Source of the DNA: Bacteroidia bacterium
Lineage (GTDB): Bacteria; Bacteroidota; Bacteroidia; Flavobacteriales; Flavobacteriaceae
Assembly (NCBI GenBank): GCA_030428705.1
Contig: JAUIDI010000005.1
Location: 1 to 64,000 of the forward strand
Length of the DNA: 64,000 bases
Direction of reading: 5' to 3'
Numbering within the stretch: position 1 is the stretch's first letter; each line of letters starts with the position of its first letter. A program made the translations under genes and the position numbers. Positions 1 through 64,000 of this stretch are shown here, one piece after another. Under the pieces are notes generated by a model. It was given only the letters and a program-made list of their open reading frames with translations, searched no databases and was not told the DNA's origin.

Positions 1-99
1 ATGGCGACGGGGCCCACCCCTTACCATTCCGAACAGGGAAGTTAAGCCCGTCAGCGCCGATGGTACTGCCACACAAGGTGGGAGAGTAGGTCGCCGCCT
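1..99 (+). rRNA. rrf: 5S ribosomal RNA, 5' end outside the window
   Basis: The first bases contain the strongly conserved 5S core: the segment around positions 28-50 (ccgaacagggaagttaagcc) and the closing part gagagtaggtcgccgcc near 82-98. A complete 5S is about 110 nt, so roughly ten bases at the 5' end lie before the window. The 3' boundary is approximate. It should be the last gene of an rRNA operon, because an intrinsic terminator follows directly at 107-140. Confidence 0.93.
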
Positions 100-106
100 T
101 CCTCGA

Positions 107-146
107 CGCCCCCCTGCACAGCGCAAGGGGGCGTTTTTTTGTTTTT
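107..146 (+). terminator. Intrinsic terminator of the rRNA operon
   Basis: CGCCCCC at 107-113 pairs with GGGGGCG at 127-133, with a 13-nt loop, followed by seven T residues and more T after one G. It sits directly behind the 5S rRNA and ahead of the sulfatase start at 226. Confidence 0.9.
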
Positions 147-225
147 ATGCCATAGGGTAACTCCCACTTTTTATAAAACCCAAAAATCAACATGGTTTTA
201 CTATTTTTATTCCAAAGCGAATAAA

Positions 226-1818
226 ATGTTCAAAGTCATTTATTTCTATACAATTTTATTTTTAGGGTTATTGCTTGTTGCAGGTTGTCGAATGGAAAGT
301 GATCAAATTGAAAAAAAGCCGAACATTGTATTTATTTTGGTCGATGACCTTGGTCTGCACGATTTAAGCGTGACGGGTAGTGAATTCTACGAAACCCCTA
401 ATGTTGATCGAATAGCCAAAGAAGGTATGATGTTCACCCAAGGATATGCGGCAAGTAGGGTATGTAGCCCCTCTCGGGCAAGTATCATGACAGGGAAATT
501 TACGGCAAGGCATGGTATTACCGATTGGATCGGTGCTGCTTCTGGTACCGAGTGGCGAAAACATAACCGTCATGATAAACTGCTTCCGGCAGAATATGTG
601 CATAACTTGCCAAAAGATGATGTGACGTTGGCCGAAGCCATGAAAGCTGCTGGTTACACTACTTTTTTCTCCGGAAAATGGCATTTAGGTAATGAGGGAT
701 CCTATCCCGAAGACCACGGTTTCGATATCAACAAGGGAGGTTGGGAAAAAGGGAGCCCTATTGGGGGCTATTTTTCTCCTTGGGAGAATCCAAAATTACC
801 GAATAAAATTGATGGGGAAAATCTTTCAATGCGGTTGGCAAAAGAAACAGTAGATTTTATCAAACAGCATAAGAATACTGCTTTTTTTGCTTTTCTTTCG
901 TTCTATGCGGTTCATGGTCCTATTCAGACCGCACAACAAAAATGGCAAAAGTATCGAAACAAGGCTGAGGCCCAGGGAATCAATGAGAAAGGATACAAAA
1001 TGGAACGGGTTCTGCCTATAAGACAGGTTCAGGATAATCCGATTTATGCTGGTTTAGTAGAGAGTATGGACGATGCCGTGGGCCTAGTACTTCAAGCTTT
1101 GAAAGATACTGGTCTGGAGAAGAACACAATCGTGGTCTTTACTTCGGATAATGGAGGAGTCGCCTCGGGCGATGCATTTTCTACCTCGAACCTGCCACTA
1201 AGAGGAGGAAAAGGTTATCAATGGGAAGGTGGTATTCGAGAACCTTATTTTATAAAAGTACCTTGGTTGGACGACTCCGGTTCTCAAAGCGATTTTCCGG
1301 TCATTGGGGCCGATTTTTATCCCACGCTACTTGATTTGGCGGGAATCGAGCTTTTACCTGAACAGCATATGGACGGCATTAGTCTTAAACCTCTTTTGGA
1401 AGGAAAGAAAATAGATGTCGATCGGCCCTTGTTTTGGCACTACCCACATTACGGTAACCAAGGGGGTAACCCTTCTTCGGTCATTCGGGAAAAGAATTGG
1501 AAGCTCATCCATTATTGGGAAGATGGCACTGAGGAACTCTATAATCTGGCTGCCGATGTTGGCGAACAGCGCAACGTAATCGATGAACATGCCGATGTGG
1601 CCAAAACACTTAGTGAAAAACTTCTCGGTTGGTTGACCAGTGTCAATGCCGACATGCCGAAATCCGACCCAGAATATGACCCCGTTCTTGCCGCCAAGCG
1701 ACGTCAAACAATTATTGACGAAAGATGGCCGGCCCTAGAGGCCCAGCGTATGGAGTTTCTGTCCGAAGATTTCAAACCCAACGACGACTGGTGGGGGAGC
1801 AAGGCTACTAAAGATTGA
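226..1818 (+). CDS. Type I sulfatase, lipoprotein
   Basis: This is a 530-aa arylsulfatase-type enzyme expected to remove sulfate esters, probably from sulfated sugars. The Met at 226 was chosen over the longer reading frame from 139 because it opens directly on a lipoprotein signal with lipobox LVAGC (Cys21). Visible motifs are the metal-binding Asp pair in ILVDDLG (about 37-43) and the formylglycine signature CSPSR at 80-84, where Cys80 would be converted to formylglycine by a maturase not encoded here. GKWHLG and the TSDNGG metal-binding motif follow, as in the S1 family. It lies between the rRNA terminator and convergent gltD, with no SusCD or glycoside hydrolase next to it, so it is an orphan sulfatase. 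The substrate cannot be told; the family call is firm. Confidence 0.9.
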   Translation: MFKVIYFYTILFLGLLLVAGCRMESDQIEKKPNIVFILVDDLGLHDLSVTGSEFYETPNVDRIAKEGMMFTQGYAASRVCSPSRASIMTGKFTARHGITDWIGAASGTEWRKHNRHDKLLPAEYVHNLPKDDVTLAEAMKAAGYTTFFSGKWHLGNEGSYPEDHGFDINKGGWEKGSPIGGYFSPWENPKLPNKIDGENLSMRLAKETVDFIKQHKNTAFFAFLSFYAVHGPIQTAQQKWQKYRNKAEAQGINEKGYKMERVLPIRQVQDNPIYAGLVESMDDAVGLVLQALKDTGLEKNTIVVFTSDNGGVASGDAFSTSNLPLRGGKGYQWEGGIREPYFIKVPWLDDSGSQSDFPVIGADFYPTLLDLAGIELLPEQHMDGISLKPLLEGKKIDVDRPLFWHYPHYGNQGGNPSSVIREKNWKLIHYWEDGTEELYNLAADVGEQRNVIDEHADVAKTLSEKLLGWLTSVNADMPKSDPEYDPVLAAKRRQTIIDERWPALEAQRMEFLSEDFKPNDDWWGSKATKD

Positions 1819-1830
1819 TTTCCTCATTCC

Positions 1831-3297
1831 CTATATCCTTGGCAAATCTCCATCACCTTTTAAAGGCAATGCAGATTCTCCCATAAGATATTTATCGATA
1901 TGGTGGGCCGCTTGCCTCCCTTCTGATATGGCCCAGACAATCAAAGATTGTCCTCGGCGTTGATCACCCGCAGCAAAAATTCCCGGAATGTTTGTTTTAT
2001 AATCAATTTCCGAAGCTTTTATATTGGTTCTAGAGTCGATATCAAGGCCAAGTTGTTCGGCAATGGTCATTTCAGAACCGGTAAAACCTAATGCTAGTAA
2101 TGCCAATTCACATTTCCACTCTTTTTCGGTTCCTTCAACTTCTTTCAATTGGGGTCTTTGCCCGGGAACAGTGACCCATTCCACTTCAGAGGTAACCAAA
2201 CCTGTCAAATTTCCTGAAGCATCACCTATGAATTTTTTGGTGGAAATACTGAATACCCTTTCGGCTCCTTCTTTGTGCGAAGAACTGGTTCGCAATCGCA
2301 TGGGCCAAAATGGCCAAGGCTGGTTTTCGGGCCTTCCTTCAGGGGCCATGGGCATGATTTCAAAATTGGTAACCGATTTTGCACCATGGCGAAAAGAAGT
2401 ACCGATACAATCGGACCCCGTATCACCTCCACCGATTACGATTACATGTTTATCGGTGGCTTTTATTTCTTCGCCAAGGATTTTGATACCGTCTACTCGC
2501 CTATTGTTCTGGGCCAGAAAATCCATAGCTTGGACCACGCCCTTTAGATCAGCACCTTCAATAGGAAGTGGCCTTCTTACCGTAGCACCTCCCGATAGGA
2601 TTACAGCATCAAAATCGTTCTTTAATTTGTCGGCTTTTACATCGATACCGACATGGACACCACATTTAAATTCAATACCCTCTTCCTCTAAAATTTTCAA
2701 TCTTCGGTCGATAATATGTTTTTCCATTTTAAAATCGGGAATCCCATATCGCAACAACCCGCCTGGTTTTTCATCACGTTCAAAAACTGTGACCAGATGT
2801 CCCGCTCTGTTCAATTGCTGTGCTGCGGCCAGTCCGGCAGGGCCAGAACCCACGACAGCAACTTTTTTGCCGGTTCTATTTACAGGGGGTTTGGCGACGA
2901 CCCACCCTTTTTTAAAGGCCGTTTCAACGATATTTTTTTCGATGTTCTCAATTGAGACGGGATCTTCGTTAATGCCAAGTACGCAGGCTTCCTCACAGGG
3001 TGCCGGGCAAAGTCTTCCCGTGAATTCGGGAAAGTTGTTGGTGGCATGAAGAATTTCGGCCGCCTTTTCCCATTTACCGCGATACACGGCATCGTTAAAA
3101 TCGGGAATCAAATTCCCTAAAGGGCATCCGCTATGGCAGAAAGGGATACCACAATCCATACAGCGTGCCCCTTGTTCTTTAAGTTCCTTTTCCTTTAAGG
3201 GTAATGTAAACTCCTTATAATTTTTTACACGCTCCGCTACCGGGGCGTAAGGCTCCACTTTTCTATCGAATTCCAAAAATCCGGTAATCTTTCCCAT
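1831..3297 (-). CDS. gltD: Glutamate synthase (NADPH), small subunit
   Basis: The 488-aa GltD subunit oxidises NADPH and passes electrons through FAD and Fe-S clusters to GltB for glutamate formation from 2-oxoglutarate and glutamine. Fe-S ligands are visible in two clusters: Cys46, Cys49, Cys54 and Cys58 in the CMDCGIPFCHSGCP region, and Cys97, Cys101 and Cys105 in CPAPCEEAC. The FAD site GSGPAG is at about 150-155, and a second dinucleotide motif (IGGGDTGSDC) serves NADPH. Length and order match the family. It lies 9 bp downstream of gltB on the same strand, so the two form an operon. Its 3' end converges on the sulfatase with 12 bp between. Confidence 0.97.
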   Translation of the reverse strand: MGKITGFLEFDRKVEPYAPVAERVKNYKEFTLPLKEKELKEQGARCMDCGIPFCHSGCPLGNLIPDFNDAVYRGKWEKAAEILHATNNFPEFTGRLCPAPCEEACVLGINEDPVSIENIEKNIVETAFKKGWVVAKPPVNRTGKKVAVVGSGPAGLAAAQQLNRAGHLVTVFERDEKPGGLLRYGIPDFKMEKHIIDRRLKILEEEGIEFKCGVHVGIDVKADKLKNDFDAVILSGGATVRRPLPIEGADLKGVVQAMDFLAQNNRRVDGIKILGEEIKATDKHVIVIGGGDTGSDCIGTSFRHGAKSVTNFEIMPMAPEGRPENQPWPFWPMRLRTSSSHKEGAERVFSISTKKFIGDASGNLTGLVTSEVEWVTVPGQRPQLKEVEGTEKEWKCELALLALGFTGSEMTIAEQLGLDIDSRTNIKASEIDYKTNIPGIFAAGDQRRGQSLIVWAISEGRQAAHHIDKYLMGESALPLKGDGDLPRI

Positions 3298-3306
3298 GTA
3301 TCGATA

Positions 3307-6300
3307 TTATATTGTTTGCAATTTTTCTTGTTCCAGTCGAATAAGTGCCTGACGGTATTCCTCCGGGAAAACTTTTACAAAATCCGGAAGACATTTTTCC
3401 CAATTTTCAAGAATGCGTTGGGCCAGAGGGCTCATCGTATGATTATAATGACTTTCGATCAGGTCTTTAAGCTGTTTGATATCCTCTGCTTCCTGGACAG
3501 GTAAAAGGTTCAATGCCTCTTTATTACATTTTTTCTCAAAGGTCTTGTTCTTGTCATAGACGTAGGCAATACCACCGCTCATACCTGCTCCAAAATTTCT
3601 TCCCACTTCGCCCAAGATTACGGCAACACCTCCCGTCATATATTCGCAACCGTGGTCGCCGATACCTTCGACGACGGTTTTGGCTCCGGAATTACGAACA
3701 CAGAAACGCTCTCCCGCCTTACCATTGATGTAGGCCCTTCCTGCGGTCGCACCATATAGAGTCACATTGCCCGTAATTATATTTTCTTCGGGTACAATGG
3801 TCGATCCGTCAGGTACTTTTATGACCAATTTCGCTCCCGACAGTCCTTTTCCGAGGTAGTCATTGGTATTTCCATTTACGGTCAACGTCAATCCACGAGT
3901 AGCAAAAGCACCAAAGCTCTGTCCTGCGGAGCCTGTAAAATTCAACCGAAGTGTATTGATGGGTAGCCCTTGCGCACCATATACTTTTGAAATTTCGTTG
4001 CTTATAATGGCCCCGACCGCACGATCTGTATTGTGTATCGGAAAGTCTAGACTCAATTTTTCTTTTCTAAACAATGACGGATTTGCCTTGGCGATTATCT
4101 CAAACTCAATTGATTTATCGACATCGTGTTTCTGTTTTTCCGTATTGTAAAATTTGGTGCCTTTTGGCACATCGATTTGGTGCAAGATGGGAGTCAAGTC
4201 GATTCCGGCCGATTTGTAATGGTCTATGGCCTTTTTACGGTCCAATTTTTGAACCTGTCCTACCATTTCGTTAACGGTACGGAAACCTAACTGAGCCATG
4301 ATTTCACGAAGTTCTTGGGCCACGAAGTACATATAGTTGACCACATGCTCTGGCTTGCCTTCGAATTTTTTGCGCAGTTCAGGGTTTTGGGTGGCAATAC
4401 CAACAGGACAAGTGTTCAAATGACAAACACGCATCATGATGCAACCCGATGCAACTAGCGGTGCCGTAGCAAAACCGAATTCTTCGGCTCCTAAAAGACA
4501 AGCTACCGCAACATCCCGACCTGTTTTCAATTGTCCGTCACATTCCAAAACAATGCGATTTCGCAGATCGTTCATGACCAAAGTCTGCTGGGCTTCGGCA
4601 ATGCCCAATTCCCATGGTAGGCCGGCATGCTTCAATGAAGTTAATGGAGATGCTCCCGTACCACCATCCGAACCGGAGATCAGTATAACATCGGCCTTGG
4701 CTTTCGAAACCCCGGCAGCAACGGTACCTACACCCACCTCGGATACCAATTTTACATTGATTCGGGCTTTTCTATTTGCCGATTTAAGATCATAGATCAA
4801 TTGCGATAGATCTTCAATGGAATAGATATCGTGATGCGGCGGCGGCGAGATCAACCCGACATAAGGTGTTGAATTTCTAGTTTTGGCAATTGAAGGATTG
4901 ACTTTTGGGCCGGGCAATTGACCACCTTCACCGGGTTTTGCACCCTGGGCCATTTTGATCTGTATTTCTTTTGCGTTCGTCAGGTAGTTCGATGTCACCC
5001 CGAATCGCCCGGAGGCTACTTGTTTGATGGCACTGTTGCGCCAATCTCCAGTGGCATTTTTATAAAAGCGTTCTTCGTCTTCGCCACCCTCGCCCGAATT
5101 GCTCTTGCCTCCGATACGGTTCATGGCTATGGCCAAATTCTCATGAGCTTCTTTGCTGATGGACCCATACGACATGGCCCCGGTTTTGAAACGCTTCACG
5201 ATTTCCGTCCACGGTTCGACTTCATCCAAAGGAATCGGGTCATAGTTCGAAAACTCGAACAGCCCGCGAATGGTCATTAAGTTCTTCGATTGCCTATTGA
5301 CCATTTCTGCAAATTCCTTATAGGTTTCGGGTTCATTACCTCGAACGGCCTTTTGCAATTTCGCGACCGAAAGCGGATTGAACATGTGTTTTTCGCCATC
5401 ACGCCTCCAGCGGTATTCCCCGCCGATTTCCAAATCCAGATTTGCGGCGACCTCTTTTTTGGCAAATGCTTTTTGGTGCCTTTTGGAAATTTCCTTTTCA
5501 ATCTGATAAAGCCCTATACCCTGTATTCTAGTCGGAGTATTGGGGAAATATTTGTTGACCACTTTGGTATTGATGCCAATACACTCGAACAACTGCGAAC
5601 CTCGGTACGAATTGAGCGTAGAGATACCGATTTTGTTCATCACCTTTAAAATACCCTTGCCTATTGCCTTATTGTAGTTCTTAATGGCTTCTTCAAACGT
5701 GAATTCCGTGATGTCATTTTCCTCAATCTGTTCGCCAATGATCTCGTTGACGAGATACGGATTGATGGCGCTTGCGCCAAAACCGAACAACAAACAGAAG
5801 TGGTGCACTTCCCTAGGCTCGGCGGATTCAACGATGATGCTCAATTTTGAGCGTTTTCCAAGACGTTGAAGTCCACTGTTGACATAGGAACAGGCCAGCA
5901 ATGCGGGAATCGGCGCATCATCTTTATTGACATTTCTGTCGGAAAGTATGATGATATTGGCGCCTTCGTCGATGGCTTTTGAGGCTTGGTCCAAAATTGA
6001 CTCCAAGGCATCTTCCAAACCATTATGCCCTTTTTCAACTTCATAAAGAATCGGAATGGATACTACCTTGTAATCCGGACTCGAATCATAGTTCTTGATT
6101 TTATCCAAATCTTCTTTTGAAATTACTGGATTTTGTATTTTCAATTTTCTACAGTGGTATTCACTTATATTAAAAATGTTTTGATCCGTACCCAAGGTCA
6201 GACTGATATCGGTAATCATCTCTTCGCGGATACCGTCTAAAGGCGGATTTGTCACCTGTGCGAAAAGCTGCTTGAAATAATTGTATATCAACTGTGGCCG

Positions 6301-7821
6301 CTGCGATAGCACGGCGATCGGAGTATCGGAACCCATAGAACCGATCGGCTCTTTGGCATATTGGGCCATCGGTAGAATGATCGTATTGATATCTTCCAAG
6401 GTGTAGCCGAACACCGACTTTCTTTTTTCAACGGATTCCTCACCAAGAAACAGGGGACAATCGTTGTAAGGTATATCCCTGAGATGAACCAAATTTTCAT
6501 CCAGCCATTTTTTATAAGGATGCCGTGAAGCGATTTCTTCCTTGATTTCCTCGTCGTTGACGATTCGTCCCTCTTCCATGTTTACCAAGAACATTTTGCC
6601 CGGTTCCAACCGGCCGTGGAATTCGATGTTCTCAGGTGCAATATCCAATACGCCCGTTTCGGATGACATAACTACATAACCATCTTTGGTCACGGAGTAT
6701 CTAGAGGGGCGAAGACCGTTCCTGTCCAAAACTGCACCGATGTAATTGCCATCGGTAAAGGGTATGGAGGCAGGGCCGTCCCATGGTTCCATCAGGCAGG
6801 AATTGTATTCGTAAAAAGCCCTTTTGGCCTCTGACATATCAGGATTTTTTTCCCATGCCTCAGGCACCAACATCATCATTACCTCGGGAAGTGAGCGACC
6901 TGTCATCAATAAAAGCTCTACGACCATGTCCATAGTGGCGGAATCCGATTTCCCGGGCAGTATAATCGGGAGTATGTTCTTTATTTCATCACCGAACCAA
7001 CCACTTTCCAAAAGTCCCTCCCTTGATTTCATACGAGAAACATTGCCCCTTAAAGTATTGATTTCGCCATTGTGGCACATATACCGAAAGGGTTGGGCCA
7101 GATCCCAAGTAGGAAAAGTGTTGGTCGAAAAGCGCTGGTGTACCAGAGATAATCGGGTAACCACCCTAGAATCCATTAAGTCTTTGTAGTAAAGACTAAT
7201 ATCCCTGGGCATCAGGAGCCCTTTAAAAATGATAATCTTGGTTGAAAGACTGGGGACATAGAAAAAACCGCTTTCGGATAATTTGGAATTTATTATCGCA
7301 TGTTCGGTCAATTTTCTTGCTATGTACAACTTCAGGTTAAAATTGAAGTCGTCTTGTTCGTCATTTTCCTTGGTAATGAAAATTTGCTTAACAAAAGGCT
7401 CGGTTTCCATAGCAATACGGCCGGGGACCGTACGGTTGACCGGTACGTCGCGCCACCCCAGAAGTCGAAGCCCTTGCTTCTCGATATTTTCCTCGAAAAT
7501 ATTGACGCAGAACTGTCGTTGATTTTCTTTTTGGGGCATGAATATATTGCCTACCGCATAGTTACCTGCATCCGGAAGTTCAAAATTGCATACCTGATTG
7601 AAAAAATCATGGGGGATATCGATTAAGATTCCCGCTCCATCACCCGTTTTACCATCGGCACTTACCGCACCGCGATGTTCAAGTTTATCTAATATTTCCA
7701 AAGCCTTATGAATGATGTCATTAGACTTTTCGCCTTTCAGGCTACAGATAAAACCCGCTCCGCAATTGTCGTGTTCGAATTCCGGCAAATACAATCCTTG
7801 TTCCCTCAATACCATATACAA
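3307..7821 (-). CDS. gltB: Glutamate synthase, large subunit
   Basis: This 1504-aa subunit carries the glutaminase and the synthase. It starts with a short propeptide that ends before Cys20 (HDNCGAGF), the N-terminal nucleophile of the class II glutamine amidotransferase domain. A central domain, an FMN-binding (beta/alpha)8 synthase domain (GAKPGEGGQLPG region) and a C-terminal beta-helix with glycine-rich repeats follow. The 3Fe-4S ligands are Cys1127, Cys1133 and Cys1138 (C-x5-C-x4-C). A second Met two codons in is an alternative start. It is the first gene of the gltBD operon. A short hairpin (GCCCA-TTT-TGGGC at 7839-7851) lies in its probable 5' untranslated region. All key residues are present. 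Confidence 0.97.
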   Translation of the reverse strand: MYMVLREQGLYLPEFEHDNCGAGFICSLKGEKSNDIIHKALEILDKLEHRGAVSADGKTGDGAGILIDIPHDFFNQVCNFELPDAGNYAVGNIFMPQKENQRQFCVNIFEENIEKQGLRLLGWRDVPVNRTVPGRIAMETEPFVKQIFITKENDEQDDFNFNLKLYIARKLTEHAIINSKLSESGFFYVPSLSTKIIIFKGLLMPRDISLYYKDLMDSRVVTRLSLVHQRFSTNTFPTWDLAQPFRYMCHNGEINTLRGNVSRMKSREGLLESGWFGDEIKNILPIILPGKSDSATMDMVVELLLMTGRSLPEVMMMLVPEAWEKNPDMSEAKRAFYEYNSCLMEPWDGPASIPFTDGNYIGAVLDRNGLRPSRYSVTKDGYVVMSSETGVLDIAPENIEFHGRLEPGKMFLVNMEEGRIVNDEEIKEEIASRHPYKKWLDENLVHLRDIPYNDCPLFLGEESVEKRKSVFGYTLEDINTIILPMAQYAKEPIGSMGSDTPIAVLSQRPQLIYNYFKQLFAQVTNPPLDGIREEMITDISLTLGTDQNIFNISEYHCRKLKIQNPVISKEDLDKIKNYDSSPDYKVVSIPILYEVEKGHNGLEDALESILDQASKAIDEGANIIILSDRNVNKDDAPIPALLACSYVNSGLQRLGKRSKLSIIVESAEPREVHHFCLLFGFGASAINPYLVNEIIGEQIEENDITEFTFEEAIKNYNKAIGKGILKVMNKIGISTLNSYRGSQLFECIGINTKVVNKYFPNTPTRIQGIGLYQIEKEISKRHQKAFAKKEVAANLDLEIGGEYRWRRDGEKHMFNPLSVAKLQKAVRGNEPETYKEFAEMVNRQSKNLMTIRGLFEFSNYDPIPLDEVEPWTEIVKRFKTGAMSYGSISKEAHENLAIAMNRIGGKSNSGEGGEDEERFYKNATGDWRNSAIKQVASGRFGVTSNYLTNAKEIQIKMAQGAKPGEGGQLPGPKVNPSIAKTRNSTPYVGLISPPPHHDIYSIEDLSQLIYDLKSANRKARINVKLVSEVGVGTVAAGVSKAKADVILISGSDGGTGASPLTSLKHAGLPWELGIAEAQQTLVMNDLRNRIVLECDGQLKTGRDVAVACLLGAEEFGFATAPLVASGCIMMRVCHLNTCPVGIATQNPELRKKFEGKPEHVVNYMYFVAQELREIMAQLGFRTVNEMVGQVQKLDRKKAIDHYKSAGIDLTPILHQIDVPKGTKFYNTEKQKHDVDKSIEFEIIAKANPSLFRKEKLSLDFPIHNTDRAVGAIISNEISKVYGAQGLPINTLRLNFTGSAGQSFGAFATRGLTLTVNGNTNDYLGKGLSGAKLVIKVPDGSTIVPEENIITGNVTLYGATAGRAYINGKAGERFCVRNSGAKTVVEGIGDHGCEYMTGGVAVILGEVGRNFGAGMSGGIAYVYDKNKTFEKKCNKEALNLLPVQEAEDIKQLKDLIESHYNHTMSPLAQRILENWEKCLPDFVKVFPEEYRQALIRLEQEKLQTI

Positions 7822-8179
7822 TTCATTTTACTTACAAGGCCCATTTTGGGCATTCCGAGCCTATAAAAATATCATTTTTGTTGAATTATTTACGCTGTTT
7901 TAGGTATAATCCAACAAAAAACCCAACGATTGTAATAAACCATTAAAAAATCTTGAATTTCGAAATTTCGACCCCTTTTATTTGAGATATTGATAACGAG
8001 ATTTCGAGGTACGAGGTGGGAAGTACGAAGTACGAAGTGAGAGGTTCGAAATGCGAAATATTGAGATATGAAACATGAAATACGAAAAAGGAAGTTGGAA
8101 TAGAAGAAAACACCCAAAACCTGTGACACTATTTGTAGAAAGCCGAAAAAAACTTCATTTTCGCATCCAACATCCAGCA
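7822..8179. other. Intergenic stretch: gltB upstream region and heptamer repeats
   Basis: No convincing gene lies in these 358 bases. They hold the upstream region of gltB (minus strand), a small hairpin at 7839-7851, and a degenerate 7-bp repeat array at 8004-8059. A 97-codon open frame on the minus strand (7890-8183) crosses the array. Its repetitive translation (FRTSHFVLRTSHLV) is a by-product of the 7-bp period, so it is not called as a gene. Confidence 0.7.
8004..8059. repeat. Eight degenerate heptanucleotide repeats
   Basis: Eight consecutive 7-mers stand in perfect register: tcgaggt, acgaggt, gggaagt, acgaagt, acgaagt, gagaggt, tcgaaat, gcgaaat. The consensus is close to RCGARGT. Less regular related words (gaaacat, gaaatac) continue to about 8100. 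The repeat lies between the 3' end of an acyl-CoA dehydrogenase gene and the gltB upstream region. Its function is unknown. Confidence 0.8.
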
Positions 8180-9322
8180 TCAATCCCTTAAAATACTTCT
8201 CGAAATAACGATTTTTTGAATCTCCGAGGTTCCCTCATAGATTTGGGTAATCTTGGCATCGCGCATCAGTCGCTCGACGTGATAATCTTTTACGTATCCA
8301 TTTCCACCGTGGATTTGAACTGCTTCAATTGTCGTTTCCATAGCTACCTGCGATGCATAAAGCTTGGCCATCGCCCCTGAAAGGTCATAGTTCGAGCCAT
8401 TGTCTTTATCCCACGCGGCCTTATAGACCAAATGTCGGGCCGCCTCTATTTGGGTATGCATATCGGCCAGTTTAAAGGCTATGGCTTGATGATTGGCGAT
8501 TTCAGTGCCGAACGCCTTTCTTTCTTTCGCGTATTTTTTGGCCAGTTCATAGGCTCCGGCCGCAATTCCCAAAGCTTGGGCGGCAATACCGATGCGCCCA
8601 CCGGCCAAGGTTTTCATTGCAAATTTGAATCCAAAACCATCCTCTCCGATCCGGTTTTCCTTGGGTACTTTTACATCGTTGAAATTCAGTGAGTGCGTAT
8701 CGCTGCCGCGAATGCCTAATTTGTCCTCCTTAGGACCTATTTCAAAACCTTCCATTCCCTTTTCCACGATTAGCGCATTGATGCCTTTATGGCCTTTCTC
8801 CTTGTCCGTCTGGGCAATAACAAGATATATTTCGGCCGTACTACCATTGGTTATCCAGTTTTTTGTACCGTTCAAAATATAATGGTCGCCCATATCGACA
8901 GCGGTGGTTCTTTGTGAAGTGGCATCGCTGCCTGCTTCGGGCTCCGATAAACAAAAGGCACCGATAACCTCCCCGGTTGCCAAACGGGTCAGATACTTCT
9001 TTTTCTGTACTTCATTTCCAAAGGTTTCCAATCCCCAGCATACCAATGAATTATTGACCGAAACTACGACCGAAGCCGAGGCGTCGATCTTGGATAGCTC
9101 TTCCATTACCAACACGTATGAAATTGTATCCAATCCGCTTCCGCCATATTCTGGATCCACCATCATTCCCAAAAAACCGAGCTCCCCCATTTTTTTTATC
9201 TGCTCCTTGGGAAAACGCTGGGCATTATCCCTTTCTATTACTTCTGGAAGCAATTCGCTTTGGGCGAAATCCCTTGCGGCTTGTTGGATCATTAATTGTT
9301 CTTCGGAAAGTGTAAAATCCAT
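8180..9322 (-). CDS. Acyl-CoA dehydrogenase (short/branched-chain type)
   Basis: This 380-aa flavoenzyme oxidises an acyl-CoA to the trans-2-enoyl-CoA and passes electrons to ETF. The usual three-part fold is complete: N-terminal helices (1-120), a middle beta domain with AFCLSEPEAGSDA near 130-142 and WITNG for FAD, and C-terminal helices with the QIHGGNGY motif. The catalytic base is Glu363 in QIYEGTSEIQ, the position used by short-chain and medium-chain enzymes. The length is typical. It stands alone with no beta-oxidation neighbours, so the chain-length preference is open. A TATATTTG box lies about 30 bp upstream of the start. Confidence 0.93.
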   Translation of the reverse strand: MDFTLSEEQLMIQQAARDFAQSELLPEVIERDNAQRFPKEQIKKMGELGFLGMMVDPEYGGSGLDTISYVLVMEELSKIDASASVVVSVNNSLVCWGLETFGNEVQKKKYLTRLATGEVIGAFCLSEPEAGSDATSQRTTAVDMGDHYILNGTKNWITNGSTAEIYLVIAQTDKEKGHKGINALIVEKGMEGFEIGPKEDKLGIRGSDTHSLNFNDVKVPKENRIGEDGFGFKFAMKTLAGGRIGIAAQALGIAAGAYELAKKYAKERKAFGTEIANHQAIAFKLADMHTQIEAARHLVYKAAWDKDNGSNYDLSGAMAKLYASQVAMETTIEAVQIHGGNGYVKDYHVERLMRDAKITQIYEGTSEIQKIVISRSILRD

Positions 9323-9350
9323 AGTATTACGGAATTGGTAAATGACAGTG

Positions 9351-9358
9351 CAAATATA
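9351..9358 (-). promoter_or_regulatory. Probable -7 box of the acyl-CoA dehydrogenase gene
   Basis: On the minus strand this reads TATATTTG, an exact match to the Bacteroidota -7 consensus TAnnTTTG, about 28 bp before the ATG at 9322. No clear TTTG lies 19-21 bp further up, so only the -7 element is supported. Confidence 0.45.
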
Positions 9359-9457
9359 AGGGTATGTTTGAAAATTCGGGAGAATATCTAATCCGCTTTT
9401 AAGAATAATTCAAAGGATTTTGCTTTTTCGGATATCGATTAAACAATGCCAAATTTT

Positions 9458-9465
9458 TATATTTG
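9458..9465 (+). promoter_or_regulatory. Probable -7 box of the glutamate dehydrogenase gene
   Basis: TATATTTG matches the Bacteroidota -7 consensus exactly. With a start point about seven bases later, the transcript would carry a leader of about 135 nt before the ATG at 9608, and that leader contains the structured region described separately. A good -33 TTTG is not visible. Confidence 0.5.
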
Positions 9466-9469
9466 TTCG

Positions 9470-9607
9470 CCAAGCTTTAGGGTAATTGATTTAATATAAA
9501 AATTATGAGACAGCATTAACCCCGCAAGGGGGATGAAAATCAACAATCAAGACTTGCTAAATCGCCCATGGGGGCGAATAATCCATAATTTTAAATAAAT
9601 CAATAAG
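9470..9607 (+). promoter_or_regulatory. Structured leader with two tiny reading frames ahead of glutamate dehydrogenase
   Basis: The leader contains four elements in tight succession. First is a five-codon frame ATG-AGA-CAG-CAT-TAA at 9505-9519 (M-R-Q-H-stop). Directly after its stop comes a hairpin CCCC-GCAA-GGGG (9520-9531) with a GNRA-type loop. A 21-codon frame at 9533-9598 then starts one base past that hairpin. Inside it is a second hairpin, CGCCC-ATGG-GGGCG (9563-9576). The 21-codon frame stops nine bases before the dehydrogenase ATG. The order suggests control by translation of the leader or a structured RNA element. No known riboswitch was recognised and the regulatory role is inferred. 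Confidence 0.45.
9533..9598 (+). CDS. Possible 21-aa leader peptide
   Basis: ATG at 9533 opens 21 codons ending with TAA at 9596-9598. The peptide is basic and contains the stretch NRPWGRIIHNFK. It resembles no family known to me. It ends nine bases before the ATG of the glutamate dehydrogenase and its ATG sits one base past a GC-rich hairpin, so a cis-acting leader is more likely than a separate functional peptide. It may also be chance in a structured RNA. Confidence 0.25.
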   Translation: MKINNQDLLNRPWGRIIHNFK

Positions 9608-10840
9608 ATGAAGGAGTTACTTAAGATATATGAGGACAAACAGCCTGAAATCGTTTTCAATTGGAAAGATCCCGAAACCGAGGCAGAAGGTTGGGCGGTT
9701 ATAAATTCGCTGAGGGGCGGGGCGGCAGGCGGTGGTACCCGAATGCGAGAAGGCCTTGATATGAACGAAGTGCTTTCGTTGGCCAAGACCATGGAGGTGA
9801 AATTTACCGTGTCCGGGCCACCGATAGGCGGAGCCAAATCGGGCATCAACTTCAATCCCAACGATCCACGAAAAAAAGGGGTTTTAGAAAGGTGGTACAA
9901 TGCCGTCGCACCCTTGTTGAAAAGTTATTATGGTACCGGGGGCGATTTAAATGTCGATGAGATCCATGAGGTCATTCCCATAACAGAAGATGCCGGGGTG
10001 TGGCATCCGCAAGAAGGTGTCTTCAATGGACACTTCAAACCGACCGAAGCCGATAAGATCAACAGGATTGGACAACTTCGATTGGGTGTTATCAAGGCAT
10101 TGGAAAGCAAGAAGTACTCGCCCGATATTTCAAGAAAATATAGAGTGGCCGATATGATTACCGGCTACGGTGTCGCCGAAGCGGTACGACATTACTACGA
10201 TATTTTTGGTGGAAATGTTATGGGGAAAAGGGCCGTCGTACAGGGTTTCGGCAATGTAGGTGGTGCAGCGGCCTTTTATTTGGCACAAATGGGTGCCAAG
10301 GTCGTGGGTATCATCGATCGCGCCGGGGGTGTCATTAAGGAAGAAGGTTTTTCTTTTGAGGAAATACAATCGTTCTTTCTCAATAAAAAAGGAAATAACC
10401 TGATGGCCGATCCCGACCTGATGATTCCTTTCGAGGAAATCAATGAGCGAATTTGGACGCTTCCCACAGAAATATTCCTGCCTTGCGCAGCTTCTCGGCT
10501 TATTACCAAAGAACAGATCGCCAAAATGATCGATACGGGACTCGAGGTCGTTTCTTGTGGTGCCAATGTACCCTTTGCCGATAAGGAAATTTTCTTTGGT
10601 CCAATCATGGAATATACGGACGGACGGGTAAGCCTCATTCCCGATTTTATTTCAAATTGTGGAATGGCCCGGGTTTTTGCCTATTTTATGGAAAAAAGGG
10701 TGGGGATTGATGATAATTTAATATTTAATGACACTTCCGATACGATTAGAAAAGCAATTTTAAATATCTTTAGCCAGAATCCCTCGAAAACCAATTTGAG
10801 CAGAACCGGATTTGAAATTGCACTGAAACAACTGATTTAA
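9608..10840 (+). CDS. Glu/Leu/Phe/Val family dehydrogenase (probably glutamate dehydrogenase)
   Basis: This 410-aa enzyme reversibly deaminates an amino acid, most likely glutamate to 2-oxoglutarate, with NAD(P). The N-terminal dimerisation and substrate domain has GPPIGGAKSG at about 71-80 with the conserved Lys, and the GTGGDLNVDE segment that holds the catalytic Asp. The C-terminal Rossmann domain has QGFGNVGG at about 212-219. The length matches the family. With gltBD 1.8 kb away, the region encodes both routes linking ammonium and glutamate. Use of another amino acid (Leu or Val) cannot be excluded from sequence alone. It is probably controlled through its unusual leader. Confidence 0.88.
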   Translation: MKELLKIYEDKQPEIVFNWKDPETEAEGWAVINSLRGGAAGGGTRMREGLDMNEVLSLAKTMEVKFTVSGPPIGGAKSGINFNPNDPRKKGVLERWYNAVAPLLKSYYGTGGDLNVDEIHEVIPITEDAGVWHPQEGVFNGHFKPTEADKINRIGQLRLGVIKALESKKYSPDISRKYRVADMITGYGVAEAVRHYYDIFGGNVMGKRAVVQGFGNVGGAAAFYLAQMGAKVVGIIDRAGGVIKEEGFSFEEIQSFFLNKKGNNLMADPDLMIPFEEINERIWTLPTEIFLPCAASRLITKEQIAKMIDTGLEVVSCGANVPFADKEIFFGPIMEYTDGRVSLIPDFISNCGMARVFAYFMEKRVGIDDNLIFNDTSDTIRKAILNIFSQNPSKTNLSRTGFEIALKQLI

Positions 10841-10902
10841 CGATTTGGTTCTTTTGATGAATATTTGATATATTTCAAGCGGACCACTAAAACCGACTGA
10901 AC

Positions 10903-12276
10903 ATGGAAACCATCATTGTCATTGTATTTGTTGTGGGTTATCTCGCAATAACCATGGAGCATAACCTGAAAATCGATAAGCTGATTCCAGCTTTGGCCAT
11001 GATGGCTATTTTGTGGGCAATTATTGCATTGGCCCATATGCCGGTATTCGAGGTCAATGCCGACCTTAAAGAATTGGAGCCAAGCCATTTGGATGAAATG
11101 CTATTGCATCATCTGGGTAAGACGGCCGAGATTCTCGTCTTTTTGTTGGGGGCAATGACAATAGTGGAAATCATTGACTATTTTGACGGTTTCGCCACGA
11201 TCAAAGGTTTCATACGAACGAAGAGCAAGCGTAGACTTTTATGGCTTTTTTCAATATTGGCATTTATTCTTTCGGCCATAATAGATAATTTGACCGCAAC
11301 TATCGTACTTGTCACGATTTTACAAAAGGTGATCAGTGATAGAAATACCCGGCTTTGGTTTGCAGGGATGATTATTATTGCGGCCAACGCAGGGGGGGCA
11401 TGGTCGCCCATAGGCGATGTTACAACGACGATGCTATGGATCGGCAATAAGGTGACCGCATTACAATTGATAGAACATGTACTGCTGCCCTCGATTGTTT
11501 GTATGGTCGTACCCGTGTTGGTTGCGAGCCGGTACAAGGCTTTTAAGGGTAATATCGAAAGTGATATGGATTCTTTGGACGAGCCGAAATCGAGATTCGG
11601 GGCGACAATGTTGTACTTGGGCCTGGGCGCCATAGTGTTCGTGCCGATATTCAAGACGATTACGCATTTGCCGCCGTATGTAGGCATGATGCTTTCATTG
11701 GCTGTTGTGGCGACCTTTGCCGAGATTTATAGTAATTCGAAGTTCACGATTTCCGATGCGGTCGATGTTCCCGGTGAGAGCGATTCGCATGGTCACCATA
11801 GTCCGGTTCATGCCTCGCTTTCAAAAATTGAACTGCCCAGTATTCTATTTTTCTTAGGGATATTGATGGCGGTTGCAGCTATGGAATCTTTGGGATTGCT
11901 TTTCCATTTTGCCGAAAGTCTGGATCGAACTATGCCTATGTTAGGGACTGAATCGATCGGGGAACATGTATCGGATCTAGTAGTCTTGATATTGGGTGTT
12001 GGATCTGCGGTTATTGACAATGTGCCCTTGGTCGCGGCCAGTATGGGGATGTTCTCTGTGCCGATCGATGATCCGGTTTGGCATTTTATTGCCTATTCGG
12101 CCGGAACAGGTGGCAGTATGTTGATAATAGGCTCGGCGGCGGGAGTCGTAGCCATGGGCATGGAAAAAATAGACTTCTTTTGGTATCTAAAGAAAATTGC
12201 CTGGTTGGCGTTCCTCGGATTTATTGGTGGAGCGGTTGCTTTTATATTAATGCGAAATTTAGTGTTGAACGCATAA
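10903..12276 (+). CDS. nhaD: Na+/H+ antiporter, NhaD family
   Basis: This 457-aa inner-membrane protein is built almost entirely of hydrophobic helices, of the type that exchanges internal Na+ for external H+. NhaD-type hallmarks are the SAIIDNLTATIV segment near residues 125-137, the GGAWSPIGDVTTTMLW segment, and the second IDNVPLVAASMGM half-site in the C-terminal half, which together reflect the internal repeat of the ion transporter superfamily. It lies 62 bp after the dehydrogenase gene and 50 bp before exbB on the same strand, so it may be cotranscribed with either. A Na+ extrusion role would fit a marine host. Confidence 0.92.
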   Translation: METIIVIVFVVGYLAITMEHNLKIDKLIPALAMMAILWAIIALAHMPVFEVNADLKELEPSHLDEMLLHHLGKTAEILVFLLGAMTIVEIIDYFDGFATIKGFIRTKSKRRLLWLFSILAFILSAIIDNLTATIVLVTILQKVISDRNTRLWFAGMIIIAANAGGAWSPIGDVTTTMLWIGNKVTALQLIEHVLLPSIVCMVVPVLVASRYKAFKGNIESDMDSLDEPKSRFGATMLYLGLGAIVFVPIFKTITHLPPYVGMMLSLAVVATFAEIYSNSKFTISDAVDVPGESDSHGHHSPVHASLSKIELPSILFFLGILMAVAAMESLGLLFHFAESLDRTMPMLGTESIGEHVSDLVVLILGVGSAVIDNVPLVAASMGMFSVPIDDPVWHFIAYSAGTGGSMLIIGSAAGVVAMGMEKIDFFWYLKKIAWLAFLGFIGGAVAFILMRNLVLNA

Positions 12277-12326
12277 TTTAATCGATAAAATACCGTTATA
12301 AGGGCAAATCAACTAAGAGAAATTAT

Positions 12327-13019
12327 ATGTTTTTGATGCAAGACCTTGCCACTGACCCTACCACAGGCGAAGTACTATCTGAAGAAAAGACCCTTTCGGT
12401 AATGGATTTGATTTTTAGCGGTGGCACCGGAAGTGTCCTAATTATTTCCGTATTGTTCATTATGCTTGCCGTTGCACTTTATATCTACTTTGAACGTTTG
12501 TTGGCGGTCAATGCAGCCTCTAAGATCGACAGTAACTTTATGAACCAAATTCGCGACCATGTGACGAACGGTAAATTGGAGGCGGCCAAAATACTGTGTG
12601 CGCAAACCGATTCCCCTGTCGCCCGATTGACGGAAAAAGGAGTGTCGAGAATCGGAAAACCATTAGATGATATCAATACCGCAATTGAAAATGCGGGAAC
12701 TTTAGAGGTCTATAAATTGGAGAAAAACGTTAGCATTTTAGCCACGGTGGCTGGTGCGGCGCCGATGATCGGCTTCCTTGGAACCGTGATCGGCATGATT
12801 TTGGCGTTTCACGAAATGGCCACAAGTGGAGGCCAGGCCGAAATGGGCTCCTTGGCATCGGGTATCTATACGGCCATGACGACTACGGTCGCCGGATTGA
12901 TCGTTGGTATTATCGCTTATATGGGTTATAACCATTTGGTCAACCGTACCGACAAGGTCGTTCATAAAATGGAGGCAAATGCGGTAGAATTCCTGGATCT
13001 CTTGAACGAACCGCTTTAA
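12327..13019 (+). CDS. exbB: MotA/TolQ/ExbB proton channel family protein
   Basis: This 230-aa protein is the proton-conducting subunit of a TonB-type energising complex in the inner membrane. There is one hydrophobic segment near the N terminus (about 29-52), then a cytoplasmic loop (about 55-130), then two more membrane helices. The first of these contains GAAPMIGFLGTVIGMI and the last contains ASGIYTAMTTTVAGLIVGI, both typical of MotA/ExbB domains. It is followed after nine bases by exbD and then a TonB-like gene, so one operon is likely. The gene may equally be called tolQ. Confidence 0.93.
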   Translation: MFLMQDLATDPTTGEVLSEEKTLSVMDLIFSGGTGSVLIISVLFIMLAVALYIYFERLLAVNAASKIDSNFMNQIRDHVTNGKLEAAKILCAQTDSPVARLTEKGVSRIGKPLDDINTAIENAGTLEVYKLEKNVSILATVAGAAPMIGFLGTVIGMILAFHEMATSGGQAEMGSLASGIYTAMTTTVAGLIVGIIAYMGYNHLVNRTDKVVHKMEANAVEFLDLLNEPL

Positions 13020-13028
13020 TCCTGGAAT

Positions 13029-13415
13029 ATGAAATTGAAAGGAAGAAATAAAGTAAGTCCCGATTTCAGTATGTCGTCGATGACTGATATCGTTTTTTTG
13101 TTGTTGATATTTTTCATGCTGACGGCAAACTCACCCAATGCGTTGGATTTGTTGTTGCCCAAGGCAAAGGGTAAATCGACCAATACCCAGAATGTTTCCG
13201 TGAGTATCGACAAGAACTTACAGTATTTTGTGAACAACGAGAGAATAAACGGAGAATACATAGAAATTGAATTAAAAAAAGCACTCGAAGGTCAAGACAA
13301 ACCGACAATTATCCTGAGGGCCGAAGAAAGCGTTGCGATCAAGGAGGCCGTTAACGTCATGGATATTGCCAACCGCAATAATTATAAGGTTATCTTGGCA
13401 GTGCGACCCAATTAA
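13029..13415 (+). CDS. exbD: ExbD/TolR family biopolymer transport protein
   Basis: This 128-aa partner of ExbB has a single N-terminal membrane helix and a periplasmic domain. The key residue is the Asp in SSMTDIVFLLLIFFML (about 16-32), the conserved proton-carrying Asp of ExbD/TolR. The C-terminal region reads AVNVMDIANRNNYKVILA as in the family. It ends three bases before the next gene. Confidence 0.93.
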   Translation: MKLKGRNKVSPDFSMSSMTDIVFLLLIFFMLTANSPNALDLLLPKAKGKSTNTQNVSVSIDKNLQYFVNNERINGEYIEIELKKALEGQDKPTIILRAEESVAIKEAVNVMDIANRNNYKVILAVRPN

Positions 13416-13418
13416 CGC

Positions 13419-14363
13419 ATGTCGTTCTTAGATACGAGACACAAGAAAAAATCCTTTACACTAACAACGTTATTGTTAAGTGTACTCCTGCTTGTTTTAT
13501 TCTACATTGGCCTGACTTATATGGATCCCCCCATCGAAAATGGAATCACTATTAATTTCGGAACGACGGATTTCGGTAGTGGTCAAGTACAGCCAAAAGA
13601 AAAAATCCGTTCGGAACCTTTGGATACGCCGCCCGTAGAACCGACCAAACAAGAAGAGGTAGTCGAGGAAACGGCGGAGGAAGTAGTGGAAGAAGAACCG
13701 GAAGAAACAGTGGTCAAGGAAGCTCCTTCTGAAAAAGTGCTTACCCAAGAGAATGAAGAGGCCATCAAAATAAAGCAAGCCCAAGAAGCCAAGAGAAAGG
13801 CAGAAGATGCTGCTAGGGAAGCCCAACGCAAAAAAGAAGCAGAGGCCCAAAAAGCAAAGGCCGAAGCCGAACGAAGGGCAGAAGAGCAACGCAGGGCGGA
13901 AGAGAAAAAAAGACAGGAACAAGAGGCCAAAAAGAAAAAATTGGATGAGTTGATGGGCGGTCTGAACAAATCGGACGGAAGTGCCTCGGGTAGTGAAGGC
14001 GACGATGACCGGGCAGGTGATAAAGGCTCTCCCGATGGCGATCCCTATGCCACAAGTTATTATGGTAGTCCTGGTTCGGGTAGCGGTACGGGTGGTTATG
14101 GACTCAATGGCCGGTCGTTGGTAAGTAAAGGCAAGGTCCAGCAAGAATGTAATGAAGCAGGAAGGGTAGTCGTCAAAATCGTCGTAGATAGAAACGGTAA
14201 TGTCGTTAGTGCAACACCGGGGGTCAAAGGAACTACCAACAATGCACCCTGTCTTCTAGACCCTGCCAAAAAAACGGCCTTCATGCATAAATGGAACCTT
14301 GATTCTAATGCGCCCAGCCAGCAGATAGGATTCGTAGTGGTCAATTTCAAACTGGGCGAGTGA
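13419..14363 (+). CDS. TonB-like energy transducer
   Basis: This 314-aa protein has one membrane helix (about 14-34), a long periplasmic spacer and a C-terminal TonB-like domain. The spacer first has Pro/Glu/Val-rich sequence (about 65-110), then a highly charged Ala/Glu/Lys/Arg helix (about 115-180) likely to form a long rod, then a Gly/Ser-rich linker (about 185-230). The last 85 residues contain the GRVVVKIVVDRNGNV strand and a pair of Cys residues (in QQECNEAG and APCLLDP) that could bridge. It overlaps the following folC start in GTGA. It most likely couples ExbBD to outer-membrane receptors such as the SusC protein. TolA is an alternative. Confidence 0.8.
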   Translation: MSFLDTRHKKKSFTLTTLLLSVLLLVLFYIGLTYMDPPIENGITINFGTTDFGSGQVQPKEKIRSEPLDTPPVEPTKQEEVVEETAEEVVEEEPEETVVKEAPSEKVLTQENEEAIKIKQAQEAKRKAEDAAREAQRKKEAEAQKAKAEAERRAEEQRRAEEKKRQEQEAKKKKLDELMGGLNKSDGSASGSEGDDDRAGDKGSPDGDPYATSYYGSPGSGSGTGGYGLNGRSLVSKGKVQQECNEAGRVVVKIVVDRNGNVVSATPGVKGTTNNAPCLLDPAKKTAFMHKWNLDSNAPSQQIGFVVVNFKLGE

Positions 14364-15571
14364 CCTACGAAACGACGCTTGATTGGATGTTCTCCAGACT
14401 TCCAATGTACCAACAAAAAGGTAAAATTGCCTATACCGGAAAGCTCGACAATATCAAGGCGCTTTCGGAACACTTAGGAAATCCCGAAACAAAGTTTAAA
14501 AGCATCCACGTAGCCGGAACCAATGGCAAAGGTTCGAGCAGTCATATGTTGGCCTCCATTCTTCAAGAGGCCGGTTATAAGGTCGGGCTATATACTTCAC
14601 CACATTTGAAGGATTTTCGAGAACGCATCCGAATCAATGGCAAACCTGTAGGTAAAAAGTTCGTTGTCGATTTCGTTGCGCGCAACAAATCTTTTTTTGA
14701 AGAGAAAAAGTTGTCTTTTTTTGAAATGACAGTAGGTATGGCCTTCGAATATTATGCTGAGAGCAAAGTTGATATTGCAGTCATTGAAGTTGGTCTCGGA
14801 GGGCGTTTGGACTCTACCAATATAATCGTACCCGAAGTTTGCCTAATTACGAATATAGGTATGGACCATCTTGATTTTTTGGGCGATACACTTCAAAAAA
14901 TTGCAATGGAAAAAGCAGGAATTATCAAGAAGGGAATACCTGTCATAGTCAGCGAATACCAGAACGCCGTTGCCCCCATATTTGAATCGGTTGCCAAGAA
15001 CAATGACGCAAAACTGGTGTTTGCCGAAAAAGAAGTTTTAGATAGGTTCGATACATCCTTATTAGGGGATTACCAACAAAAAAATATCAAGGGAGTCATT
15101 GTAACCGTCAAAGAGCTAAAAAATTTTGACGTCCATGAAAAGGAAATCAAATCAGGCCTTTTAAAAGTTGTCGAGAATACAGGACTAATGGGCAGATGGC
15201 AGGTACTTCGAGATCGTCCGAAAGTAATCTGTGATACCGCGCATAATAGTGAAGGGCTATCGTTGGTTTTGGAGCAAATTAAAAAACAGGAGTATGATAA
15301 ACTCCATATCGTTTTAGGTTTTGTGAAAGATAAGAACTTGGACACCATACTACCCCTTTTTCCTAAAAACGCCAATTATTATTTCGCAAAACCTAATATT
15401 CCGAGAGGGCTTGATGTTACCATTTTAAAACAAAAGGCGGCAGAATTTAAACTTATTGGTGATGCTTTTCCTTCAGTTGGTAAAGCATTTAGAGCTGCTC
15501 TGAAACGTTCGGAAAAAGATGATTTTATTTTCGTGGGAGGAAGTACTTTTGTAGTAGCCGAAGTGGTATGA
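14360..15571 (+). CDS. folC: Folylpolyglutamate/dihydrofolate synthase
   Basis: This 403-aa Mur-ligase family enzyme adds glutamate to folate, and in bacteria often also makes dihydrofolate from dihydropteroate. The ATP loop GTNGKGS is at 53-59, followed by the family's SPHLKDFRERI segment. The start is GTG at 14360, overlapping the stop of the TonB-like gene. It is preferred over the ATG at 14387 because the first ten residues (TYETTLDWMF) resemble the usual FolC N terminus. Pairing with exbBD/tonB looks like operon economy, not function. folA and thyA of the same pathway lie 43-46 kb downstream. Confidence 0.93.
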   Translation: MTYETTLDWMFSRLPMYQQKGKIAYTGKLDNIKALSEHLGNPETKFKSIHVAGTNGKGSSSHMLASILQEAGYKVGLYTSPHLKDFRERIRINGKPVGKKFVVDFVARNKSFFEEKKLSFFEMTVGMAFEYYAESKVDIAVIEVGLGGRLDSTNIIVPEVCLITNIGMDHLDFLGDTLQKIAMEKAGIIKKGIPVIVSEYQNAVAPIFESVAKNNDAKLVFAEKEVLDRFDTSLLGDYQQKNIKGVIVTVKELKNFDVHEKEIKSGLLKVVENTGLMGRWQVLRDRPKVICDTAHNSEGLSLVLEQIKKQEYDKLHIVLGFVKDKNLDTILPLFPKNANYYFAKPNIPRGLDVTILKQKAAEFKLIGDAFPSVGKAFRAALKRSEKDDFIFVGGSTFVVAEVV

Positions 15572-15586
15572 TTTTTCTTTTTTTCT

Positions 15587-15617
15587 TTTGGGAGTATCTA
15601 AAACTGTTCTATATTTG
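15587..15617 (+). promoter_or_regulatory. Promoter of tRNA-Val(TAC)
   Basis: TTTG at 15587-15590 is followed after exactly 19 bases by TATATTTG at 15610-15617, a full match to the Bacteroidota sigma-70 pattern TTTG-N19-TAnnTTTG. The tRNA starts 14 bases after the -7 box. Confidence 0.75.
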
Positions 15618-15630
15618 CACACCTTTTTAA

Positions 15631-15705
15631 GGGCAATTAGCTCAGTTGGTTCAGAGCACCTCGTTTACACCGAGGGGGTCGGGGGTTCGAGCCCCTCATT
15701 GCCCA
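15631..15705 (+). tRNA. tRNA-Val, anticodon TAC
   Basis: This is a full cloverleaf. Acceptor GGGCAAT pairs with ATTGCCC. The D arm is AGCTCAGTTGGTTCAGAGC, the anticodon stem is CCTCG/CGAGG around loop TTTACAC, and the T arm contains GGTTCGAGCC. Discriminator A is at 15705 and CCA is not encoded. The anticodon TAC reads Val codons. Confidence 0.97.
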
Positions 15706-15710
15706 CAAAA

Positions 15711-15739
15711 GCGACCCGCCTTGGCGGGTCGCTTTTTTT
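15711..15739 (+). terminator. Intrinsic terminator after tRNA-Val(TAC)
   Basis: GCGACCCGCC (15711-15720) pairs with GGCGGGTCGC (15723-15732), followed by seven T. The stem is strong and starts six bases after the tRNA end. Confidence 0.92.
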
Positions 15740-16515
15740 ATATCCAATGTATTGGCTTTAGGTAGTAATTTGAGTTCGAGTAAATCGTTAGGGTAGTCAA
15801 AAAGATAGAGGTTTATTTCCCATTTTCTCTTAGAATTTCATTTCATCCTTACTATTTAGTCGTGAAAGTCCTGCCACGAAAACATAGATAAAGCCTGTGT
15901 AGGTCGTTGTATTTAGTGTACTTGATTGCCCTAGATTTATCTTTGTAATAATGTTAACCCCACGGAACTTGAACTTCATGGACGTTATCATTGGTAAAGA
16001 CTGTACAATTAAGAATACAGGCCGGCTGAGTTCAAAGGCATTATTGAATCGTAAAACCATCAACATTGGTAATATACGGTTCATAAATAAAGACCAAACC
16101 TAGTTTTTAAGATTTGAACCACGATTAGAAGAAGCGATTTAATGTTTGGTAAGTTTTTAATCTTACTATGAGATTCGTATCAAAAGACATAAAATAATTG
16201 CTCGTTGTAGAAAAAACAGTGGTTTTTTTGTGATTATCATCAAATATTTTAAAGGATTCTAATATTCCCCTGAAAACAATTTGACTTGACTTTAAACTCT
16301 AAAATTCATGAATTTTAGAGTTTTTTAACGTGTCTGTCATCCATCTACTATACTATAAGTTTAATTTGGACTATCAAAATTCTTGAATAGCTAGTCAAAA
16401 TGTAAAACGTGGGCAATTGGTTGCCAAGACCGGTAATCATGAAACTTTCGATATTTTACGCGAACCTTGCTTTTTGGGAATATTAGGATTAACTAACTTA
16501 AAAACTCAACTTTTT
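15740..16515. other. Long gene-poor stretch before susC
   Basis: No clear gene lies in about 780 bases. A plus-strand frame of 50 codons runs from 15951 to 16103, with a centre reading VIIGKDCTIKN that faintly recalls a hexapeptide-repeat acyltransferase. An 84-codon minus-strand frame (15830-16084) overlaps it, so at most one is real. The stretch contains a 14-bp perfect inverted repeat at 16294-16323. The part after 16330 should hold the susC promoter, but no clean TTTG-N19-TAnnTTTG pair is seen. The reading frame upstream of Met 16516 has no signal-like sequence. Confidence 0.6.
16294..16326 (+). terminator. Perfect inverted repeat with T run (terminator or attenuator)
   Basis: AAACTCTAAAATTC (16294-16307) and GAATTTTAGAGTTT (16310-16323) form a 14-bp perfect stem around a two-base centre, ending in six T. 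It is AT-rich and could act as an intrinsic terminator on the plus strand. No gene is seen directly before it, so it may end an unseen RNA or insulate susC about 190 bp downstream. Confidence 0.55.
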
Positions 16516-19500
16516 ATGAAGATTAAATTGCTTAAAAGTTCTTTGCTTTTAGGGGCATTTTTATGCTTTGGATTAGCAAAAGCACAGACTGTATCCGGAA
16601 CCGTTTCGGATGAAACAGGCCCCTTACCGGGTGCCAATGTTATTGTAAAGGGTACAACGAATGGTACCCAGACCGATTTTGACGGAAATTATACATTGGA
16701 CAATGTGGAATCCGACGCAATCTTGGTTTTTAGCTATATTGGTTATAGAACTGCCGAGGTTCCCGTAAATGGACAGGCCACAATAGACCTGATCATGGAG
16801 GAGGATGCCGCGGCACTCGATGAAGTAGTTGTAACGGGTTATGGTTCCCAGACCAAACGCGACGTTACTGGTTCGGTGGCCACAGTTGATGCAGAAGAGT
16901 TGACGGCGGTACCAGCCACTACTTTTGCACAACAATTGCAGGGAAGGGCCGCGGGTATCGGTATTGTAAACGATGCAACGCCTGGTGGCGAGGCTACCGT
17001 ACGTATTCGTGGTTTTGGTACAATTGGTAACAATGATCCCTTATATATTATAGACGGGGTGCCTTCGCGCTCGCAGTCAAACTTGAACCCTGGTGATATT
17101 GAGTCGTTGCAGGTTCTGAAAGACGCATCCGCAGCTTCGATTTACGGATCCCGAGCAGCGAACGGGGTAATCATTATTACCACAAAACAGGGTAAGATGG
17201 GTAAACCCGTCATCAGTTTTGAGACGTTTTACGGAACACAATCCGCCTCTAATGATGTAGAGGCACTTAATGCGGCAGAACTAGGTCAATATCTTTATTT
17301 GGCTGACCTTTATGCCGGAAAGGATCCAGGTCATGGGCAATATACGTTTGGCCCGAACGGAGAAGTTACCATACCTGATTATGTATTCCCAAGTGGGGCA
17401 TTTGAAGGGGATCCGGCAGCTGATCCTAGCTTATACGCTTTGGAGGACGGAAATATTTATGCGATTACGAGATCGGCCGATACCAATTGGTGGAAAGAAA
17501 CCACGCGTTCGGCACCCATTCAAAATTACCAGATTTCAGCGTCGGGGGCAACAGAAAGCGCACGTTATGCCTTTACCTTAAACCACTTCTCATGGGATGC
17601 TATTACTAAATTTGTGGGGTATAATAGAACTTCGATTCGTGCGAATACCGAATTCAGGGCATTGAACAATAGACTGGCCATTGGCGAGAATTTAACGGTA
17701 AGTTTTGATAACCGAAAAGGAGGCTTTAATAACGATGAAGAACAAAACACCGTCTCAGGCGCATACAAACACCATCCGTTGCTTCCAATTTATGATATTG
17801 CAGGTAATTTTGCCGGAAGTAGGGGGGCGAACTTGGGAAACAACTTCAACCCGTATGCCGTACTTCATAGAGATCAAGATGATCGAAGATATCGATCCAG
17901 GGTATTTGGTAATGTATATGCGGCCTATGACATCTTGGACAATTTAGAGTTGAAAACAAGTTTTGGAATCGATGCCGCCAACACAAGGGTAATCAATTTG
18001 CGCAGGCCCCAGCCTGAATATGTCGAAGGTAACTTTATCAATGGTTCTACATCAGAGAATGCCTATGAATACCAATGGCAGTGGAACACGGTCTTGACCT
18101 ATGACAAAACCTTTAATGATGTACATAATTTTAATGCCTATGTGGGTATCGAGAGTATTCAAGCATACGGAGAGTTCTTCAATGCGAGTAGAAATCAGTT
18201 TGCATTTGAAACCACCGACATTTTGAGGTATTTAAGATTGGGTGATGCCACTACGTCAAGTAACGATGGCGCATCGTTCAGGGATTTTACATTGTTTTCA
18301 CAATTTGGCCAGTTCAAATACGATTATGATGGCAAGTATTTGGCGCAGTTTACCATACGAAATGATGCTTCTTCAAGGTTTCAGGCCGCTTCAAGAAGTG
18401 CGGTTTTCCCTGCTTTTAGTTTGGGATGGCGTGTAAGCGATGAAAAATTCATGGAAAATGTCGATTGGATCGATGAATTGAAATTACGTTATGGCTGGGG
18501 TAAAACCGGTAACCAAGAAATCGGTGATTACAACGCCTTTACCACATATCGCTCGAACATTTTCAATGCGGGATATCCGATCGATGGCTCTCCAAGTGCC
18601 CCTACGATTGGGTTTGACGCCTCGGGCTTTGGAAATCCTGACGCCAAGTGGGAGACCACGACTTCGAACAACTTTGGTGTCGACCTATTGATGCTAGATC
18701 GTCGATTGAACATCAATCTCGATGTTTGGGATAGGGTTACTTCCGATATGTTGTTTCAAACACCGGTTACCTATAGCGCAGGAGATGCATCGGCACCTTT
18801 CTTTAATGTAGGTCAGATGACCAATAAAGGTATTGATTTTAACATTTCTTGGGATGACAGTGTTGGGGAAGATTGGAGATACGGCATTAGCTTTAACCTG
18901 TCGCAGTACACCAACGAGGTTGATAAATTGAGTGAAAATGCAGATACCCGTCTTTTTGGTGATGGTTCCCGGGTTCCCTCACTGACTGTTACAGAAGTAG
19001 GAACTCCGATTTCATCTTTCTATGGATTCAAGACAGTCGGTATCTTCCAGTCGCAGGCCGAGGCAGATGCATGGCCTGCCTATGGTAGCTACAATGCTCC
19101 TGGAAAATTAAAGGTTGCCGATATCAACGGAGACGGTGTAATCGATGATGACGACCGAACCATAATTGGTAGTCCGCATCCTGATTTTACCTATGGGATC
19201 AATTTGGATTTAAGCTACAAGAATTTGGCACTTAACATTTTTGGTAACGGGTCACAGGGTAACGATATTTATAATTATGTGCGATACTTTGCCGACTTTA
19301 ACACCTTTCAAGGGAACCGGTCAAAGAGGGCATTATATGGCGCTTGGCAGCCTACGAACCCAACAGCGGATCCCAGTACTTGGGTAGCTGCCAATCCGAA
19401 TGCGACTGTACCTATAATGGATGCCAACGATCAAATAAGTAGCCGGCCTTCATCGTATTTTATTGAAGACGGTAGTTACTTTAGGTTGAAAAATGTTTCT

Positions 19501-19719
19501 TTAACCTATACCTTTCCCCAACAACTTTTGGGTAATGGTGGCATTTCAAACTTTCAGCTGTATGTGCAGGGCCAGAACCTTCACACATGGACCAAATACA
19601 CGGGTCTAAACCCAGAGATTCAAGGGGCTGGCAGGGATGATGACACACTTGGTTTTGATGGTGGTTATATGCCGGTCGCAAGAACCTATACCCTTGGTTT
19701 AAGAGTAAGTTTTAAATAA
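16516..19719 (+). CDS. SusC/RagA family TonB-linked outer-membrane transporter
   Basis: This 1067-aa outer-membrane beta-barrel imports oligomeric nutrients with a SusD lipoprotein lid, powered by TonB. Met 16516 was chosen because a signal peptide (about 1-23, ending AKAQ) follows it; the open frame extends 33 codons further up without signal features. Next come a carboxypeptidase-D regulatory-like domain (VSGTVSDETGPLPGANV, about 25-100), the SusC box LDEVVVTGYGSQ, a plug domain with GTIGNNDPLYIIDGV, and the barrel ending in a terminal aromatic residue (LRVSFK). susD starts about 100 bp later. The substrate is unknown because no glycosidase, lyase or sulfatase is adjacent. Confidence 0.95.
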   Translation: MKIKLLKSSLLLGAFLCFGLAKAQTVSGTVSDETGPLPGANVIVKGTTNGTQTDFDGNYTLDNVESDAILVFSYIGYRTAEVPVNGQATIDLIMEEDAAALDEVVVTGYGSQTKRDVTGSVATVDAEELTAVPATTFAQQLQGRAAGIGIVNDATPGGEATVRIRGFGTIGNNDPLYIIDGVPSRSQSNLNPGDIESLQVLKDASAASIYGSRAANGVIIITTKQGKMGKPVISFETFYGTQSASNDVEALNAAELGQYLYLADLYAGKDPGHGQYTFGPNGEVTIPDYVFPSGAFEGDPAADPSLYALEDGNIYAITRSADTNWWKETTRSAPIQNYQISASGATESARYAFTLNHFSWDAITKFVGYNRTSIRANTEFRALNNRLAIGENLTVSFDNRKGGFNNDEEQNTVSGAYKHHPLLPIYDIAGNFAGSRGANLGNNFNPYAVLHRDQDDRRYRSRVFGNVYAAYDILDNLELKTSFGIDAANTRVINLRRPQPEYVEGNFINGSTSENAYEYQWQWNTVLTYDKTFNDVHNFNAYVGIESIQAYGEFFNASRNQFAFETTDILRYLRLGDATTSSNDGASFRDFTLFSQFGQFKYDYDGKYLAQFTIRNDASSRFQAASRSAVFPAFSLGWRVSDEKFMENVDWIDELKLRYGWGKTGNQEIGDYNAFTTYRSNIFNAGYPIDGSPSAPTIGFDASGFGNPDAKWETTTSNNFGVDLLMLDRRLNINLDVWDRVTSDMLFQTPVTYSAGDASAPFFNVGQMTNKGIDFNISWDDSVGEDWRYGISFNLSQYTNEVDKLSENADTRLFGDGSRVPSLTVTEVGTPISSFYGFKTVGIFQSQAEADAWPAYGSYNAPGKLKVADINGDGVIDDDDRTIIGSPHPDFTYGINLDLSYKNLALNIFGNGSQGNDIYNYVRYFADFNTFQGNRSKRALYGAWQPTNPTADPSTWVAANPNATVPIMDANDQISSRPSSYFIEDGSYFRLKNVSLTYTFPQQLLGNGGISNFQLYVQGQNLHTWTKYTGLNPEIQGAGRDDDTLGFDGGYMPVARTYTLGLRVSFK

Positions 19720-19821
19720 GAAATTGCATGAATGAGGTGAATCGATATTTTATTATCCAAATGTGATTAGATATAGTGTCATTCATTTCAAGAAAATTAA
19801 CAAACATAAATGATAGTAAAA

Positions 19822-21576
19822 ATGAAGAATAACAAATCAGTTTTAACGATATTCATCGCACTGGTAATGTTAATTACCGGTTGTAATGATGAATTTTTGA
19901 CCCGCGAGCCCGAAGGCCAGTTTGGTCAGCCTAGCTTGCAGACTCCTGACGGTGTTAAAAGTCTATTGATAGGTGCCTATGCGATGATAGATGGTTCTGG
20001 GTTGGACGGAACGGCCGATTGGAACGTTACCGTTGAGAATTGGGCCTTTAACTTGGCCTCGGATGATGCCCTAAAAGGAACCGATGCAGGTGACCAGCCA
20101 GAACAGTCTTTTATAGAAGCATATGATTATCAAGCATTCAATGGGCATATTAACAACCGTTGGAGGTCACTTTTCAAGGGAGTCGCAAGAACGAACGACG
20201 TTATTACCTCGGCAAATGCAGTTGAAGGCCTAGGTGATGCCGAAAAAGCTCAGATTATTGCCGAAGCCAGATTCTTAAGAGGTGTTTTTCATATGGAAGC
20301 CCGTAAGATGTGGAGGATGCCCCCTTACATTAGTGATGAGGTTTTCGATATTAACGATGTAAACAGTACCTTGATACCTAACGACCGTGAGATTTGGCCA
20401 TTGATCGAGGCCGATTTTGAAGCGGCAATGGCCGTGCTACCCGAAACACAATCCGAAGTAGGTAGACCGACCAGCTGGGCCGCCAAGGCATTTTTGGCGA
20501 AGTCAAAAATGTATCAGGGCTGGAACGAAGATGGTTCGGCCAATACGGCCAAGTTGCAAGAGGCTAAACCCTTGTTGGAAGATATCTTAAATAATGGGCC
20601 TTTTAGTTTGGTAGATGATTTTGAAGATAACTTCTTGATTGCAACTAGAAATAATTCAGAATCAATCTTTGAGATTCAGTATGCGGTCAGTAGCGCAGCC
20701 GACCAGGCATCTAGTAGGGGTATGGGCCTTGCCCATCCATATACAGACCCGTGGGGATGTTGTGGTTTCTATCAAGTTTCCCAAAACTTGGTCAATGCGT
20801 ACCAAACTGAAGATGGTTTACCGTTACTCGATACATTCGATGCCAACGATGTTTCACCTGACACTAATGCAGATGGTACTTCTGTCGTTACTACGACCTT
20901 GGATCCCAGATTAGATCACACTGTGGGTCGCCCCGGAATTTTATACAAAGGATTTAAGATATATCAGACCGATTTTGTTCGCGATTTGTCTTATGCAGGA
21001 CCATTTTTTTCGAAAAAACATGTTGCCGAACCCGAAGGATTTGGCATAGGAGGTTGGGGCAACCTTACGGCTAACAACTATCGCTACATGCGTTTGGGTA
21101 TGATAATATTATGGTTGGCAGAAGTTGAAGTAGAAATAGGAAGTCTTGAAACAGCCCGCGGACTGGTTAATATGATTCGTGAAAGGGCCTCTAATCCAGA
21201 TAGTTGGGTGCCAAGGGCAATTCAAGGTACGGATAGAAACGATTTTACGGTTGTAGACGGTGAAGCAGCGGCCAATTATGAGATTTCACAATACAACACT
21301 GCATGGACCGATCAAGATATGGCTAGGAAGGCGGTTCGTTTTGAGACCCGTTTGGAGTTTGCAATGGAAGGCCATAGATATTGGGACCTGGTGCGATGGG
21401 GAATTGCGGCCGAAACACTCAATGCATATATTGCCAGTGAATCGCAACACCGTCAATATCTGGCAGGAAAATCATTTACCAAGGGTAAACATGAGTATTT
21501 CCCAATTCCGACTCAGGCTATTGATCGTTCCTTCAAGGATGGCGTAGCTACCTTGACCCAAGATCCTGCGTATTAG
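19822..21576 (+). CDS. SusD/RagB family nutrient-binding lipoprotein
   Basis: This cell-surface lipoprotein, about 584 aa, forms the lid of the SusC transporter. Start Met 19822 gives a compact signal peptide with lipobox LITGC (Cys21); an ATG four codons earlier at 19810 is also possible. The N-terminal half has the TPR-like helices of the family (EARFLRGVFHMEARKMW near 155-170). The C-terminal half carries the conserved RFETRLEFAMEGHRYWDLVRWG segment around 510-530, and the protein ends with the family's short HEYFPIPTQAI motif. A terminator-like hairpin follows at 21607. Confidence 0.95.
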   Translation: MKNNKSVLTIFIALVMLITGCNDEFLTREPEGQFGQPSLQTPDGVKSLLIGAYAMIDGSGLDGTADWNVTVENWAFNLASDDALKGTDAGDQPEQSFIEAYDYQAFNGHINNRWRSLFKGVARTNDVITSANAVEGLGDAEKAQIIAEARFLRGVFHMEARKMWRMPPYISDEVFDINDVNSTLIPNDREIWPLIEADFEAAMAVLPETQSEVGRPTSWAAKAFLAKSKMYQGWNEDGSANTAKLQEAKPLLEDILNNGPFSLVDDFEDNFLIATRNNSESIFEIQYAVSSAADQASSRGMGLAHPYTDPWGCCGFYQVSQNLVNAYQTEDGLPLLDTFDANDVSPDTNADGTSVVTTTLDPRLDHTVGRPGILYKGFKIYQTDFVRDLSYAGPFFSKKHVAEPEGFGIGGWGNLTANNYRYMRLGMIILWLAEVEVEIGSLETARGLVNMIRERASNPDSWVPRAIQGTDRNDFTVVDGEAAANYEISQYNTAWTDQDMARKAVRFETRLEFAMEGHRYWDLVRWGIAAETLNAYIASESQHRQYLAGKSFTKGKHEYFPIPTQAIDRSFKDGVATLTQDPAY

Positions 21577-21606
21577 AATTAGAGGGACTAAAATATAAAA
21601 CGATAG

Positions 21607-21641
21607 AAACGGTGATAGGAAATTTCTTATCACCGTTTTGT
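21607..21641 (+). terminator. Terminator after susD
   Basis: AAACGGTGATA (21607-21617) pairs with TATCACCGTTT (21628-21638), followed by a short T run. It may cause partial termination between susCD and the downstream FG-GAP gene. Confidence 0.75.
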
Positions 21642-21722
21642 TTAAAAAATTCTAGTTCTGTAATTGTGGGCCAAAAATAAACTGATTTGTAAATTAGTTA
21701 TTCTTTAGTATTATTTAACTTC

Positions 21723-24700
21723 ATGAGGACCTATATATCAAGTGTTTTTGTAATTTCCATTTTCTTGTTTTCCTGCAATGACAAAAGAGAACAAGTACTG
21801 TTTAAACAAAAGCCAAGTACTTCCACCCATATAACTTTTAATAATCGTATTGTCGAGACCGATAGTGCCAATATACTGACCGAAGAATATATCTTTAATG
21901 GTGGCGGTGTTGCGGTAGGTGATTTTAACAATGATAAACTCCCGGATTTGTTCTTTACTGGAAATCAGGTATCAAATAAATTGTATCTAAACAAAGGAGG
22001 GTTCGACTTTAAAGATGTTTCTATTGAAGCTGGTATTGAAGCGACCGACCAATGGTGTACTGGAACAACGGTGGTCGACATCAACCAAGATGGCTGGCTA
22101 GATATCTATGTTTGTGCTGCACGGGAAACGGATTTAAAAAGAAGGGCCAATCTTCTGTTCGTCAACCAAGGTCTAAATGAAGAGGGAACCCCTGTATTTA
22201 AGGAATCTGCACTTTCATACGGAATTGCAGAACAAGGTAACAGTATGGGTGCAGCTTTTTTCGATTATGATAAGGATGGTTACTTAGACTTGTATGTACT
22301 AAACAATGAACAGGTACATATACTTCCTACAAACTATAGAAAAAAGGTAAATGATGGCTCTGCCGTAAGTAATGACCGTTTATACCACAATAATGGTGAC
22401 GGCACCTTTACCGATGTTACTTTGGCCGCCGGCATAAAATATGAAGGTTTCGGGCTTGGCATAGCCATTGGCGACTTGAATTACGATGGCTGGCCCGATA
22501 TCCATATAAGCAATGACTACCTGACCAATGATTTGCTATATATTAATAATGGAGATGGTACATTTTCGAATGACATCAAAGATTTTATAAAGCATCAAAG
22601 TAAGTTTTCTATGGGTTGTGACATATCTGACTATAATAATGACGGTTACTTGGATATAGTTACCCTAGATATGTTGGGGGAGACCAATTATAGAATGAAG
22701 ACTACGGTTGGTATGAACAACTATATTAAATACGTGTTGAATGAACGTTGGGACTATGAATATCAATATAGTAGAAATATGTTGCATGTTGGTAATGGGC
22801 CTGGTATTCCCTTTAGCGAAATAGGCCTTCAAGCAGGTGTTTCAAGAACGGATTGGAGTTGGTCACCTTTGTTCGCCGATGTTGATAATGACGGTTTTCG
22901 AGATTTGTTGATAACCAATGGATTTCCCAGGGATATTACGGATAAAGACTTTGGAGATTTTAGATTGAGTGTAAGCCAGTATTTAAGTCCTTATAAGATC
23001 TTGGATTCCATTCCTGTAGCCAAGGTGCCGAACTATGCTTTTAAAAATACAGAGGATGGGCTTTTTCAAGATATGGGAAACAATTGGGGACTGGATATAC
23101 CTTCATTTTCCAATGGTGCGGCATACGTTGATTTGGATAAGGATGGTGACTTAGACTATGTCGTAAACAATATTAATGATGAGGCCTTTGTCTTTGAAAA
23201 TACGATTGGCGGCGATTCCGAATCTCCACAATCTCTTAGAATATCCTTGAATGGTCCTAAATCAAATCGAATGGGTATTGGTGCCAAAATAGTTATAAGA
23301 TATGGCGAAAATCAGTTTCAATATTATGAGCATTATTTGACAAGGGGCTATATGTCTTCCGTAGAACAAGTCGTTCATTTTGGTCTTGGCAATAATGAGT
23401 TCGCCGATTCGGTCGAAGTACTATGGCCAGATGGCACGTTTCAAAAAATTTTTGATGTAAAGACAAATCAGACTTTGACATTGAATTATGACGATTCCGA
23501 TACTACTGCCGAAACAGAACCTGTCTTCCCGCTAGCACCAAAGAAAATCGAACCAATCTTTAAAGAAATATCAAAAGAATTATCTATTGATTTTGTCCAT
23601 CAAGAAAAAGACATTGTTGATTACAACATTCAGCGTATTCTACCTCATAAGCTTACCCAGAATGGTCCTTGTTTGGTTGTAGGCGATATAAATGGCGATG
23701 GCCTTGAAGACTTTATTGTTGGTAGTTCTTCAACTTTTTCGCCTAGCATGTTCTTTCAGATGGATGATGGCACCTTCAACGAAATAAAACTTTTTAACGC
23801 TGAGGAAGATATGATTTTTGAAGAAGAGTCAATGGCTTTGTTCGATTTGGAGAATGACGGCGATTTAGATTTATACCTTGTTTCTGGAAGTGCCGAATTT
23901 GAAAAGAACAGTAATCAATATGCTGACAGGTTGATGATTAATGATGGGAAAGGCAATTTCATAAATGATAGTGACAAGCTTCCCGATGTTCGTTCCAATG
24001 GCTCGGTGGTAAAGGCGATGGATTTTGACAAAGACGGTTTTACCGATTTATTTGTTGGAGGAAGAACGGCTATAGCCAACTACCCCTTGCCGGATAGTAG
24101 TTATTTATTAAAAAACGAAGAAGGGGTACTTACCGATGTTACTGAAAAATATAGCGATGAACTTAGGGAGATTGGAATGATAACCGATGCTGTTTGGGCG
24201 GATGTCGATATGGATGATCTGCCAGATCTTGTTGTTGTAGGTGAGTTCATGCCGGTTACGATATTTAAGAACAATAAAATCTCATTCGAAAAGATTGACG
24301 CCCCGGATCTCGAGAATGACCTGGGCTGGTGGGAAAGTATATCTGCAAATGATTTTGACAATGATGGTGATGTAGATTTTTTAGTGGGCAATGTTGGATC
24401 CAATAATCTGTATCAACCTTCAAAACAAAGACCGGTCACTGTTATAGCCAAAGATTTTGACGGAAATGGTAGCATTGATCCTATAATGTTTGCCTATTTC
24501 AAAAAGAACGACAAAGATTATGAGGCCTTTCCCGTAAATTTTTGGGGTGATTTGAATGCTCAGAGCCCCGTGTTTAGAAAAAAGTTCAATCTCTATAAAG
24601 AATTTGCCAGAGTGACCAAGGAAGATTTGTTCACGGAGGCCGAAATTCTGGGTTCAAGGATTGATACGGGTAACAATGATAAAAGTCTGTACTTGGAAAA

Positions 24701-25079
24701 TTTGGGCAATGGGAGGTTCAAATCTTCCGAATTGCCATTGAAAGTGCAAGTGGCTCCAATAAATGGGTTTAATCTGTCTGATTTTAATGGTGATGGTAAT
24801 ATAGATGTGCTGGCGATAGGTAACGATTTTGGTAATGAAACTTTCATAGGCAGGTATGATGCCTCGAATGGCCATGTTCTTTTTGGAAACGGAGAAGGTG
24901 GTTTTGAAGTAGTGCCTTCCCAAGAAAGTGGTTTTGTTGTAAATGGAGATGCTAAGGCCATTGGTACTTTGAACAGTGTTTTGGGAGGACAACTTTATAT
25001 CATTACGCAGAATGAAGGACCAATTTTAATATACAAAAAAGTGCTAGAGGTTGCTTCAGTGGTTAATAAAATTGAATGA
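21723..25079 (+). CDS. FG-GAP/VCBS repeat and ASPIC/UnbV lipoprotein (CRTAC1-like)
   Basis: This large exported lipoprotein (1118 aa) has signal peptide 1-17 and Cys18 in LFSC. It contains many FG-GAP/VCBS-type repeats with calcium-binding DxDxDG-like loops (DYDKDGYLDLY, DLNYDGWPDI, DNDGFRDLL) in two blocks, about 55-480 and 640-1060, probably two beta-propellers. Between them lies an ASPIC/UnbV domain (about 515-595, GIGAKIVIRYG to VEVLWPDG). Such proteins are frequent next to SusCD pairs in marine Bacteroidota; binding or presentation of the SusCD ligand at the surface is plausible but unproven. Database labels calling the family RNA-binding are misleading. No catalytic motif was recognised. 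Confidence 0.88.
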   Translation: MRTYISSVFVISIFLFSCNDKREQVLFKQKPSTSTHITFNNRIVETDSANILTEEYIFNGGGVAVGDFNNDKLPDLFFTGNQVSNKLYLNKGGFDFKDVSIEAGIEATDQWCTGTTVVDINQDGWLDIYVCAARETDLKRRANLLFVNQGLNEEGTPVFKESALSYGIAEQGNSMGAAFFDYDKDGYLDLYVLNNEQVHILPTNYRKKVNDGSAVSNDRLYHNNGDGTFTDVTLAAGIKYEGFGLGIAIGDLNYDGWPDIHISNDYLTNDLLYINNGDGTFSNDIKDFIKHQSKFSMGCDISDYNNDGYLDIVTLDMLGETNYRMKTTVGMNNYIKYVLNERWDYEYQYSRNMLHVGNGPGIPFSEIGLQAGVSRTDWSWSPLFADVDNDGFRDLLITNGFPRDITDKDFGDFRLSVSQYLSPYKILDSIPVAKVPNYAFKNTEDGLFQDMGNNWGLDIPSFSNGAAYVDLDKDGDLDYVVNNINDEAFVFENTIGGDSESPQSLRISLNGPKSNRMGIGAKIVIRYGENQFQYYEHYLTRGYMSSVEQVVHFGLGNNEFADSVEVLWPDGTFQKIFDVKTNQTLTLNYDDSDTTAETEPVFPLAPKKIEPIFKEISKELSIDFVHQEKDIVDYNIQRILPHKLTQNGPCLVVGDINGDGLEDFIVGSSSTFSPSMFFQMDDGTFNEIKLFNAEEDMIFEEESMALFDLENDGDLDLYLVSGSAEFEKNSNQYADRLMINDGKGNFINDSDKLPDVRSNGSVVKAMDFDKDGFTDLFVGGRTAIANYPLPDSSYLLKNEEGVLTDVTEKYSDELREIGMITDAVWADVDMDDLPDLVVVGEFMPVTIFKNNKISFEKIDAPDLENDLGWWESISANDFDNDGDVDFLVGNVGSNNLYQPSKQRPVTVIAKDFDGNGSIDPIMFAYFKKNDKDYEAFPVNFWGDLNAQSPVFRKKFNLYKEFARVTKEDLFTEAEILGSRIDTGNNDKSLYLENLGNGRFKSSELPLKVQVAPINGFNLSDFNGDGNIDVLAIGNDFGNETFIGRYDASNGHVLFGNGEGGFEVVPSQESGFVVNGDAKAIGTLNSVLGGQLYIITQNEGPILIYKKVLEVASVVNKIE

Positions 25080-25400
25080 AGGAAAAATTCATGAATTTTA
25101 AGTCGTTTTGACCTTTACCTTTCCTAATCGAACAAGGTATTCGATTAATTTTAAAAAGAAGTTTAGTAATCCAGTCCATAAAATATGGTTTTTTAAAAGA
25201 TGTTTCATTTTTGACCAAAACCTAATTGCGGCAGCGATTATTTTGTTAGTTTATTTGAGTTAACCACAAAACAGCACCTTGTTGGATACGCAGGTGCTGT
25301 TTTTTTAAACCAATTAAATAGTTAAATCACCGGCTTACTCACGTAGTTTTCAAAGGAAAAAGAAATTTGACCTTCTGTTTTATTTCATTCAACCTAATCG
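25080..25400. other. Intergenic stretch between converging genes
   Basis: About 320 bases lie between the 3' ends of the FG-GAP gene and the AraC-type gene. No gene is seen. The only clear element is a hairpin terminator at 25269-25306. Confidence 0.7.
25269..25306 (+). terminator. Intrinsic terminator, possibly bidirectional
   Basis: AAACAGCACCT (25269-25279) pairs with AGGTGCTGTTT (25292-25302), followed by four more T. The A run on the left side gives a weaker T run for the minus strand, so it may also stop the convergent AraC-type gene. Confidence 0.85.
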
Positions 25401-27284
25401 TTAAGATTGTTGAAAATTTGGTTTTAACCTATCCTCTTCTTCGTTAAGCTTGTTGATAAAATAGGAAGGAAGAATACCTTGTCTTTTTTTAAAAGCTGAA
25501 TTGAATGTATTAAGATTATTGTAACCTATTGAGGCGGCTATATAGCTCAGTTTACTGTTTCTAAATTCTTTGTCTTTGACTAATTTTGATAGCAGATAGG
25601 TTATTCGAAGTTCATTGATGTAGTTGTTGAAGTTCGATTTTTTTTCTTGATTTATTACCTGTGAAAGATATTTCGAATTTGTCTTTAATTTTTCTGAAAG
25701 CTGGTGTAGATTACAATTTGGATCCAAGAAAAAGTTTTCCTTTTCCAACTTGCTCAATTTTGACAAGATAATATCTTTTATATCTTCATCAATAGTGTGA
25801 TTATTTTTAGTCCGACTAGCGCCATTATCTTGTATTTCTTCAGGGACCTTTTCTTTGCGGAAAAAGCTCGATTGATTTTCAAAACTAATTTGCATTTCTG
25901 CTAGTTCAATTGTCCTATTGAACAGCAATCTATTTTTATTTTTTACCTTGATATATGAAAAAATTGCTGTTCCGCTGACAATCAGAAAAAAGACTAGAGC
26001 TATCATAATAGTACGTACCCTTTCTTTTTGCGCTAAGTTTTCAAGCTCTAAAATACTTTGTTTCTCGGTTATTTCCTTAATTCTTCTTCTCGCTTCAAGT
26101 ATTGCTATTTTTTGTTCTTTTTCATTCGTGAAAAGTGAATCATTGATGGTTTGATATATCGTCTCGTACTCCTTGGCCTTTGAGGGTTGATTTGTCAACG
26201 TAAATAGATTTATCAAGATAGAACTGTTGCACTTGACTACATCGAATGCATCTATCTGTTCTGCGGCATCAATACTCTTTTCGTAGTTTGATATCGCATT
26301 GATAGTATCCTTCATTTTCATGTGGAGCTTAGCTTGCAATATTAGAGCTCTTGGAATCCTGAAACGATAGTTGTTCTTATAGTTTACTTTAATAGCTTCT
26401 GAAAGATGATGTTGGGCTTTTTCAAAATCCCCGCTGTTCATATAAATATCGGCCATATTCATATATACAATACTTTGAATATAATCTCCTGGCGGTGAAA
26501 TCTCTTTTTCCAACTGGGAATAAAATTCATAAGCTTCCAAGGCCCTGTCGGGGTCATTTAGCTTTGCCGTCATTCTAGCAATCTCGTCTATCTTGGGGAA
26601 AAAATATTGTGTCTTCTTTAATTTAATTATAAAGTCCAATCCCCTTAGGCAATATTGAAGGGCTTTGGAGAAGTTTTCGGTTCTAAGATAATAATGAGAT
26701 AAAGCCGCATATGCTTTCATTAGTAGATAATCGTTATCTGTTTTTTCGGCTCTATCCAATAATTGCAGCCCTGTTTCCAAAGCCATATCATATTCGCCTC
26801 TTTCGGTGTAGATATCAGATTTTAGAGTAGCAAAATCTGCATGAATATTAGGATAAACATCTGGGTCTATATTCTGTTCACTATTTGATGCCAACTGCAT
26901 GGCTCCATCAAAATCACCTTTAACAAACATTAAATAAGCCGAATTGTAATTGGCCATCAAAATACCCTTTTCATAACTCAATGATTCGGCAAGCGCCAAC
27001 GCACGGGAATTATATTTATTTGCTTCAGAAGTAGATTTGTAAATATTGGCCGTATAAAGACTCAATAGGGTAAGTACTTTTTCCTTACCCCATATTCCTT
27101 TGCTTTTGGCCTCCAAATAATCTACGTCTAAAAAAGCTTCGGGAAACTTTTCTTTCTCCGAAACCAGTGATTCTATCTGTTGAAAAGCCTTTTCAATCGA
27201 GTCTTTCAATTGTTCTTGACCATATAATACTACCGAAGTACTTATAAGAGCCAATAACGATATTAAGATTGATTTAGCACGCAA
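25401..27284 (-). CDS. Membrane-bound TPR/AraC-type transcriptional regulator
   Basis: This 627-aa protein has a signal peptide (1-22), a periplasmic region of TPR-like helical repeats (about 50-385), a charged coiled coil (about 393-423), one transmembrane helix (about 424-446) and a cytoplasmic C-terminal AraC-type DNA-binding domain (about 520-612). The second helix-turn-helix is SKLSYIAASIGYNNLNTFNSAFKKRQG. The architecture implies a one-component system in which periplasmic signals control DNA binding across the membrane. There is no histidine kinase or receiver domain. It is the last gene of a minus-strand set with PfkB kinase and propeller protein and faces the SusCD locus, whose regulator it may be. 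Confidence 0.85.
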   Translation of the reverse strand: MRAKSILISLLALISTSVVLYGQEQLKDSIEKAFQQIESLVSEKEKFPEAFLDVDYLEAKSKGIWGKEKVLTLLSLYTANIYKSTSEANKYNSRALALAESLSYEKGILMANYNSAYLMFVKGDFDGAMQLASNSEQNIDPDVYPNIHADFATLKSDIYTERGEYDMALETGLQLLDRAEKTDNDYLLMKAYAALSHYYLRTENFSKALQYCLRGLDFIIKLKKTQYFFPKIDEIARMTAKLNDPDRALEAYEFYSQLEKEISPPGDYIQSIVYMNMADIYMNSGDFEKAQHHLSEAIKVNYKNNYRFRIPRALILQAKLHMKMKDTINAISNYEKSIDAAEQIDAFDVVKCNSSILINLFTLTNQPSKAKEYETIYQTINDSLFTNEKEQKIAILEARRRIKEITEKQSILELENLAQKERVRTIMIALVFFLIVSGTAIFSYIKVKNKNRLLFNRTIELAEMQISFENQSSFFRKEKVPEEIQDNGASRTKNNHTIDEDIKDIILSKLSKLEKENFFLDPNCNLHQLSEKLKTNSKYLSQVINQEKKSNFNNYINELRITYLLSKLVKDKEFRNSKLSYIAASIGYNNLNTFNSAFKKRQGILPSYFINKLNEEEDRLKPNFQQS

Positions 27285-27403
27285 AATGAAAGCTTTTAGT
27301 TTAAAAAAAAGACGATACTACAGCCAAAACCTATGAAAACTGAAATTGTGAAAACATACACAAAAATGAAAACTACCCATTTTTATCAATATGCTTTTGA
27401 CTA

Positions 27404-28384
27404 TTATTTTTCGTAGGTTTCCTGAATCATCCGATTGGTTTCTTCAATACATTTAAAGACGCTAAAATCCCGTCCTTGTGTGCGTTGGGCTCCTAATGCA
27501 TTTGCATATTTGGTTGCAGTTATATAATCCGTTCTGTTTTTTAAAAGTCCGTAGCCCAGGCCGCCGGCAAACGAATCGCCACAACCCGTAGTGTCCACAA
27601 CATGATCCACATGAATCGATTTGACCATTTCATGATGCATCTCTCCTTCCTTTTTAAAAAAAACAGCACCGCCATTCGAGTCTAAGGTAACAATTAAGGA
27701 TTTTACCCCATTTTCAAGGGTATGTCTTGCAAATTCGGGAAGATGTTCCGTAGACCCATCATGCAGATTTACCAAGTTTTCCGAATGGTATTCTTTTTCG
27801 AACCAGCAACATTTCGATTCTTCCAAATTCATTTTGAGTACATCGATGTAAGGCAGCCATTGATCTCGGTCGATCCAAAATTTGACCAGTCTATCTCCGG
27901 TCATAGTAACGGTATTCGTAGGTCCGTGGGCATCGAATATGATTGCACCGTCACTTTTCTTTTTAATATACTTCAATGTTTCCAGCGGTACTTCATAGTC
28001 CGTAATCGGTACGCATACAAAAACATCACAGTGTAAAAGATGTTTTACGTCTTTGGGAACGATCGGGTTCATAAAACCTGTCTGTTTCTCCAAGCGATTG
28101 TTTTGATCCACAAATTTGAGGCTGATAACATCGCCTTGGTCTTGATCGGAAGTAATATTATCGACATTTATATTCTCATAGTCGGCAAGAATCTCTTTGA
28201 TGGCCTTTTCATCTTTCTTGCGAACGTGCGAAACCAGATGAACTGTTCCTTCATCACCAAGGAGTTTTGACAAACCAATGGCGGTATGGGTAGCACATCC
28301 ATATTTTTCGATGACTTCACCCCTATGGGTCGTTATATGATCCCTAGGGATGGGGCCTAAAACGGCGATGTTGTATTTTGACAT
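27404..28384 (-). CDS. PfkB family carbohydrate kinase
   Basis: This 326-aa ribokinase-fold enzyme is expected to phosphorylate a sugar or nucleoside with ATP. The PfkB C-terminal signature DTTGCGDSFAGG starts at residue 264, and Asp270 is the likely catalytic base. The N-terminal glycine motif is weak (KYGCATHTAIGLSKLL), unlike the GG of many members, so the substrate is probably not a common hexose phosphate. It lies 119 bp upstream of the AraC-type gene and 90 bp downstream of the propeller gene on the same strand. The substrate is unknown. Confidence 0.85.
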   Translation of the reverse strand: MSKYNIAVLGPIPRDHITTHRGEVIEKYGCATHTAIGLSKLLGDEGTVHLVSHVRKKDEKAIKEILADYENINVDNITSDQDQGDVISLKFVDQNNRLEKQTGFMNPIVPKDVKHLLHCDVFVCVPITDYEVPLETLKYIKKKSDGAIIFDAHGPTNTVTMTGDRLVKFWIDRDQWLPYIDVLKMNLEESKCCWFEKEYHSENLVNLHDGSTEHLPEFARHTLENGVKSLIVTLDSNGGAVFFKKEGEMHHEMVKSIHVDHVVDTTGCGDSFAGGLGYGLLKNRTDYITATKYANALGAQRTQGRDFSVFKCIEETNRMIQETYEK

Positions 28385-28474
28385 AGTTATCTGCTTGGTG
28401 CTGTTAATTACAACAGTAGTTCAAAAGAACATAAGAAGATACGATTTTTTTGGAAAGTTTAATGTAAGATGAGG

Positions 28475-29533
28475 TTAGACTCGATGTAACTTGATGGGAT
28501 AGGTTTTTCCGGATGCCCATTGGGGAACGTAAAGGTTTTCATCGTTGTCTATGAACACATCATGCGGATTTCTAAAAGTTTTTCCGTCATATTGTGGAGG
28601 GGCCAAGGTATCCCCTTTGTATTCCGGACTGTTTCCCCCAGGAAAGGAGACAACTTTATTATCCTTGTCAAGAACGGCCAGCATACCGTCATAACTGTCC
28701 CAAGTTTTGGTTACGATTACGGCAAAGTAAAGATTGTCGCCATGAATTACAGGTCTACAAATGGAACATCCTGGAAGTGGAATGGTTTCCAAGTGCTTTC
28801 CGTCCAAAGAGAAACGTTTGAATTTTTGGCTGGCCCGAGAGGTAATAAGTAAGGTGTGATTGGTTTTATCTCTGGTATCCAAAGTTATGCCATGACAACA
28901 ATTGAATTTGTTGTCTTCTTCACCAGTTCCGCCAAAATGATTTAGGTATTCACCTTTTGAATTGTAGTGAATAATAAAATTCTTTCCATAACCATCGGCA
29001 ACGTAAATGTCGCCATTGGGCATAATGGCGGTCTCGGTGGGTAGAAATTGGTCGTCCTTTTCATATTCACTGACCTCTTTTGGTCTTTCTAAGGTCATCA
29101 AGATACGGCCATCCAATGTTGTTTTTGTGACCCTATGTGTTTCGGGATCTGTTATAAAAAGAAATTGGTCGCTATCATCACCGGTGATGGTCAACCCATG
29201 CGCTCCTGGAAATTCGGTACCCCAAGAATCCAGTACTTTCCCAGATTTATCATATATCAGAACATTGTTGTTGTTCGTACCGGTAGTTGTCATAAAAATA
29301 CGCCCTTTATAGTCCATGGCCATTTCATGACAATCATTTACTGGTATTTTCGATGGGTCTTGTACCCCCCATTCCTTATCCACACGATATTTGAATTCTC
29401 CATGTCCTACAATTTCTTCCATATTTTTTGTTGAGTATGTAATTCCAAAAGTATAGTTAGGTGCGGCCAAAGTTGCCCCGACCACTATAGTCGACTTTTT
29501 CAAGAACTCTCTCCGTTTATTATTTTTCTTCAT
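28475..29533 (-). CDS. Exported NHL-type six-bladed beta-propeller protein
   Basis: This protein has 352 aa from Met 29533, chosen because an export signal with a Tat-like start follows (KNNKRREFLKKSTIVVGA); the open frame runs 24 codons further up without signal character. The mature part has NHL-like repeats, for example GAHGLTITGDDSDQFLFITD, GDIYVADGYG and NPHDVFIDNDENLYVPQW, and conserved His residues (DCHEM, CCHGI, NPHDV) that could bind metal. The fold is like peptidylglycine lyase-type and SMP-30-type propellers, but catalysis is not established. It is the first gene of the minus-strand set with the PfkB kinase and AraC-type regulator. Confidence 0.78.
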   Translation of the reverse strand: MKKNNKRREFLKKSTIVVGATLAAPNYTFGITYSTKNMEEIVGHGEFKYRVDKEWGVQDPSKIPVNDCHEMAMDYKGRIFMTTTGTNNNNVLIYDKSGKVLDSWGTEFPGAHGLTITGDDSDQFLFITDPETHRVTKTTLDGRILMTLERPKEVSEYEKDDQFLPTETAIMPNGDIYVADGYGKNFIIHYNSKGEYLNHFGGTGEEDNKFNCCHGITLDTRDKTNHTLLITSRASQKFKRFSLDGKHLETIPLPGCSICRPVIHGDNLYFAVIVTKTWDSYDGMLAVLDKDNKVVSFPGGNSPEYKGDTLAPPQYDGKTFRNPHDVFIDNDENLYVPQWASGKTYPIKLHRV

Positions 29534-29738
29534 AATCTTTCTATTTGTATTTGGTGCGTAATAATTCAAGATTGCATTGTCCAAAGTGTTTTTTGTTTCG
29601 GACAACTTTAACCGGATTGCCCTAAATTTACATTTTTTGGCCTAAAAAATCATCATTGTCCAGTTTAGTGCATCATAAGCTTAAGGGAAAACCATCTTTT
29701 TTGAATCCAAAAATAGTTATACCTTAGCGGCCTCTTTT

Positions 29739-29813
29739 GGGTCATTAGCTCAGTTGGTTTAGAGCGCTGCCTTGACAGGGCAGAGGTCATTGGTTCGAAT
29801 CCAATATGACCCA
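29739..29813 (+). tRNA. tRNA-Val, anticodon GAC
   Basis: Acceptor GGGTCAT pairs with ATGACCC. The D arm is AGCTCAGTTGGTTTAGAGC, anticodon stem CTGCC/GGCAG encloses loop TTGACAG, and the T arm is TTGGTTCGAATCCAA. Discriminator A is at 29813 and CCA is not encoded. Anticodon GAC reads GTC and GTT, complementing the TAC isoacceptor at 15631. Confidence 0.97.
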
Positions 29814-29984
29814 CATTCTTTCTCATTTCAAGACTTTTGCCGTTCTCGATATTTCATATCTAAAGTTCTCCCGGTTTTTCATAACTACTTTTTGCAATGG
29901 TCAATACGGCAACGCTGTTTTGAAATCCAATCCAACTTAGGTCTTTTTCGCCAAAATAGTTCGGCTTTCACCACAATCATTTGT

Positions 29985-29992
29985 TACTTTTG
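29985..29992 (+). promoter_or_regulatory. Probable -7 box of the metal efflux operon
   Basis: TACTTTTG matches TAnnTTTG, 60 bp before the CusA-like start. TTCG at 29960-29963 is only a weak -33 candidate at 21 bp. Confidence 0.4.
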
Positions 29993-30051
29993 AACGTTAA
30001 GGTTTACGGGAGTTTTTCGACGAACGGAACTCTTTTTGCAAACAACGGAAT

Positions 30052-33000
30052 ATGCTTGATAGGGGCATCAAATTTTTGATCGATAACAAACTGGTAGCCG
30101 CCATTTTGATGCTATTGTTTTTAGTATGGGGACTGATACATTCCCCTTTCGATTTTGGCGCAGGGGTCATTCCAAAAAATCCCGTATCGGTAGATGCGAT
30201 TCCAGATATCGGGGAAAACCAGCAGATTGTTTACACACAATGGAATGGACAATCCCCACAGGATATCGAAGATCAAATAACGTATCCCCTCACCTCGAAT
30301 TTACTGGGCGTGCCCGGGGTCAGGACTATACGAAGTTCTTCGATGTTCGGGTTTTCGAGTATCTATGTAATTTTCGATGAAGACGTAGAATTCTATTGGG
30401 CTAGAAGTCGGTTGCTAGAAAAGTTAAACGCCCTGCCCAATGGTTTGCTTCCCGAAAACGTCAAACCGACCCTTGGTCCCGATGCCACTGCGTTGGGCCA
30501 GATATTTTGGTATACTTTGGAAGGAAGGGATGAAAATGGAAATATAACCGGTGGCTGGGATCTTCACGAAATTCGAAGTGTTCAGGACTTTTATGTGAAA
30601 AATGCCCTATCGGGAGTGGCGGGGGTGGCGGAAGTTGCTTCCATTGGGGGTTATGTTAGAGAATATCAGGTCGATGTCGACCCAGAACTTATGCGCCAAT
30701 ACGGGGTATCGCTTCCCGAGGTCGTGCAAGCTGTAAGGAATAGCAATAGGGATGTCGGTGCGAAAACACTTGAGATAAACCAGACGGAATATTTTGTGCG
30801 TGGACTTGGTTATGTAAGGAACATTGAGGATATCGAAAACGCCGAGGTCAAGTCAGAAAATTTTACTCCGATCCGAGTCAAGGATATTGCACATGTTACC
30901 TTGGGGCCGGCCGAACGAAGGGGAATCCTTGACAAAGAGGGAGCCGAAGTAGTTGGAGGGGTCGTGGTATCGCGATACGGGGCAAACCCGATGGAAACTA
31001 TTATTGGGGTCAAACAAAAAATGGATGAAATTGCATTGGCACTTCCGATTAAACTTTTGAAAAATGGCACGAAGTCTCAACTGACCATTGTTCCTTTTTA
31101 TGACCGTACCGAACTTATCGAAGAAACATTGGGCACCTTGGGCAATGCCTTGACCTTTGAAGTCTTGATTACAATTCTCGTGGTGGTGGTATTGTTATAC
31201 AACTTACGTATTTCGGTACTAATAGCAGGCCTGATGCCAATTGCCGTACTTACTATTTTTATTGCGATGAAATTGTTCAAGGTCGATGCAAATATCGTCG
31301 CTTTGTCGGGTATTGCAATAGCGATCGGTACTATGGTAGATATGGGCATAATATTGTCCGAAAATATTGTTCGCCATATAGAAACACATCGCAATCTTGG
31401 TACATTTGATATGGATAAGGTAGTTTATGAGGCGACTTCTGAAGTATCCGGGGCGATTTTGACCGCAGGGCTTACCACTATAATCAGCTTTATTCCTGTC
31501 TTTACATTGACCGGGGCGGAGGGCAAGTTATTCGCCCCTTTGGCTTTTACAAAAACAGTGGCTTTGACCGCCTCTATGATAATTGCGCTTTTTTTGATAC
31601 CGCCCTTCGCGGCACAGTGGTTCAAAAAAAGAAAATCCAAAAAGAATCTTTTGATCATTTTGGGATCGATTTTATTACTTATTGGGGTAATCGCCATTGC
31701 TTTTGGATATTTATTGGGAATCGTGATCATAGGGTTCGCGATCATTGATTTGTTCGGCAACTTCGATAAAATAAGGAAGGACCGGAAGCAAACCTATTTA
31801 CTCTTTTGGAGTGCTCTGTCCATTGTATTTCTGTTGGGCTATTATTGGCGTCCTTTCGGTTACGGACATAATTTGGCAATTAATGTACTGTTCGTCGTGG
31901 CCATCTGTGCCATGATACTAGGAGGTATTATTTACTTCAAAAAACAGTACGAACGGATTATGACCTGGGCCCTTGACAATAAAGTAAAATTTTTGAGCGT
32001 TCCCTTGGTGATATTGTTCCTGGGGATTTTGATTTTGTTCAATACAGGTAAGGAATTTATGCCTTCTTTGGACGAAGGTTCCTTTCTTTTGATGCCGACT
32101 TCAATGCCCCATGCAGGTATTGCGGAAAACCAACGTGTTCTAAAGCAGTTGGATATGGCGGTGGCCAATTTGCCCGAAATCGAGACCGTAATCGGTAAAT
32201 CGGGTCGCGCCGAATCGGCGTTGGATCCTGCACCTTTATCGATGTACGAAAATGTCATTTTTTATAAGCCCGAGTTCATTTTAGATGGAAAAGGCAGTCC
32301 GATGACGTTTAAGACCGATGAAAAAGGGTTGTTCGAAACGATTTCTGGGGATTTTGTAAGTGCAGGAAGCGGTTTCGATAAAGAGGATCTTATTGAAGAC
32401 GATAATGGGGCATTTTATAGAAATTGGCGGCCCGAGATCCGGAATAAACAGGATATATGGAATGCGATCGTGACGGTGACCAGTCTTCCCGGAGTGACCT
32501 CCGCCCCCAAATTGCAGCCTATTGAGACCCGGCTCGTAATGCTTCAGACCGGTATGCGTGCACCCATGGGAGTTAAGGTAAAGGGTCAGGATTTAAAGGA
32601 TATTGAAGCATTTGGACTTCAATTGGAATCCATATTGAAAAATGTGGAAGGGGTAAAGAAGAAGGCGGTTTTTGCGGACAGGATTGTTGGCAAACCTTAT
32701 CTTTTGATCAACATTGACAGAAATAAGATTGCACGATATGGCGTATCCATATCAGATGTTCAGGAAACACTTGAAGTTGCCATCGGAGGTAAAATATTGT
32801 CTCAGACCATAGAAGGTCGGGAACGTTATGGGATACGGGTGCGATATCCCAGGGAACTTCGTGGTTCTCCCGAAGACTTAGAAAAAATTTACCTAGATGT
32901 TCCCGATGGAATTTCGGTGCCGATTTCAGAATTTGTGACCGTTGAATACGAACAAGGTCCACAGAACATCAAAAGTGAAGATGGATTTTTGGTAGGTTAT

Positions 33001-33759
33001 GTGCTATTCGATAAACAAGATGGTTATTCAGAGGTAGGCGTCGTAGAAAATGCTCAAAATGCAATACAAGAAAGAATTACCGAGGACTCGTTGAAGGTAC
33101 CTATAGGAATCAGTTATCAATTTACTGGGACCTATGAAAATCAACTACATGCCGAAAAAACATTATCGTTTATAGTACCTTTGGTACTGTTGGCCATTTT
33201 TTTGATTCTGTATTTGCAATTCCGCTCGGTATCCATTTCATTGATGGTCTTTACAGGTGTTGCAGTGGCCTTTGCAGGAGGGTTTATCATGATATGGCTC
33301 TATGGTCAGTCATGGTTCATGAATTTTGGTGTTGCGGGTACCAACTTTCGTGACGTATTCAATATACACACGATAAACTTGAGCGTGGCGGTATGGGTGG
33401 GCTTTATCGCGTTATTTGGAATCGCCACTGATGACGGGGTTATTATGGCCACCTATCTGAAACAAGAGTTTAAAAAGAACAACCCCAATGATATTAAGAC
33501 GATACGTCAATCGGTATTGGAAGCGGGAAAGAAACGTATTCGCCCCTGTTTGATGACAACGGCAACGACCCTGTTGGCATTGTTGCCCATATTAACATCC
33601 AACGGGCGCGGAAGTGATGTAATGATACCGATGGCCATTCCAAGTTTTGGAGGAATGCTGATTGCCTTGATTTCTTTGTTTATTGTTCCGATATTATTTA
33701 GTTGGAGAAAAGAAGCGGAATTGAAATATTCCGAACAAAATAAAGTTGTAGGAGTATGA
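30052..33759 (+). CDS. cusA: CusA/CzcA-type heavy-metal efflux RND permease
   Basis: This 1235-aa inner-membrane RND pump drives metal ions, probably Cu+ or Ag+, out with the proton motive force. The helix-4 motif IAIAIGTMVDMGIILSEN is of the monovalent-ion (CusA) type, unlike the DFGxxxDGAV form of Zn/Co/Cd pumps. Two large periplasmic loops and the second-half helices (GIATDDGVIMATYLKQEF) are in place. It is about 190 residues longer than E. coli CusA. Roughly 100 of these (about 528-628) form an insert with about four hydrophobic segments between helices 6 and 7 of the usual fold. It overlaps the adaptor gene in ATGA. No CusC/TolC gene is adjacent. Confidence 0.9.
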   Translation: MLDRGIKFLIDNKLVAAILMLLFLVWGLIHSPFDFGAGVIPKNPVSVDAIPDIGENQQIVYTQWNGQSPQDIEDQITYPLTSNLLGVPGVRTIRSSSMFGFSSIYVIFDEDVEFYWARSRLLEKLNALPNGLLPENVKPTLGPDATALGQIFWYTLEGRDENGNITGGWDLHEIRSVQDFYVKNALSGVAGVAEVASIGGYVREYQVDVDPELMRQYGVSLPEVVQAVRNSNRDVGAKTLEINQTEYFVRGLGYVRNIEDIENAEVKSENFTPIRVKDIAHVTLGPAERRGILDKEGAEVVGGVVVSRYGANPMETIIGVKQKMDEIALALPIKLLKNGTKSQLTIVPFYDRTELIEETLGTLGNALTFEVLITILVVVVLLYNLRISVLIAGLMPIAVLTIFIAMKLFKVDANIVALSGIAIAIGTMVDMGIILSENIVRHIETHRNLGTFDMDKVVYEATSEVSGAILTAGLTTIISFIPVFTLTGAEGKLFAPLAFTKTVALTASMIIALFLIPPFAAQWFKKRKSKKNLLIILGSILLLIGVIAIAFGYLLGIVIIGFAIIDLFGNFDKIRKDRKQTYLLFWSALSIVFLLGYYWRPFGYGHNLAINVLFVVAICAMILGGIIYFKKQYERIMTWALDNKVKFLSVPLVILFLGILILFNTGKEFMPSLDEGSFLLMPTSMPHAGIAENQRVLKQLDMAVANLPEIETVIGKSGRAESALDPAPLSMYENVIFYKPEFILDGKGSPMTFKTDEKGLFETISGDFVSAGSGFDKEDLIEDDNGAFYRNWRPEIRNKQDIWNAIVTVTSLPGVTSAPKLQPIETRLVMLQTGMRAPMGVKVKGQDLKDIEAFGLQLESILKNVEGVKKKAVFADRIVGKPYLLINIDRNKIARYGVSISDVQETLEVAIGGKILSQTIEGRERYGIRVRYPRELRGSPEDLEKIYLDVPDGISVPISEFVTVEYEQGPQNIKSEDGFLVGYVLFDKQDGYSEVGVVENAQNAIQERITEDSLKVPIGISYQFTGTYENQLHAEKTLSFIVPLVLLAIFLILYLQFRSVSISLMVFTGVAVAFAGGFIMIWLYGQSWFMNFGVAGTNFRDVFNIHTINLSVAVWVGFIALFGIATDDGVIMATYLKQEFKKNNPNDIKTIRQSVLEAGKKRIRPCLMTTATTLLALLPILTSNGRGSDVMIPMAIPSFGGMLIALISLFIVPILFSWRKEAELKYSEQNKVVGV

Positions 33760-35465
33760 TCAAGAAGTATGGAACATATCTGGCACTTTTGTTGGCGGGC
33801 TTGATTATAGGTTATTTGCTCTTTGGAACCGGGAGCGGTATAGACACTCATGCAAACAGTACAAATGTTGAAGTGGCAACGCATTGGACGTGTTCCATGC
33901 ATCCTCAGGTAAACAAAACCGAAAAAGGAGAATGCCCTATGTGTGGTATGGCCTTGATTCTGATTGATGTCTCCGAAAGCTCATTGGGGCCAGATCAATT
34001 TCAGATGTCCAAAAATGCCATGGCATTGGCGGATATAGAAACGACCACGATTGGAATCGATAACATGACCGATAATAGCTTGCTCTTATCGGGAGTAATT
34101 ACTTCCAATGAGAAAACAGACGCGGTACAGACCACGATTTTTGATGGTAGAATCGAGAAGCTTAATATCAATTATGTAGGCCAATATGTCAAAAAGGGAC
34201 AGCAAATAGGAGTAATCTATGCTCCTGAAATGTATGCGGCGCAAGATAAAATGCTTACATCTTCATCCTACCAAGATACGCATGAAAAATTATGGGCAGC
34301 GGCAAGAAACACCTTATCGCTATGGAGAATGACCGACGAACAGGTCGAAGAGGTTATTCGAACGGGCAAACCCATTGCGAATTTCCCATTGATTGCGGAT
34401 GTTTCAGGTACCGTTACCGAGGTTGTAGCATCCGAAGGTAAATTCTACGAACAAGGAGACCCTTTATACAAGGTTTCCAATCTATATACGGTTTGGGCCG
34501 TTTTCGATGCATACGAGAACCAATTACCGTTTTTAAATATGGGACAGGAGATTACGATTACCTCGAAGGCATTTGAGGGCAAACGATTGGAAGCAAAAGT
34601 CTCTTTTATAGAACCTATTTTAGATACATCTAAACGTACGGTTTTGGTCAGGGTAACCTTGAGCAATAAAGAGCAACTGCTTAAACCGGGAATGTTCGTT
34701 CAGGGAGCCGTTAAAGTGAAAAGTGCCGATCAAATATTGACCGTGCCCAAATCTGCGGTTTTGTGGACGGGCAAACGTTCGCTGGTCTATCTTAAACCAG
34801 ATCCGAATAGGCCGGTTTTTGAAATGGCAGAGGTTACTTTGGGAAATGTTATTGGTAATTCTTATGCAGTGATCGATGGATTGACCCCTGGTGATGAGGT
34901 CGTCGTAAATGGAACATTTACGGTTGATGCCGCTGCACAACTTCAGGGTAAAAAGTCTATGATGAACCGTATGATTGATGGTGATCATAAAGGGCATACC
35001 ATTGAAGGTGACAGTTCAGGACTCGATTTTGATGATGGATTTCAAGAACATTTTTCGAAAATAATTGACAATTATATAGAATTGAAAGATGCCCTGGTGG
35101 CCACAGATGTGAAAAAATCAACTAGTAAAACACAGGTTTTACTCGAAGAGCTAGATAGGCTTGAAATTGGTATGTTGAATGATATGGCCCGTTCACATTT
35201 AGAAAAGATTAAGGAGTCCGCCATAAGGATTGTAGAAACAGATGAAATTGAAGAACAACGAAAACAATTCAAGCCCATGTCGGAGCATATGGTTGCGATC
35301 GCTTCGACCTTCAGCAACCTTGATAGGCCTATCTATGTACAGTTTTGTCCAATGGCAGATGGTAATAAAGGTGCGAATTGGCTGAGTTTTGAAGATAAAG
35401 TGCTGAACCCATATTTTGGTGATAAAATGTTGACCTGCGGCAGTGTCACCAAGACCATTGAATAA
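33756..35465 (+). CDS. cusB: Efflux RND periplasmic adaptor with metal-binding domains
   Basis: This 569-aa CusB-like membrane fusion protein links the RND pump to an outer-membrane channel. It has an N-terminal membrane anchor (about 6-24), then a heavy-metal-binding domain WTCSMHPQV...CPMCGM (about 46-70) with Cys, Met and His ligands for copper or silver. The adaptor core follows (about 110-405, with lipoyl/barrel-sandwich features such as GRIEKLNINYVGQYVKKGQ). The C-terminal domain (about 430-565) resembles DUF3347, with QFCPMADGNKGANWLS. Thus metal-binding modules sit at both ends. The stop is 3 bp from convergent murF. The exact ion is inferred. Confidence 0.9.
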   Translation: MIKKYGTYLALLLAGLIIGYLLFGTGSGIDTHANSTNVEVATHWTCSMHPQVNKTEKGECPMCGMALILIDVSESSLGPDQFQMSKNAMALADIETTTIGIDNMTDNSLLLSGVITSNEKTDAVQTTIFDGRIEKLNINYVGQYVKKGQQIGVIYAPEMYAAQDKMLTSSSYQDTHEKLWAAARNTLSLWRMTDEQVEEVIRTGKPIANFPLIADVSGTVTEVVASEGKFYEQGDPLYKVSNLYTVWAVFDAYENQLPFLNMGQEITITSKAFEGKRLEAKVSFIEPILDTSKRTVLVRVTLSNKEQLLKPGMFVQGAVKVKSADQILTVPKSAVLWTGKRSLVYLKPDPNRPVFEMAEVTLGNVIGNSYAVIDGLTPGDEVVVNGTFTVDAAAQLQGKKSMMNRMIDGDHKGHTIEGDSSGLDFDDGFQEHFSKIIDNYIELKDALVATDVKKSTSKTQVLLEELDRLEIGMLNDMARSHLEKIKESAIRIVETDEIEEQRKQFKPMSEHMVAIASTFSNLDRPIYVQFCPMADGNKGANWLSFEDKVLNPYFGDKMLTCGSVTKTIE

Positions 35466-35468
35466 TAG

Positions 35469-36743
35469 TTAGAAGAAATCTAAAACACGTTCTAAGGCCA
35501 TACCTCGCGAACCTTTTATTAGAATGTTTCCTTTGGGTAGCTCATTTTTTTTCAAATAACCGGCCAGTTCTTCGAAGGATTTGAATTTTTTTGAATTGGT
35601 TTTAGTTTGAAAAAAGTTTTCTCCTACTAGAAAGACCTGATCGAAACCCATCATGTTGGCCAAGTCCACAACATTTTGGTGCTCGATTTTGGCCGTTTCG
35701 CCCAACTCGAACATATCGCCCAGGAAAACGATTTTGTGATTTCCATCCATTGCCTTAAAATTTTCCAAAGCGGCCTGCATACTTGTAGGATTGGCGTTAT
35801 AAGCATCCAATATAATCTGATGTCCATTTCTTTTGATAATTTGCGAGCGATTGTTTTGCGGCAAGTAGTTTTCTATGGCTTCCTTGATGGTCGGGACAGG
35901 AACATTAAAATACTTCCCCATAAGAACGGCGGCCGCACAATTGGTGAAATTATAACTCCCGATAAGTTGTGATTGGACAGTTGTGTTTTCAACCCTCAAG
36001 GTCACAAACGGATTGGCTCCCAGAAATTCGATTTTATAATACTCGGGTTTGGTAGTGCTGAATCCATATTTGTTGATGTAGGTGCCGAGTTTGTCCAATT
36101 GTATGGGGTCGTCCGCATTTAAGAATACCGCCTTTTTGTTCTGTAGCAGGTATTCGTAAAGTTCACTTTTTCCCTTGATAACACCTTCCTCGCTTCCGAA
36201 ACCTTCAATATGGGCCCTGCCAAAATTGGTTATATAACCGAAATCGGGCTGTGCAATTGAGCAAAGAAATTCAATCTCTTTTTGATGATTGGCCCCCATC
36301 TCCACAATCGCTAATTCAGTATCCGGTTTAATGTTGAGCAAGGTCAATGGTACCCCTATATGGTTGTTGAGATTACCCTGGGTCGCGATGATATCGTACT
36401 TCTTTGACAGGGTGGCGTTGATCAGTTCTTTGGTAGTGGTTTTGCCATTGCTTCCAGTAAGGCTGATAATTTTTGCGTTGCAATGGTTTCGATGAAAGGT
36501 GGCCAATTGTTGTAATACGCTCAATGCGTCCTCGACTAGAATATACTTGTCCGATACTTTATAATTTTTATCGTCGATAACGGCATAGGATGCTCCTGTG
36601 TTAATTGCCTCGGAGGCGAATTGGTTTCCGTCAAAATTGTCTCCCTTTAGGGCAAAGAAGATACAATCCTTTGTGACTTTTCTGGTATCGGTACAGATTG
36701 TGGGAAATTTCAGGAATAGTTGGTGAAGTACATCTATTTTCAT
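35469..36743 (-). CDS. murF: UDP-N-acetylmuramoyl-tripeptide--D-alanyl-D-alanine ligase
   Basis: This 424-aa cytoplasmic Mur ligase adds D-Ala-D-Ala to the UDP-MurNAc-tripeptide in peptidoglycan precursor synthesis. Visible are the N-terminal UDP-binding domain with TDTRKV (18-23), the ATP loop LTGSNGKTTT at about 95-104, the EMGANHQKEI segment in the central domain, and the LDAYNANPTSM motif of the C-terminal half. The length matches the family. It converges with the efflux adaptor gene. Upstream on the same strand is a DUF6747 gene, separated by a terminator. Confidence 0.95.
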   Translation of the reverse strand: MKIDVLHQLFLKFPTICTDTRKVTKDCIFFALKGDNFDGNQFASEAINTGASYAVIDDKNYKVSDKYILVEDALSVLQQLATFHRNHCNAKIISLTGSNGKTTTKELINATLSKKYDIIATQGNLNNHIGVPLTLLNIKPDTELAIVEMGANHQKEIEFLCSIAQPDFGYITNFGRAHIEGFGSEEGVIKGKSELYEYLLQNKKAVFLNADDPIQLDKLGTYINKYGFSTTKPEYYKIEFLGANPFVTLRVENTTVQSQLIGSYNFTNCAAAVLMGKYFNVPVPTIKEAIENYLPQNNRSQIIKRNGHQIILDAYNANPTSMQAALENFKAMDGNHKIVFLGDMFELGETAKIEHQNVVDLANMMGFDQVFLVGENFFQTKTNSKKFKSFEELAGYLKKNELPKGNILIKGSRGMALERVLDFF

Positions 36744-36828
36744 TCAAAGAGGGCGGTAAGCGTTCATAACTTCATACTTGGCTAAAGATTCTCACCTGTA
36801 ATTTTAAGTTTGTATAGTAAAGTTAAAT

Positions 36829-36866
36829 AAAAAAAGCGCTTCCCCCCCGAGCAGCGCTTTTTTGAA
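36829..36866 (-). terminator. Intrinsic terminator of the DUF6747 gene
   Basis: AAAAAGCGCT (36831-36840) pairs with AGCGCTTTTT (36853-36862), with a C-rich 12-nt loop. The A tract on the plus-strand left side gives the T run for minus-strand transcription, 24 bp after the DUF6747 stop. It is nearly symmetrical. Confidence 0.85.
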
Positions 36867-36886
36867 TAATATTTTGCTTTTGTAAC

Positions 36887-37057
36887 CTACTCAAAAGCAA
36901 AACCAGTAGAAACCCTAAATGCGAAAGCATAAAGTACGATAAAATAACTTGCGAGGCAGAACCAAGAGAATGCTTTGAAATACGATTTCATGAATTTCGA
37001 ACCAAGATCTTTAAAAGCCTCAAGGTAAATTTCTTTGATAAGCAGTACGTTTTTCAT
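36887..37057 (-). CDS. DUF6747 family small membrane protein
   Basis: This 56-aa protein starts at Met 37057; the open frame runs 11 codons further up without support. It has an amphipathic N-terminal half (VLLIKEIYLEAFKDLG) and one membrane helix (about 31-48), and ends STGFAFE. The sequence matches my memory of the DUF6747 family found in Flavobacteriaceae, whose function is unknown. It has its own terminator and a 440-bp upstream region, so it is a separately transcribed gene. Confidence 0.75.
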   Translation of the reverse strand: MKNVLLIKEIYLEAFKDLGSKFMKSYFKAFSWFCLASYFIVLYAFAFRVSTGFAFE

Positions 37058-37434
37058 GGTATTGAGATTTGGATTAAATTTTTGAACCAATTTGTTCGTT
37101 TTAGCCGTTGTTTATATAAGAAGGAATATTCTTACGATTTATTTGAAATTTTCGACAAAACGAACATTTTTTACGATGAAATACAAAAAACACATAATAT
37201 CTATTAGATAAACGGTCGATTTTTAAGGATGAAATGCAAAATAAAATATTAAAAAATGTATCACTTACGGATGGAAAGGGAGGCATGTAAAAATAATACC
37301 TCAAAATGAGTTTATAGATATATGACCCCTTTATTGCATGACAACACTCTTCACGATATGGCCAATGTCATTACAGTACATCGTACAAATCAGAAATATT
37401 AGGTCGACAAAGAGTTCGTACAATTATATATAAC
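37058..37434. other. Intergenic stretch upstream of the DUF6747 gene
   Basis: No open frame above about 67 codons and no RNA gene was recognised. It should hold the DUF6747 promoter; a short palindrome (AAGAA-ggaata-TTCTT, 37120-37135) lies about 65 bp before the start. The right end is the gldJ terminator. Confidence 0.55.
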
Positions 37435-37470
37435 TAAAAAAGAAACGGCCCTGACAAAACTGTCAGGGCC
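37435..37470 (-). terminator. Intrinsic terminator of gldJ
   Basis: GGCCCTGACA (37447-37456) pairs with TGTCAGGGCC (37461-37470) around a four-base loop. On the minus strand it is followed by a T-rich run, 32 bp after the gldJ stop. Confidence 0.9.
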
Positions 37471-37501
37471 ATTTCTTTTAAGAATAGGAAGCCAAAAAGA
37501 A

Positions 37502-39172
37502 TTATTTCGCCTTCTTTCCTCTTACCGTTTTATTCTTTGTTTTCGATTTAGAACCTACCCTAGACATGGCACATCTGAAACCGATATAGTCGGTTGCCAT
37601 ATATTGTGGCAAATACCTTCTCTGGGCGGGATCTAACCAGTAGGCCCTATCTCTCCATGAACCTCCTTTGTATACCCTGACCTCATCATTGATCAAGGTT
37701 GTTCTGTTGTTGGATTTGTCGTATTGACGGATTAAGTTCCCTGCAGAATCACGCTCTACCTTATGTTTTGGGGAATTGTACATTTTCTTACCTTCTTCGG
37801 CTTGTTCCTCGTCACTAAATCTGTCAAAAAATCTTGAAGAGCCTGGGTCACCATCACGATACCCTCTGTTATCGGAAGAAGAGAAATTGGTACGCAAATA
37901 GGTTTCGTTCTCATCGACGGGAACCATTTTGATTTCACCCGGTAAATTCATTGCGACAATCTTACCGTTTGGTAGGGTATCGTAAACTATCGAATCCCTT
38001 AGAATGTTTACCTTGCCATCCTCGCCGATGGCCGTTTTCATATATATGTTGCCGCGATAGTAGTTAAAGTCACTTACTTCATCATCCACTATGGGGCGAT
38101 AGACATCGGCCACCCATTCGGCAACATTTCCGGCCATATCATATAATCCAAGATCGTTGGGTTTGTATGACATTACTTGTGCCGTTATATCGGCACCATC
38201 ATCTGACCATCCGGCGATTCCGCCGTAATCACCTTTTCCCTGCTTGAAGTTGGCCAATTGGTCGCCTCTACCGACACGTTGGCCGTTACGGGTATAATCG
38301 CCTTCCCACGGGTATTTTTTTCTACCTCTATAATTATTGTATTCGCGTGTGCCTTGATTGGCCTGTGCGGCATACTCCCATTCGGTTTCAGTCGGCAATC
38401 TGTATTCCGGAATAATAATACCACTGCTTCTTTTCGCATAGGTGTTCACACTGTCTTTTTTCTTTTTGCCCTGAAGAGAATCTATTTGACCGTTGTACAC
38501 CGATTCAGGTCGGTTCAAATAGGCCTCTGTACTGAACGTACCCTGTACTTCTCCTGTAACGGCCTGGTATTTGGCATCTTCGGAAAGATAACCTTCTCTT
38601 TCAAGCATTATTTCATTAACACGGTCGGTTCTCCATTCTGCGAATTGCGTTGCCTGGACCCAGTTGACTCCTACGACAGGATATTCTGCATAGGCAGGGT
38701 GGCGTAGATAGTTGTTTGTCATGGTCTCATTGAAGCCCAAACGATTTCTCCAAACTAGGGTATCCGGAAGTGCTCCTTTGTAAATATTGGCATATTTCGG
38801 ATTTTCAGGAGGATAAACACTCTTCAAGTAGTCCAAATACTCCAAATACATGACATTGGTAACTTCGGTCTCGTCCATATAGAATGATTGAACGTGCTGT
38901 GCGGTCGGGGTATTGTTCCAATCGTGCATCACGTCATCCTGTACCTTACCCTTGGTGAAAGTACCACCTTCGACGAATACCAGCCCTGGAGCGGTCTCTT
39001 GCTCCTTAAAGTCGGTATTGTACTGAAAACCACCTTCTTTGGCATTGATTTTCCAACCTGTAGCTCTCGATACGTTTTTTGATGTGCTGCCGGATTTCTT
39101 ACAGCTGGTAACTGTAAAACCTCCTGCAATGACTGCACATGAGAGTACAACTTTGATAAATTGTTTTTTCAT
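37502..39172 (-). CDS. gldJ: Gliding motility lipoprotein GldJ
   Basis: This 556-aa lipoprotein has lipobox VTSC with Cys24 and a formylglycine-generating-enzyme (SUMF1)-like fold. Family markers are FVEGGTFTKG near 65-75, FYMDETEVTN near 97-106, VVGVNWVQATQFAEWR, and the C-terminal KGGSWRDRAYWLDPAQRRY and YIGFRCAMS. GldJ is needed for gliding and for stability of the type IX secretion core in Flavobacterium johnsoniae. Its gene usually has porU and porV next to it in divergent orientation. Here porV follows directly and porU is missing from the gap. Confidence 0.95.
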   Translation of the reverse strand: MKKQFIKVVLSCAVIAGGFTVTSCKKSGSTSKNVSRATGWKINAKEGGFQYNTDFKEQETAPGLVFVEGGTFTKGKVQDDVMHDWNNTPTAQHVQSFYMDETEVTNVMYLEYLDYLKSVYPPENPKYANIYKGALPDTLVWRNRLGFNETMTNNYLRHPAYAEYPVVGVNWVQATQFAEWRTDRVNEIMLEREGYLSEDAKYQAVTGEVQGTFSTEAYLNRPESVYNGQIDSLQGKKKKDSVNTYAKRSSGIIIPEYRLPTETEWEYAAQANQGTREYNNYRGRKKYPWEGDYTRNGQRVGRGDQLANFKQGKGDYGGIAGWSDDGADITAQVMSYKPNDLGLYDMAGNVAEWVADVYRPIVDDEVSDFNYYRGNIYMKTAIGEDGKVNILRDSIVYDTLPNGKIVAMNLPGEIKMVPVDENETYLRTNFSSSDNRGYRDGDPGSSRFFDRFSDEEQAEEGKKMYNSPKHKVERDSAGNLIRQYDKSNNRTTLINDEVRVYKGGSWRDRAYWLDPAQRRYLPQYMATDYIGFRCAMSRVGSKSKTKNKTVRGKKAK

Positions 39173-39645
39173 AATTAGGACTTGAGTTCAAAAACCAAAC
39201 TGCCGGAAAACTGTAGGTTAGGCAGTTTGTACATTTGTATTTTGATTAATTTTAGTACCACTTTCGGCATATTAAACGATGTTTTGCCCATTATATTTTA
39301 TATGCTCGGAAATAATTTCCGATTGACCCGAGCATATTACTATAATGGCATCGGCTTCAAAAAATATAACGGTTTAAATGGGGATATAGTATGGAGTATT
39401 GCACAATCTTTTCAGTAGTTCAAGGCAAAAAAGAGGTTAAGAAAAAGAACACCCATTCTATATGGTATTTATGCTTCTTCTTTTTGGAATGGTAATAGTA
39501 TTGAATCAAAGTTTTAAAAATAATACCCCGGTAATACAAGATATTTTTGAATTGCCCGTTTATCATGTAAAATATGACTAAAATCATTTTGGTTAATTGC
39601 CTTATTTTTGAATATTTGACCAGTTAAATTTTTAGACTCTATCTA
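39173..39645. other. Divergent gap between gldJ and porV, lacking porU
   Basis: These 473 bases carry no gene I can support. A 78-codon plus-strand frame (39182-39418) has no signal, family or repeat character. A porU gene would need about 3.3-3.9 kb and no fragment of its peptidase C25 domain is visible. The right end has a likely porV promoter. Confidence 0.6.
39588..39618 (+). promoter_or_regulatory. Probable porV promoter
   Basis: TTTG at 39588-39591 and AATATTTG at 39611-39618 are separated by 19 bp; the second box differs from TAnnTTTG only in its first base. The leader to the ATG would be about 20 nt. A second, overlapping exact -7 box (TATTTTTG at 39603-39610) lacks a spaced -33. Confidence 0.45.
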
Positions 39646-40791
39646 ATGAAGAAATTCGCAGTACTTATTGTATTGGCCATTGGCCTAAAATCCGTAGCAC
39701 AAGACGAAAGGGTAATAACCACTGCCGTACCGTTCTTGACCATTGCGGCCGATGCCCGATCGGCAGGTATGGGCGATATGGGAGTCGCTACCTCCACCGA
39801 TGCCTTTGCGCAGCAATGGAACCCGGCAAAATTTGCGTTTGCCGAGCGTAAAATGGGAATTGGGCTGAGCTACACACCCTATTTGGAAAGTATCATTACC
39901 GACATATCGCTCTTGAATGCAAGTTTTTACAATAAAATTGACGAACAGAGCGCATTTGCAATCGGACTTCGTTATTTCACCTTGGGTGAAATAGAATTGA
40001 GACAATTTGCTAACGATCCAGGTACGCTGGCCAAACCTAACGAACTGGCCCTCGATGGCTCGTACTCCTTGAAATTAAGTCCGACATTTTCAATGGCGGT
40101 CGGTGGTCGATATATTCGTTCAAACTTGAAATTACCGCAAAACGGAGATGTCGACTCGCAGGCGGCAAGTTCTTTTGCCGTTGATGTGGCAGGTTTTTAC
40201 CGTTCTCGGGAAATCGCATACAATAGTTTTGATGGCCGTTGGAGGGCCGGTTTCAATTTATCGAATCTTGGAGGAAAGATTCAATATGATGAAGGAGGTC
40301 AGGAAAACTTCTTGCCGACGAATATGAAATTGGGTGTTGGTTTCGATTTCATTTTGGATCAAGACAATGTAATAGGCCTAACGACCGAATTCAACAAACT
40401 TTTGGTACCTACACCTAAAGATTTCAATGGAGACGGTAATATCGATAGTGCCGATAATGACGAGTACCAACAAATAGGTTTCTTTAATGGACTTTTCAAA
40501 TCTTTCGGGGATGCACCGGACGGATTCGGCGAAGAATTGAAAGAGTTTACCTGGGCATTGGGCGCAGAATATGTGTATCAAGATGCCTTTATGGTACGAA
40601 CCGGATACTTCAATGAAAGTGAGGAAAAAGGTTCAAGAAAATTCTTCACCTTGGGCGCCGGTTTTAAATTCAAGGCGGCACAGATTGACCTGTCATATTT
40701 ATTTTCTACCTCGCAAGTAAAAAATCCTTTGGAGAATACATTACGATTCTCGCTTACCTTTAGTTTGGGAGAAGAATTTTATAACGATTAG
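39646..40791 (+). CDS. porV: Type IX secretion system outer-membrane protein PorV
   Basis: This 381-aa outer-membrane beta-barrel (also called LptO) shuttles type IX cargo from the translocon to the PorU sortase. It has a signal peptide (about 1-19, ending SVAQ), then the diagnostic N-terminal segment PFLTIAADARSAGMGDMGVA (about 29-48) and WNPAKFAF, shared with FadL-type barrels. The barrel strands end with the ENTLRFSLTFSLGEEF strand. An asparagine/aspartate-rich loop near 258-275 (DFNGDGNIDSADND) resembles a calcium site. A hairpin terminator follows. Confidence 0.94.
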   Translation: MKKFAVLIVLAIGLKSVAQDERVITTAVPFLTIAADARSAGMGDMGVATSTDAFAQQWNPAKFAFAERKMGIGLSYTPYLESIITDISLLNASFYNKIDEQSAFAIGLRYFTLGEIELRQFANDPGTLAKPNELALDGSYSLKLSPTFSMAVGGRYIRSNLKLPQNGDVDSQAASSFAVDVAGFYRSREIAYNSFDGRWRAGFNLSNLGGKIQYDEGGQENFLPTNMKLGVGFDFILDQDNVIGLTTEFNKLLVPTPKDFNGDGNIDSADNDEYQQIGFFNGLFKSFGDAPDGFGEELKEFTWALGAEYVYQDAFMVRTGYFNESEEKGSRKFFTLGAGFKFKAAQIDLSYLFSTSQVKNPLENTLRFSLTFSLGEEFYND

Positions 40792-40815
40792 ATGTTGCTA
40801 AAAATAAAAATTAGG

Positions 40816-40845
40816 AAAAGCCTGCCGTTGTGCAGGTTTTCTTAT
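40816..40845 (+). terminator. Intrinsic terminator after porV
   Basis: CCTGC (40821-40825) pairs with GCAGG (40832-40836), extended by A and T runs, with T-rich sequence after it. It separates porV from the cytidine deaminase gene. Confidence 0.65.
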
Positions 40846-40869
40846 TTTTAGTAGCCATATAAACTTGTG

Positions 40870-41355
40870 ATGAACAAAAGAACCATAACCTTTGAACTTT
40901 TGGTATTCGACTCCTTTGATGAACTTTCTTCAGTTGATAAGACGCTGATGAAATCGGCAATTGAAGCCAGGGAGAATGCCTATGCACCCTACAGCAACTT
41001 TCGTGTAGGGGCGGCCGTTCTTTTGAAAAATGGGGAAGTGGTCGTCGGCAACAACCAAGAAAATGCCTCGTATCCTTCAGGTTTGTGTGCCGAACGGGTC
41101 GCTGTATTTCAAGCCGGGGCGAGATTTCCCGGAATAACCATAAAGTCAATAGCGATCAGTGCCGCTTCAAAAGATTATGTTGTTTCCGACCCGGCGGCCC
41201 CTTGCGGTAACTGTAGGCAATCGATTTCAGAGTATGAAGTAAGACAGGGCAGTTCCATTGCTTTATTGATGATGGGCGAGACAGGCAAGGTTTTGAAATG
41301 TAGTTCGGTTGCAGATATACTTCCTTTGGCGTTCGACAGTTCTTATTTAAGGTAA
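40870..41355 (+). CDS. cdd: Cytidine deaminase
   Basis: This 161-aa homotetrameric-type zinc enzyme converts cytidine and deoxycytidine to the uridine forms in pyrimidine salvage. Zinc ligands and the catalytic Glu are present: Cys73-Ala-Glu75 in NASYPSGLCAERVA and Cys112/Cys115 in PCGNCRQ. ATG at 40870 is preferred over the in-frame GTG three bases earlier. The order porV-cdd-pdhA is common in Flavobacteriaceae and looks like conserved gene order with no shared function. Confidence 0.95.
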   Translation: MNKRTITFELLVFDSFDELSSVDKTLMKSAIEARENAYAPYSNFRVGAAVLLKNGEVVVGNNQENASYPSGLCAERVAVFQAGARFPGITIKSIAISAASKDYVVSDPAAPCGNCRQSISEYEVRQGSSIALLMMGETGKVLKCSSVADILPLAFDSSYLR

Positions 41356-41556
41356 GTTATCCAACGGATTTGTTGTGCGTATTTTCACATAATCCCGGTT
41401 ATGAAACAACCTCTTTTTTAGAGATTACCTTTTGTTCCGTTTTTTTTTACCGATTCATTTATATGTGTATTTTTGTTGTTCCGGTTATTTGCCATCAAGT
41501 CTAGAACGGCATCCTTATTTTGACCAAGCCGGAAACCTACTTAAAACACGTAATGA

Positions 41557-42555
41557 ATGAAAAAAATCACTAAGGAAACCTATCTAAAATGGTATGAAGA
41601 TATGTTGTTTTGGCGCAAGTTCGAAGATAAACTTGCTGCGGTATATATTCAACAAAAAGTAAGGGGGTTTCTTCATTTATACAATGGGCAGGAAGCTGTT
41701 CTTGCTGGTTCTTTGCATGCCATGGATCTTACCAAAGATAGGATGATCACGGCTTATCGCAATCATGTACAACCTATTGGCATGGGCGTTGACCCCAGAA
41801 AGGTTATGGCAGAGTTATATGGCAAGGTCACGGGGACCTCGAAGGGTATGGGAGGTTCTATGCATATATTTTCAAAGGAACACCGATTTCACGGAGGTCA
41901 TGGTATCGTAGGTGGCCAGATACCGTTGGGTGCCGGTATGGCCTTTGGCGATAAATACCATGGCCGGGATAATGTTACCCTATGCTACATGGGCGATGGG
42001 GCCGTTCGTCAGGGGTCGTTGCACGAGACCTTCAATTTGGCCATGTTATGGCAACTCCCGGTAGTCTTTGTTTGTGAGAATAATGGCTATGCAATGGGGA
42101 CTTCGGTGGCACGCACCTCTTATTCCACTGAAATATGGAAGTTGGGCCTTGGTTATGAAATGCCTTGTGGCCCGGTCGATGGCATGAATCCCGTAACCGT
42201 TGCCGAAGAAATGAGCAAGGCCATTGAACGCGCTAGAGGCGGTGGCGGACCTACCTTTTTGGAGATGAAGACCTATCGTTATAGGGGACATTCCATGTCT
42301 GATGCTCAACATTACCGTACTAAAGAAGAGGTCGAAGAATACAAGAAAATCGATCCGATAACGCAGGTCTTGGATGTGATAAAGGAGAACGAATATGCAA
42401 CGGATGAGGAAATCAAGGCCATTGACAAACGGGTCAAGAATTTGGTTTCGGAATGCGAAAAATTTGCAGAGGAATCCGAATATCCTCCAGTGAACCAATT
42501 ATATGATATGGTTTACGAACAAGAAGATTTCCCATTTGTAGAACATAAATTATAA
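41557..42555 (+). CDS. pdhA: Pyruvate dehydrogenase E1 component, alpha subunit
   Basis: This 332-aa thiamine diphosphate-dependent E1 alpha of the alpha2beta2 type decarboxylates pyruvate and passes the acetyl group to lipoyl-E2. The TPP motif runs from GDGA (CYMGDGAVRQGSLHE, about 146-160) to NN (CENNGYAMGTS). A phosphorylation-loop-like segment YRYRGHSMSDAQHYRTKEEV is near 240-262. It lies two bases before the E2 gene. The E1 beta partner is not in this window. Confidence 0.95.
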   Translation: MKKITKETYLKWYEDMLFWRKFEDKLAAVYIQQKVRGFLHLYNGQEAVLAGSLHAMDLTKDRMITAYRNHVQPIGMGVDPRKVMAELYGKVTGTSKGMGGSMHIFSKEHRFHGGHGIVGGQIPLGAGMAFGDKYHGRDNVTLCYMGDGAVRQGSLHETFNLAMLWQLPVVFVCENNGYAMGTSVARTSYSTEIWKLGLGYEMPCGPVDGMNPVTVAEEMSKAIERARGGGGPTFLEMKTYRYRGHSMSDAQHYRTKEEVEEYKKIDPITQVLDVIKENEYATDEEIKAIDKRVKNLVSECEKFAEESEYPPVNQLYDMVYEQEDFPFVEHKL

Positions 42556-42557
42556 AT

Positions 42558-44213
42558 ATGGCAGAGGTAATCAACATGCCCCGTTTAAGCGATACCATGG
42601 AAGAAGGTACCGTGGCCAAATGGTTGAAAAAAGTAGGGGATAAAGTGGAAGAGGGAGATATTTTGGCCGAGATCGAGACTGACAAGGCCACGATGGAGTT
42701 CGAGTCTTTCCATGAAGGTACGCTTCTGCACATCGGAATCGAAGAAGGCGATGGGGCTCCGGTCGATTCGCTTTTGGCAATCATAGGGGAAGATGGAGAA
42801 GATATATCATCATTACTGAATAGTGGTGTGGCGGAGACCGAAGAAAAACAGACCCCTGAGGCTACAACAGATTCGCCTCCCGTTGCTGAAGAGAGTGTAG
42901 ATAATGGCGATAGCGGTTCCGGAGAAGTGCCCGAGGGCGTTGAGATTGTAAAAATGCCGCGGCTCAGTGATACTATGGAAGAGGGTACGGTGGCCACTTG
43001 GTTGAAAAAAGTTGGCGATAAGGTAGAAGAAGGCGATATTCTTGCCGAGATAGAGACCGATAAGGCGACTATGGAATTTGAATCGTTCTATTCGGGCACC
43101 TTGTTATATATAGGTATTCAAGAGGGGGAGTCGTCTCCCGTAGATGCCGTATTGGCCGTAATCGGGCCTGAAGGCACCGATGTAGATGCGGTATTAAAAT
43201 CAGGGCCGTCGGCTAAAAAAGAAAAAGCCCCGGCTACACCGACTAGCAGTGATGTAGCTGAAACAAAGCAAGAAATAGCTGCGCCGACAACCGTTACCGA
43301 GGTCAAAACAGTAAACAACGGGCAGCGGATTTTCGCGTCCCCTTTGGCCAAAAAAATAGCTAAGGAAAAAGGTATAAGTCTATCCAATATAAATGGTTCA
43401 GGCGACAATGGGCGTATCATCAAGAAAGATGTCGAAAATTACAAGCCATCTGCTCCAGCCGAACAACCAGCGGTTGAAAAAAGTCAGGTTGGCAATGCAA
43501 TTGCTGCACCGATAAACCTACCCGTAGGTCAGGAAGGCAGCGAAGAAGTCAAGAATTCGCAGATGCGCAAGACGATTGCAAAAAGATTGAGCGAATCGAA
43601 ATTTACGGCACCACATTATTACTTGACCATTGAGGTCGATATGGATGATGCATGGGCATCTAGGGTAAAGATAAACGACTTGCCCGATACCAAGGTGTCT
43701 TTCAACGATATGGTGGTCAAGGCCTGTGCCATGGCCTTGAAAAAACATCCCCAGGTAAATACTACCTGGAATGGTGATACTACCCGTTACAACCATCATG
43801 TGCATATCGGGGTCGCCGTGGCCGTTGATGATGGCCTTGTGGTGCCCGTATTGAAGTTTACCGATCAAATGAGCCTCACCCAAATAGGGGCTTCGGTCAA
43901 AGATTTGGCAGGTAGAGCCCGGACTAAAAAATTGACCCCGGCCGAAATGGAAGGTAGCACCTTTACCGTATCCAATTTGGGGATGTTCGGTATTGTGGAG
44001 TTCACCTCGATCATCAACCAGCCCAATTCGGCGATTTTGTCCGTAGGGGCTATTGTTGAAAAACCCGTGGTTCGAAATGGGGAAATCGTGGTCGGTAAAA
44101 CAATGAAGGTAACTTTGGCCTGCGATCATAGAACGGTCGATGGAGCTACAGGATCACAGTTCTTGCTCACGCTACGAGCTTATTTGGAAAATCCGGTTAC
44201 CATGTTGGCCTAA
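42558..44213 (+). CDS. pdhC: Pyruvate dehydrogenase E2, dihydrolipoamide acetyltransferase
   Basis: This 551-aa E2 transfers acetyl groups from lipoyl arms to CoA. Two nearly identical lipoyl domains (about 3-87 and 129-213) each have the lipoylation site ETDKA, Lys43 and Lys169. An Ala/Pro/Thr-rich linker leads to the peripheral subunit-binding domain (about 257-295, IFASPLAKKIAKEKG), a second linker, and the catalytic domain with active-site DHRTVDGATG near the C terminus. Two bases separate it from pdhA, so the pair forms an operon ending at the terminator at 44277-44307. Confidence 0.96.
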   Translation: MAEVINMPRLSDTMEEGTVAKWLKKVGDKVEEGDILAEIETDKATMEFESFHEGTLLHIGIEEGDGAPVDSLLAIIGEDGEDISSLLNSGVAETEEKQTPEATTDSPPVAEESVDNGDSGSGEVPEGVEIVKMPRLSDTMEEGTVATWLKKVGDKVEEGDILAEIETDKATMEFESFYSGTLLYIGIQEGESSPVDAVLAVIGPEGTDVDAVLKSGPSAKKEKAPATPTSSDVAETKQEIAAPTTVTEVKTVNNGQRIFASPLAKKIAKEKGISLSNINGSGDNGRIIKKDVENYKPSAPAEQPAVEKSQVGNAIAAPINLPVGQEGSEEVKNSQMRKTIAKRLSESKFTAPHYYLTIEVDMDDAWASRVKINDLPDTKVSFNDMVVKACAMALKKHPQVNTTWNGDTTRYNHHVHIGVAVAVDDGLVVPVLKFTDQMSLTQIGASVKDLAGRARTKKLTPAEMEGSTFTVSNLGMFGIVEFTSIINQPNSAILSVGAIVEKPVVRNGEIVVGKTMKVTLACDHRTVDGATGSQFLLTLRAYLENPVTMLA

Positions 44214-44276
44214 AATAGAATCAGGCCTTCCCGGGTATCTTCCTCGTGAAGAACGAAATTAGGAATTAATGTCTTG

Positions 44277-44307
44277 AAAGCATCCTTTTTATATAGGATG
44301 CTTTTTT
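44277..44307 (+). terminator. Intrinsic terminator after pdhC
   Basis: AAAGCATCCT (44277-44286) pairs with AGGATGCTTT (44295-44304), followed by T residues, ahead of the M28 peptidase start. Confidence 0.88.
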
Positions 44308-44327
44308 ACCTTTGAAAAAAAATAGAA

Positions 44328-45431
44328 ATGAAAGCGTTCCTCCCGGTTATGGTATTTTTTCTGCTCATGGATTGCGGTTCCTCCAAAGTGGAACAAAATG
44401 TGACCCTTCATGATAGAGAGACCACAAGCTCTAAAGAAATAAAGAAATCTGTTGAGAAATCAACTGACGTCGACGAAAGAGCAAAAGCGATTCAGGAAAT
44501 TCAAACAACAGCATCTGAATCGGAGGCCTTGACCAGTAAGAAAGCGGATATCGAACTTCCTTCAGGAGCTACTTCCAGGGAACGTATCGAAGAAATCATG
44601 AACTATTTGACATCCGATGAACTAAAAGGACGTGATTCCGGCAGTGAAGGTATCGAAAAGGCAGCCGATTATATCGAAGCTATTTTCAAAGCCAATAATA
44701 TTGCACCCTATTTCAAGAGCTATCGTGATACACTTTCTAATTTTGACAAACCTGCGTTCAATGTGGTAGGCTATGTTGAAGGTAGCGATGAGAAACTGAA
44801 AAATGAATTTATCATAATCGGTGCCCACTACGATCATATCGGAATCGTCGATGCAAAAGGAGGGGACAATATTGCCAACGGGGCCAACGACAATGCCTCA
44901 GGTACTACCACTGTACTTGAACTTGCCCGACATTTCGGAAATTCAAAATCGAACAAAAGAAGCATTATTTTCGCCCTTTTCAGTGCCGAAGAAAAAGGCT
45001 TGTTGGGATCCAAACATCTTGCAAAAAAATTGAAGGCACAAAACTTGGATCTCTATACCATGCTTAACTTCGAAATGGTCGGGGTGCCCTTGGTCGATAA
45101 GAATTATTTTATGTATGTTACAGGTTACGAAGAATCGAATCTTGCCGGGGTAGGCAATATGTACGTTGGATCCAATTTAATTGGCTTTTTGCCTCAGGCC
45201 AAAGAATTCAACCTTTTTAAAAGGTCGGATAACTATCCGTTTCATGAGGTCTTCAATGTGCCTTCGCAAACCTTTTGCACTTTCGATTTTACCAATTTCG
45301 ACCACTACCACCAAGTTGGTGATGAAGTCGAATTAATGGATTTCGACCATATGGCAGATGTGGTCAAAAAATCGATTCCATTGATCCAGAGTGTCTCCAA
45401 CTCAATGACGAAAATGATCAAATACAGGTAA
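44328..45431 (+). CDS. M28 family zinc aminopeptidase, lipoprotein
   Basis: This 367-aa exported peptidase has signal peptide and lipobox LLMDC (Cys16), a Ser/Lys/Glu-rich linker (about 20-80), then the M28 catalytic domain. Zinc and catalytic residues are visible in order: GAHYDHIG (His and Asp), GANDNASG (bridging Asp), FSAEEKGLLGS (catalytic and ligand Glu), NFEMVG, and a late His in NYPFHEVFNVPSQTF. A protease-associated insert was not recognised. The stop overlaps the SDR start in TAATG, suggesting translational coupling. The substrate is unknown. Confidence 0.92.
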   Translation: MKAFLPVMVFFLLMDCGSSKVEQNVTLHDRETTSSKEIKKSVEKSTDVDERAKAIQEIQTTASESEALTSKKADIELPSGATSRERIEEIMNYLTSDELKGRDSGSEGIEKAADYIEAIFKANNIAPYFKSYRDTLSNFDKPAFNVVGYVEGSDEKLKNEFIIIGAHYDHIGIVDAKGGDNIANGANDNASGTTTVLELARHFGNSKSNKRSIIFALFSAEEKGLLGSKHLAKKLKAQNLDLYTMLNFEMVGVPLVDKNYFMYVTGYEESNLAGVGNMYVGSNLIGFLPQAKEFNLFKRSDNYPFHEVFNVPSQTFCTFDFTNFDHYHQVGDEVELMDFDHMADVVKKSIPLIQSVSNSMTKMIKYR

Positions 45432-46111
45432 TGGCGAACGTTATCATTACGGGATCGAGCCGTGGTATCGGTTTCGAATTGGTCAAACTTTTTGCCGATG
45501 ATGGCCATAAGGTCTTGGCATTGTCGCGAAATGAAAGGCCTGTCGCCGATTTGAACCATGCGAATATCAAATGTTTCCCGTTCGATTTATCGATAAACGA
45601 TGATTTGGAAAAATTGGATGATACGCTCCAAGACGATTGGGGCCGAGTCGATATTTTGATAAACAATGCCGGTAGCTTGTTGAACAAGCCTTTTTTGGAA
45701 ACTACCGCTAGCGAATTTGAAATGGTATATAAGGTCAATGTATTTGGAGTGGCTCAAGTTACAAAAAAGGTACTTCCCAAGATGGGAAAAAATGGCCATG
45801 TTGTATCGATCAGTTCAATGGGAGGCGTGCAGGGCAGTGTTAAATTTCCTGGCCTTTCCGCCTATAGTTCTAGCAAGGGAGCCGTAATAACCCTGACGGA
45901 ACTTTGGGCCGAAGAATTCAAGGAAACCGGCCCGTCGTTCAATGTCCTGGCCCTAGGCGCGGTACAGACCGAAATGTTGGCCGAGGCATTTCCAGGTTAT
46001 AAAGCATCGACAACGGCCTTGGAAATGGCAAAATATATCAAAGAATTTGCCTTGAACGGCCAAAAACTGTACAATGGCAAGTTACTCCAAGTCAGTAACA
46101 GTACACCTTGA
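45431..46111 (+). CDS. Short-chain dehydrogenase/reductase
   Basis: This 226-aa classical SDR has cofactor motif TGSSRGIG at 7-14, NNAG, the catalytic Ser region (VSISSMGG) and the YSSSK catalytic Tyr/Lys pair. The set is complete and the length is slightly short. It is coupled to the M28 peptidase gene by a one-base overlap. Substrate and cofactor preference are not evident, although the Arg after the glycine motif favours NADP. Confidence 0.9.
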   Translation: MANVIITGSSRGIGFELVKLFADDGHKVLALSRNERPVADLNHANIKCFPFDLSINDDLEKLDDTLQDDWGRVDILINNAGSLLNKPFLETTASEFEMVYKVNVFGVAQVTKKVLPKMGKNGHVVSISSMGGVQGSVKFPGLSAYSSSKGAVITLTELWAEEFKETGPSFNVLALGAVQTEMLAEAFPGYKASTTALEMAKYIKEFALNGQKLYNGKLLQVSNSTP

Positions 46112-46127
46112 TTTCTCCTTTGAAGCG

Positions 46128-46481
46128 TTATTTCCTGAACAGTTTGGCACATTGATTTCCAAAGACACCTGCGATTCCCGCAGATATGCCACCTACGATT
46201 CCGGTAATCAACAGCAATAGATTTGCATTTCCTTCCAAAGGGAATAAAACCGCGATTTTCTTTGCCAATATAAAATCATTGGTGCTGCTGAGCGAATAGG
46301 CATAGGAGGCCCAAAAAAGAGCTATGGCCAAGAAAGGGACTATAAACATCGCTATTCTTTTAAGTGGAATGAAAAGGCCGCTCAAAAATCCGGCTACCAT
46401 AACCCCCCACCAGGGCAGAAATTCAGAAAAGACCGCTGCGAGTATTAGTGTAATTATGAAGTTCAATATATTTTTTCTCAT
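46128..46481 (-). CDS. Small membrane protein of unknown function
   Basis: This 117-aa protein has about four hydrophobic segments (around 5-20, 24-40, 43-63 and 84-110). The last is Gly-rich (ITGIVGGISAGIAGVFGN), giving a tightly packed helix pair. No family was recognised with confidence. Its ATG overlaps the stop of the penicillin acylase gene by four bases, so the two are cotranscribed and probably coupled in translation. Confidence 0.75.
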   Translation of the reverse strand: MRKNILNFIITLILAAVFSEFLPWWGVMVAGFLSGLFIPLKRIAMFIVPFLAIALFWASYAYSLSSTNDFILAKKIAVLFPLEGNANLLLLITGIVGGISAGIAGVFGNQCAKLFRK

Positions 46482-48895
46482 GGCTTGGGATTCAGTTGTT
46501 GCGTAAACAGTACATTTTGCACCTGATCTTTATCTTGCATGAAATCCAGTTCAAGATATTTTCCGGCGGCCCAAATATCCACAAAATCGTCGTAGTATTT
46601 GCTTCCGGGGTTCCCGGACTGTCCGCCCGGATATACACCAAGGGCTTTTGGAGGGGAGCTCATTTCGACGATCATCCGCCAAGAGGGGCCATGGTCTTTT
46701 TTGGTGGCGTTCACGATACCGCCGTTGCCGCCGATAGGGAGATTGAACCTTGAAAATGCGGGCAATGCCTGTAGCAAATGCCCAACGAACGTAGCCTTAT
46801 AGTTTCCCCAATTATAATCACCGTTTTTGGCTTTCCATGTTTGCAAATCTTCCACGGCCTGCTTGAAGGAAATCAAGAAAAGGTCTTTTGCGGTTTCTTT
46901 TTCAGGAGTGTCCACTACATCCATAAAGGTATTGTCAGGATTGTTCTTCAACAAATAGACGGTCTGATATTGAAAGGGATTGTCCAAGGCCAGGTCTTCG
47001 ACTTTCAATTCATCCCAGGTAAGGGGCACCAATTTGTTCCACCATGCTTCCCAGATCGATGGGCCGAGTTTTTCAATGTCATTGTAGAAATCCCAATGCT
47101 TCAAAGCCTCGAATATTTCGGACTCTTCGGCACTCAAAGCCGAAACATTCATGTTTTCGATCATATGCGGTAACAGTTCGGCCGCCTTGAGGTTGTAATT
47201 ATTGTTGTGGAGGTCTTTAAAGTCCTGAATATCGAATTTTTCCTTTGATCGGAAAAAATCATTGATTACCCGATTTCTATAGGTCTCGTACCCGTCGTTG
47301 AAAACATAATACGGATATGACTCATCAACCGGATGTTGATTTGCCGAACTTACGAAGCCCCTTTCCGGGTTTTTGATATGTGCATTGTGTTCTTGGGGAA
47401 TAAAACCATTCCAATCATGATCGGGATTGCTCCCATCCATTAAAAACTTGCCCTGTCCCTCCCATTTATTGGGAAACATGCCCTGGATCCAAAGGGCGAT
47501 GTCACCTGTGGCCGATGTAAAAATAAAGTTTTGGGCCGGAGCGACGTGATGTTTCAGCGCCGCTACATATTCATCATAATTTTTGGCTTTGTCGAGTTCT
47601 AGAAAAGTACGTTGGTTATTGCCCCCGATATGGCCCGTCCATCGCATGGCATAACCTATTTTTTGATTATTGCCCTTAAAACTGGCATCATAGCTTACGG
47701 GGCCATGATGCGTATAGACGACGGTATCGAAGACCGTTTTTCCGTCGCGTACCTTGATTTCTTCGATGCGTTTGGTGGTTTTTCTTAGCTGGCCATCATA
47801 TCGATAGGCGTTTCGATCGTTATTTTCGAATTCGATCTTGTACCAATCCTTGACATCGCGGGTAGCGTTGGTAACCCCCCAGGCAATATCATTGTTAAAA
47901 CCAATAATGATTCCCAAGGCGCCCGGAAGACTGACTCCGAATGTGTTTTTTTCCGGAGTGGCCAACTGCATGGCATACCATATTGAAGGCAACTTAAGGC
48001 CGAGATGTGGGTCGTTGGCCAAAATGGTATTGCCCGAGTACGATTTTTCAGGGGACACTGCCCAGTTGTTGCTACCATTATCGGGATCGGGTTTTTCAAT
48101 GGTTTCCGGAATGGAATCCAAAGGAAGTTCTCCTTGCGGTATATCATGGGCTACTACTTCCCAATCGCTCCAATCACGTTCTTTAGGAATTACAGGGTCA
48201 ATGGTATCAAAGAAATCGGGATAAAGCAGGTCAAAACGCTCTTTGCCATATTTTTTAAGAAAATTCGTGTATTCAAGATCCGAATCACCACCGGCCAACA
48301 TATCGGTCATGTACATGAGCAGCAAAGCTGTTTTTTTGGTAGTCCATGGTTCTGGGCTATAATCGAGCAATTTATACTCTATGGGGTAATCAGAGGGATC
48401 CAATTGCGATATATATTGGTTTGCACCATCCCTGTAGGCTTCTATAAACTGAAGCGTTTCGGGATCTTCCTGCATTTTTCTCAAGGCATTTTCGGCACCG
48501 AAGACCATGCCTTTACGACGTTGGCCGCGGTCAAAATTGATTGCGGCCACCCCGATAAGCTCAGAAATACGTCCGGCTGCGGCATGGGTCTGGAACTCCA
48601 TCTGCCATAATCGGTGCCTGGCCGTTAAGTAACCTTGGGTAAAGTAAAGGTCATTGTTGTTTTCCGCAAAAACATGAGGAATTAAATGTTCGTCGTAATG
48701 TATTGTTACTGGTTTTTCCAGTCCAACCAACTCAAGTTCACCGTTTTCACCGGACTCGCTTTTGTCATTTTGCCATATGCCATGTGCCGGATCCAAAAAT
48801 TTGCCCAAGGGAGGAACGCTTCCGAACTTTGTATTTAAACCATAGTAAACGCCAAGTGCCAGCAGTAAGGAGAAAATAAATTTTAGATATTTCAT
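46478..48895 (-). CDS. Penicillin acylase family protein (Ntn hydrolase)
   Basis: This 805-aa precursor has an N-terminal membrane or signal segment (about 3-20) and is expected to be self-cleaved before Ser275 in DNGSNNWAV, the N-terminal nucleophile of the beta chain. The alpha-chain part contains the LYFTQGYLTARHRLWQME segment (about 78-95). The beta chain has LANDPHLGLKLPSIWYAM and the NNDIAWGVTN motif. Family members hydrolyse amides such as acyl-homoserine lactones or phenylacetyl compounds; which applies here is not visible. The next gene overlaps by ATGA. Confidence 0.9.
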   Translation of the reverse strand: MKYLKFIFSLLLALGVYYGLNTKFGSVPPLGKFLDPAHGIWQNDKSESGENGELELVGLEKPVTIHYDEHLIPHVFAENNNDLYFTQGYLTARHRLWQMEFQTHAAAGRISELIGVAAINFDRGQRRKGMVFGAENALRKMQEDPETLQFIEAYRDGANQYISQLDPSDYPIEYKLLDYSPEPWTTKKTALLLMYMTDMLAGGDSDLEYTNFLKKYGKERFDLLYPDFFDTIDPVIPKERDWSDWEVVAHDIPQGELPLDSIPETIEKPDPDNGSNNWAVSPEKSYSGNTILANDPHLGLKLPSIWYAMQLATPEKNTFGVSLPGALGIIIGFNNDIAWGVTNATRDVKDWYKIEFENNDRNAYRYDGQLRKTTKRIEEIKVRDGKTVFDTVVYTHHGPVSYDASFKGNNQKIGYAMRWTGHIGGNNQRTFLELDKAKNYDEYVAALKHHVAPAQNFIFTSATGDIALWIQGMFPNKWEGQGKFLMDGSNPDHDWNGFIPQEHNAHIKNPERGFVSSANQHPVDESYPYYVFNDGYETYRNRVINDFFRSKEKFDIQDFKDLHNNNYNLKAAELLPHMIENMNVSALSAEESEIFEALKHWDFYNDIEKLGPSIWEAWWNKLVPLTWDELKVEDLALDNPFQYQTVYLLKNNPDNTFMDVVDTPEKETAKDLFLISFKQAVEDLQTWKAKNGDYNWGNYKATFVGHLLQALPAFSRFNLPIGGNGGIVNATKKDHGPSWRMIVEMSSPPKALGVYPGGQSGNPGSKYYDDFVDIWAAGKYLELDFMQDKDQVQNVLFTQQLNPKP

Positions 48896-49005
48896 GTACA
48901 GGGAAAATTTACAAGTTTGAATGTACTAAATGAACTTAGCCTGAACAATATTAAACCATAATTTCCGTGATTTTTTCAATTCGATGGAACTGGTTTTAGA
49001 TTCGT

Positions 49006-49458
49006 CTAAGATAACACCTTTTCAAAACAAACACTGTTTTCAACCCCTGAGTACTGTCCATAATTGGGGATTACTACATATCCGTTTTTTTTATATAGGG
49101 AAATGGCCTCGGGTTGCCGTTTGCCCGTTTCCAGCATACATTTTTCATAGGATAGTTCTTTGGCCCAATGTTCAAGGCCCAATAATATTTTGGTGGCAAT
49201 ACCTTTGCCGCGATGTTGGGGCAAAACGTACATGCGTTTGACCTCCATTGAACCATATTCGATTTCTTTTATGGCCCCGCACCCGACAGGTTTATCATTT
49301 TCGTATGCCACCAGCGCATGTTTTATTGCCGTAATCTTGTTGAACTGATCATAAAAGGCATGGTCTTCACCATCGCGTTCCGCCAAATCGGCATCGAGCT
49401 GGGCAACTAAATTTTGGAAATCCGTGTTTTCCGAGTCGGTTCTTGACAACTGTATCAT
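49006..49458 (-). CDS. GNAT family N-acetyltransferase
   Basis: This 150-aa single-domain acetyltransferase has the acetyl-CoA loop motif VLPQHRGKGIATKILLGLE (about 79-97), preceded by the EVKRMYV strand, and the late LYKKNGY motif near 122-128. The acceptor is unknown. It is transcribed divergently from the SprT-like gene, with about 70 bp between starts. Confidence 0.9.
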   Translation of the reverse strand: MIQLSRTDSENTDFQNLVAQLDADLAERDGEDHAFYDQFNKITAIKHALVAYENDKPVGCGAIKEIEYGSMEVKRMYVLPQHRGKGIATKILLGLEHWAKELSYEKCMLETGKRQPEAISLYKKNGYVVIPNYGQYSGVENSVCFEKVLS

Positions 49459-49514
49459 ACTATGATCCTTTTTTCAAAGGACAAATTACATAAAGTTACG
49501 AATCGTTTAATTCC

Positions 49515-49522
49515 TATTTTTG
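49515..49522 (+). promoter_or_regulatory. -7-like box immediately before the SprT-like start
   Basis: TATTTTTG matches TAnnTTTG and ends five bases before the ATG at 49528. A start point about seven bases downstream would fall at that ATG, implying a leaderless mRNA. No spaced -33 TTTG is seen, so this may be chance. Confidence 0.3.
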
Positions 49523-49527
49523 TGAGG

Positions 49528-50127
49528 ATGGATGACATTCTTCAAAAATACTTGCCCGAAAGGGCGGTAGAACCGGCTTTGCAACTGATCAAAGAAACAG
49601 GGGTACACCTGAAGATTGTCAATCGACGGGTAACGCGACATGGCGATTATCGCAAAATGACCAATGGAATGCACCAGATAACGGTCAATTCGACGCTGAA
49701 CAAGTATCGATTTTTGATTACGCTGATCCATGAAATCGCACATTTGGTCGCTTTTGAAAAGTATGGCCGGTTTATTAAACCCCATGGCCTTGAATGGAAA
49801 CGGACTTTTCAATATTTAATGTTGCCATTTATTAGGCCCGAGATATTTCCATCGCGATTGTTGCCACTTTTGGCACGACATTTTAAGAGCCCAAAGGCGA
49901 GTAGTGATACCGATGCCAAATTATCGCTAGCTTTGAAACAGTATGATGTACAACATCCGAATATATCTTACGTTTTTGAAATACCGCACGGCGGCGTTTT
50001 TAGGTTATATAACGGAAGGCTCTTTAAAAAAGGCAACAAACGGGTAAAACGTTATGAATGTGTTGAGGTCGCCACGGGGAAGACCTACCTTTTTCAACCA
50101 AATGCTGAAGTGGAATTAGTTAACTGA
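49528..50127 (+). CDS. SprT-like zinc metallopeptidase domain protein
   Basis: This protein has 199 aa from Met 49528; an upstream in-frame Met at 49462 would overlap the GNAT promoter region. It has the HExxH zinc motif (His68-Glu69-Ile-Ala-His72 in LIHEIAHLVAF) and a third likely ligand in KPHGLEWK. The C-terminal part (KRYECVEVATGKTYLF) lacks the CxxC pairs of a typical SprT zinc ribbon. Family members include SPRTN-like proteases, but the bacterial role is unclear. It is followed after seven bases by the mannose-1-phosphate guanylyltransferase gene. Confidence 0.85.
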   Translation: MDDILQKYLPERAVEPALQLIKETGVHLKIVNRRVTRHGDYRKMTNGMHQITVNSTLNKYRFLITLIHEIAHLVAFEKYGRFIKPHGLEWKRTFQYLMLPFIRPEIFPSRLLPLLARHFKSPKASSDTDAKLSLALKQYDVQHPNISYVFEIPHGGVFRLYNGRLFKKGNKRVKRYECVEVATGKTYLFQPNAEVELVN

Positions 50128-50134
50128 ACAAAGC

Positions 50135-51214
50135 ATGAACAAAAATTACTATGCCGTTTTAATGGCAGGGGGAGTAGGATCGCGATTTTGGCCGATCAGC
50201 ACTTCGGAATACCCGAAGCAATTCCACGACATGTTGGGTACCGGAGAAACGTTGATCCAAAAGACATTTAAACGTTTGAACAAGTTTGTACCGACCGAGA
50301 ATATCCTGATTTTGACCAATGAGCGGTACAATGAACTGGTATTGCAACAATTGCCTATAGTCAAGCAAGAACAGGTAGTACTCGAGCCGGCCATGCGCAA
50401 CACGGCCCCTTGTATCTTATATGCGGCCTTGAAAATTAAAAAAATGAACCCTGACGGGGTGATGATCGTGGCACCTAGCGATCATTGGATTGAAGACGAG
50501 GATGCCTTTGCCCGTGACGTAACGATTTGTTTCGAGAAATGTATAAAAGAAGAAGTGCTATGCACCTTGGGCATTCAACCGACTTTTCCGAACACGGGGT
50601 TTGGGTACATTGAATTTGAAAAGGGAGGTGATACCGAATTGAAAAAAGTGCACCAATTCAGGGAAAAACCTGATTACGAAACGGCCAAGGAATTTTTGGC
50701 CCAAGGAAATTTCCTGTGGAATGCCGGAATTTTCATGTGGAGCGTGAGCACAATTGTCAATGCCTTTCAAAAATATCAATCGGAACAATATCGATTGTTT
50801 GAATCAGGTTTTTCGTGTTACAATACCAATGAAGAGCGAGGTTTTATTCAAGAGAATTACTCAAAGGCCGAGAATATTTCGATCGATTATGCCATATTGG
50901 AACCTGCGGAATCCATTTTTGTACTTCCGGCGACCTTCGACTGGAACGATTTGGGTACCTGGGGCTCACTTTACGACAAACTCGATAAAGATGAAAGCAA
51001 CAATGCGGTAGTAAACGGTAAAGTCATTGCAGAAGATGCGCAGGGCAATATGATTCGCTCCCCTAAAGGGAAGATTGTTGTCGTCGATGGCCTGAACGAC
51101 TATATCATAGTGGACAAGAAAGAAGTTCTACTTATCTATCCCAAAACGAAAGAGCAGCACATCAAACAAGTTTTGAACAAAGTAAAGGATACTTTTGGAG
51201 ATGAATATGCATAA
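50135..51214 (+). CDS. manC: Mannose-1-phosphate guanylyltransferase
   Basis: This 359-aa nucleotidyltransferase makes GDP-mannose from mannose-1-phosphate and GTP, for glycan and O-antigen synthesis. Visible are the signature loop LMAGGVGSRFWPIS (9-22) with PKQF, then EPAMRNTAP, and VAPSDHWI for metal binding. The protein ends without the cupin isomerase domain of bifunctional AlgA/ManC, so it is the short form. The DUF389 gene follows after three bases. Confidence 0.93.
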   Translation: MNKNYYAVLMAGGVGSRFWPISTSEYPKQFHDMLGTGETLIQKTFKRLNKFVPTENILILTNERYNELVLQQLPIVKQEQVVLEPAMRNTAPCILYAALKIKKMNPDGVMIVAPSDHWIEDEDAFARDVTICFEKCIKEEVLCTLGIQPTFPNTGFGYIEFEKGGDTELKKVHQFREKPDYETAKEFLAQGNFLWNAGIFMWSVSTIVNAFQKYQSEQYRLFESGFSCYNTNEERGFIQENYSKAENISIDYAILEPAESIFVLPATFDWNDLGTWGSLYDKLDKDESNNAVVNGKVIAEDAQGNMIRSPKGKIVVVDGLNDYIIVDKKEVLLIYPKTKEQHIKQVLNKVKDTFGDEYA

Positions 51215-51217
51215 TAT

Positions 51218-52684
51218 ATGGAGCAAGATTTAAATCAAAATAACAATACCCCACAAGAGAATCCGATTGAAAGCGGGGAGGAAGTAAAAAAGGACTTTCA
51301 GGGGCTGCTCGGCAGTATGAAAAAGTTCTTACGTGAGCTTTTGGATATACGCCCGAACACGGATCAAGAGGCGACCAAAGAAGCGATAATTGCCGATATC
51401 CCTTTTAAAGGACATACCTCATGGATTTTGATCTGTTCGATTTTCATCGCCTCCGTAGGCTTGAATGCCAATTCTACCGCAGTGGTCATCGGCGCGATGT
51501 TGATATCCCCCTTGATGGGTCCCATATTGGGTATTGGCATGTCCGTCGCCATCAATGATATAGACACTCTACGACGTTCGTTGAAGAATTTTGCCGTTAT
51601 GGTCGTGTTAAGCGTGTTAACGGCGTATTTGTTTTTCGAATTTTTCCCGTTACGTGACGAATCCTCCGAGCTATTGGCCCGAACGGCACCCGATATTCGG
51701 GATGTACTCATTGCTTTTTTTGGTGGATTGGCCCTCGTAATCGCACGTGCCAAAAAAGGAACTATCGCCTCGGTCATTTTCGGAGTGGCTATCGCTACGG
51801 CTTTGATGCCACCCTTGTGTACGGTAGGTTTTGGATTGGCCATCGGTAACTTTGATTATGCCATGGGCGCCATGTATCTCTTTACCATAAATACCATTTT
51901 TATCGCGCTCGCTACATTTTTGATAATCAAGCTTTTACGTTTTCCCATGGTTAGATATGTGAATTCGAAAAGAAGGCGATTGGTGGCGCGAATCGCCTCG
52001 GCCATCGCTATTTTGGTAATGGTACCAGCGGGTTTCACCTTTTATGATACGTTGCAAGAGTCGCTCTTTATGAAGGATGCCGACGAATTTATTAATGAAA
52101 AAGTAGCCCCTTATCAGTTTTCGGGAGAAGGTCGTTTTCTTGAAGATTTTACCGATATCGAATACAATCATGGCGAAAGCCCGATAATCGAACTCGTCTT
52201 TATGGGCAACGAAAAGGTACCTGATAATGTCATTGAGACCTGGAGGACTCAAATGCAAGAATTCTCGAAATTAAAGAGCTGTGATCTAAGAATTATTCAA
52301 GGCGGTAATAGTGATGAAATAGATCAGTTCAAATATGTGAACGAACTTTACGAGTCGCAAAAGAATATTTTAATGGGGAAGGACGACAAAATCAAATTAT
52401 TGGAGGTCGAACTCAATAGAATGAAAAAGTATGCGGGTAAACAGATTCCGTTTTATAATATCAGTGCCGAAGCAAAGGCCAATTATGAAGATTTGGCATC
52501 CATTGAGTACGACCATGCCATACGTACAGATTTTAAGAGAACCGATACCATTATGATTTTTGAGCTCAAATGGAATCAAAACGTTCCCAGGATCAAGGTA
52601 GCTGAGAATAATAAAAAGATACACGATTGGCTGAAAGTTCGCTTGAACGATAGCACCATTCAGCTACGGACCTCAGATAACTAG
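51218..52684 (+). CDS. DUF389 domain membrane protein
   Basis: This 488-aa protein has an acidic N-terminal part (1-65) and a DUF389 membrane domain (about 65-290). The domain has about six helices, including SVGLNANSTAVVIGAMLISPLMGPILGIG, the family hallmark, and TALMPPLCTVGFGLA. A C-terminal soluble region of about 200 residues contains a coiled-coil-like stretch (KNILMGKDDKIKLLEVELNR). The family's molecular function is unknown to me. Its stop overlaps convergent mlaF by four bases. Confidence 0.9.
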   Translation: MEQDLNQNNNTPQENPIESGEEVKKDFQGLLGSMKKFLRELLDIRPNTDQEATKEAIIADIPFKGHTSWILICSIFIASVGLNANSTAVVIGAMLISPLMGPILGIGMSVAINDIDTLRRSLKNFAVMVVLSVLTAYLFFEFFPLRDESSELLARTAPDIRDVLIAFFGGLALVIARAKKGTIASVIFGVAIATALMPPLCTVGFGLAIGNFDYAMGAMYLFTINTIFIALATFLIIKLLRFPMVRYVNSKRRRLVARIASAIAILVMVPAGFTFYDTLQESLFMKDADEFINEKVAPYQFSGEGRFLEDFTDIEYNHGESPIIELVFMGNEKVPDNVIETWRTQMQEFSKLKSCDLRIIQGGNSDEIDQFKYVNELYESQKNILMGKDDKIKLLEVELNRMKKYAGKQIPFYNISAEAKANYEDLASIEYDHAIRTDFKRTDTIMIFELKWNQNVPRIKVAENNKKIHDWLKVRLNDSTIQLRTSDN

Positions 52685-53448
52685 TTACGCTCCTCGATAT
52701 ACATCTGGCGGACTTTTTTAAAAAGCTCGGAAGAATATACAAAATTGGTGACCGCTTCGTTATCGGTCTTGAAGATTTCGTTCTTGGTACCTTCCCACTC
52801 TTTCAATCCATTTTTTAGAAAAATAATTTTTTCCCCGATTTCCATTACCGAATTCATATCATGGGTATTGATGACGGTGGTAATGTCATATTCTTCGGTA
52901 ATTTCCTTGATTAGATTGTCAATAAGAATGGCGGTTTTCGGATCAAGACCCGAATTGGGCTCATCACAGAAGAGGTATTTCGGATTCATAACAATCGCAC
53001 GGGCGATAGCGACCCTCTTTTGCATACCGCCAGAAATCTCAGATGGGTATTTATGATGGGCATCGATAAGGTTGACCCGTTTCAACACGAAATCGACCCG
53101 ATCTTGCATCTCCGATCTCGATTGTTTGGTAAACATTTCCATAGGGAACATGACGTTACCCTCTACGGTAAGGCTATCGAACAACGCACTGCCTTGAAAT
53201 ACCATGCCCATTTCTTGACGAAGATTGCGCTGTTCCTTACTTGAAAGTTCGTCATATATTTTACCATCGTACGATATGGAGCCTTCTTCAGGAGTGAAAA
53301 GGCCCAAAAGACATTTTAGAAAGACAGTTTTTCCCGAACCACTCTGGCCAATAATCAAATTGGTCTTGCCCTTGTCGAAAACGCTTGAAATCCCCTTTAA
53401 TACATGGGCATCGCCAAAAGACTTATGTATGTTTTTTACTTCTATCAT
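52681..53448 (-). CDS. mlaF: ABC transporter ATP-binding protein, MlaF type
   Basis: This 255-aa ATPase starts at ATG 53448, where it overlaps the permease stop in ATGA; the open frame runs 20 codons further without support. Walker A GQSGSGKT is at 34-41 with a Q-loop (MVFQGSALFDSLTV). The signature is SGGMQKRVAIARA, Walker B is LFCDEPNSGLD, and the H-loop is in VINTHDMNSV. The sequence is like MlaF, the ATPase of the phospholipid transport system that keeps the outer membrane asymmetric. No MCE-domain mlaD is adjacent. Confidence 0.93.
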   Translation of the reverse strand: MIEVKNIHKSFGDAHVLKGISSVFDKGKTNLIIGQSGSGKTVFLKCLLGLFTPEEGSISYDGKIYDELSSKEQRNLRQEMGMVFQGSALFDSLTVEGNVMFPMEMFTKQSRSEMQDRVDFVLKRVNLIDAHHKYPSEISGGMQKRVAIARAIVMNPKYLFCDEPNSGLDPKTAILIDNLIKEITEEYDITTVINTHDMNSVMEIGEKIIFLKNGLKEWEGTKNEIFKTDNEAVTNFVYSSELFKKVRQMYIEERN

Positions 53449-54185
53449 CAGCCTAGCATCAATTGGGTTAGAATATAATTGAGGATGATGATTACAACGC
53501 TGGTCCACACGAAAGAAGTAGTACTGGCTTTGCCTACTTCAAGTGCACCGCCTTTCATGTAAAATCCGTGGAATGAAGGTATGGTTGCCAAGATAAAGGC
53601 AAAGACCAAAGTCTTGATAAAAGCGTAGGTCACATGAAAAGGAATAAAATCGAGCTGTACGCCCTCGACAAAATCAGCACTTGTACTAAATCCCCCGAAA
53701 ACACCTGCTATCCAGCCCCCGAAAATCCCCACGTACATTGAAATGGCGATAATGAACGGGTACATCAACATGGCTATTATCTTCGGGAAGACTAAATAAT
53801 TCAGGGCATTGACCCCCATGACCTCAAGCGCATCGATTTGTTCGGTGACTCGCATGGTGCCAATACTTGAGGTTATATATGAACCGACTTTTCCGGCCAT
53901 GATTATCGAGCAAAAGGTGGGAGCAAATTCTAAAATTATCGATTGTCTCGTGGCAAAGCCCACTAGGTATTTAGGTATGAGTTCACTGGTAATGTTCAGG
54001 GCAGTTTGAATGGCTACTACCCCTCCTATAAAAAAGGAAATAAAAACAAGTATACCTAGCGACCCATAGATGAGTTCGTCTATTTCCTTGAGAATCAAGG
54101 CTTTCATTATACGCCATTTGGTAGGCTTTCTGAAAACCTCTATAACCATAAGTGCATAAGAGCCGATCGAGGCTAGGTAGTTCAT
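53448..54185 (-). CDS. mlaE: ABC transporter permease, MlaE type
   Basis: This 245-aa permease of the MlaE/YrbE family has about five hydrophobic segments. Family features are FIGGVVAIQTALNI (about 51-64), the EFAPTFCSIIMAGKVGSYI cytoplasmic-loop motif that contacts the ATPase, and IDALEVMGVNALNYLVFPK. It forms a two-gene operon with mlaF and is read first. The MCE substrate-binding protein must be encoded elsewhere if the system is complete. Confidence 0.93.
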   Translation of the reverse strand: MNYLASIGSYALMVIEVFRKPTKWRIMKALILKEIDELIYGSLGILVFISFFIGGVVAIQTALNITSELIPKYLVGFATRQSIILEFAPTFCSIIMAGKVGSYITSSIGTMRVTEQIDALEVMGVNALNYLVFPKIIAMLMYPFIIAISMYVGIFGGWIAGVFGGFSTSADFVEGVQLDFIPFHVTYAFIKTLVFAFILATIPSFHGFYMKGGALEVGKASTTSFVWTSVVIIILNYILTQLMLG

Positions 54186-54270
54186 TGGTTAAATATAGAA
54201 TTCCGACAGTAAAAATAGGAATAATGAATGTCTTTTAACCTTCCTTTAATCTTTAAAGGCTTTAATTACA

Positions 54271-54278
54271 TATTTTTG
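54271..54278 (+). promoter_or_regulatory. Probable -7 box of the PafA-type phosphatase gene
   Basis: TATTTTTG matches TAnnTTTG 20 bp before the ATG at 54298. No good -33 TTTG is seen, so the call rests on one element. Confidence 0.4.
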
Positions 54279-54297
54279 TGCTATCAAGAAATAAGAC

Positions 54298-55968
54298 ATG
54301 CGTAACAAATCATTATCTCTTTTTTCAACGGGTATTTTGACACTTCTGTTGGTCAATTTTTCATTCGCGCAGAAGAATTCCAATGATATAAAAGAACCGT
54401 CTTTAAGAACGACTCCAAAATTGGTCGTCGGCATTGTTGTGGATCAGATGCGCTACGATTATATTACCCGTTTTTGGAATCATTACGGGGATGATGGATT
54501 CAAAAGATTGGTCAATGAGGGATTCAATTGTAAGAACAACCATTTCAACTATGCGCCTACAAGTACTGGGCCTGGCCATACCTCGGTATATACTGGAACC
54601 ACACCCGCGACCCATGGTATAATAGGCAATGATTGGTACGATAAAGATTCGGGACAATCGGTTTATTGCACCTCTGATGATACATATAGCTCCGTTGGCA
54701 CTGCTTCGGATGCCGGAAAAATGTCGCCGCATCGAATGAACGTAACTACGATAACCGACCAACTCAGGCTTCATACACAAATGCGTGGCAAGACCATTGC
54801 GGTTGCGCTGAAGGATAGGGGAGCGGTACTGCCGGGAGGACATACGGCCAATGCGGCCTATTGGTTTCATGGTGAGGATGAAGGAAAATGGATTACCAGC
54901 TCATATTATATGACCCAACTGCCCAAATGGGTTCAAGATTTCAATAGTTCGAACAAAATTGAGCAGTACAAGAAACCGTGGACGACTTTAAAAGACATCA
55001 ATACGTATCTCGAAAGCGGGTTGGACAACAATACCTATGAAGGACTTTTTACGGGCGAGACCATGCCGACTTTTCCACACGACCTTCCAAAATTGTGGGA
55101 GGCGAACGGAAAATACGATTTGTTAAAAGCGACGCCATACGGCAATAGTCTGACCACTGACTTTGCACTAGCGGCATTGGATGGAGAGAACCTTGGCTCC
55201 GATATGACAACTGACTTTTTGGCGATTAGTTTTTCAAGCACCGATTATGTCGGGCATAAATATGGCGTTAATGCCAAAGAGGTGCAAGATGTCTATCTGA
55301 GGTTAGATGAAGACCTGGCCCGGTTGTTCAAGGCTTTGGATAAAAAAGTGGGCGATGATGAATATACCGTGTTTTTGACCGCCGATCATGCCGCCATAAA
55401 TGTACCGGCCTATTTGAGCGACCAAAAAATACCCGCAGGTTATTTTGAGGCGGAAGACATGAACACAAAATTTACCGAATTCTTGAATTACAGATTCGGT
55501 ACGACCGACATCGTCAAAAACAACTCCAATTATCAATTGTTCCTAGACCATAAGATCATACAGAATTTGGACATGGAGGTTGCCGATGTACAGGAAATTT
55601 TGGCCAAGGAACTGTTGACCTATGAGCACATTGATAGGGTCTACACTGCATATCAGATGTGGCAAAACGAATATACGGAAGGAATACCCTATATTTTACA
55701 GAACGGATATAACCAAAAGCGCTCGGGCGATATTCTATTGGTCTTGCAGCCGGGATTCATTACCTACCCAAAAACAGGCTCTACCCATGGTTCGCCCCAG
55801 ATTTATGACACCCATGCCCCTCTACTTTTTTACGGTAAAGGAATCAAAAAAGGTAGCACGGTCGAACGCACCGAGATACCAGATATCGCACCTACGATCT
55901 CCTCGTTGTTGGGCATTGCTTTTCCGAATGGTACAACGGGAAAACCTATTGCCAAAGTACTCGAATAA
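54298..55968 (+). CDS. PafA-type alkaline phosphatase
   Basis: This 556-aa exported phosphomonoesterase of the alkaline phosphatase superfamily has signal peptide 1-24 (SFAQ). Zinc ligand Asp49 is in VVDQMRYDY. The likely nucleophile is Thr90 in APTSTGPGHTS, followed by the PafA-specific Asn111 in GNDWYD. The K-x-R pair in ALKDRGA marks the phosphate-binding residues of PafA, and metal ligands appear in SSTDYVGHKYG and LTADHA. A role in phosphate release from organic phosphates in the periplasm is expected. It is followed 11 bp later by murI. Confidence 0.92.
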   Translation: MRNKSLSLFSTGILTLLLVNFSFAQKNSNDIKEPSLRTTPKLVVGIVVDQMRYDYITRFWNHYGDDGFKRLVNEGFNCKNNHFNYAPTSTGPGHTSVYTGTTPATHGIIGNDWYDKDSGQSVYCTSDDTYSSVGTASDAGKMSPHRMNVTTITDQLRLHTQMRGKTIAVALKDRGAVLPGGHTANAAYWFHGEDEGKWITSSYYMTQLPKWVQDFNSSNKIEQYKKPWTTLKDINTYLESGLDNNTYEGLFTGETMPTFPHDLPKLWEANGKYDLLKATPYGNSLTTDFALAALDGENLGSDMTTDFLAISFSSTDYVGHKYGVNAKEVQDVYLRLDEDLARLFKALDKKVGDDEYTVFLTADHAAINVPAYLSDQKIPAGYFEAEDMNTKFTEFLNYRFGTTDIVKNNSNYQLFLDHKIIQNLDMEVADVQEILAKELLTYEHIDRVYTAYQMWQNEYTEGIPYILQNGYNQKRSGDILLVLQPGFITYPKTGSTHGSPQIYDTHAPLLFYGKGIKKGSTVERTEIPDIAPTISSLLGIAFPNGTTGKPIAKVLE

Positions 55969-55979
55969 CCGGATTGAAA

Positions 55980-56765
55980 ATGAACGACCATCCCATTGGT
56001 ATTTTTGATTCGGGTGTTGGTGGAACTTCTATCTGGAAGGAAATAAATGCCTTATTACCTTATGAGGACACGATTTATTTGGCGGATAGCAAAAATGCCC
56101 CTTATGGCGAAAAGGCTCCCGAAGCAATTGTCGCATTGAGTATCAAGAATACCGAATTGCTGATAAATGAGGGATGTAAAATCGTGGTCGTGGCCTGTAA
56201 TACCGCTACCACCAATGCCATTGATTATCTTAGGAAAAACTATAACGTTCCATTCATTGGTATCGAACCGGCCATCAAACCCGCTGCCCTGCGGTCACGA
56301 TCAAAAACAGTGGGTATTTTGGCGACAAAAGGTACCTTGTCAAGCAGCCTTTTTCACAGTACTTCTGAAAATCATGCACAGGGTATCAAAGTTATCGAGC
56401 AAGTGGGGAAGGGACTTGTTCCTCTAATCGAACAGGGTAAGGAAAATGCACCGGAGACTGAAGAATTATTGAAAAATTATTTAACGCCTATGCTCGAGGC
56501 CGGCATTGATCATTTGGTCTTGGGTTGTACGCACTATCCTTATTTGGTTCCCGTACTGCGAAAATTGCTCCCAGAGAATGTCAAAATAATAGATTCGGGC
56601 GAGGCGGTGGCACGACAGACCAAATTCGTTTTGGATAGGAAAGGATTGTTGAATACCTCAAAAGTTGCGGGTAGTGCAAGATTTTATTCGAATATGGATA
56701 CTTCAATTTTGAAATCCTTCCTTAAGGAGGTTGGTGGCGCCGAGGTTCTTCATTTGAATTTCTAA
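55980..56765 (+). CDS. murI: Glutamate racemase
   Basis: This 261-aa enzyme makes D-glutamate for peptidoglycan. The two catalytic Cys are present: Cys73 in VACNTATTN and Cys183 in LGCTHYPY, with IFDSGVGG at 8-15. ATG 55980 is preferred over an in-frame TTG two codons earlier. An AT-rich hairpin (GTATTT / AAATAC, 56782-56807) after the stop could act as a weak terminator. Confidence 0.96.
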   Translation: MNDHPIGIFDSGVGGTSIWKEINALLPYEDTIYLADSKNAPYGEKAPEAIVALSIKNTELLINEGCKIVVVACNTATTNAIDYLRKNYNVPFIGIEPAIKPAALRSRSKTVGILATKGTLSSSLFHSTSENHAQGIKVIEQVGKGLVPLIEQGKENAPETEELLKNYLTPMLEAGIDHLVLGCTHYPYLVPVLRKLLPENVKIIDSGEAVARQTKFVLDRKGLLNTSKVAGSARFYSNMDTSILKSFLKEVGGAEVLHLNF

Positions 56766-56873
56766 ATAAGACCCAGTATTGGTATTTTCTTTCTAAAAAA
56801 GAAATACTAACGTAACATGAGTTCTATATAACTTCTAAACACTGATATTGATTTTTCAATGTTTATGTAGACA

Positions 56874-56948
56874 TGTCAGGTCGAGCGCAGTCGAGACCTC
56901 ATTTAAGATCTTGGATTTTATCTACCTCTCGACTGCGCTCGAGGTGAC
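56874..56948. repeat. REP-like imperfect inverted repeat
   Basis: A left arm (56874-56900) with the core GGTCGAGCGCAGTCGAGA and a right arm (56922-56948) with TCTCGACTGCGCTCGAGG are reverse complements over about 22 bases with two adjacent mismatches, separated by about 20 AT-rich bases. The GC-rich arms stand out in an AT-rich gap between murI and the convergent PhyH gene. By memory, similar words occur between genes in many flavobacterial genomes, but this was not checked. Confidence 0.8.
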
Positions 56949-57026
56949 ATCCACCTTTTTTATAAATCTTTGACCATAAAAATGCCAAGTTTCAAATCGA
57001 ACTTACGTTAACTTGTTGAATCAAAA

Positions 57027-57779
57027 TTATAGAACGTCCAGTATTTCTTGTGCCCTTCGGTTCAAACGTGCTTTGGTCTTATCGGTGATGTATTTTCTTT
57101 GATTCAATTGTTGGGGTTGGTCCGTCGTACAGAAATAACTGTGGATACTTCTTCTATACTTGTTGGTTTTATTTGTGGTTCCGCCATGCCACACATGCGA
57201 ATTGAAAATAAAGACCGAACCGGCGGGCGCTTGTATTAAAATTTCATCGGGGTGTGGTTGTTCTGGATCATCCATCGCCTCGGCAGGAAGCACAGTTGAC
57301 TTATGTGTTCCGGGTACAATTCGGGTGGCACCGTTATTTTCGGTAAAATCATCCAATAGCCAAATGGTGTTGCAGACTTTATATCCGCCGTTTGCAACGG
57401 CATTTTTATAATCGACATGTAATTTTTGAAGTCCTTGCCCTGGTCTTGCAGCGCGATAGTTCAATGAAGACAATTTGAAGTCGCTCCCCAAAACCGCATT
57501 TATTCCCGCCAAAACACGAGCATGCGTATAAAATATGTCGAAAATCTCACCTTTATTCACCAAATCGGCCAAACGGTCCGCACCCGCTTCCTTAGGATGC
57601 CGAATGTACTCTGAATCGAAAAGTTCAGATCCGGCATTGTCCCCTTCGCTCGAAATCAATGCTGCGATATGACGGTTAACGGCCTGTACTTCTTCCGTGG
57701 ATAACAATTGGCCCAAAGCCAGATAGCCATTCCTTTCTAATTTTTCTTTTTCCTCGGGTGTTATCATTTCATTATTCAA
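57027..57779 (-). CDS. Phytanoyl-CoA dioxygenase (PhyH) family protein
   Basis: This 250-aa Fe(II)/2-oxoglutarate oxygenase is expected to hydroxylate a small molecule. The facial triad appears as His and Asp in KLHVDYKN (about 119-126) and the distal His in SHVWHGGTTN. The Arg that binds 2-oxoglutarate is probably in NKYRRSIHSYF. The N-terminal helix with KLERNGYLALGQLLS is typical for PhyH. The substrate is unknown. It is followed on the same strand, 35 bp upstream, by folA but shares no obvious function with it. Confidence 0.88.
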   Translation of the reverse strand: MNNEMITPEEKEKLERNGYLALGQLLSTEEVQAVNRHIAALISSEGDNAGSELFDSEYIRHPKEAGADRLADLVNKGEIFDIFYTHARVLAGINAVLGSDFKLSSLNYRAARPGQGLQKLHVDYKNAVANGGYKVCNTIWLLDDFTENNGATRIVPGTHKSTVLPAEAMDDPEQPHPDEILIQAPAGSVFIFNSHVWHGGTTNKTNKYRRSIHSYFCTTDQPQQLNQRKYITDKTKARLNRRAQEILDVL

Positions 57780-57814
57780 TTAATCGGTTTGTTTAGTTCG
57801 ATTTCCGAACAACA

Positions 57815-58309
57815 TTACCTCACATAGGTCAAATACGTAAAACTATAATGGTGCTTTTCATCTTTTGGGTGATATTCCTCGTTGATCAATTGCCATTTTG
57901 TCCAATCGATTTCCGGGAAAAAAGTATCGGCATCCTTAAAAGTGGCATGCACCCGTGTTAGTTCTATTTTATTGGAGAATGGGGCTGCCTGTTTATAAAT
58001 TTCCCCTCCTCCGATGATAAATGAGGTTTTCTCGTTTTCGACTTTTTCTAGGGCTTCATGCAACGAATGCACCACTTGGCAATCGGGGTGGGAAACCCTG
58101 TATTCTTTATCCCGCGTAATTATAATGTGTATTCGGTTGGGCAAGGGCTTCGGAAAACTTTCAAAGGTCTTGCGCCCCATGATAATTTTATGGCCGGAAG
58201 TTATTTTTTTAAAGCGTTTGAAATCATCGGGCAGATGCCAAAGCAAGTCGTTGCCCTTGCCCAGGGCATTGTCTTCGGCCGCAGCCGCTATCATGCAAAT
58301 GGTGCTCAC
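57815..58309 (-). CDS. folA: Dihydrofolate reductase
   Basis: This 164-aa enzyme reduces dihydrofolate with NADPH. Hallmarks are the Met20-loop region DNALGKGNDLLWHLPDDFKRF with the catalytic Asp, IIMGRKTFESFP, and FIIGGGEIYKQA. The chosen start is GTG at 58309, which overlaps the stop of the upstream 2TM gene in GTGA; an ATG five codons later (58294) is possible. ThyA, which makes dihydrofolate, lies 2 kb away, with three genes between. Confidence 0.95.
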   Translation of the reverse strand: MSTICMIAAAAEDNALGKGNDLLWHLPDDFKRFKKITSGHKIIMGRKTFESFPKPLPNRIHIIITRDKEYRVSHPDCQVVHSLHEALEKVENEKTSFIIGGGEIYKQAAPFSNKIELTRVHATFKDADTFFPEIDWTKWQLINEEYHPKDEKHHYSFTYLTYVR

Positions 58310-58695
58310 AGCTCTTTTTTTTTATTGATTCGAGATAGCGGGAACTCCGTTTCGATTTCTTTTTGAATCTCGGCAATACGCTTTTTTTGTTTAAGGACCA
58401 ATTTCTCACGTTGCGACCTTTCCCAATCCTTTCCCATGAATTTTTGTGTCACAAAAACGTTGAAAAGGTGAACGGCGAACAAAAAGGCCCAAAAAGTAAT
58501 CGCCCAGATAAACCAATCATAGGCTTCCCCGTATTTTAAGATCTTGTTGATCAAGATCAAGAAGACACTGCCGATCAAAAAAATGACAAAATGAACATAC
58601 AGCCTTTTTTTTTGTTTGATGCGGGCCTGAGCGGTTTCCAACAGATCATGTTGGTGCAAGTCTACTTCCGGATCGTTTTTGTTTTTAGAGAACAT
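58306..58695 (-). CDS. 2TM domain membrane protein
   Basis: This protein has 129 aa from Met 58695; the longer open frame upstream overlaps the divergent aminotransferase gene and lacks support. Two hydrophobic helices (about 31-51 and 60-82) are linked by a short loop (KILKYGEAYDW), with charged flanks including the ARIKQKKRLYVHF and FMGKDWERSQREKL segments. This is the 2TM domain layout seen alone or fused to histidine kinases in Bacteroidota. The function is unknown. It overlaps folA by four bases. Confidence 0.85.
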   Translation of the reverse strand: MFSKNKNDPEVDLHQHDLLETAQARIKQKKRLYVHFVIFLIGSVFLILINKILKYGEAYDWFIWAITFWAFLFAVHLFNVFVTQKFMGKDWERSQREKLVLKQKKRIAEIQKEIETEFPLSRINKKKEL

Positions 58696-58748
58696 GTGAA
58701 TGGCTATATTCGTTATAAAGATACGCCAACCTGATAAAAGTTTACGAT

Positions 58749-59837
58749 ATGCAAGGCATTCGAAAAGAGTTTCCGCTGCTTGAAAACGGTATTTATACGA
58801 ATACGGCTTCATCGGGCCTGATGCACAATGCCTTGATACAATGGCGTAGGCAGCATGACCTGGAGTTTTTGAACGGTGGCAGTCAAATGAAGACCGAGGC
58901 AATGCGTACCCAAATTCCTGAAGTGCGAAAAACGGTCTCACGATTTTTTAATTGCAAGAACGAGAATGTGGCATTGACGCAAAATTTCTCATTGGGACTC
59001 AATCTTCTCTTGGAAGGACTTGACCGAAAAAGCAAGGTCCTACTACTCGAAAATGATTATCCTTCGGTGAACTGGCCTTTTGAGAACAGGGATTTTCCAA
59101 TAGCCTATGCAAAAATCGATGCGCATTTAGAAGATCATATCTGGGAGCAATTAAAAACAGGAAATTTTTCGGTTCTGGCTCTGAGCCTTGTACAATGGCT
59201 GACCGGAATCAAAATCGATTTGGAATTCCTAAAAAAAATAAAGTCCGAATTTCCGGAAATCATCATAATTGCCGATGGAACACAGTTCTGTGGTACGGAA
59301 AGTTTTGATTTCGAAAATTCGGCCATCGATGTACTCGGCGCCAGCGGGTATAAGTGGTTGTTGGCGGGTTATGGCAACGGGTTCATGCTGTTCAAAGACC
59401 ACGTTAAGCATTATTTTTCCGTCAAATCAATTGGTTTTAATGCCGCCAATATCAATAAAGATATGCGCGATTCGATACGGTTTGCCAAACATTTTGAGCC
59501 GGGCCATTTAGATACTCTGAATTTCGGCAGTTTGAAATGTGGTATGGATTTTCTTAGCGCTATCGGAATGGACAAGATTACCGCCCACAATAGAAGACTT
59601 TCCGAAAAGGCAAAAAACGGGTTTACCAATCTCGGACTTTTGGATCCCGATATTTTGGAAAGAAAAGAACATAGTACCATCTTTAATATTAAGGGAGACG
59701 ATTCGCTTCATCAGCTTTTGACCAACGAAAAAGTAATGTGCGCGCAACGTGGCGATGGTATTCGACTCAGTTTTCATTGCTATAATACTGAAAATGATAT
59801 TGATGAAGTCTTGGGAATCTTAAGGACAAACGTGTAA
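58749..59837 (+). CDS. Class V aminotransferase-fold PLP enzyme
   Basis: This 362-aa PLP-dependent enzyme of the class V (cysteine desulfurase-like) group has the catalytic Lys202 in GASGYKWLLAG and the cofactor Asp in IIADGTQFCGTE. The N-terminal TNTASSGLMHNA segment is typical of this group. It could be a desulfurase, kynureninase-like or aminotransferase enzyme; no Cys sits in the usual desulfurase loop that I could identify, so the reaction is open. It is divergent from the 2TM gene with 53 bp between. Confidence 0.87.
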   Translation: MQGIRKEFPLLENGIYTNTASSGLMHNALIQWRRQHDLEFLNGGSQMKTEAMRTQIPEVRKTVSRFFNCKNENVALTQNFSLGLNLLLEGLDRKSKVLLLENDYPSVNWPFENRDFPIAYAKIDAHLEDHIWEQLKTGNFSVLALSLVQWLTGIKIDLEFLKKIKSEFPEIIIIADGTQFCGTESFDFENSAIDVLGASGYKWLLAGYGNGFMLFKDHVKHYFSVKSIGFNAANINKDMRDSIRFAKHFEPGHLDTLNFGSLKCGMDFLSAIGMDKITAHNRRLSEKAKNGFTNLGLLDPDILERKEHSTIFNIKGDDSLHQLLTNEKVMCAQRGDGIRLSFHCYNTENDIDEVLGILRTNV

Positions 59838-59931
59838 AATTTACCTACTTGGAAATTAAAAGACGTTTTTTTATTAGACTTTGCCAATTGTTACTAAAAT
59901 TTTAAGAAAATGATAAAAATGACATTAGTCG

Positions 59932-59963
59932 TTGTAAATGAGCATTTTAATGTAGTAGTTTTG
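59932..59963 (+). promoter_or_regulatory. Probable promoter of the CBM48 small protein gene
   Basis: TTG at 59932-59934 and TAGTTTTG at 59956-59963 are 21 bp apart, fitting the Bacteroidota pattern. The leader to the ATG at 59989 would be about 20 nt. Confidence 0.5.
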
Positions 59964-59988
59964 CCCCGAATTTTAAAAACAGAATGTC

Positions 59989-60288
59989 ATGGCTATTGCT
60001 AAACAATATTTAAAGACCAAGCCCGTATGCAAGGTAACTTTTACCGTTCCTGCTGAAGAAGCGAAAAAAGTTGCCGTTGTCGGTGATTTCAACAATTGGA
60101 AAGCCACCAAGGCAAGTGCATTGAAAAAATTGAAAAACGGAACTTTCAAAGGTACGTTGGAACTTCCTAAAGAAGGTACTTTCGAATTCAAGTACATCAT
60201 CGATGGCAACTATGTAAACGATGATCAAGCGGATCGCTACCAGTGGAACGATTTCGCCGGTTCCGAAAACGCCGTCTTGGAACTTTAA
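59989..60288 (+). CDS. Stand-alone isoamylase early-set (CBM48-like) protein
   Basis: This 99-aa protein is almost entirely an isoamylase N-terminal or AMPK glycogen-binding type domain: VTFTVPAEEAKKVAVVGDFNNWKAT (about 16-40), then GTLELPKEGTFEFKYIIDG and NDDQADRYQWNDFAGSENAV. The conserved carbohydrate-contacting Trp residues (NNW, YQW) are present. There is no catalytic domain or signal peptide, so it is a cytoplasmic binding or scaffold protein, possibly for glycogen. Its own promoter and terminator make it a single-gene unit. Confidence 0.88.
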   Translation: MAIAKQYLKTKPVCKVTFTVPAEEAKKVAVVGDFNNWKATKASALKKLKNGTFKGTLELPKEGTFEFKYIIDGNYVNDDQADRYQWNDFAGSENAVLEL

Positions 60289-60304
60289 TCGACAAGAAAA
60301 ATTA

Positions 60305-60342
60305 ACAAAAAACCCGAAAGTTCAACTTTCGGGTTTTTTGTT
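60305..60342. terminator. Bidirectional intrinsic terminator
   Basis: AAAAACCCGAAAGTT and AACTTTCGGGTTTTT form a near-perfect stem around a single C, centred at 60323, with A and T runs on each side. It lies between the convergent CBM48 gene and thyA and should end both. Confidence 0.93.
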
Positions 60343-60347
60343 TTGTA

Positions 60348-61172
60348 TTATACGGCTACTACCCCTTTGATATGTGGGTGCGGATCGTAATCCAATAGGG
60401 TGAAATCCTCGAATTTGAAATCGAAGATATCCTTCACCTCGGGATTGATTATCATTTTTGGAAGCGGTCTCGGTTCACGGCTCAATTGAAGTTCGACCTG
60501 CTCCATGTGGTTGTTGTATATGTGGGCATCACCAAAGGTATGGATGAATTCTCCGGGTTCGTACCCGCATACTTGTGCTATCATCATCGTGAACAGGGCA
60601 TACGAAGCGATGTTAAACGGAACGCCTAAAAATATATCGGCGCTGCGTTGATAAAGCTGGCATGAAAGTTTGCCGTCGGCCACATAAAACTGGAAAAAAG
60701 CATGACAGGGCGGAAGGGCCGCTTTTCCGTTCGCTACATTTTCGGAAAATGATTTCGAGGTATCGGGCAATACGCTCGGGTTCCATGCCGAAATCAACAT
60801 GCGCCTACTGTTCGGATTGTTCTTTAAGGCATGTACGATTTCCTGTATTTGGTCGATTTCGTCATCGTTCCAGTTGCGCCATTGATGACCGTAAACGGGA
60901 CCTAGGTCGCCGTTTTCATCGGCCCATTCGTTCCAAATGCGAACCCCGTTTTCCTGTAGGTACTTAATATTGGTATCGCCCCTTAAAAACCACAACAGTT
61001 CGTAAACAATGGATTTTAAGTGTAGTTTTTTGGTCGTGACCATAGGGAAGCCCTCGCTCAGGTCAAACCGCATCTGATAGCCAAAAACACTCATCGTGCC
61101 CGTGCCGGTGCGATCACCTTTTTGGTTGCCGTTTTCGAGTACGTGTTTTAGTAAATCGTGGTATTGTTTCAT
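60348..61172 (-). CDS. thyA: Thymidylate synthase
   Basis: This 274-aa enzyme converts dUMP to dTMP with methylene-tetrahydrofolate. Met 61172 was chosen because [15 protein letters not shown] is the usual N terminus; the open frame extends 27 codons further. The catalytic Cys156 is in [42 protein letters not shown] and the late GDAHIYNNH motif are all present. It is near folA, with which it forms the dTMP cycle. Confidence 0.97.
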
Positions 61173-61340
61173 TGTGGAATCAAAGGTAAAGGGTAAAAGG
61201 CAAATGTCAAAAAGTTGCCACAGTTGGTTATTATATTTTATTAACGAGACCAAAACCTCCTTGATAACGGAATTTTTGGAGTAGGCAAGAACCCATCTGC
61301 CTAAAGGCAGGCAATTAAATATGGCTATTGTCCTATCGCG

Positions 61341-61925
61341 TTAATTTCTGTTTTTATATAGCTCGATGGCTTTCAGGTATTTTATTCCGGTAGACTTTGT
61401 TTGGGGAAATAGAAATCCACTTAATTCAGGGTGGTTTTCATCAATCCAACTTACAAGGCCATCTCTGTTTTTAAGAAATTTTTCAACATTAAAAACCTCG
61501 TATTCAATTCTTTCGACTTTGATTATTTTATTATTGTCAAATCGTACGATTTCATTCCAAACCATTGGTTCTTCATGAAGGAACAAGATTCTTTTGTCGA
61601 TTTTTGAAATCTTTGCCTTGACAATTTCACCTTCTTGTTCAATTTGAAGAATTTCGTATGTTGGATCGAATACCGAATCCCATTCCAGCCATACCATATA
61701 TCCCTTTTGGGAAAAACGCTCTTCATAATTGTCCGCATTTTCCCTGATAACAATACTATCTCCTAGCAAAATTCGCATTCCGGAACCATCGGATTGATCA
61801 AGGGCCTTGTAATATTGCTTCGCGATTTCAAGTTTGCTCGTTTCTTTGTTTTTTTCCTTTTCGGAATTTTTACAGGAAGCAAATCCAATGGTCAATAGTA
61901 ATGATAGTATTATGATCTTGTTCAT
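61341..61925 (-). CDS. Lipoprotein of unknown function
   Basis: This 194-aa protein has a lipoprotein signal (FASC, Cys18) and a Lys/Glu-rich linker. The rest (about 35-155) alternates helices and strands with aromatic residues (SQKGYMVWLEWDSVFD, EPMVWNEIVRF), which may be an NTF2/SnoaL-like fold, but no motif confirms this. It ends in a helix containing STGIKYLKAIELY. Its function is unknown. Confidence 0.7.
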   Translation of the reverse strand: MNKIIILSLLLTIGFASCKNSEKEKNKETSKLEIAKQYYKALDQSDGSGMRILLGDSIVIRENADNYEERFSQKGYMVWLEWDSVFDPTYEILQIEQEGEIVKAKISKIDKRILFLHEEPMVWNEIVRFDNNKIIKVERIEYEVFNVEKFLKNRDGLVSWIDENHPELSGFLFPQTKSTGIKYLKAIELYKNRN

Positions 61926-62048
61926 TCGGATTTTATCAATTGGTTACGGAGTGCTTTAAGGTCTCCATATATATTTAATGTACTATTTTTTTGGTTTGAA
62001 AGCAGCATTGTTACTTTGAATCCTCATTAATTAATTGTTCATCTTTAA

Positions 62049-62597
62049 TTATTGTGGCATACGCAGTGCTCTTTCGGCTTGTAGAATATGCCTTAAATTA
62101 TGGTATATAACTACTCTAAAGGTATCTCCCAACCTCAATTTTACCCATTTTGATATAGAAACTGAAGTCTTTACTTTCGATAGGTTTGTTTTTTTGGATT
62201 TTTCGAGAAGTTCCAAAATCTGTTCTTGTTGATTAATGAATTTGTCCAGAACCTTTTGGTCCGTTAAAGGGCAATTTAGGGGATTCATAGATTTAAAAGT
62301 TTTCATTTTGTTCAACTTTTCCTTCGGAAGCATACTTTTGGCAAAGTAGTTTCCTAAAAGTCCGCTATTGAAAGTTTCGGATTCCCCATAGCTCGAATTT
62401 TTGATTCTAGCTTCAATTTCGGGAATATAAAAGTCTCCATATCTGTTCAAATGTTCAATACATTCCAGTACATTCCAACTTTCAGCGTTTTGTTTTTGAA
62501 TGAGTTTTTCGATTGGGACCGTCTTAAAGGTCCTAACTTTGTTCATGTTTTGGTGAGTTAGATCGACCATTTCATCGATTAAGTCCTGTGCTTTCAT
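62049..62597 (-). CDS. DinB/YfiT-like metal-binding protein
   Basis: This protein has 182 aa from Met 62597; the open frame runs nine codons upstream. It is a four-helix-bundle DinB-type protein. His residues fit the family metal site: one in ECIEHLNRYGDFY (about 47-60) and two in VVIYHNLRHILQAERAL near the C terminus. Family members include thiol transferases, but the reaction here is not evident. It precedes an unlinked lipoprotein gene on the same strand. Confidence 0.85.
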   Translation of the reverse strand: MKAQDLIDEMVDLTHQNMNKVRTFKTVPIEKLIQKQNAESWNVLECIEHLNRYGDFYIPEIEARIKNSSYGESETFNSGLLGNYFAKSMLPKEKLNKMKTFKSMNPLNCPLTDQKVLDKFINQQEQILELLEKSKKTNLSKVKTSVSISKWVKLRLGDTFRVVIYHNLRHILQAERALRMPQ

Positions 62598-62653
62598 AAA
62601 ATTTATTTGACAGCAAATGTCCAAATTTTAGAAGTAGGAAACATTGACTGAAA

Positions 62654-63190
62654 TCAAGACTTTTTCAATCTGGACAGTGTCTCGGGAGACATCCTCAAAT
62701 AGGAAGCAATATATTTGTTAGGAATTTCTTGAAATAACTGCGGACTTCTTTGCAGCACTCTGTTATATCTCTCCTTGGGCGAAGTGATCAAAATATCTTT
62801 TTCCCTTTCAAGCTGTTGTAGGATAAGTTGTTGAAGAATCAAATGCCAAAGATTTTTCAGTTCGCTATTTTGATTGATAAAATTTAGATAATTCTGTTTT
62901 GAAATAACTTTCAACTCGGTCTTTTTGATAGCTTGTATATAAAATTCGGACGCCTTTTCGGTGATAAAACTGTCTAAAGAAGATAAAAAATTGTGTTTAT
63001 ACCCAAAGCGGATTATATGTTCTTCGCAGCCTTCAATAATTGAAATTTTTAGAGCTCCGGAAATAATATAGAAAAGATTTGTTTCAACAGTTCCCGCAAC
63101 CTTTAAATATTCGTTTCTTTTCAATGAGATTTTTTCGTCCCAAAGGTTTTGCCTTTCAATTCGCTTATATAACTCATCGAGCATGTTCAT
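62654..63190 (-). CDS. Crp/Fnr family transcriptional regulator
   Basis: This 178-aa protein has an N-terminal cyclic-nucleotide-binding-like beta-roll (about 20-110, ISGALKISIIEGCEEHIIRFG) and a short C-terminal helix-turn-helix (QEIPNKYIASYLRMSPETLSRL, about 153-175). There is no clear cAMP-binding RxS motif and no FNR Cys set, so it may respond to another ligand or none. An ATG two codons later is possible. This type of small regulator is common in Bacteroidota. It lies 57 bp upstream of the DinB gene and may control it. Confidence 0.85.
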   Translation of the reverse strand: MNMLDELYKRIERQNLWDEKISLKRNEYLKVAGTVETNLFYIISGALKISIIEGCEEHIIRFGYKHNFLSSLDSFITEKASEFYIQAIKKTELKVISKQNYLNFINQNSELKNLWHLILQQLILQQLEREKDILITSPKERYNRVLQRSPQLFQEIPNKYIASYLRMSPETLSRLKKS

Positions 63191-63391
63191 TAATACTTGA
63201 AGGTAATTGTGCCAAACATTGCAGCCTAAATAATGTTTGAACAGATATTATGTTGAAATCCGTTCTTAGGGAAATATAGCAAAATCTGATAACTGTCGTT
63301 TGAGATTCTTCCCAAATGCAGTGCCCGGTGTCCCACGATAGGCTTTTAAGGAGGCCGCATCGTAAATGGATTTTGCCCCTAGCATGTGATA

Positions 63392-64000
63392 TTATTTATC
63401 CCAGTTTTGCAATCGGTCAAGATAGAGGTAACTTTCAACAAATTCCCTGTGTTCTCGACTGGTCATTTTTTCCAATAAATTCAAAGCTGAAATGTAGCTG
63501 GCCATGTTCCCGTTCGACGAACTGAACTTACCATCTTCCACAAAGGTTACCAAACTGTCGTTCTGTACTTTTAAATTCGGATAGTCTTTTTGCAACTGCT
63601 CGCCGCCGCCGATCCAGGTCACGATTTTGTGACCGTCCGCAATCCCGGATTTCCCGATCAATTGTGCGCCTGCGCAATTGCTTACGGTATATCGGGTCTC
63701 TTTGTTCTTTTCCGTGATAAAAGCTATGATCTTTTCGTTGTTGACCTGTGCGCTCATATCATAGGCACTTGGTACGAATAGCGCCGTTAATTCGGGACAG
63801 TTCTCAAAAGTGTAGTCGGGAACAAAATGCATTCCTTCCTCGGTCGTTATTGGGTTTTCAGTTTCCGCTATTGACACGACATTGAACAGTTGTTCTCCGT
63901 CAACCGTGAGTTTTGCAAAGACGTCGGAAGTTGCAATGACCTCACCTTGTAAAACTCCATTATACATCAAAAGCCCAATAGTTCGTAGTTCCGGCTTGAA
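63392..64000 (-). CDS. DJ-1/PfpI family protein, 5' end beyond the window
   Basis: The visible part is 202 residues; the reading frame is still open at 64000, with in-frame residues reading ELRTIGLLMYNG, the usual first strand of a PfpI domain. The start therefore lies past the window, probably only a few codons away or after a signal peptide. The nucleophile elbow is TVSNCAGAQLIG, with Cys in the expected place. GKSGIADGHKIVTW and the NGNMASYISALNLLEKM segment complete the domain. Members are proteases, amidases or transcriptional regulators; no helix-turn-helix is seen, so it is an enzyme or chaperone-like form. Confidence 0.88.
   Translation of the reverse strand, partial: FKPELRTIGLLMYNGVLQGEVIATSDVFAKLTVDGEQLFNVVSIAETENPITTEEGMHFVPDYTFENCPELTALFVPSAYDMSAQVNNEKIIAFITEKNKETRYTVSNCAGAQLIGKSGIADGHKIVTWIGGGEQLQKDYPNLKVQNDSLVTFVEDGKFSSSNGNMASYISALNLLEKMTSREHREFVESYLYLDRLQNWDK

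Follow-up and report, generated by a model that had tools for sequence, protein, structure and literature searches.

The stretch of DNA analysed here (64,000 nt; hereafter, the window) carries on its forward strand, at 9608-10840, a gene for a 410-residue dehydrogenase of the Glu/Leu/Phe/Val type. The protein matched PF00208 and PF02812 above cut-off, no NCBIfam model scored above cut-off, and the best PDB matches in a sequence search were glutamate dehydrogenases; judging from these domain and PDB matches, the gene most likely encodes a glutamate dehydrogenase (GDH). A gene for an NhaD-type Na+/H+ antiporter (10903-12276) begins 62 nt past GDH on the same strand and is possibly co-transcribed with it, so that the leader described below may act on both. 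The large subunit of glutamate synthase is encoded near GDH on the opposite strand (3307-7821), with an acyl-CoA dehydrogenase-like gene (8180-9322) between the two.

A promoter box, TATATTTG (9458-9465, forward strand), was read from the window sequence as a match to TAnnTTTG, which we take to be the Bacteroidetes consensus for the -7 box, and the transcript is predicted to start downstream of it at about 9472. The leader that follows contains, on the same strand, a four-codon mini-ORF, ATG AGA CAG CAT TAA (M-R-Q-H-stop, 9505-9519); a CCCC-GCAA-GGGG hairpin (9520-9531) that begins at the first base past the stop; a 21-codon frame whose ATG lies at 9533 and whose stop ends at 9598; a second GC-rich hairpin, TCGCCC-ATGG-GGGCGA (9562-9577), seen both in the fold and in the alignment; and a nine-base gap (9599-9607) that separates the 21-codon frame from the GDH ATG at 9608. 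All of these had been described in a first-pass annotation of the sequence, and we found each where it had been placed. That description had missed a long-range stem closing the leader. Its outer part pairs 9485-9493 with 9596-9604, which lies 4-12 nt 5' of the GDH ATG. Its inner part pairs 9499-9507, containing the ATG of the mini-ORF, with 9584-9592 (CATAATTTT), 16-24 nt 5' of the GDH ATG in the ribosome-loading region.

We compared this leader with those of related GDH genes. A first set comprised the best 80 GDH loci of 572 confirmed relatives together with the window (81 leaders). For a wider, non-random sample, to which six loci (L143-L148) were added because the model already matched them, 216 Flavobacteriaceae leaders were collapsed to 196 unique ones, 20 being identical to another over the last 120 nt. 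Another 72 were short or boxless and were set aside, leaving 124 long leaders, defined by a TAnnTTTG box at least 62 nt 5' of GDH. The spot test applied to these asked for a four-codon ATG frame 28-58 nt past the box and left the inner codons and the base after the stop free. Structural analyses used a set of 104 leaders chosen for ATG, CAR, stop and C, which consists of 96 leaders found by the spot test without requiring CAR or C, six long leaders in which MNQL or MTQL falls slightly outside the allowed spacing, and two MNQL leaders without a box at the right distance. We further used a covariance model (R1), an alignment fitted to the R1 structure and hence leaning toward structure (A2), and a GDH tree of 120 proteins, 80 with the frame, built by a quick method under a single-matrix model.

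The mini-ORF, seen in the window sequence, recurred across Flavobacteriaceae GDH leaders. ATG NNN CAR CRN stop was present in 61 of the 81 leaders of the first set (best 80 of 572 plus the window), and two more carried MNQL-stop. Among the 124 long unique Flavobacteriaceae leaders, 96 had a four-codon ATG frame at the spot; all 96 had Gln at codon 3 and all 96 had C immediately after the stop (9520 in the window), neither of which was required by the search. The family consensus in GDH leaders is ATG NNN CAR NNN followed by TAA, TAG or TGA, and TAG was used in 52 of the 96 frames, TAA in 41 and TGA in 3. The encoded peptides were MRQH (47), MDQQ (14), MNQL (10), MRQQ (6), MTQL (6), MTQQ (4) and seven rarer forms. 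Codon 2 was varied (R, D, N, T, K, W, A), as was codon 4 (H, Q, L, R, C), and Gln was the sole invariant residue besides Met; a second Gln, at codon 4, occurred only in MDQQ, MRQQ and MTQQ (24/96). The distance from the end of the box to the frame was 28-42 nt in 88 of the 96 (36-40 nt in 65, 28-31 nt in 15). Spot-test failures numbered 28 of 124, including the six MNQL or MTQL leaders just outside the spacing window, and the sole other four-codon match at the spot was a nested frame with internal stops (L223).

Mapped on the GDH tree, the presence of the frame changes at least nine times. Neither the first two bases of the Gln codon nor the C after the stop needed any change. The first, second and third bases of codon 2 required at least 4, 8 and 14 changes and those of codon 4 at least 1, 4 and 22; in the flanks the minimum was 13-36 at each of the sixteen positions 3' of the C, and 10-35 at positions -16 to -2. 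Gln position 3 changed 19 times, always between A and G, a purine-only variation that could equally stem from an RNA motif. The constancy of start and stop in this set is no evidence, because ATG and an in-frame stop were in the definition, and for the same reason nothing follows from stop positions 2 and 3, whose 15 changes all preserve a stop. However, no copy with nine of the ten key positions (start, CAR, stop and C) was found among the 22 long frameless leaders, and therefore the frame seems to be either whole or absent, its start or stop not having been worn away alone. Eight of the ten key positions were present in two of the 22 (L073 and L169; 0.8 expected from shuffles). In both L073, from Mesoflavibacter zeaxanthinifaciens, and L169 the frame opens with MNQL, has no stop at codon 5 and continues for several codons more; it is probably an L-type variant or relic. 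When set against the close L123, L126 (G258:C21) is a decayed copy that has lost the start, Gln and stop codons, while the promoter box stays.

The C after the stop was kept in 29 of 74 A2 rows in which pairing with its hairpin partner is impossible, and therefore pairing alone does not explain it. All 30 R1 matches among loci L084-L113 had an intact frame, which adds little because R1 was built from intact copies. A study of Flavobacterium johnsoniae reports that adenines at -3, -6, -12 and -13 promote initiation and that extra AUGs near starts are avoided (PMC6847099). Among the 104 leaders, position -3 of the mini-ORF was A in 73% and position -12 in 75%, compared with 37% and 54% at the GDH start; A at -6 (56%) or -13 (32%) was nothing special. 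Taken together, the comparison supports constraint on the Gln codon, the C, the start and the stop; the mini-ORF looks translated, and we infer that it is probably translated in cells.

Folding of 9465-9640 closed the whole leader by the two helices of the long-range stem, with a minimum free energy of -36.6 kcal/mol. From the single sequence this fold was only mildly unusual (z -2.05; 10 of 200 shuffles as good). Nevertheless, the pairing of the mini-ORF start region with the stretch preceding the GDH start was conserved. We swapped arms between leaders in an alignment-free test that bears on the inner helix. Own arms paired at -10.67 kcal/mol versus -7.88 for swapped arms in the H/Q type (n = 78, z -11.4), and at -7.19 versus -5.66 kcal/mol in the L type (n = 25, z -4.8); in either type, 0 of 5000 permutations, which ignore the relatedness of the leaders, was as good. 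Single leaders were often unremarkable, with an own-arm median rank of 0.19 (H/Q) and 0.28 (L) within type and 0.13 against unlike leaders. Compared with dinucleotide shuffles, which likewise ignore relatedness, the 3' arm gave a mean z of -1.8, and 44% of the 104 leaders were below -2.

The alignment pointed the same way in most respects. In A2, which is fitted to the structure, 75.6% of cells were paired versus 36.8-50.1% after sliding by 1-3 columns, and the covariation score was 0.234 versus 0.135 for shuffled alignments. The number of pairs changed on both sides (16) was not above shuffles (14.9; 160/500), whereas the other four measures were. The outer helix (helix 1 of A2) had changes on both sides in 6 of 7 pairs with 74% of cells paired, and the inner helix (helix 2) in 7 of 12 pairs with 76% of cells paired. 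The arms also differed jointly by lineage, with GAC/GTC in MRQH leaders, GATC/GATC in MDQQ leaders and ACAC/GTGT in the Zobellia MTQQ leader L022. The comparison thus supports pairing of the two arms with co-variation. The first-pass annotation had judged the order of leader features unlikely to arise by chance, an argument that held for the mini-ORF (96/124) and extends to the closing stem (0/5000), but not for the 21-codon frame; it had also named an absence of conserved stems and mini-frames in relatives as what would speak against its proposal, and we found the mini-ORF and the closing stem to be conserved.

The remaining features of the leader were less uniform. The hairpin right after the stop (helix 3 of A2), another element noted at the outset, had a counterpart in 48 of the 104 leaders, with 1.2 expected from shuffles. 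By type it was present in 24 of 47 MRQH, 11 of 14 MDQQ, 5 of 6 MRQQ and all 4 MTQQ leaders; the 24 leaders with MNQL or MTQL all lacked it. The 21-codon frame was not conserved: an ATG frame of at least 10 codons occurred there in 19 of the 104 leaders, the window included, with scattered ends. On visual inspection of the alignment, only the same-genus relatives L004 and L005 had a look-alike of the second GC-rich hairpin. Both had been counted as parts of the element; their positions were correct, but we dropped them as functional parts, and the 21-codon frame is probably incidental. Re-initiation or translational coupling, which had also been suggested, is disfavoured because 70-129 nt separate the start of the mini-ORF from that of GDH and the three relative frames are about equal (37, 34 and 33 of 104); in-frame fusion or coupling of the mini-ORF to GDH was rejected on the same even distribution of frames. 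Readthrough of a weak stop was likewise rejected, the frame past the stop being hardly more open than the others (medians of 12, 9 and 10 codons by frame). A simple consensus scan of the window sequence found no terminator-like site in 9330-9640.

By sequence comparison, a four-codon Gln mini-ORF before GDH is kept by many marine flavobacteria, and the conserved leader element is real in its core. Carriers among the best 80 of 572 (62/80) include loci of Maribacter, Zobellia, Arenibacter, Cellulophaga, Eudoraea, Muriicola, Euzebyella, Robiginitalea, Olleya and Aquimarina; the 18 without the frame were from Mesonia, Salinimicrobium, Zeaxanthinibacter, Kordia, Leptobacterium and Mesoflavibacter, plus two other Flavobacteriaceae loci. 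In the window's genome, the GDH leader was the sole R1 match up to E 10. The model was tuned to H/Q-type leaders and its filters were strict; the leaders it missed include, for instance, those of G049 and G070 (both MNQL). Of 397 Flavobacteriaceae genomes, 43 (28 of 237 genera) had an R1 match, each at a single place. Among the matches listed, 40 of the 43 places end at the GDH start, and in the remaining three (G162, G218, G322) the leader runs into the GDH start. Flavobacterium GDH leaders were without the element. Beyond the family, none of 19 GDH leaders taken from elsewhere in the order (20 were retrieved, one of which belonged to Flavobacteriaceae) and none of 28 from elsewhere in the class (28 of 44 matches) had a four-codon frame starting with ATG and carrying Gln as its third codon; in those 28 the box, if found, lay 13-66 nt 5' of GDH. 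GDH therefore does not need the element. The simplest history would be that the longer leader was gained within Flavobacteriaceae and lost several times, the change counts on the tree being directionless.

A pattern of TTTG-gap-ATG-NNN-CAR-NNN-TAR-C gave 5 forward and 0 reverse matches in the window's genome (control, 2 and 3), and the four matches other than the GDH leader, two of them overlapping, were inside larger reading frames on either strand. With any codon 3 allowed, 120 genomes of the family gave 111 matches versus 103 in the reversed control. Gln at codon 3 was identified by eye in 21 of the 111; 20 of these lay before GDH (10 genomes checked directly, 10 by coordinates or leaders) and one, in G107, elsewhere. 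A general class of four-codon leaders was therefore rejected, no wider class being apparent from these counts. The match in G107 (L305, G107:C15) has a box and MRQN-stop then C before a small lipoprotein-like gene and is probably due to chance. Two long family leaders that lack the mini-ORF, L203 and L217, share an inverted stretch, GTATCAT ... ATGATAC, which may be a different GDH regulatory element.

We propose that the leader is a translational switch run by the ribosome on the four-codon ORF, through which GDH output would track glutamine supply, a reading we favour by a narrow margin over doubt. With no ribosome present, the start region of the mini-ORF would pair with the sequence before the GDH start and hide that start. 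A ribosome on the mini-ORF would cover the 5' arm, the stem would open and GDH would be translated. When charged Gln-tRNA is scarce, the ribosome would wait at the invariant Gln codon, and the invariant C past the stop would slow release and lengthen its stay, so that a shortage of glutamine would raise GDH output. That the GDH start is hidden, that glutamine is the signal and that the response has this direction are our inferences. The first-pass annotation had envisaged a structured RNA that senses nitrogen state; what emerges is a conserved cis-regulatory element whose mini-frame looks translated, and for which a tie to nitrogen state is plausible.

The opening step was modelled by placing a ribosome footprint on the mini-ORF: the GDH start region, unpaired with a mean probability of 0.37 without it, reached 0.50 (control mask, 0.41). 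Openness rose by more than 0.1 in 61 of the 104 leaders and fell by as much in none, compared with a rise in 13 of 104 under the control mask. The gain was near nil in some leaders (0.61 to 0.64 in L202; 0.20 to 0.23 in L022), and openness in L022 was 0.16 with the footprint shifted to the Gln-stalled place. This computed opening leads us to expect more GDH translation while a ribosome stays on the mini-ORF, and the simplest candidate for what holds it there is the Gln codon. Because the window's genome has a glutaminyl-tRNA synthetase above cut-off and no GatB match, charging of Gln-tRNA should report free glutamine, which is a usual nitrogen signal. That the gene behind the leader is GDH also fits such a signal. 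Classical amino-acid leaders use runs of the sensed codon, and a single Gln codon would be a thin sensor, which is a point against glutamine sensing. As for the stop, C is commonly regarded as the weakest stop context in bacteria. The base after the stop is reported to influence termination in E. coli (PMC5373646), and work on readthrough describes UGA-C as a weaker terminator (PMC9841425). Slower release at such a C is known only from other organisms, a further point against the proposal. That a single Gln codon and an enforced weak stop make up a minimal amino-acid sensor, gating GDH translation via one long-range stem, is a reading we put forward tentatively, as falling somewhat short of an even chance.

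Several other explanations were weighed against this switch. The mildness of the single-sequence fold (z -2.05) and the lack of conservation of the 21-codon frame and second hairpin would suit chance features of an AT-rich gap, but the recurrence of the mini-ORF in 96 of 124 long leaders makes this hardly credible for the leader as a whole; chance is refuted by the comparison for the mini-ORF and the closing stem and stands for the 21-codon frame. Equally far-fetched is an operator in the DNA to which a nitrogen regulator would bind: the two arms do make an inverted repeat, yet the spacing from mini-ORF to GDH varies (70-129 nt), the arms change jointly between lineages, and there would be no reason for an operator to preserve a reading frame. 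A non-coding structured RNA, such as a riboswitch or protein-binding site, would turn the apparent ORF into an RNA motif, AUGnnnCARnnnURRC, and it would account for a closing stem with changes on both sides, for the strong sequence conservation and for the purine-only Gln position 3, which suits a motif as well as a codon. We nevertheless consider it improbable, given that all three stop codons are in use (a stop having been in the definition), that no long leader had just one key position broken (0/22), that the decayed L126 lost start, Gln codon and stop together, and that Rfam gave no match.

The other two readings keep a ribosome on the mini-ORF. It might be a constitutive ribosome-loading or standby device, in which frequent initiation would keep the stem open and set a fixed GDH level with no metabolite involved. 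The good start context at -3 and -12 and the in silico opening of the GDH start region (61/104) fit such a device, which would leave the invariant Gln codon and the invariant C unexplained, and we think it unlikely. Alternatively, the tetrapeptide might be a minimal arrest peptide. TnaC responds to tryptophan in the ribosome; by the same principle fMet-x-Gln-x-tRNA at the weak stop would sense a small molecule inside the ribosome, with glutamine, glutamate or 2-oxoglutarate as candidate ligands, and the paused ribosome would open the stem. The position of Gln two codons 5' of a stop that is always followed by C (96 frames) is what one would expect of such a peptide, but codons 2 and 4 vary widely and four residues barely reach the exit tunnel, which leaves us doubtful of it.

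If the glutamine-responsive switch is correct, one bacterial family would possess a nitrogen sensor based on translation. With just four codons, one of which must be Gln, and a weak stop context that is likewise obligatory, the ORF would illustrate how little the ribosome requires for reading an amino acid. Flavobacteria are abundant in the sea, soil and fresh water, and to our knowledge little is known of how they set their nitrogen enzymes. The GDH leader offers a concrete candidate RNA in a phylum that starts its genes without Shine-Dalgarno sites.

No known riboswitch had been recognised in the leader at the outset, which the covariance-model search bore out. Rfam 15 models, among them the Flavo-1 motif, matched only two tRNAs and a 5S rRNA in the whole window at gathering score. 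Relaxing the threshold to E 10 over 9400-9660 gave five matches, the best being CRISPR-DR10 (E 0.12; 18.1 bits, with a gathering score of 39), which we took as chance. We found no description of this GDH leader in the literature (open-licence articles). The conserved leader element with its four-codon Gln ORF therefore looks undescribed, while ribosome-operated leader ORFs as such are already known. Because it has no Rfam match, no run of a sensed codon and no terminator-like site, we did not assign the leader to a named family.

Among known systems, erm-type translation attenuators work through a stalled ribosome on a leader ORF that refolds the RNA and exposes the main start. The proposed GDH switch is similar in that a ribosome on the leader ORF would free the main start; erm attenuators, which we likened to it by description, have longer, drug-dependent arrest peptides. 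In trp/his-type attenuators, the ribosome reads amino-acid supply at leader codons, as is proposed for the GDH leader. Unlike them, the GDH leader has one regulatory codon and not a run, and the window sequence is without a terminator-like site in 9330-9640. Within the phylum, leader peptides have been suggested in Flavobacterium psychrophilum (PMC9723704), an article whose main text contains neither gdh nor glutamate dehydrogenase as a term. The two-codon leader ORF mg2 of axe-txe is described as a minigene that raises downstream translation in cis (PMC8708949), and the passages on mg2 in that article mention neither a conserved amino acid nor a long-range stem of the kind seen here. The uORF toiL of topAI-yjhQ in Escherichia coli works like the proposed GDH switch: ribosomes stalled in it are reported to relieve a structure proposed to hide the downstream start (PMC12121999), and the GDH leader would likewise combine a short upstream ORF, a start-hiding structure and relief by a ribosome in the ORF. 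Unlike toiL, which responds to ribosome-targeting antibiotics, the GDH leader has an ORF of four codons, keeps Gln and the post-stop C invariant, precedes a gene of nitrogen metabolism, and sits in a phylum whose mRNAs are described as being without Shine-Dalgarno sequences (PMC6847099).
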